Of a stretch of DNA of 21,128 nucleotides, positions 1-21,128 are shown piece after piece. Origin of the DNA: a virus. The position numbers were made by a program, and so were the translations under genes. The stretch covers positions 1-21,128 of IMG/VR virus record IMGVR_UViG_3300009104_001449. One strand, 5' to 3'. Positions within the stretch are counted from its first letter, which is position 1. Every line of letters starts with the position of its first letter. The notes under the pieces were generated by a model. That model was not told the origin of the DNA. It searched no databases and saw nothing but the letters and a program-made list of their open reading frames with translations.

Positions 1-857
1 AGAGTTTATCCTCTGCCCTGTTTGACCTCAGCACGAGAGGTGGTTTAAAAGACCTAAGAATTCCACTATCGCCGTCAATCTTCAAAAGAATATGGCCTAA
101 GTCAATTCGGTCTACAGTATTCCATGTAACTGATTTTGTTGGAATTCAGAGATTAGTAAAGATGCAAGGAAAGAAGAGGTCAATTTCTGCATTTTATAAT
201 ATGGATTGGGATATGCTCAGTTATGGTATCAGAACAGAAGGTGGTTATATTGCAGAGTTAGAAGGAGATGTTCTTGCTGCAGGAGCAGATGATATAGCAA
301 GTGCTCCAGATAAGTCGGGTAGAAGATGGATTATAGTGGCAACGCTTCTTGACCCAGTAACGGAGCATGGATTGGGTGGTAAAACTAAACTCAAGGGAAT
401 AAAAAAAGATATAGAAAATATGTTGTGGGGTATAATTAAGACCCACGCAGAGTATCCAGAATTAGATTGGCCAATCGCAAAAGCATGGATGGAGCTTCGT
501 ACTGAAAGAATCAACAATAAAAAAATTATGTCTTTGATTATTAAAGATTATATGGATGGTATAGAAAAAGTTTTCAAGAAACATTCTGCAGGATTAAAGG
601 CTGTACTTACAGATTATACTAAAAAGAGAACTCTTACAGCAGATCCAGATAGTGGGGATGTTCCACAATGGGATGAATTAGTAGTTAATAATATTAAGAT
701 AAAAAAGATTCATGTAGGTGGAGAGTTTGCAGATGATTTTGATGAAGAAGGAGATGAAATGTTAAGTCCACTTGGATTTCCATATGAATTATGGAATAGT
801 GACCAAGAATTATCTGATTATATTAGTCAGGTTATACAGAAAGACCAGAGAAGATGA
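1..857 (+). CDS. Phage protein of unknown function, 5'-truncated by the window edge (paralogue of the 5658-6545 gene)
   Basis: The reading frame is already open at the left edge (first full codon at base 3), so the methionine at 162 is internal, not the start. The 284 visible residues align along their length with the gene at 5658-6545. Shared blocks include KRIWP..IRSTVFH.TD, the GKK/RSISAFY block, a DKSGRRW-type block, KDY.DG.EK and VNNIKIKKIHV. No catalytic motif is recognised with confidence. The H-x-T after a conserved Arg, followed by a Ser-rich ISAF segment, loosely recalls ADP-ribosyltransferase-like folds, but this is speculation. The stop overlaps the next start (ATGA at 854-857), so the two genes are translationally coupled. 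The true N-terminus lies upstream of the window; the paralogue predicts a short MKSF-type leader there. Confidence 0.85.
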   Translation, partial: SLSSALFDLSTRGGLKDLRIPLSPSIFKRIWPKSIRSTVFHVTDFVGIQRLVKMQGKKRSISAFYNMDWDMLSYGIRTEGGYIAELEGDVLAAGADDIASAPDKSGRRWIIVATLLDPVTEHGLGGKTKLKGIKKDIENMLWGIIKTHAEYPELDWPIAKAWMELRTERINNKKIMSLIIKDYMDGIEKVFKKHSAGLKAVLTDYTKKRTLTADPDSGDVPQWDELVVNNIKIKKIHVGGEFADDFDEEGDEMLSPLGFPYELWNSDQELSDYISQVIQKDQRR

Positions 858-1366
858 AATCGTTCACACAACATCTAATGGAATTTGACAATCCACAAAT
901 CTATTGTGATATGGATGGAGTGGTTGCTGACTTTACCACATATACCACAAATCTCTTAGGTCATAAATTTTCAGATGATGATTGGGACAGTTTACCAGTT
1001 GACTTCTTTTTACAATTACCACCAATGGAAGATGCTCATTTACTCTGGAATTATATCAAACAATTTGACCCATTTATGCTTACAGCAGTTCCAAGAGAAT
1101 CAAGAGGACCAGTAGCGAGAAGAGCATGGAAGGATAAGACCAGATGGATGATGAAACATTTTAGACTCCCTTCAGAAAGAATGAGAATTGTATTGAGAAA
1201 AAATAAAAAGAATTTTGCAAAAGATGGCCGAGATGGAAGACCAAATTTATTAATTGATGACCATCTTGGTAATATCAAAGAATTTGAAAGAGCGGGTGGA
1301 ATAGGTGTCCATCACATTAACGCTAAAACTACAATTAGAAAATTAAAAAATATAGGATATCCATAG
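854..1366 (+). CDS. HAD-superfamily 5'(3')-deoxyribonucleotidase-like protein with a capsid-targeting-like leader
   Basis: The 170-residue product has HAD motif I (CDMDGVVADF, nucleophile D19 and acid/base D21), a motif II region (MLTAVP) and an acidic motif IV (LIDD). This is the signature of the 5'(3')-deoxyribonucleotidase branch, which dephosphorylates deoxynucleoside monophosphates. Such genes are common in T4-like phages, where they presumably tune dNMP pools during host-genome breakdown. The first ten residues (MKSFTQHLME, then F) resemble the capsid-targeting leader of T4 internal proteins. They end in Leu-x-Glu, the cleavage motif of the T4 gp21 prohead protease. The family is clear; the substrate is inferred. 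The start overlaps the upstream stop by 4 bases. Confidence 0.88.
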   Translation: MKSFTQHLMEFDNPQIYCDMDGVVADFTTYTTNLLGHKFSDDDWDSLPVDFFLQLPPMEDAHLLWNYIKQFDPFMLTAVPRESRGPVARRAWKDKTRWMMKHFRLPSERMRIVLRKNKKNFAKDGRDGRPNLLIDDHLGNIKEFERAGGIGVHHINAKTTIRKLKNIGYP

Positions 1367-1382
1367 ATAAGGAAAAAGAAAA

Positions 1383-1730
1383 ATGAATGAACTTTTTACT
1401 ATAGATGAATTCATAATGATAGGACTTATCCTATTTTCGTCATTTTGGATTTTTCTATTCAACTACAGACAAGACCATAAAGAGAAATATGCAGGAAATA
1501 TATGGTTAATCGGTCTTGACTTAATAATTAATATGGGAATGAGTGTTACAGGATATATGTTAGTTTCTGTTGTGTTCACAAACATACCTCAATTGGCACC
1601 ATACGCGAGTTATAGATATCCTGTGGGTTATTTGTTTGGACTTACATCTAATGTAAGTATCCCAATAGTATTAAAGTGGTTTCAACAACAAATAACAAAA
1701 AAATTGTCTGAAATTGGAAGGAAAAAGTGA
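1383..1730 (+). CDS. Small multi-pass membrane protein, possibly holin-like
   Basis: The 115-residue protein has two clear transmembrane segments (about residues 10-28 and 42-63), a weaker third (about 80-101) and a Lys/Arg-rich cytoplasmic C-terminus (ending GRKK). Size and topology fit a class III-type phage holin, but I see no family motif, and a separate holin candidate exists at 20571. A good ribosome site (AAGGA) precedes the ATG. It heads a run of envelope proteins and is followed within 10 bases by the cytochrome gene. It could equally be a small inner-membrane accessory protein. Confidence 0.7.
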   Translation: MNELFTIDEFIMIGLILFSSFWIFLFNYRQDHKEKYAGNIWLIGLDLIINMGMSVTGYMLVSVVFTNIPQLAPYASYRYPVGYLFGLTSNVSIPIVLKWFQQQITKKLSEIGRKK

Positions 1731-1738
1731 GGTAGATT

Positions 1739-2182
1739 ATGGCAGAACAAAAAAAGAAAGAACATGAAGTTGGTGAAAAGGAATTATTAGAATTAGAACC
1801 AGTAAAAGCTATTGAAATAGAAACTAAGAATCTGGTTGCATCGAGTAGAATTTTTATATACACTATAATTGGATTATTGGTATATTTAATATTTTTTCTT
1901 CTTCCAAATATGGCAGAAAAAATGCATTGGATGGAAAAGGACCTTAATTCTGTTTTAGTTCAATCAGAAAGATTTAAAAAATCAACAAGAGTTTTTGCGA
2001 GAGATCATCAATGTGCAACTTGTCACCTGAGTCCAGATTATCTCCTTCACAATTTGTTGTCAAAATATCCTAGTTTTTCTGATATTAAAGCATTTATGCA
2101 AATAGGACATCAGAGATATTGGACAAGTACAGCACCTATACCAGATGAGGAATTATTAGAAATATATCGAGCATTAAAATGA
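1739..2182 (+). CDS. Membrane-anchored monohaem c-type cytochrome-like protein
   Basis: The 147-residue protein has a charged cytoplasmic N-terminus, one transmembrane helix (about residues 37-56) and a C-terminal domain of about 90 residues. That domain carries a canonical haem c site, C92-A-T-C95-H96. M120 is a plausible second axial ligand, and the protein ends in an amphipathic helix (PDEELLEIYRALK) like the last helix of small c-type cytochromes. The topology would put the haem domain in the periplasm, where host Ccm machinery attaches haem. No other redox protein lies next to it. Its stop overlaps the start of the binding-protein gene (ATGA), so the two are co-translated. A phage-borne c-type cytochrome is unusual. 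A structural CxxCH without haem cannot be excluded from sequence alone. Confidence 0.78.
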   Translation: MAEQKKKEHEVGEKELLELEPVKAIEIETKNLVASSRIFIYTIIGLLVYLIFFLLPNMAEKMHWMEKDLNSVLVQSERFKKSTRVFARDHQCATCHLSPDYLLHNLLSKYPSFSDIKAFMQIGHQRYWTSTAPIPDEELLEIYRALK

Positions 2183-3381
2183 TAGGTAAATTTTTTGTAA
2201 GTTTTGTTTGGATATTTTGGGTAGTAGTAATAGGGTCTGTTGCAGAAGGAACAACATTAAATCCTGCTGTGATAATACCAACGAAAAAGGCAAGTCACTT
2301 ACCTCATGACCATAGTAAGATGACTGATGAGGAAATAGAAGCGGTTAAACAAGAATGGGCAAAACGTAAGGACCCACCCAAACCAGAATATAATCCAACA
2401 TACGGAACGACTCTCGCTCGTGTCAAAGAAAGAGGAGAAGTTATTTGTGGAACAAAAGATGATTTCCCTGGCTTTTCCCAAATGATTTGGGATGATGAAG
2501 ATGGAGATAAGTGGATTGGGCTTGATGTCGATATATGTAGAGCAGTTGCCGCAGCGGTATTTGATGATGCGACAGCGATAAGTTTTGAAGTAGTAGATGG
2601 TAAAACTAGATTCAGTTATTTGATAGATGGTACAATAGATGTTCTTTCGGCAGCAACTACCTATACATTTTCTAGAAATGTTTCAAAGAGATTAGAATTT
2701 TTACCTACAACTTTTTATGATGGTCAAGGATTTATAACTAAAAAAACTTTAGGTGTTTCTTCTGCTAAACAAATGGCAGGTGCTAGAATATGTTTTAGTG
2801 GCACTGGAACAGCAGCGAAAAATATAAAGGACTTTTTTAAAAAACACTTTCTACCCTTTAAACCAATAGAAGTTCCAGTTGGAGAAAAATCAAAAAATTG
2901 GTATTTAGAAGGTAAATGTGATATGTATGGTACGGATAGGTCAGGATTGGCTTCTAATCGTACAGAATTTAAGGATGCAGATTGGCATATAATTCTTCCA
3001 GAAATTATATCCAAAGAACCTCTCGGACCTGTTGTGAAATATGGAGATCAACAATGGTCAGATATTGTTAGATGGACAGTTTTCATTCTATTCATTGCAG
3101 AGGAGTATGGAATTGATTCAAATAATATTGGGAGATTTGCAAATCATAGTGACCCAAAAATTCAAAGATTTATGGGAGAAATAAATGGTAAAGACCATCC
3201 CAATCTTGGAGCTAAATTAGGATTATCCTCAACATGGGCAGTTAGTATAATTGAACAGGTTGGAAATTATAAAGAAATATACGAAAGAAATGTTGGGGAA
3301 AATACTCCACTAGGTTTAGAACGTGGATTGAACAAACTTTACAATCATGGAGGATTATTATACGCACCACCACTTAAATAA
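2179..3381 (+). CDS. aapJ-like: AapJ-like periplasmic general L-amino-acid binding protein
   Basis: The 400-residue protein has a signal peptide (hydrophobic residues 4-20, likely cleavage after SVA). A charged, proline-rich insert follows (about 25-72), then a full family 3 solute-binding domain. Characteristic AapJ/BztA blocks are easily seen: GLDVDICRAVAAAVF, DVLSAATT, FYDGQGF, EISKEPLGP-type, DIVRWT, IIEQVGNY, ERNVG and the C-terminal GGLLYAPP. In bacteria this protein delivers amino acids to the AapQMP permease, but no permease or ATPase gene is present here. It may therefore feed the host transporter. The histidine-bearing insert (HLPHDHS) between signal peptide and domain is atypical as far as I know. 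It is translationally coupled to the cytochrome gene. Confidence 0.92.
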   Translation: MIGKFFVSFVWIFWVVVIGSVAEGTTLNPAVIIPTKKASHLPHDHSKMTDEEIEAVKQEWAKRKDPPKPEYNPTYGTTLARVKERGEVICGTKDDFPGFSQMIWDDEDGDKWIGLDVDICRAVAAAVFDDATAISFEVVDGKTRFSYLIDGTIDVLSAATTYTFSRNVSKRLEFLPTTFYDGQGFITKKTLGVSSAKQMAGARICFSGTGTAAKNIKDFFKKHFLPFKPIEVPVGEKSKNWYLEGKCDMYGTDRSGLASNRTEFKDADWHIILPEIISKEPLGPVVKYGDQQWSDIVRWTVFILFIAEEYGIDSNNIGRFANHSDPKIQRFMGEINGKDHPNLGAKLGLSSTWAVSIIEQVGNYKEIYERNVGENTPLGLERGLNKLYNHGGLLYAPPLK

Positions 3382-3402
3382 AATTTAATAAAAAAGGAAT
3401 AC

Positions 3403-3999
3403 ATGGGACACGTTACGCGTTTCTCTAGAGATGAAAATGAGGAACAGGATGGAAAAAATCCATTCAATAATGTTCCAGAAGATAGAACAGCAGTAGATAA
3501 TATCCTGCGTGTCAATCATGGTAATCAAATGAGATTGGGTTTGATGGCTGATGCTAAAGCGAATATTATGATTACTGTTGCATCTATTGTATTTTCAATC
3601 ACTATTGCGAATTTAGATAATGAAGTGATGAGATTTCCACTACTAACTTTTGCGTTTGGTAGTTTTTTCTCTTTGTTATTTGCAATATTTGCAATTATAC
3701 CAAATACTGATTATCCGAAACAAAAGGGGTCAAATGAAATAGATAGGAAGTCTCCACTATTCAATCCTTTATTTTTTGGACATTTTGCACATTTACCAAT
3801 ACATGAATACAAAGAAGATTATGCGGAAGTATTGAGTACTGATGATAAAATATATGATGCTATGGCGGGAGATATCTTTGGACAAGGAAAAGTTCTTGCA
3901 CTTAGAAAATACAAATTCCTCAAATGGTCTTACAATTGTTTTTTGGGTGGAATGTCAGGTGCAATTATAGTGTTTATTATACAAACAATTTTTTCATGA
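3403..3999 (+). CDS. DUF5706 / PycTM-family (Pycsar effector-like) membrane protein
   Basis: The 198-residue protein matches the DUF5706 (PycTM) pattern as I know it. It has a leading ADAKANIMITV segment entering TM1, then TM2 ending in IIPN. A soluble loop carries NPLFFGHFAHLP..EY and a DDKIYDAMAGDIFGQGKVL block. The K-Y-K-F-L-K-W-S-Y stretch leads into the last TM (about 175-196). In bacterial Pycsar systems such effectors sense cyclic pyrimidine nucleotides through a partner system and damage the inner membrane. No cyclase gene lies in this window. The role in this genome is unknown: superinfection exclusion, host killing, lysis support or a decoy are all possible. It has a good ribosome site (AAAAAGGA) and lies between the amino-acid binding protein and small membrane genes. 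Confidence 0.8.
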   Translation: MGHVTRFSRDENEEQDGKNPFNNVPEDRTAVDNILRVNHGNQMRLGLMADAKANIMITVASIVFSITIANLDNEVMRFPLLTFAFGSFFSLLFAIFAIIPNTDYPKQKGSNEIDRKSPLFNPLFFGHFAHLPIHEYKEDYAEVLSTDDKIYDAMAGDIFGQGKVLALRKYKFLKWSYNCFLGGMSGAIIVFIIQTIFS

Positions 4000-4005
4000 G
4001 GGAAT

Positions 4006-4197
4006 ATGAAATTTTTGAAAAAGGCTAAAGAGGGTTGGGAGAATATTTGGCTCCCTAGAATACAAGAAGGAAAAACAAAAGTTGAATTGGAACGAGATAA
4101 ACGATATGAGACAAATTGGGTTTGGTATCATACAGTTCTCGTAGTGGAACTGGCTATAGCAAACATTTTACTTTTAGCAATATTAATTAAGATTTAA
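4006..4197 (+). CDS. Small tail-anchored membrane protein, unknown function
   Basis: This 63-residue protein has a charged, Lys/Glu-rich N-terminal half and one C-terminal transmembrane helix (about residues 42-62), so it is a single-pass protein with most of its mass on one side of the membrane. It follows the DUF5706 gene by 6 bases and shares its leader region (GAGGGAAT before the ATG), suggesting joint expression and possibly a partner role. I recognise no family. Confidence 0.7.
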   Translation: MKFLKKAKEGWENIWLPRIQEGKTKVELERDKRYETNWVWYHTVLVVELAIANILLLAILIKI

Positions 4198-4199
4198 AA

Positions 4200-4340
4200 A
4201 TGGCAAAACCAAGAAAATTATCAGTAGTTACAAGAAAAACTCCCACTCCAAAGAGAACGAGTATAGGAAGGTCACAATATTCTAGGCCGAAGAACAAACA
4301 CAAGAAAAAAGGATGGAAGAAATATCGTGGACAGGGGTGA
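4200..4340 (+). CDS. Very basic 46-residue small phage protein
   Basis: An ATG just after the preceding stop opens 46 codons rich in Lys/Arg, with Thr-Pro and Ser-Arg steps (TRKTPTPKRTS, RPKNKHKKKGWKKYRGQG). There are only a few acidic or hydrophobic residues. I have an unverified impression that similar small basic proteins occur in marine T4-like phages. Nucleic-acid binding is the simplest guess from the charge. The ribosome site is weak, so translation may depend on coupling to the upstream gene. Confidence 0.65.
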   Translation: MAKPRKLSVVTRKTPTPKRTSIGRSQYSRPKNKHKKKGWKKYRGQG

Positions 4341-4428
4341 TTTCTACATTGAAACTGTCCTAAGATATAAGACGCCCGATGGATACACAGGATGTATAGT
4401 AAAAATAAGATCAAAAAAGGAAGAGTAG
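4327..4428 (+). CDS. Candidate 33-residue protein with GTG start, overlapping the previous gene
   Basis: A GTG at 4327 lies 6 bases after a GGAAGA ribosome site that sits inside the end of the small basic gene. The product starts with MDRGDFYIETVLRY and continues with a GYTGCIVKIR strand-like segment, reading like a small beta-rich phage protein rather than noise. It overlaps the upstream stop by 14 bases in another frame. Function unknown. The call rests only on the ribosome site, amino-acid composition and the compact genome style. Confidence 0.4.
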   Translation: MDRGDFYIETVLRYKTPDGYTGCIVKIRSKKEE

Positions 4429-4492
4429 TGGGGCCAACTTACCAAAGGTCAACCCCTGACAGTATTTCATGCCAAAAATATTTAGGAACTAA
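4429..4492 (+). promoter_or_regulatory. Possible folded leader upstream of the 2H-phosphoesterase gene
   Basis: This 64-base stretch has no gene. It holds a GGGG run (4430-4433) that could pair with a CCCC run downstream, inner CC/GG pairs, and a competing GTCA/TGAC pairing around the CCCC. It ends with a ribosome site (AGGAA) 5 bases before the ATG at 4493. No riboswitch class is recognised, and the pairing could be chance. Confidence 0.2.
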
Positions 4493-5119
4493 ATGGTAAA
4501 AGCAGAATCAATTCTAAAATGGAATGTAGAAGGTTCTCTTTTGAAGAAGCTCAAAGTAATTAGAGCTCAAATTTTGAGTAAGAACTCTGATGCGATAGCA
4601 ATAGAGGATAAAGACCTTCATGTTACTTTAGCAGGAGGGCCTGGGTGGAATAAAATAAGAAGTATGTTTAAAAGGTTTGATTTCTCAGAACCAGACCATC
4701 AAATAGATATTGAATTACCCTATAAAGTAATTGAAAAGGGTGGTAGAAAATCTTGGTATGTTAAAATGAAACATCAACAAGATTGGAGCGATTATACTAT
4801 GGACTTACTTCAAGGTAATCCCGACCCCGGCCGAGTATTTCATATTAGTTTAGCAAATCTTACTGGAAGAGCTGGTGATTCAGTTGCTCTGGTAGAAGAT
4901 AGAAATTATAAAGACGAATATAAGAAATTCCAATCATCTAAAAAGATGAAGAAGTATCGTGCTGAATTAAATCGTTATAATCGTAAAAGAGGTACTTATG
5001 GTAATGGTGATAGAAAAGATGCATCACATAAAAATGGTACAATCGTAGGTTACGAAGACGAAAGTGTTAATCGTGGCCGTAGAGAAAAAAGTAGACTCAA
5101 AGAGAGGATTAAAAAATGA
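4493..5119 (+). CDS. 2H phosphoesterase-like protein with basic C-terminal tail
   Basis: The 208-residue protein carries two H-x-[ST]-h motifs 74 residues apart: H43-V-T45-L within DLHVTLAGG and H117-I-S119-L within RVFHISLANLTG. This pair defines the 2H phosphoesterase superfamily (RNA ligase/cyclic phosphodiesterase, AKAP-like and viral members such as Acb1). Acb1 is the T4 protein that cleaves CBASS cyclic oligonucleotides. The C-terminal 65 residues form a separate Lys/Arg/Asn-rich tail (YNRKRGTYGNGDRKDASH). Substrate cannot be told from sequence: tRNA 2',3'-cyclic phosphate, ADP-ribose derivatives or immune cyclic nucleotides are all possible. Its stop overlaps the next start (ATGA at 5116). 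Confidence 0.65.
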   Translation: MVKAESILKWNVEGSLLKKLKVIRAQILSKNSDAIAIEDKDLHVTLAGGPGWNKIRSMFKRFDFSEPDHQIDIELPYKVIEKGGRKSWYVKMKHQQDWSDYTMDLLQGNPDPGRVFHISLANLTGRAGDSVALVEDRNYKDEYKKFQSSKKMKKYRAELNRYNRKRGTYGNGDRKDASHKNGTIVGYEDESVNRGRREKSRLKERIKK

Positions 5120-5463
5120 AAACCTATACAGAATTTAGTGAGGGGATTTTTAGTAAAAAATCACCAGAAGAAAAAAAGTTAGAAAGTATGAGAGATGATT
5201 TAAGTAAACTCGCTCAGAAGTCTTCTGGTAAAGGTGGATGGTCTGAAGGTGAACAAAAGAAGTATAATCAACTTTGGATAGCGTACAGAAAACTTAATGA
5301 TGGGAAACCACCAAAGGGTCCAAAACCTAGTGTATATTTTGAGCCTGGAATGTCCGTTTACAAACATGCTGAATTAAATAAGAAATATCAGGCAAAATTA
5401 GGAATAAAAGAAGATAAAAATCTTGACAAAAGAAATGTTAATCGTGCCATAGGACACGATTGA
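5116..5463 (+). CDS. Small protein with capsid-targeting-like leader, unknown function
   Basis: The 115-residue product begins MKTYTEFSEG. This is very close to my recollection of the leader of T4 internal protein III (MKTYQEF.AE) and places a Glu where a gp21-type protease would cut. The rest is Lys-rich, with a helical segment (about 14-36) and a GGWSEGEQKKYNQLW block. It ends at a TGA (5461-5463), but the same frame stays open for 65 more codons to 5661. That codons-after-stop segment ends in an ATGA overlap with the next gene, as the true genes here do. The visible product may therefore be a shortened form. Confidence 0.72.
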   Translation: MKTYTEFSEGIFSKKSPEEKKLESMRDDLSKLAQKSSGKGGWSEGEQKKYNQLWIAYRKLNDGKPPKGPKPSVYFEPGMSVYKHAELNKKYQAKLGIKEDKNLDKRNVNRAIGHD

Positions 5464-5661
5464 GCTACTCACATTAAACATCCAAGTTTGGGTGAAAATT
5501 TTGTAGAAGTAGAAAGTCATAGTTTAACTGAAGATGGTGTGATAGAAGAATATTATGTTGAATATAAGGGTGAATCTATTACAATTCAGGCCAATGAGGT
5601 AACTGAATCTCATGGTGGAAAACATGAACATGAAGCCAAACCAAAGAAAAAGAAGAAATGA
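5464..5661 (+). other. In-frame open extension after the TGA at 5461-5463 (readthrough product, remnant or separate small gene)
   Basis: The 65 codons read like genuine protein: ATHIKHPSLGEN, then VEVESH, EDGVIEEYYVEYKGE and a His/Lys-rich end. The pattern (THhxHP..GE, then an acidic loop and an EYYVEY strand) resembles a small domain I associate with T4-like phage proteins that carry the same MK-type leader. It has no ATG; a TTG at 5488 lacks a ribosome site. It ends in TGA overlapping the ATG at 5658. Options are UGA readthrough of the upstream gene, a recently acquired stop, or a non-canonical start. A weak hairpin (CATCC/GGGTG, 5479-5494) follows the TGA. Confidence 0.5.
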
Positions 5662-6545
5662 AATCATTCAAATCATATCTAACAGAATTTGCGATGCAGA
5701 GTACATCAGATTATGTGTTTGATGTCCCAGGCGGTCAAGGAGCCGGAGCTTCAGGTTTAAAGATTCCTATTTCAGGGCCTATGATGAAAAGGATATGGCC
5801 AGATACGATACGTTCAACAGTATTTCATGCAACTGATTTAAGTGGTCTTGAAAAATTGAAAAGGATTGAAGGGGGGAAGAAATCTATTTCAGCATTCTAT
5901 TCAATGATGGCTCGATATATGGAAAAGGGTATTGCAACAAGGGGTGGTCTTGTAGTAGAAATGGATGCAGATACTCTTGTTTCCGCAAGTTCAGATATTA
6001 TGAGTGAAGTGGACAAGACAGGTAGAAGGTGGGTAGAAATGTCTTGGTTTGCAAATGCACAAAGGTATGGAACAGGACCCAAATTCGCAGTAGTAGAACG
6101 TGAACTTAATGATTTGATAAGGAATCTTGTACTAAAACACCTTGAACCAATATTGGGAAATAAAGCCCGAACAGAATTTGAATTTGACCTTTGGGCCGAT
6201 ATGAAAAGACATCTAAAAGGTGATGGTAAAAAATTAAGATTAGTTATAAAAGACTATTTTGATGGTGTAGAAAAGATTATTAAAAAACATGAAAAAACTA
6301 TGAGTAGTATATTTTATGGTTATGCCAGGTCAAAAAGACAAACAGAGGATTCGTGGGATGAACAGATAGTTAATAATATCAAGATTAAAAAGATACACGT
6401 TCTTGAAGTAAAAGAATATTTAGATGATGAGGGAATTCATGATGATGTAAAGTCAGTTGGTAACTGGCCAATAGAAGAATGGGATAGTTCTATAGAATTA
6501 GAAGTTTATACAAGAGAAGTTGTTGCAGCTGAAAGGAAAAAATGA
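5658..6545 (+). CDS. Phage protein of unknown function with capsid-targeting-like leader (paralogue of the first gene)
   Basis: The 295-residue product starts MKSFKSYLTE then F, a leader ending in Leu-x-Glu like the gp21-processed leaders of T4 internal proteins. The body shares all major blocks with the truncated gene at 1-857: RSTVFHATD, KKSISAFYSM, DKTGRRWVEM, KDYFDGVEKI and VNNIKIKKIHV. Predicted mixed alpha/beta, no transmembrane segment. No enzyme family is recognised with confidence. The Arg/His-Thr motif, SISAF segment and following GGLVVEMD strand make an ADP-ribosyltransferase-like fold worth testing, as T4 Alt is such an enzyme and is also packaged. Start and stop both overlap neighbouring frames by ATGA, tying it to the P-loop kinase. 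Confidence 0.85.
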   Translation: MKSFKSYLTEFAMQSTSDYVFDVPGGQGAGASGLKIPISGPMMKRIWPDTIRSTVFHATDLSGLEKLKRIEGGKKSISAFYSMMARYMEKGIATRGGLVVEMDADTLVSASSDIMSEVDKTGRRWVEMSWFANAQRYGTGPKFAVVERELNDLIRNLVLKHLEPILGNKARTEFEFDLWADMKRHLKGDGKKLRLVIKDYFDGVEKIIKKHEKTMSSIFYGYARSKRQTEDSWDEQIVNNIKIKKIHVLEVKEYLDDEGIHDDVKSVGNWPIEEWDSSIELEVYTREVVAAERKK

Positions 6546-7213
6546 AAGGATTTAATACTTACATAGAAGAAGGTGTTCACGACCCCGGCATCTTTAAAGC
6601 TTTCTTTACTGCTGGAGGCCCTGGGTCGGGTAAATCCTATGTTGCGACAAAGGGTGGATTGGGTTCACTAAGTCCATTTGGATTAAAGATTGTCAACTCT
6701 GACCCTGTGTATGAAAAACTACTCAGAGATGCTGGACTTCAAACAACTGCAAAAGACATATATTCTAAACGAGGTCAGGCCATTAGAGATGTTGCTAAAG
6801 GTATGGTTGGTAGGCGACAGTCAGGATGGATAGAAGGTAGACTTGGATTGTTGATTGATGGTACTGGAAAAGATTATAAGAAAATTAAAAAACTTAGAGA
6901 TTCACTATATGGGATTGGGTATGATACCTATATGTTATTTGTGAACACCTCTCTTGATGTTGCTCAACAAAGAAATCAAATGAGAGCTAGAAGTCTAGAA
7001 GCTTCTGAAGTAGAAGAAATGTGGAACGCCGTTCAACAGAATATGGGAAAATTTCAATTGATGTTTGGAAGACAAAACTTTCTTCTGATAGATAACAATT
7101 CTGCCTCTGAGGATGTATTTAATAAGCTGTTTGTACAGATAAAGAAATTAATTGATGAACCTGTGACAAGTAAGGCTGCATTGGCCTGGATAAAGAGTCA
7201 ACTGCCTACTTGA
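6542..7213 (+). CDS. P-loop kinase (zeta-toxin/polynucleotide-kinase-like) with capsid-targeting-like leader
   Basis: The 223-residue protein has a Walker A motif GGPGSGKS (residues 25-32) after the strand FKAFFTA, and a hydrophobic strand LGLLIDGTG (D106) that serves as the Walker B-like acid. A lid-like Arg-rich segment (RNQMRARS) follows a FVNTSLDVA strand. This layout fits zeta-toxin/PNK/gluconate-kinase-type small kinases; the phosphate acceptor is unknown. The N-terminus MKGFNTYIEE then G again resembles an internal-protein leader with Ile-x-Glu. Its TGA stop (7211-7213) lies within the -35 box of the primase promoter. Confidence 0.85.
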   Translation: MKGFNTYIEEGVHDPGIFKAFFTAGGPGSGKSYVATKGGLGSLSPFGLKIVNSDPVYEKLLRDAGLQTTAKDIYSKRGQAIRDVAKGMVGRRQSGWIEGRLGLLIDGTGKDYKKIKKLRDSLYGIGYDTYMLFVNTSLDVAQQRNQMRARSLEASEVEEMWNAVQQNMGKFQLMFGRQNFLLIDNNSASEDVFNKLFVQIKKLIDEPVTSKAALAWIKSQLPT

Positions 7214-7237
7214 CAAATTGCTCAAATTTGATATAAT
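7210..7237 (+). promoter_or_regulatory. Consensus sigma70 promoter for primase
   Basis: A perfect -35 (TTGACA, 7210-7215) and a perfect -10 (TATAAT, 7232-7237) are separated by 16 bases. The -35 overlaps the stop of the kinase gene. Transcription would begin about 6-8 bases after the -10, at or next to the A of the primase ATG (7244). The transcript would thus be leaderless or nearly so. I noticed no other full-consensus promoter in the window. Confidence 0.8.
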
Positions 7238-7243
7238 CATAGT

Positions 7244-8251
7244 ATGAGCATTATAACTGATACAAAATATTTACTACAATTATCTCCACGATTAGATAGG
7301 TTTAAAAAGGTCAGGGATTACCTCTGGAACTTTCGATGCCCTCATTGTGGTGATTCCACCAAATCCAAAATTAAGGCTAGGGGGTATGTCTATCGTAAGA
7401 AGTCAGACCTATTCTTTAAGTGTCATAATTGTGGAATGGGACAATCAGTTGGAAATCTGGTTAAAGATATAGACCCATCACTTCATAAACAATATGTGAT
7501 GGAGCGATACAAGTCTGGTGAAACTGGTAAAGGAAAATCCAAAAAACCAGAATTCAAATTTGAACCACCAAAGTTCAAACCAAAGAAAACAATAATACAT
7601 TTACCTTCTATTGGTTCTCTACCAAAAGAACATTATGCTCGAGTGTATTATGAATCAAGAAAAATTCCAAATCATTTCATGGATAGAATCTTCTTTACAG
7701 AAGATTTCAAGAAATGGGCCCAATCAGTATGTCAGGTTGACTATTCAACACTTACTCAAGGTGAACCTAGATTAGTGATACCCTTTTTCGATAGAGACAA
7801 CAAGCTTATCGGAGCACAAGGGAGGGCCCTCCGCGAATCCAAAATTCGGTATGTGACAGTTAAAATACATGAGGATTGTCCAAAAATATTTGGGTTGGAA
7901 AGATGGAATTCTAAGGAACATACATATTTGGTAGAGGGTCCGATTGACTCTCTTTTCCTTCCAAACGCTCTTGCCATGGGTGGTAGTGATTTGAATAGTA
8001 TAGACTTTCTTGACAAATCCACAACAACTCTTGTCTTTGATAATGAACCAAGAAACTTTGAGATTTGGAAAAATATGAAATCTTTTTTGAACAAAGGATG
8101 GAAGGTGTGTGTCTGGCCAAGAACAGTTGGTAAAGATATTAACGAAATGGTCCTCAAAGGTCAGACAATAGACAAAATCCTTAAAAACATAAATATGAAT
8201 ACTTACTCTGGACAGAGGGGTGAGTGGGAAGCGAGAATGTGGAAAGTGTGA
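7244..8251 (+). CDS. 61: DNA primase, T4 gp61 type
   Basis: The 335-residue protein has an N-terminal CHC2-type zinc ribbon (C-P-H-C-G-D near residue 32, then C-H-N-C-G near 60). The TOPRIM-like core follows, with EPRLVIPFFDRDNKLIGAQGRAL, a YLVEGPIDSLF block (the catalytic Glu of TOPRIM) and TLVFDNEPRN. These match T4 gp61, which makes RNA primers with the gp41 helicase. Length is close to T4 gp61. No ribosome site precedes the ATG; a consensus promoter ends 6 bases before it, suggesting leaderless translation. The stop overlaps the thyX ATG (TGATG). Confidence 0.93.
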   Translation: MSIITDTKYLLQLSPRLDRFKKVRDYLWNFRCPHCGDSTKSKIKARGYVYRKKSDLFFKCHNCGMGQSVGNLVKDIDPSLHKQYVMERYKSGETGKGKSKKPEFKFEPPKFKPKKTIIHLPSIGSLPKEHYARVYYESRKIPNHFMDRIFFTEDFKKWAQSVCQVDYSTLTQGEPRLVIPFFDRDNKLIGAQGRALRESKIRYVTVKIHEDCPKIFGLERWNSKEHTYLVEGPIDSLFLPNALAMGGSDLNSIDFLDKSTTTLVFDNEPRNFEIWKNMKSFLNKGWKVCVWPRTVGKDINEMVLKGQTIDKILKNINMNTYSGQRGEWEARMWKV

Positions 8252-9069
8252 TGATTGATGAAAATGGAGAACCACAGAATAAAATAGAAGTTCATGAACT
8301 TGGATTCGTAAAACTTCTTGATGTCATGGGTAATGATGAGGAGGTAGAAAATGCTGCTAGGCTCAGTTATGGTACTGGTACACGGAAGGTAAGCCAAACG
8401 CGAAACCTCATTCGCTACTTAATGAGACATAAGCATACATCACCTTTTGAAATGTGTGAAGTTAAATTTCACATAAAACTTCCCATCTTTGTTATGCGAC
8501 AGCTCGTTAGACATAGGACAGCAAGTTTAAACGAGTATTCGGGACGATACTCAATCATGAGTAATGAGTATTATCTGCCTGAGGCTGATTACCTTCAAAA
8601 ACAATCCAAAACAAATAATCAAGGTAGGGATGAAAAACACCCATCGACAGGCCTTTTGCATTATGAATTCAATAGAGTTTATGATAACGCACATATTGCG
8701 TATGAAAATCTATTGGAAGAAGACATAGCAAGAGAGTTGTCGAGGGTCGTACTACCTGTAGCCAATTATACGGAGTGTATATGGAAAATAGACTTACATA
8801 ATTTTTTCCATGTGGTTCACTTACGTGCCGATAGTCATGCTCAACGTGAAATACGAGATTATGCTAACGCGATGTATGAGTTAGTGAAACCACATTTTCC
8901 TCTATGTTGTGAAGCGTTTGAAGATTATATTGTTAATGGTGAAACATTTTCAAAACAAGAAATGGAAGTTATAAAAGACAATCTTAATGGAAGTTGGACT
9001 ATGGACAAATACGGATTGTCAGAACGAGAATCAAAAGAATTTTTAGTAAAGATAGGAGAAAAACAATGA
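8251..9069 (+). CDS. thyX: Flavin-dependent thymidylate synthase ThyX
   Basis: ThyX methylates dUMP to dTMP with FAD and methylenetetrahydrofolate. The 272-residue protein holds the defining RHRT-7-Ser type motif (RHRTASLNEYSGRYS, about residues 87-101), the ARLSYG nucleotide block, the RHKHTSPFE block and a C-terminal AHAQREIR-like helix (DSHAQREIRDYA). I chose ATG 8251, which overlaps the primase stop and has GGAAAG just upstream. A GTG at 8224 would add nine residues but has a poorly spaced ribosome site. It forms an operon with primase and the RNR gene (ATGA overlap at 9066). Confidence 0.95.
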   Translation: MIDENGEPQNKIEVHELGFVKLLDVMGNDEEVENAARLSYGTGTRKVSQTRNLIRYLMRHKHTSPFEMCEVKFHIKLPIFVMRQLVRHRTASLNEYSGRYSIMSNEYYLPEADYLQKQSKTNNQGRDEKHPSTGLLHYEFNRVYDNAHIAYENLLEEDIARELSRVVLPVANYTECIWKIDLHNFFHVVHLRADSHAQREIRDYANAMYELVKPHFPLCCEAFEDYIVNGETFSKQEMEVIKDNLNGSWTMDKYGLSERESKEFLVKIGEKQ

Positions 9070-11006
9070 GATTACCAACCACCTACCAAGAATATATTCA
9101 TCTTTCAAGATACGCACGATGGGATTATACTTTAAAAAGACGAGAAACTTGGGATGAAACAGTAGAACGATATTTTAATTTTTTTGAAGGTTGGTTAGAA
9201 GAGAAACATGAATACAAACTAGAAAACGGACAGAAGGAAGAATTACAAAATGCAGTAAAAGACTTGAAGGTAATGCCATCTATGAGGTGTCTTATGACAG
9301 CTGGTCCGGCATTACAAAAGGAAAATATCGCAGGTTATAATTGTTCCTATATACAGATAGATAGCCAAAGATCGTTTGATGAAATTCTCTATGTTTTAAT
9401 GAACGGAACAGGCGTAGGATTTTCAGTTGAAGAAGAATACACCTCCCAACTACCTGCTATACCAGAAGATTTGTATGATACAGATACAACAGTTGTAGTA
9501 GCAGATTCCAAGTTAGGTTGGGCCAGAGCCTTCAAAGAGCTTATCTCTTTGTTATATGGTGGTCATATTCCAAGATGGGATGTAAGTAAAGTTAGACCGG
9601 CAGGAGCACCTTTAAAGACATTTGGTGGAAGAGCCTCAGGCCCAGATCCATTAATAGATTTATTTAATTTTACTGTAAATACTTTTAAGAATGCAAAGGG
9701 AAGAAAACTACACCCGATAGAATGCCACGATATAGTCTGTAAAACAGCAGAGATAGTGGTTGTGGGTGGTGTTCGGCGAAGTGCTCTTATAAGTTTGTCT
9801 AATCTCAATGATAGAGAAATGAGATTCGCCAAACATGGAGAATGGTTTACACATAATGTACAACGAGCACTTGCTAATAATTCGGTTAATTATAAAGAAA
9901 AACCAGATGTAGGAACTTTCATGAGGGAATGGTTGTCTCTCTATGATTCTAAGTCGGGGGAAAGAGGAATATATAATGGTCTGTCAGCAAAAAGGACTGT
10001 AGAAAGGACAAATGGAAGATACAGAGATAGAGATGGAAATTCTATACGAAGACGAGCTCCCAGAGGAGATTTTGGCACCAATCCGTGCAGCGAGATCATT
10101 CTTCGGTCCCGCGAGTTCTGCAACTTATCTGAAGTCGTTGTCAGACGAGATGACACTCGCGAGTCTCTCCAAGAGAAAGTTAGAAATGCGACTATCCTTG
10201 GCACATTTCAATCAACTCTTACCGAGTTCAAATACCTCTCAAGAGAGTGGAAAAAGAATTGTGACGAAGAAAGATTATTGGGAGTATCGCTTACAGGAAT
10301 AATGGATAATCCTCTTACAAATGGAACTAAAAAGGGATTAGAAGAATTATTGGAAGAATTAAGAGATGTTGCATACGAAACAAACAAAAAATGGGCAGAA
10401 ATACTTGGAATTCCAGTTAGTGCCGCCATTACTTGTGTCAAACCTAGTGGTACTGTTTCTCAGCTTGTTGATAGTGCTTCTGGTATTCATGCCAGGCATA
10501 ATACTCATTATATTAGGACAGTAAGGGCTGATAATAAAGATCCACTTTGTAAGATGATGAAAGAACAGGGGTTTCCACATGAACCCGATATTACAAAGCC
10601 AGAACATACTACTGTATTTTCGTTTCCTATGCAGAGTCCTAAAGGAGCAATCTGTAGAACGGAATTATCAGCAATGAAACAGTTGGAACTCTGGAAAATT
10701 TATGCCACTCATTGGTGTGAGCATAAACCTTCTGTAACTATTTCAGTTAAGGAACAGGAATGGCCAGAAGTTCAGGCTTGGGTGTGGGAAAATTTTGATG
10801 ATATTAGTGGTATTTCATTTTTACCACATTCAGAGCATGTATATCGTCAAGCACCATATCAAGATTGTGATGTAAAAGAATACAAAAAACAGTTGACAGA
10901 AATGCCTAAGAATGTAGATTGGAGCACATTGTCAACATACGAATCACAAGACTATACAGTTGCGAGTCAAGAATTGGCATGTGTGGCTGGTGGTTGTGAA
11001 ATTTAA
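9066..11006 (+). CDS. nrdJ/rtpR: Class II adenosylcobalamin-dependent ribonucleoside-triphosphate reductase (RTPR-type)
   Basis: The 646-residue monomeric-type reductase makes dNTPs from NTPs with a B12 radical. Visible are the redox Cys in YNCSY (C93), the active-site N339-P-C341-S-E343 with thiyl C341, the partner Cys in REFCNLSE (C352) and the GGVRRSA block. The KPSGTVSQLV phosphate-binding segment and a C-terminal redox pair C639-x4-C644 (CVAGGC) are also present. It is shorter than the Lactobacillus enzyme. Start ATG 9066 overlaps the thyX stop and has AGGAG upstream; the earlier ATG at 8994 lies inside thyX and encodes no family residues. A stretch around 10040-10220 uses more G/C-ending codons than the rest. 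The host must supply cobalamin. Confidence 0.95.
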   Translation: MRLPTTYQEYIHLSRYARWDYTLKRRETWDETVERYFNFFEGWLEEKHEYKLENGQKEELQNAVKDLKVMPSMRCLMTAGPALQKENIAGYNCSYIQIDSQRSFDEILYVLMNGTGVGFSVEEEYTSQLPAIPEDLYDTDTTVVVADSKLGWARAFKELISLLYGGHIPRWDVSKVRPAGAPLKTFGGRASGPDPLIDLFNFTVNTFKNAKGRKLHPIECHDIVCKTAEIVVVGGVRRSALISLSNLNDREMRFAKHGEWFTHNVQRALANNSVNYKEKPDVGTFMREWLSLYDSKSGERGIYNGLSAKRTVERTNGRYRDRDGNSIRRRAPRGDFGTNPCSEIILRSREFCNLSEVVVRRDDTRESLQEKVRNATILGTFQSTLTEFKYLSREWKKNCDEERLLGVSLTGIMDNPLTNGTKKGLEELLEELRDVAYETNKKWAEILGIPVSAAITCVKPSGTVSQLVDSASGIHARHNTHYIRTVRADNKDPLCKMMKEQGFPHEPDITKPEHTTVFSFPMQSPKGAICRTELSAMKQLELWKIYATHWCEHKPSVTISVKEQEWPEVQAWVWENFDDISGISFLPHSEHVYRQAPYQDCDVKEYKKQLTEMPKNVDWSTLSTYESQDYTVASQELACVAGGCEI

Positions 11007-11013
11007 GGAAGAG

Positions 11014-11472
11014 ATGAAGTCAGTACTCAAATGGTGGTTAATATTCTGTATTACAGTATTAGGATTACTTACATGCGTATACTTTAATATACATAAAGAA
11101 TTATATGTAGCCGATGTAACTCGATTGAGTTTTTTTATACTTTCTATTTTTATTTGTACCTCAATTTGGATAGGTACAAAAACCTACAAAGTTGGTGTCC
11201 AAGAGGACTATGACCAAAAAAGTAATGTGGGGTGGTTTATTTCTGAATCATGCCTTGCTCTTGGAATGGTAGGAACTGTTACTGGATTTTTAATAATGTT
11301 AAAAACAGCATTTGAAAACGTAGATGTATCAAATTCTGTTACATTACAACAGGCATTGTCAGATATGGCAACAGGGATGAGTACGGCTCTTTGGACTACT
11401 CTGGTTGGATTGGTATGTTCACTTATCATCAAAGTCCAGTTGGTGAATCTTGAAGTAGCACTAAATGAATAA
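11014..11472 (+). CDS. MotA/TolQ/ExbB-family proton-channel-like protein
   Basis: The 152-residue protein has four hydrophobic segments (about 7-25, 37-54, 80-97 and 120-142). The last two bear the family signature: GMVGTVTGFLIM, then MATGMSTALWTTLVGLV with channel-lining threonines. In TolQ/ExbB/MotA this core conducts protons and drives a TolR/ExbD/MotB partner. Such a partner follows directly at 11465, overlapping by 8 bases. The start at 11014 follows AAGGAAGAG; the ATG at 10960 lies inside the RNR gene. The protein is short, with little cytoplasmic domain. The energised target is unknown. Confidence 0.82.
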   Translation: MKSVLKWWLIFCITVLGLLTCVYFNIHKELYVADVTRLSFFILSIFICTSIWIGTKTYKVGVQEDYDQKSNVGWFISESCLALGMVGTVTGFLIMLKTAFENVDVSNSVTLQQALSDMATGMSTALWTTLVGLVCSLIIKVQLVNLEVALNE

Positions 11473-12259
11473 TGAAAAATACAAGTCAACTATTGGTTTT
11501 ACAGATCTGCTTTTTAATATCCTTGTCGGTTTCGCTTTCCTTTTTATTATTGCATTTCTTCTCATAAAACCAGAACAAAAGAAAGCTGACTTTCAACGGA
11601 AGGCTGAATTTGTTGTTGTCATGGAATGGGACCATGACCAGCCAGACGATATAGACCTTTATGTACAAGACCCAACTCAGGCTAAGGTTCATTTTAGATT
11701 ACCTATAACGAACTTTATGTACTTGGATAAAGATGATTTGGGTTATGCAAATGATATTGTAAAACGTGCGGATGGTACAGTAACAAAAGTAAATATTAAT
11801 AGAGAGGTAGTTACTATTCGTGGTATCATTGCTGGCGAATACGTTATTAATGCTCATTATTATTCTTCAAGAGAGTGGTCAAGATTAGGCCAATTGACTA
11901 CTAATGGGGAAATGGGAGAAATGGGTGATACTGTTAATAGTAAAATAGTTAATAACAAAGATGAACCATTAACTGTAAAAATAGAATTACATAAAGTTAC
12001 TCCCTATAAAATTTTATGGGTAGGAGAAAAGAAATTTCATCGTAAAGGACAAGAAGAAACTTTTGTAAGATTTACTATAGATAAAGATGGTGAACTGCTT
12101 GGAGATTTTGAGTATGAAGACAAAAAGTTTGTAGTACCTTATATGCGTTCTGGAATAACAGCCCCAGATATAATAGAAGATGAACCTGACGGGGCAACAA
12201 GGATTGGTACTCATCCTAATGGTGCTGATGATGAATCTCATTCTGAAAGAGGGTGGTAG
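11465..12259 (+). CDS. TolR/ExbD/MotB-like partner with a periplasmic domain
   Basis: The 264-residue protein has one N-terminal transmembrane helix (about 15-34) preceded by an acidic residue in GFTDLLFNILVGF (D14). This is the position of the proton-binding Asp in ExbD/TolR/MotB. The long periplasmic part includes a DIDLYVQDP motif (63-70) and an IAGEYVINAHYYS strand. That resembles the YfaP/DUF2135-type domain (DhDLhVxDP...YxVxVxYY) rather than the OmpA or TolR peptidoglycan domain. The C-terminus is acidic. It overlaps the TolQ-like gene, so the two form a translationally coupled pair, probably a small ion-driven motor or channel. Confidence 0.75.
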   Translation: MNNEKYKSTIGFTDLLFNILVGFAFLFIIAFLLIKPEQKKADFQRKAEFVVVMEWDHDQPDDIDLYVQDPTQAKVHFRLPITNFMYLDKDDLGYANDIVKRADGTVTKVNINREVVTIRGIIAGEYVINAHYYSSREWSRLGQLTTNGEMGEMGDTVNSKIVNNKDEPLTVKIELHKVTPYKILWVGEKKFHRKGQEETFVRFTIDKDGELLGDFEYEDKKFVVPYMRSGITAPDIIEDEPDGATRIGTHPNGADDESHSERGW

Positions 12260-12261
12260 AT

Positions 12262-12756
12262 ATGATAGCAATTTTAGTTTTTGGATTAGTTGTTCTTTCT
12301 ACAGTTTGTCTTTGGTTACTAATTGAACAAAGAAAAAGTTGGAAATTTTTGATTTGGTTTATTCCTATTCTTTTAGTATTAAGTACATCAACTTATGTTA
12401 CTTATACTTCAATATTAGGTTTTCCAAAAATAGCTTTACCAAAAGAGGGAATGTATTTAAAACATCATATAGCTGAACCAAATTGGATTTACTTATGGGT
12501 TTTAGAAAAAAATAATGTACCGATGTCATATCAAATAGTTTATTCTAAGGAAACACATAATGCACTGGAAGGTGTTAAACAAAAATCTGATGAAGGTGCA
12601 TTTATGATTTTAGAAGATATGGGTGAAAATATGGAAAATAAAGGAGATGAAGCAGAAAATCAAAATGCACGGCGTGGATTTACCATTGGTGGAGATATGG
12701 GTTTTTATAAGTGGGATTTTGAATCCATCATTACACCAAAAGACACACAACAATAG
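12262..12756 (+). CDS. Two-TM membrane protein with soluble C-terminal domain, unknown
   Basis: The 164-residue product has two transmembrane helices (about 2-21 and 27-48). A soluble domain follows with WIYLWVLEK and QIVYSKETH strands and a Glu/Asn-rich linker near the end. I chose ATG 12262, 8 bases after AGAGGG; a GTG at 12253 overlaps the upstream stop and would add three residues. No family is recognised. Position after the TolQ/TolR-like pair suggests a third component of the same envelope complex, an inference from order only. Confidence 0.7.
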   Translation: MIAILVFGLVVLSTVCLWLLIEQRKSWKFLIWFIPILLVLSTSTYVTYTSILGFPKIALPKEGMYLKHHIAEPNWIYLWVLEKNNVPMSYQIVYSKETHNALEGVKQKSDEGAFMILEDMGENMENKGDEAENQNARRGFTIGGDMGFYKWDFESIITPKDTQQ

Positions 12757-12765
12757 AAGGAGCAA

Positions 12766-12996
12766 ATGCAAAAGCTATTATTAATTATTATAATGATGGC
12801 GACATGGATGGTTGTTGGTTGCACAACAAATTTTACAAATACAAATGGTGATGGATGTTATGGATATTGGGAATCAAATAGATGGGGATTGAAAAGAGGA
12901 ACATTATTAAAGAATCAAAATTATTCTAAACCCTATCGACAATGTGTAGATGAAGATGATATTATATTAAACAAGGAAAAAAGACCATACGGATAA
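12766..12996 (+). CDS. Small lipoprotein, unknown function
   Basis: The 76-residue protein has a type II signal peptide: a short n-region (MQK), a hydrophobic core and lipobox VVGC with C19 as the lipidated cysteine. The mature part is about 58 residues with two more cysteines (in GDGCYGYW and YRQCVDE) that could form a disulfide in the periplasm. A strong ribosome site (AGAAGGAG) precedes the ATG. It follows the TolQ/TolR-like block and precedes the transporter. Confidence 0.78.
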   Translation: MQKLLLIIIMMATWMVVGCTTNFTNTNGDGCYGYWESNRWGLKRGTLLKNQNYSKPYRQCVDEDDIILNKEKRPYG

Positions 12997-13010
12997 TATG
13001 AAAGGTTATT

Positions 13011-14042
13011 ATGATTAAATCGTTTTATGCAACAAAAGAATGGATGACTTGGGCTTATGGGGGTGGTTTAGCACTCATCATATCCCTTTGGTTACAAGTT
13101 CAAATGAGTGTTGCTATTAATGAATGGTATGGTGGATTCTATAATCTTTTACAGAACGCAAAAGATTATGTGGATAAACCACAAGAAGGTATAACACAAT
13201 TATATGACCAATTAATATCTTTACAGTATGTTCTAACAGGATTTGAAGGAAGTCCATCATTTGCTGTGATTGCATTTCCGTATATTGCGTTGGCTATTTT
13301 TACTGGATGGTTCACAAGAATCTATGGGTTGAGATGGCGAGAAGCAATAACATTTAATTATATACCACAATGGCAGGTAGTAGACCAAGAGATTGAGGGT
13401 GCAAGTCAAAGGATACAAGAAGATTGTAATAGATGGGCACGATTAATTGAGTCATTAGGATTACAGGTAGTTCGTGCAATTATGACCTTAATCGCATTTA
13501 TTCCTATACTATGGGGATTTAGTGATAAGGTAGACATTCCGATTATAAGAGACTTTGAAGGTTCTCTAGTTTGGGGAACTCTGATAATTTCACTAGGTGG
13601 TCTCGCAATATCATGGTTTGTTGGATGGAAATTGCCAGGACTAGAATACAATAATCAGCGAGTAGAAGCCGCATTCAGAAAGGACTTAGTACTTGGAGAA
13701 GATGATAAAGCAAATTATGCGCAATCTGATACCCTCGCCGAACTCTTTTTGGGGATCAGATTTAACTACCATCGTCTTTATTTGCATTATGGTTATTTCG
13801 ATTGTTGGGTTACTTTTTATGATCAGTTTATGATCATTGCCCCATATCTTATTATGGGTCCGAGTTTGTTTACTGGAGCAATCACTTTAGGGGTGATGGT
13901 TCAAGTATCAAATGCGTTCAGTAAAGTACATGGTGGATTTGCGTTGTTCTTACATAATTGGACAACAATTACAGAATTACGATCCATTTGGAAACGCCTT
14001 CATGAGTTTGAAGCAAATTTATTAAAATATAGAAAGGTATAA
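13011..14042 (+). CDS. sbmA/bacA-like: SbmA/BacA-like inner-membrane peptide transporter
   Basis: The 343-residue protein matches the SbmA/BacA family closely: EWYGGFYNLLQ, LRWREA, IEGASQRIQEDCNRWA, IMTLIAFIPIL, KLPGLEYNNQRVEAA(F)RKDLV.GEDD, FNYHRLYLHY and ITLGVMVQVSNAF. Several hydrophobic helices are evident. E. coli SbmA has about 406 residues and takes up peptides such as microcins using the proton gradient; relatives also move cobalamin. This copy lacks about 60 N-terminal residues but begins with its own start and ribosome site (AAAGG), and the conserved core is intact. A link to the B12-dependent RNR is an attractive guess but not shown. Confidence 0.92.
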   Translation: MIKSFYATKEWMTWAYGGGLALIISLWLQVQMSVAINEWYGGFYNLLQNAKDYVDKPQEGITQLYDQLISLQYVLTGFEGSPSFAVIAFPYIALAIFTGWFTRIYGLRWREAITFNYIPQWQVVDQEIEGASQRIQEDCNRWARLIESLGLQVVRAIMTLIAFIPILWGFSDKVDIPIIRDFEGSLVWGTLIISLGGLAISWFVGWKLPGLEYNNQRVEAAFRKDLVLGEDDKANYAQSDTLAELFLGIRFNYHRLYLHYGYFDCWVTFYDQFMIIAPYLIMGPSLFTGAITLGVMVQVSNAFSKVHGGFALFLHNWTTITELRSIWKRLHEFEANLLKYRKV

Positions 14043-14043
14043 C

Positions 14044-14187
14044 ATGGATTTGTGTATGACATTAGCAAATGATTTAATATCTATATCCTCCACCCATATG
14101 ATCATCGGAGGAATTATCTTTTCGGGAATGGCATTTTGTTTAGGAGTTATTTTTGAAAAATCTCTAAATGGAGAAGAATTAATATGA
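14044..14187 (+). CDS. 47-residue single-pass membrane protein
   Basis: An ATG immediately after the transporter stop opens 47 codons with one hydrophobic helix (about residues 19-37, MIIGGIIFSGMAFCLGVIF) and a charged C-terminus. Its TGA overlaps the next ATG (ATGA at 14184). No family is recognised. The overlaps on both sides support it as real; the ribosome site is weak, so coupling is likely. Confidence 0.6.
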   Translation: MDLCMTLANDLISISSTHMIIGGIIFSGMAFCLGVIFEKSLNGEELI

Positions 14188-14348
14188 CAGAAACATCATT
14201 ACTAATATTAGTATTGCTATTTTTGATTGGATGCTTTTTTGTAGTATATTACTATGACCGAAAACTTGTTAAGGCTATAGCAGATTATGAGAAAAGGTTA
14301 GATGAAAAGGGTATTCTTAAACGCCATTTTAGTAAGCCTATTACTTAG
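14184..14348 (+). CDS. 54-residue membrane protein overlapping a lipoprotein gene
   Basis: The protein has an N-terminal transmembrane helix (about residues 5-23) and a basic, helical C-terminal part (KLVKAIADYEKRLDEKG). Its last 47 bases overlap, in another frame, the start of the lipoprotein gene at 14302. A TM protein followed by an overlapping lipoprotein is the arrangement of Rz/Rz1 spanins, but the periplasmic part is very short for an inner spanin. The spanin idea is weak. Confidence 0.55.
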   Translation: MTETSLLILVLLFLIGCFFVVYYYDRKLVKAIADYEKRLDEKGILKRHFSKPIT

Positions 14349-14691
14349 TGGATGTAAGTATTGGGATCATCTTCAAGCGGGAATGGATGTTCCATGCCCA
14401 GAGGGTGAACAGTGCTTAGACTTGACATCAAGGATGGGTGGAATAGAGGGGGAAATCTTTAAGAAACTAAAGCCTATAAAGGGGTGGAGACAAATGGGGT
14501 GTATTCATTCCAAACAATTAGACCCCTCAACAGTAATTGAACAAATGTACTGTGAATACTGTAATAAGGAAGATCACCAGATGTGGATGATATATGATTA
14601 TGGTGATGAAACATGGACTATGGGTGGGGAAGAGTGGCTTAATATTTGTGGAACTCCACATCCAACATTTAATAAAGAAATTAGCAGGTAA
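14302..14691 (+). CDS. Cysteine-rich lipoprotein, unknown function
   Basis: The 129-residue protein has a clear type II signal peptide (MKR, hydrophobic core, lipobox LLSGC with C18). The mature region contains seven cysteines, among them PCPEGEQC and YCEYCN, so disulfides or metal binding in the periplasm are likely. AAAGG lies just upstream of the ATG. Nothing in it points to a named family. It overlaps the small membrane gene before it and is followed by a periplasmic-facing membrane protein. Confidence 0.78.
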   Translation: MKRVFLNAILVSLLLSGCKYWDHLQAGMDVPCPEGEQCLDLTSRMGGIEGEIFKKLKPIKGWRQMGCIHSKQLDPSTVIEQMYCEYCNKEDHQMWMIYDYGDETWTMGGEEWLNICGTPHPTFNKEISR

Positions 14692-14709
14692 ACCTTAAAG
14701 GAGAAGGTC

Positions 14710-15318
14710 ATGGAAGAGTCAACAGATAAGTGGTTGTATCGTTTTCAATGGATTGTTGTTGGTATAGTTCTGGTGGTTATATTATTTTATGCATCTTCTT
14801 CTCAGGGGGCGGATAACGAATCAGTACAAGAGCCTAAGGAGATTAAACCTTATATAAGACAAGAGATGACTGATGAGTGGTCATCACAAATTATATACGA
14901 CACTATGATTGGGTGTTACGAAGGTACTCTAAGATGGATACTTATATCTAATCCAGGGCTTATAGGAGTTAGACCAGGCCCACAGGCACAGAGACAAATG
15001 TTAGAACATTGTTTTTGTGTTTTAGATAAGATTAGAAAAAAGCATACTTTTCCAGATTATCTTGAACAATTACCCAATACTGCCTGGTTAGGACAACTTT
15101 ATATGAGTCAGGCATTAGCATGTGTAGATGAACATAAAACTTTACCGAAATTTTTTACAACCGATACTATTAAGGTTGTACCAAAAGATAATGAAACAAC
15201 AACAGAAGATAATGAATTAGATGTGAAAAAAGAAGAGTCAGAGGATTCACAAGAACAGCTACCAAGCGAAGAATCGATAGAATCTAAAGTAGACTCTAAA
15301 ACAATTTTTCAAGGATAA
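14710..15318 (+). CDS. Membrane-anchored periplasmic protein, unknown function
   Basis: The 202-residue product has a short cytoplasmic N-terminus, one transmembrane helix (about 14-29), a globular helical region with four cysteines (C69, C101, C103, C138) and an acidic, Glu/Ser-rich low-complexity tail from about 155. The cysteines could form disulfides in the periplasm. A strong ribosome site (AAAGGAGA) precedes the start. The gene lies 2 bases before the HtrA-like protease, suggesting joint expression. No family is recognised. Confidence 0.75.
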   Translation: MEESTDKWLYRFQWIVVGIVLVVILFYASSSQGADNESVQEPKEIKPYIRQEMTDEWSSQIIYDTMIGCYEGTLRWILISNPGLIGVRPGPQAQRQMLEHCFCVLDKIRKKHTFPDYLEQLPNTAWLGQLYMSQALACVDEHKTLPKFFTTDTIKVVPKDNETTTEDNELDVKKEESEDSQEQLPSEESIESKVDSKTIFQG

Positions 15319-15320
15319 AC

Positions 15321-16442
15321 ATGAAAAATATCAAATTTTATAGTTTGATATGTTTTTTTACATTATTCGTTTTTTCACTTAACATATCAGCACAACCAGC
15401 AGATAATGAACTGATTGTTGCTAAGGATGTTGTAAAATTTCAATCTGTTATCAAAAGGGTTAAAAAGTCAGTAGTACTACTGTCTATGAACCCTAATGCT
15501 AATCCAGATACAGACCCAACCAAGTCAGGCCTTTGTTCTGGTGTAGTTATTAATGAGATTGGACACGTTCTTACGAATTATCATTGTGTACATAAACAAA
15601 ATTATCTTAGATTATTTTATTATGATGAAGATGATTGGCAAACTTATGAGGTAAAGACGATTGGTATAGACCCACTCGCAGATTTAGCTCTACTTGAGGT
15701 TACAGATAAAGAAGAACCTATCCCATACCTTGAGTTTTCAGATGAAGAACCAGAAGAAGGACAAGAAGTTTTCGCATTAGGGCACCCTATGGGTATGGCC
15801 TGGACTATAACAAAAGGAATTATTTCCAGTACTGAAAGATATGCAAGACATCCCTTTATTAAAGCACTTCAAACTGATGCCGCTATAAATAAAGGAAACT
15901 CTGGCGGTCCTCTCATGAATATGCGGGGTGAGATTGTAGGAATTAATGCATTAATTGTTTCTAGAATTTCTGAAAATGCGGGAGTTGGATTAGCGATTAG
16001 GGGTGATATTGTGGAAACCTCTGTAAAAACTATGTTATCTTCTGGAAAAGTTGATAGACCAGCTATTGGTATTATGATTATGCCTCTGCTTAGTTCAAAA
16101 CAGAGAGATGCTATATTAAAAGAATTTCCTAAACTCAAATCAGAATTTGTTCCTAATACGTTTGGGATATTTGTAAGACCATCAGACGATTTACCGAATG
16201 GTTTGAAAAAATATGATACTATTATCGCAATCAATGATGAAATGATTAATAGCAGTTTACAATTTTCAGATGAAATATATAAGTATGGCATAGGTGAGAT
16301 GATTACCCTGACAGTTGTACGAAAAAGAAGATTTTTGAAAGTGGATGTTCCATTGAAAGTCTTTACTGTAGATACAAAATTATTGTATCCAGAACAGAGT
16401 ATGCCATCATTAACTCCAAAACGATTGCCGAGGAAACCATAA
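15321..16442 (+). CDS. Periplasmic HtrA/DegP-like serine protease
   Basis: The 373-residue protein starts with a signal peptide (cleavage near NISAQ). A trypsin-fold protease domain follows with catalytic H88 (LTNYHCV), D121 (DPLADLALL) and S194 (GNSGGP), all in the HtrA context (ALGHPMG, TKGIIS, QTDAAINKGNSGGP, VGLAI). One PDZ-like domain follows (about 245-350). HtrA proteases degrade or refold damaged envelope proteins. A phage copy could guard the phage's own envelope proteins or process host ones. The triad is complete, so an active enzyme is likely. Confidence 0.92.
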   Translation: MKNIKFYSLICFFTLFVFSLNISAQPADNELIVAKDVVKFQSVIKRVKKSVVLLSMNPNANPDTDPTKSGLCSGVVINEIGHVLTNYHCVHKQNYLRLFYYDEDDWQTYEVKTIGIDPLADLALLEVTDKEEPIPYLEFSDEEPEEGQEVFALGHPMGMAWTITKGIISSTERYARHPFIKALQTDAAINKGNSGGPLMNMRGEIVGINALIVSRISENAGVGLAIRGDIVETSVKTMLSSGKVDRPAIGIMIMPLLSSKQRDAILKEFPKLKSEFVPNTFGIFVRPSDDLPNGLKKYDTIIAINDEMINSSLQFSDEIYKYGIGEMITLTVVRKRRFLKVDVPLKVFTVDTKLLYPEQSMPSLTPKRLPRKP

Positions 16443-16443
16443 T

Positions 16444-16959
16444 ATGGATGAAAAAAGTTTTCAAGAAATGAGAAAAGGGTTAGAAATTCAGTTTAAATAT
16501 ATACTGTATCGAAGACCAGGCTTTAAATTTTATCATTCTATTGGAAACTGGAATTTTTTTCAAAGATTCAAATCTGATGATGGAAAAATAGATTTCGGCG
16601 TCCTTCATGTCTATTGGGATAAGGACGCTGAAAACATGATTGACTATATTGATAAAGATGGAAATGTTAGACCCCATAGTAAGAAGGGAGACTGGCGACA
16701 TCGTTGGCTTAATCATGAAGATGGATATCCAGTTGTAGCTCCTTTTGGAAATTGTCCTATATCTGAGGAGGGGTGGAAGAAAATTTATCAAATACATGCT
16801 GATAAATTAAAAGAATCTTTAGAGAAAAGTGCTACCAAAATAGTTAAAGAACGAATAGAAAATGAACCAAAATCTATGATGGAATTTATAGAAGAAGAAA
16901 TGGAAAAAGATGAAGATAACCAGAACAAAAAGCGTGAGAAGAAGATTTTGTTAAATTAG
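16444..16959 (+). CDS. Hypothetical phage protein
   Basis: The 171-residue protein is soluble with no signal peptide. It has an aromatic-rich first half (YRRPGFKFYHSIGNWNFFQRF, FGVLHVYWDKD) and a strongly charged helical C-terminus (EEEMEKDEDNQNKKREKK). A GAGGAAA ribosome site precedes the ATG, which comes one base after the protease stop. No family or catalytic motif is recognised. Confidence 0.75.
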   Translation: MDEKSFQEMRKGLEIQFKYILYRRPGFKFYHSIGNWNFFQRFKSDDGKIDFGVLHVYWDKDAENMIDYIDKDGNVRPHSKKGDWRHRWLNHEDGYPVVAPFGNCPISEEGWKKIYQIHADKLKESLEKSATKIVKERIENEPKSMMEFIEEEMEKDEDNQNKKREKKILLN

Positions 16960-16972
16960 GAGAGGTACATGG

Positions 16973-17176
16973 ATGTCAATTAAAAAAATAGGAAGTGATG
17001 AAGACTATATATTATATAAAGTTTTATGTGATTATTGTGATCGGGAATATTCTATTACATATGACCTAGCTGATGATGAAGAAGATTCCCCAATAATAGA
17101 ATGTTGTCCCTTTTGTAGTAATCTGATTGAAGAACCCGATGAGAGGTTTCATGACGAAGAAGATAGCTGGGATTGA
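16973..17176 (+). CDS. Small acidic zinc-ribbon protein
   Basis: The 67-residue protein has two cysteine pairs, C19-D-Y-C22 and (C44)C45-P-F-C48, spaced as in a zinc ribbon, with Asp/Glu-rich flanks. Such small zinc ribbons are common in phage genomes and often act as nucleic-acid or protein adaptors. The ribosome site is AGGAGAGG. Its end overlaps the start of the RuvC-like gene by 26 bases. Confidence 0.72.
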   Translation: MSIKKIGSDEDYILYKVLCDYCDREYSITYDLADDEEDSPIIECCPFCSNLIEEPDERFHDEEDSWD

Positions 17177-17720
17177 TTACTCCTTAACTTCACCATCAGT
17201 ATGTGTATGGAAATACAATGATAGACTTTTTGACTTTGATATGTGTGATGTATATTATTTGGAAAATACATCAAGACCCACCGCACATGGGATTTTAAAC
17301 CTACATGGAGAACCCTATCCAGAATGGAAATCAGAAGAAGAGCGACATGATAAACTTTCGGATTGGACAATGAGTATAATTAAGGGATGTGAGGAAATAT
17401 TTATTGAAGGATATGCATTTGCAACCTCTGGTAAATCTCATGTACGTTCTGTTGCTGAGAATACAGGACTCCTTAAACATAAAATGTACAATGTGAAATT
17501 GAATTTTACCTCTGTACCACCGACTGTGATTAAAAAATATGCTACAGGGAAGGGAAATGCTAATAAAGAATTGATGTACGAAGCATTTACCTCAGAATTA
17601 CTTACCCCACCAGACCTCAAAACAAGACTAACACCAAAATCCAAAAACATTAGAAGTCCAGTATCAGACATTGTTGATGCTTATTTTATTGCCAAATACG
17701 GCTGGGAAGAGTTCTTATGA
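17151..17720 (+). CDS. RuvC-like Holliday-junction resolvase
   Basis: The 189-residue protein has the RNase H-like RuvC acidic set: D9 in IAGIDYSLTS, E86 in IFIEGYAF, and a C-terminal D173/D176 in SDIVDAYFIA. It also has the diagnostic PPTVIKKYATGKGNANKELM block, matching RuvC's PxxVKKxxxGxGxAxK. RuvC-type enzymes resolve four-way junctions; in phages they trim branched replicating DNA before packaging. I chose ATG 17151, preceded by GAGAGG, over the upstream ATG at 17127 because family homology starts here. It overlaps the zinc-ribbon gene. Confidence 0.85.
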   Translation: MTKKIAGIDYSLTSPSVCVWKYNDRLFDFDMCDVYYLENTSRPTAHGILNLHGEPYPEWKSEEERHDKLSDWTMSIIKGCEEIFIEGYAFATSGKSHVRSVAENTGLLKHKMYNVKLNFTSVPPTVIKKYATGKGNANKELMYEAFTSELLTPPDLKTRLTPKSKNIRSPVSDIVDAYFIAKYGWEEFL

Positions 17721-17962
17721 CGCCTGAAGAGAAAATAAGACAACAGAAAAGAGAATGGTATTACAGGAATAGGGATAAGGTTTTAGAACAACAGAAGAAT
17801 AGTGTGAGGAAAAAGGAATCACAGAAAACGTGGTATAGTAACAATAAGGAAAGTTGTATAGAACGGGCCAAGGTGTGGAATCGTGAAAATGAAGGAGCAC
17901 GGAAGCTCATTATTGACAGATATATTAAACGAAAGGACCGAATATGGGGCAACAAACAGTAG
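17717..17962 (+). CDS. Small basic phage protein, helical
   Basis: The 81-residue protein is rich in Lys/Arg/Gln/Trp with repeated short helical units (EWYYRNRDKVLEQQ, TWYSNNKESCIERAKVW, NREN). The units resemble the YxxNxxxhxxxxxxY repeats found ahead of HNH domains in phage endonucleases, but no HNH motif is present. It may be a stand-alone DNA-binding fragment. The start overlaps the RuvC-like stop (ATGA). Confidence 0.68.
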   Translation: MTPEEKIRQQKREWYYRNRDKVLEQQKNSVRKKESQKTWYSNNKESCIERAKVWNRENEGARKLIIDRYIKRKDRIWGNKQ

Positions 17963-18144
17963 AGGGAATAGGACTCAAAGCTGAAGAAATGAAAACAAGG
18001 ATTCTAAATTATTTGGAATACTTGTCTGAAAAAGACTTACAGGAAATTTCTGTGGAGATGTACAATTTATCAAAACGCAGAAGGGATGTTAGAATTAAGA
18101 AAGAGTACAATGAAAAACGAGAAAGAGAGTCAAGTGCCAACTAA
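17944..18144 (+). CDS. Small charged helical protein
   Basis: The 66-residue product is predicted helical, with a heptad-like centre (MKTRILNYLEYLSEKDLQEI) and a basic C-terminus. AAAGGA lies 7 bases before the ATG. It overlaps both neighbours in other frames (19 bases upstream and 35 downstream), typical of phage packing. No family is recognised. Confidence 0.6.
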   Translation: MGQQTVEGIGLKAEEMKTRILNYLEYLSEKDLQEISVEMYNLSKRRRDVRIKKEYNEKRERESSAN

Positions 18145-18328
18145 TAGATATGCAGGTCTTCCTGACACTCATTATCCAGCTGTTCATGGTCAAATAACTG
18201 AAAGAATAGATGCATTACAACAAGCCATTGATTCTGTCAGAGAATCGATGGAAAGTCAAATAAAACTTCTAGAACAACAAAAAGCAGAAGCTTTACAGGA
18301 TTTAGAGTTTATTAAATCGGGGATGTAA
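18110..18328 (+). CDS. Small coiled-coil phage protein
   Basis: The 72-residue protein starts at ATG 18110 (GAAAGAG upstream), not at the earlier in-frame ATG 18086, which lacks a ribosome site. After a short N-terminal segment (NRYAGLPDTHYPAVHGQ) it forms a long amphipathic helix of coiled-coil type (ITERIDALQQAIDSVRES and onward). Function unknown. The stop overlaps the next ATG by one base. Confidence 0.65.
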   Translation: MKNEKESQVPTNRYAGLPDTHYPAVHGQITERIDALQQAIDSVRESMESQIKLLEQQKAEALQDLEFIKSGM

Positions 18329-18621
18329 TGAGTTATTCACGTTGGATAAATTCAGAATTTTATACATTCTGGTCGGGTAGTAGTGCATCAAAAAGAGAAG
18401 ATGAACAATTTTGTTGTATGTTTTCTCTTGAAAGTGCACCTCATTTTTGTTATAATGAAGTTAAAGACATGATAAAGAATCCAGATTTACTACGACACAA
18501 AATTACAGGTGATTTACTTCCAAACCATATTGAAGAATTACTTGGATATATGAAAGCATTCGTAAAAGATGTTGACTTAAAGTATGAAAGAAAATTGATA
18601 AACATAAGAGGTGGTATGTAA
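18328..18621 (+). CDS. Hypothetical phage protein (MSYSRW family-like)
   Basis: The 97-residue protein starts MSYSRWINSEFYTFW and contains EDEQFCCMFSLE with a helical C-terminal half. I have a general impression that proteins with this start occur in T4-like phage genomes, but I cannot name a family. The start overlaps the upstream stop and its stop overlaps the next ATG (TAATG). Confidence 0.7.
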   Translation: MSYSRWINSEFYTFWSGSSASKREDEQFCCMFSLESAPHFCYNEVKDMIKNPDLLRHKITGDLLPNHIEELLGYMKAFVKDVDLKYERKLINIRGGM

Positions 18622-18749
18622 TGAGATATTTTATTGGAACAATGATGTTATATTGGATAGGTACACTTGGAGGAAATATTTTATTGTCAGCTCTTTTGAT
18701 AGGCCTTGCTTATGGTTTTATAGATTCTATAAGAGGAAGAATAAGATGA
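18621..18749 (+). CDS. 42-residue membrane peptide
   Basis: ATG 18621 overlaps the upstream TAA and opens 42 codons that are mostly hydrophobic (GTLGGNILLSALLIGLAYGF), with a basic C-terminus (RGRIR). Its TGA overlaps the ATG at 18746 (ATGA). Perfect nesting between two coupled genes supports it over the competing longer frame from 18611, whose first 45 codons look unlike protein. Function unknown. Confidence 0.6.
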   Translation: MRYFIGTMMLYWIGTLGGNILLSALLIGLAYGFIDSIRGRIR

Positions 18750-18952
18750 ATATCTGGGTAGAATATTTTAGATACGAAGATAGTAAGAAGAATACTTGGG
18801 CTCAAATAAGAGAAAATGCTAAATGGAATCCACCTGACCCAGATAAAGTTACAAAAAGATTTTGTCAAACGAGGGAAGATGCTCAAATATTCGCTAAAAG
18901 TATACAAGAACAAGGATACCACGCAACGATCAAAACTGACGGACATTTTTAA
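18746..18952 (+). CDS. Small phage protein, unknown function
   Basis: The 68-residue protein begins MNIWVEYFRY and contains a KRFCQTREDAQIFAKSIQEQGYHATIKT segment with a strand-helix-strand feel. AGAGGAAGA lies upstream of the ATG. The same frame is open back to 18611, but the start at 18746 has the ribosome site and the ATGA overlap. No family is recognised. Confidence 0.7.
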   Translation: MNIWVEYFRYEDSKKNTWAQIRENAKWNPPDPDKVTKRFCQTREDAQIFAKSIQEQGYHATIKTDGHF

Positions 18953-18955
18953 CTT

Positions 18956-19405
18956 ATGGAATTATTTCAAAAAATAGATTTCACATCTCATTCTGGACTA
19001 GACTTGAAATGGAAAATAGAAATGGATGCACTCTCTCATAAAGAGTGGGAGTGTATAGCACAAATGATTATAGAACTGTCACATCCATTTAGAGAAGCAG
19101 TTGGAATTCCTAGAGGTGGTAATATATTAGGTAAGTTATTAAATCTACATGGAACAGGAAAAAGAGAAGACCCAATATGTATTGTTGATGATGTTCTTAC
19201 TACTGGTGGTTCAATGAACGAATTCAAAAGGAAAAGACATTGGAGAAATCCTACTAATTACATAGGATGGGTAGTATTTGCAAGAGCGAAGTGTCCAGAT
19301 TGGGTAACTGCTCTTTTTCAAATGCCGTTTTCTATAGATAGTATAGACTATGACATGACGCATTATGCTAAGGAGTATGAAGATTATGGTGATGGAGCTT
19401 ATTAA
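18956..19405 (+). CDS. Type I phosphoribosyltransferase-like protein
   Basis: The 149-residue protein carries the PRPP-binding motif CIVDDVLTTGGSM (75-87) and the preceding AVGIPRGGNIL loop typical of the orotate/xanthine type I PRTase fold. The hood region that sets base specificity is too divergent to assign. A nucleotide-salvage or regulatory role fits the phage's investment in dNTP supply. The stop overlaps the next ATG (TTAATGG). Confidence 0.8.
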   Translation: MELFQKIDFTSHSGLDLKWKIEMDALSHKEWECIAQMIIELSHPFREAVGIPRGGNILGKLLNLHGTGKREDPICIVDDVLTTGGSMNEFKRKRHWRNPTNYIGWVVFARAKCPDWVTALFQMPFSIDSIDYDMTHYAKEYEDYGDGAY

Positions 19406-19812
19406 TGGCATCACATAGACCTTCACCACCAGCACCATGGCCAATATTAAGAATAACCGAAAAGGCAAGTGAAGTATTTTTAGAGTCATTAGAAGCTGAA
19501 GGATTAGACCCAGAGAAAACCTACTTACGAATAGGAGCAGAGCCTGGAGGTTGTTCTGGATGGAAATTTACACTTGGAACTGAGGATACGATAGACCCAA
19601 CAGATTCGTTATTTGATGCCCATAACGTACAAATGGTTATTGATACAGAGCAACTTGAATCTGTTATAGGTTCATTGGAAGTAGACTATGTAACTGACAA
19701 TTTGGTTGAACAGGGATTTATATTTAATAGATTAGGAACTGGTGAGAAGTGTGGATGTGGAGAGTCTTTTGTACCATTAGGGTCTAATAAACCTCTTGGT
19801 TGGGACCATTGA
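19405..19812 (+). CDS. A-type Fe-S cluster carrier (IscA/ErpA/HesB-like)
   Basis: The 135-residue protein has the three A-type cluster ligands, C50 (EPGGCSGWKF) and C116-G-C118 (EKCGCGESF), plus the ITEKA start and the LEVDYVTD-type block of the HesB family. These proteins deliver Fe-S clusters to apo-enzymes. As a phage gene it could maintain host Fe-S proteins during infection. The Pro-rich N-terminal extension and GSNKPLGWDH tail are extra. Confidence 0.92.
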   Translation: MASHRPSPPAPWPILRITEKASEVFLESLEAEGLDPEKTYLRIGAEPGGCSGWKFTLGTEDTIDPTDSLFDAHNVQMVIDTEQLESVIGSLEVDYVTDNLVEQGFIFNRLGTGEKCGCGESFVPLGSNKPLGWDH

Positions 19813-19952
19813 ATATTAGAGTATACATTAAGGGAGAACTTTACGCCAAGGGTACGAATATGAAAAAGATTCTCAATTTTGTTGGTCAGAAGTTCAAAGA
19901 AGGACATACAGATATTATTATTTCAGGTGGTAAAATAGGATCTTGGAGATAA
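19809..19952 (+). CDS. Candidate 47-residue protein with TTG start
   Basis: A TTG at 19809 overlaps the Fe-S carrier stop (TTGA). The frame reads MNIRVYIKGELYAKG, then NMKKILNFVGQKFKEGH and DIIISGGKIGSWR, a believable beta-alpha-beta small phage protein. An alternative ATG at 19860 with AAGGG upstream would give only 30 residues. The frame ends 2 bases before the speD ATG. Without it, bases 19813-19954 hold no gene. Confidence 0.5.
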   Translation: MNIRVYIKGELYAKGTNMKKILNFVGQKFKEGHTDIIISGGKIGSWR

Positions 19953-19954
19953 TA

Positions 19955-20347
19955 ATGCCAGAACACAAACACATAGTTATTAGAGCAAAAGTACTTGAAC
20001 CAATAACCTCAGAAAAAGTACTCAAGAAGTGGCTCAAAGATTTGACAAAAATAATAAAGATGAAAATCATTAAAGGGCCATATGCCTCGTATGTGACTAA
20101 GGATGGTAATCGAGGAATAACAGGAATAGTGATGATTGAAACAAGTCACATCGCTATTCATATTTGGGATGAAGAATCTCCCGCGTTGGTTCAATGTGAT
20201 GTATATTCCTGTGCTGAATTTCAGCGAGGTGAAGTGATAATGCATTTAGGTTCAATGAAACCTAAAATGATAGAGTACATGATGATGGATAGATCTAAAG
20301 AAATATCCTGTGAATCAGTACAAACACACTTTCACACTCAAACATAG
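19955..20347 (+). CDS. speD: S-adenosylmethionine decarboxylase-like protein (SpeD family)
   Basis: The 130-residue pyruvoyl-enzyme family member shows the core TSHIAIHIWDE with S64 (self-cleaving pyruvoyl precursor), H69 and C86 (VYSC), matching the Ser/His/Cys trio of bacterial SpeD. AdoMet decarboxylase makes the aminopropyl donor for spermidine; marine T4-like cyanophages also carry speD. The residue before S64 is Thr instead of the usual Glu, and two residues are added before C86. Some SpeD relatives decarboxylate ornithine or arginine instead, so the substrate is not settled. ATG 19955 with GGAGAT upstream is preferred over the TTG at 19943. Confidence 0.88.
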   Translation: MPEHKHIVIRAKVLEPITSEKVLKKWLKDLTKIIKMKIIKGPYASYVTKDGNRGITGIVMIETSHIAIHIWDEESPALVQCDVYSCAEFQRGEVIMHLGSMKPKMIEYMMMDRSKEISCESVQTHFHTQT

Positions 20348-20353
20348 GATAAT

Positions 20354-20593
20354 ATGTATTTAATAAGATATTGTGGTCAATGAAACTATAGACCACAGGC
20401 CGAAAGTCTTTCGGCTGCAATAAACAATAGTTTACTAGATACTTGCGAAATAGAAGAAGGTAAAACAGGTCAGTTTGAAGTATTTCGTAGTGGAGACTCA
20501 TTCTTAAAGGGTGGTCATGGAACATTCTTTACTATAGAAGATGTAAAAGAAAAGTTGAAAGGTATAGAAAATGCACATGAACAAGATTATTAA
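20354..20593 (+). CDS. selW-like: SelW-like (Rdx-family) selenoprotein with in-frame UGA selenocysteine codon
   Basis: Reading the TGA at 20381-20383 as selenocysteine gives 79 residues. The start is MYLIRYCGQ-U-NYRPQAESL, followed by TGQFEVFRSG, a GGHGTFF segment and EDVKEKLKGI. This is the thioredoxin-like Rdx fold of SelW/SelT/SelH: beta1, C-x-x-U (C7, U10), helix with Tyr-x-Pro-x-Ala, G-x-TG-x-FEV strand, G-x-F and a final helix. The downstream hairpin is a fitting bacterial SECIS. The downstream frame is open to the TAA at 20591 and overlaps the holin gene by 23 bases. AGGAT precedes the ATG. Without recoding only a 9-residue peptide would be made. SelW proteins are thiol/selenol redox proteins; the partner is unknown. 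Confidence 0.92.
20381..20416 (+). promoter_or_regulatory. Selenocysteine UGA codon plus bacterial-type SECIS hairpin
   Basis: After the TGA (20381-20383) and a 15-base spacer comes a perfect 7-bp stem, GCCGAAA (20399-20405) with TTTCGGC (20409-20415), and loop GTC. A G-U pair (20398/20416) can extend it. With the inner A-T pair opened the loop is AGTCT, much like the GGUCU part of the E. coli fdhF loop. A G at the first or second loop position and 21-22 bases between UGA and loop meet the known bacterial SECIS rules. It lacks a T-run, so it is not a terminator. Confidence 0.88.
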
Positions 20594-20888
20594 CAGACAT
20601 TGGAGGGATTGGGCAGGATTAGTTTATCTATTCATTTGCCTGATAGATTTTTTTGTTGCTCCTTTGGTATGGAATCTTAAAATGGAAGCTTATTGTTATG
20701 ATATAAAGATGACAGCACTTGAAAAGGGTTTGAACAGCAGTGAATGTGATATTACTAGATGGACTCCTCTAACACTAGGAGCCGGAGCAATGTTTCACTT
20801 ATCATTCGGAGCCATACTAGGTGCAACTGCTTGGAAGAAAAAAGAAGAACTGGAAGCTCATCATAATAATAAGTCTGATACTGCTTAG
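20571..20888 (+). CDS. Putative phage holin
   Basis: The 105-residue protein has a charged start (NKIINRHWRDW), a transmembrane helix (about 15-33) and a second helix (about 66-86). The block WTPLTLGAGAMFHLSFGAILG then leads into AWKKKEE and a charged tail. The block resembles holins of marine and other myoviruses as I know them, but the family name is not certain. AAAGG sits 8 bases before ATG 20571, inside the selW-like gene. A lipoprotein frame overlaps its 3' end, suggesting a lysis cassette. Confidence 0.72.
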   Translation: MHMNKIINRHWRDWAGLVYLFICLIDFFVAPLVWNLKMEAYCYDIKMTALEKGLNSSECDITRWTPLTLGAGAMFHLSFGAILGATAWKKKEELEAHHNNKSDTA

Positions 20889-21128
20889 TGGATGTTCAAT
20901 CACTAATTGGTTTTTGTGGAAAGATGGAGAGAGTGGAGATAGAGATACATTACCAGTAACATTAGATTCTCTTATTGAAATGGGGGAGTATTCCAAACTC
21001 ATTTATACTGATAAGGGAATATTTGCTGATGGTAAAGTATCGCCAGATGAACCAGAATTTTATGGTTTGAATAAGATGATTTCAGACCAATATCGTATTA
21101 AAAAAGATCAGTTTTCTTATTTTGTAAT
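20821..21128 (+). CDS. Lipoprotein overlapping the holin gene, 3'-truncated by the window edge
   Basis: A frame starting with GTG 20821 gives MQLLGRKKKNWKL, then a hydrophobic core and lipobox LLSGC (C25). This is an ideal type II signal peptide, located inside the holin gene in another frame (68-base overlap). The mature part (from CSITNWFLW) is acidic and runs open to the window end. Arrangement after a holin suggests an outer spanin or lysis accessory, but it is not proline-rich like Rz1. The start codon is the only weak point: no strong ribosome site is seen. Confidence 0.65.
   Translation, partial: MQLLGRKKKNWKLIIIISLILLSGCSITNWFLWKDGESGDRDTLPVTLDSLIEMGEYSKLIYTDKGIFADGKVSPDEPEFYGLNKMISDQYRIKKDQFSYFV

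Follow-up and report, generated by a model that had tools for sequence, protein, structure and literature searches.

An open reading frame in a viral genome fragment raises the question whether an in-frame UGA codon terminates translation or encodes selenocysteine (Sec). The frame encodes a SelW-like protein and lies in IMG/VR record IMGVR_UViG_3300009104_001449. All 21,128 nucleotides of it were analysed and are called the window below. The TGA at codon 10 is the sole break in the frame. Sequence comparisons indicate that this UGA, in a gene of a marine, probably T4-like virus of bacteria, is almost certainly read as selenocysteine. Our preferred reading, to which we assign a probability of about 0.93, is that the gene encodes a SelW-like phage selenoprotein, with UGA at codon 10 specifying Sec through the host machinery and an in-frame SECIS element. 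The features of the locus are listed in the table.

Features of the SelW locus and of neighbouring genes in the window
Feature	Position	Strand	Details and evidence
SelW/Rdx-like gene with putative Sec	20354..20593	+	79 codons, UGA at codon 10, TAA stop; frame, PF10262, viral relatives, fold
UGA, putative Sec codon (U of CxxU)	20381..20383	+	TGA in 60/65 contigs, Cys in 0, deleted in 5
Shine-Dalgarno-like AGGA	20346..20349	+	sequence; ATG of the SelW gene 4 nt further on
Candidate bacterial-type SECIS hairpin	20399..20415	+	7-bp stem, loop GTC, invariant G at 20406; covariation, codon constraint, synonymous-codon null
AdoMet decarboxylase, directly upstream of SelW	19955..20347	+	PF02675, 50.7 bits; phrog_3125; 6-nt gap to SelW
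A-type Fe-S cluster carrier, IscA-like	19405..19812	+	PF01521; TIGR00049, 71.1 bits
Class II (B12) ribonucleotide reductase ending in CxxxxC	8994..11006	+	phrog_367, 612 bits; TIGR02505, 285 bits (below cut-off 340)

The SelW-like protein and conservation of the UGA codon

With UGA translated, the frame yields a product of 79 residues, MYLIRYCGQUNYRPQAESLSAAINNSLLDTCEIEEGKTGQFEVFRSGDSFLKGGHGTFFTIEDVKEKLKGIENAHEQDY. The redox motif C7-G-Q-U10 directly follows the strand formed by residues 2-6 in the AlphaFold model, and is the CxxU/CxxC motif of the Rdx/SelW family. The preliminary description had placed the TGA at the second position of this motif. The in-frame TGA indeed corresponds to U, which closes the CxxU motif, so that the earlier wording was somewhat loose. 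When the Rdx profile PF10262 was compared with the read-through protein, as had been suggested there, the score was 30.4 bits, above the curated cut-off of 22.6; the NCBIfam subfamily TIGR02174 scored 27.9 bits, under its cut-off of 34.2. Rdx was matched by all 24 members of our alignment A3 of this family with E-values of 0.1 or better. A profile of the relatives retrieved MIEN1/C17orf37 and the SelW-related structures 2p0g and 2fa8 among PDB sequences and, weakly, mouse SelW (2npb). The model of the window protein has a pLDDT of 83, and its top Foldseek matches in the PDB are 2ojl, 2fa8, 2p0g, 2oka and 2obk (E-values 1e-4 to 1e-3, TM 0.60-0.74). Its predicted fold thus matches the thioredoxin-like, SelW-type fold. 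The redox function is suggested by family membership.

Searches of viral contigs identified 63 other contigs encoding the same protein, and a genome search added one contig from a metagenome-assembled genome (MAG). Together with the window this makes 65 contigs, and TGA occupies the same codon in 60 of them; the codon is deleted in five and replaced by a cysteine codon in none. One of the viral-contig searches used patterns downstream of the UGA, and was therefore blind to that codon. The set of 45 contigs obtained in this way contains 40 with TGA, five with in-frame 6-nt deletions, and none with Cys. The DNA pattern CxxUNYxP[QH]A matched 53 viral stretches, of which 51 are real SelW genes; its cysteine version matched only two stretches of viral contigs, both by chance and in unrelated frames. 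A relaxed Sec pattern added one more SelW, of cellular type (L189). Cellular Sec-containing homologues of SelW have Sec at the homologous position. No match to the SelW protein was found by tblastn in deposited phage genomes.

The sequence following the UGA is conserved as well. In ungapped comparisons with the window, the nearest relatives L002, L003 and L019 differ after the UGA at 5/5/22, 5/4/20 and 9/6/32 first, second and third codon positions, respectively, and 36 pairs from another group gave 197/132/329. This excess of third-position changes implies that the post-UGA sequence is translated and is under purifying selection, which is the opposite of a conserved stop followed by unconserved sequence, named at the outset as an observation that would speak against Sec.

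The five contigs with the deletion (L014, L015, L016, L018, L050) lack two codons at the Sec site. They form one supported clade (97/89) nested among the Sec forms, and thus the simplest account is a single loss of Sec through an in-frame deletion of 6 nt. The codon was deleted rather than switched to cysteine, and Cys7 and Cys31 are retained. The hairpin downstream does not show clear decay in this clade: 4 of 7 pairs can form in L014-L016 and 6 of 7 in L018 and L050. As these five contigs have lost the codon, Sec is not indispensable for this protein, and the clade provides a natural test of what Sec contributes to SelW.

The hairpin downstream of the UGA codon

A perfect hairpin with a G in the apical loop had been reported to start 15 bases after the TGA, and the sequence agrees with this. 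The stem is formed by pairing of positions 20399-20405 with 20409-20415 around the loop at 20406-20408 (GCCGAAA-GTC-TTTCGGC). The spacing between the UGA and the stem is 15 nt, and the loop G lies 23 nt past the UGA.

The stem covaries among the relatives, and the loop G is invariant; a lack of covariation had been named at the outset as an observation against Sec. The 7-bp stem was scored in 37 distinct sequences downstream of the UGA. Pairing holds in 91.5% of the cells, and both sides of the stem are changed in 21 cells, as compared to 5.7 in shuffles. The covariation value of 0.303 falls to 0.134 on shuffling and does not exceed 0.134 when the stem is slid. The observed number of pairs is 6.4 of 7, against 4.0 of 7 with synonymous shuffling. 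Where residue 18, whose codon overlaps the loop, is a serine, it is encoded by AGT in 34 of 34 cases and never by TCN, whereas the serines at residues 9 and 20 use TCN. This points to a constraint acting on the RNA and not on the protein.

L077 and L080, which are the most divergent relatives, could still form a hairpin at this position, with 6 of 7 pairs and a different stem sequence, although their minimum-energy folds are different. The stems of some relatives contain mismatches: L031, for instance, retains 4 of the 7 aligned pairs, and L002 and L021 likewise have 4 of 7 without gaps, although L002 folds with a bulge. An Rfam search produced no SECIS match, and a weak match to preQ1-II (E-value 0.92) was dismissed as chance.

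The following mechanism may be proposed. The in-frame bacterial-type SECIS, 15 nt past the UGA, would direct SelB and tRNA-Sec of the host, and the host components SelA, SelB, SelD and tRNA-Sec would decode UGA at codon 10 as Sec. The product would be a 79-residue protein of the thioredoxin fold with a Cys-x-x-Sec redox site. During infection, it could take part in selenol/thiol redox reactions, such as the reduction of phage or host thiol proteins. The class II ribonucleotide reductase (RNR) of the phage is a conceivable, though rather unlikely, client; perhaps the protein supports Fe-S or thiol homeostasis instead. More than 50 related virus contigs keep both the UGA and the hairpin behind it, which suggests that these phages produce selenoproteins and need hosts capable of inserting selenium. 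The original claim that this virus makes a selenoprotein is supported: the conserved recoded frame, the covarying hairpin, the family, the fold and the location in T4-like phage contigs are observed, and from them Sec insertion, the redox role and a Sec-decoding host are inferred.

Phage origin, host and alternative readings

The window encodes the phage DNA primase, RuvC-like resolvase, ThyX and RNR families of PHROGs (NCBIfam profiles were also run). It is a 21-kb fragment that does not include the gene of the major capsid protein Gp23, and its probable placement among T4-like phages is based on these families and on the gene order around SelW, which is common to related contigs. Two of the latter carry T4 Gp23 together with a Sec-SelW gene (L082 and L086, 449 and 443 bits). 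The AdoMet decarboxylase gene and the SelW gene are probably co-transcribed. The true start of the RNR may be further 3' than the position given in the table. Genes for RNR and glutaredoxin-like proteins lie at most 5 kb from SelW in related contigs, as judged by the names of representative sequences and by the RNR of the window.

The preliminary description held that either the host decodes Sec or the phage carries the machinery elsewhere. Neither SelB, nor SelD, nor a tRNA-Sec scoring over the cut-off was found in 24 virus records, most of which are fragments, so the second part received no support, and the host presumably decodes Sec. Weaker tRNA-Sec matches in the phage records were discarded, as control genomes give matches of the same kind. 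Host bins were also to be checked for selB and selC. One relative (L094) is located in the Chloroflexi MAG NAT137 (G016), which has the full Sec machinery: SelA (533 bits), SelB (319), SelD with its own UGA (361) and tRNA-Sec (61.8). NAT137 also has a Sec-SelW gene on a different contig. In its order, SelB is over the cut-off in 132 of 147 genomes, and Rdx is found in 113 of 147, most with one TGA among the matches listed. However, the L094 contig appears to be a phage fragment, with GC content of 0.32, as opposed to 0.38-0.43 at other loci of the MAG, and the transporter SbmA, which it encodes, occurs in only two of 59 genomes of the order, one of these occurrences being this very contig. Hence co-binning is a real possibility, and we rejected this MAG as a proven host.

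The same MAG could suggest that the contigs are bacterial and the gene is an ordinary marine SelW-like selenoprotein, the more so because this is the commonest selenoprotein family in ocean metagenomes (PMC2398784). We find this hardly credible given the phage primase, ThyX, RNR and resolvase of the window, Gp23 on two Sec-SelW contigs, the shared gene order, and the phage-like character of the MAG contig itself. A decaying pseudogene or a sequencing error at the TGA, with only a 9-residue peptide made, would agree with the stop read by standard annotation at codon 10 and with the five relatives devoid of the codon. Its probability is practically negligible, as the same TGA is present in 60 contigs from many samples, purifying selection extends past it, and the hairpin is conserved.

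Another possibility is a protein devoid of selenium, made through suppression of UGA by a near-cognate tRNA (tryptophan or other) or through reassignment of the codon. Leaky UGA readthrough occurs in bacteria, and the downstream hairpin could also favour plain readthrough. However, UGA otherwise functions as a normal stop in the window, in which 13 of 35 genes end with TGA, and the 156 uses of TGG contrast with this single TGA. Moreover, SelW proteins have their Sec at precisely this site, where TGG, TAG, TAA or a cysteine codon never occurs among the relatives, and the invariant loop G is a typical feature of bacterial SECIS elements. Other UGA-recoded genes were sought in related contigs, and the matches listed contain, besides SelW, only antisense shadows and gene junctions. 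We consider suppression or reassignment very unlikely, and retain decoding as Sec.

Relation to known selenoproteins and other genes of the contigs

SelW-like proteins are a leading selenoprotein family in marine surveys (Zhang et al. 2005, PMC1088965; 2008, PMC2398784). The proteins described there share with the phage protein the CxxU motif, the Rdx family and a bacterial SECIS past the UGA with a G in a small apical loop. However, phages are absent from these papers, which attribute the genes to bacteria, whereas the gene considered here resides in T4-like phage contigs. A part of the published marine SelW-like reads may represent phage genes. The Sec-SelW proteins of NAT137 and its order (L113, L130) are similar in sequence (IxYCVPUDYVPQAVSL as compared to IKYCGSUNYRPQAESL) and have a similarly placed hairpin, but their genes, unlike the phage gene, are chromosomal. 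In the tree, the phage proteins are set apart from the sampled cellular ones with weak support (79/92), other phyla being outside the sample.

Known viral selenoproteins are the glutathione peroxidases of poxviruses, molluscum contagiosum and fowlpox (PMC8310308). These are likewise virus-encoded selenoproteins of redox type relying on the Sec machinery of the host, but they belong to eukaryotic viruses and to another protein family, and use a eukaryotic SECIS. A link between phages and selenocysteine has also been claimed for huge wastewater phages with annotated tRNA-Sec (PMC10747093), a paper in which the word selenoprotein is absent; in the phages considered here, no tRNA-Sec match exceeds the cut-off. 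A 2026 review of prokaryotic selenoproteomes (PMC13188914) contains neither the word phage nor the word virus. Our search of the open-licence literature turned up no previous description of a phage selenoprotein, although priority is not certain.

If the UGA is read as Sec, infected cells acquire selenoproteins from phages, the phage SelW genes lose all but their first 9 codons in standard annotation, some of the selenoproteins counted in marine surveys may be viral, and selenium metabolism of the host is a factor in phage host range. A tentative broader scenario, which we regard as possible rather than probable, is that widespread marine T4-like phages have long kept a Sec-SelW whose need for Sec decoding by the host limits their host range, that one clade has escaped this limit by deleting the UGA, and that a part of the ocean SelW-like pool is viral.

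Several other genes were observed on the plus strand of the window. Between the IscA-like and AdoMet decarboxylase genes, inspection by eye revealed a possible small protein of 47 residues (19809-19952), with a TTG start overlapping the IscA stop. The gene at 3403-3999 matches the Pycsar effector PycTM (PF18967, 78 bits, cut-off 27; PADLOC PycTM, 56 bits), and its product is possibly involved in inter-phage defence or is a membrane protein of other use. An SbmA/BacA-type inner-membrane transporter is encoded at 13011-14042 (PF05992, 394 bits; PRK12369, 469 bits), with homologues in several related contigs (cluster 28) and in the phage contig of the MAG. An amino-acid ABC-transporter substrate-binding protein (PF00497) is encoded at 2179-3381, and other subunits of the transporter were not noticed. 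The region 10960-12259 contains a MotA/TolQ/ExbB-like gene (PF01618), followed by an unmatched membrane-anchored protein, with weak ZorA-like PADLOC matches. The product of 15321-16442 is an HtrA/DegP-like protease with trypsin and PDZ domains and a signal-like N terminus. Finally, tryptophan halogenase-like genes (phrog_2928) were found on two SelW-bearing phage contigs, L177 (10116-11261) and L179 (7986-9635).
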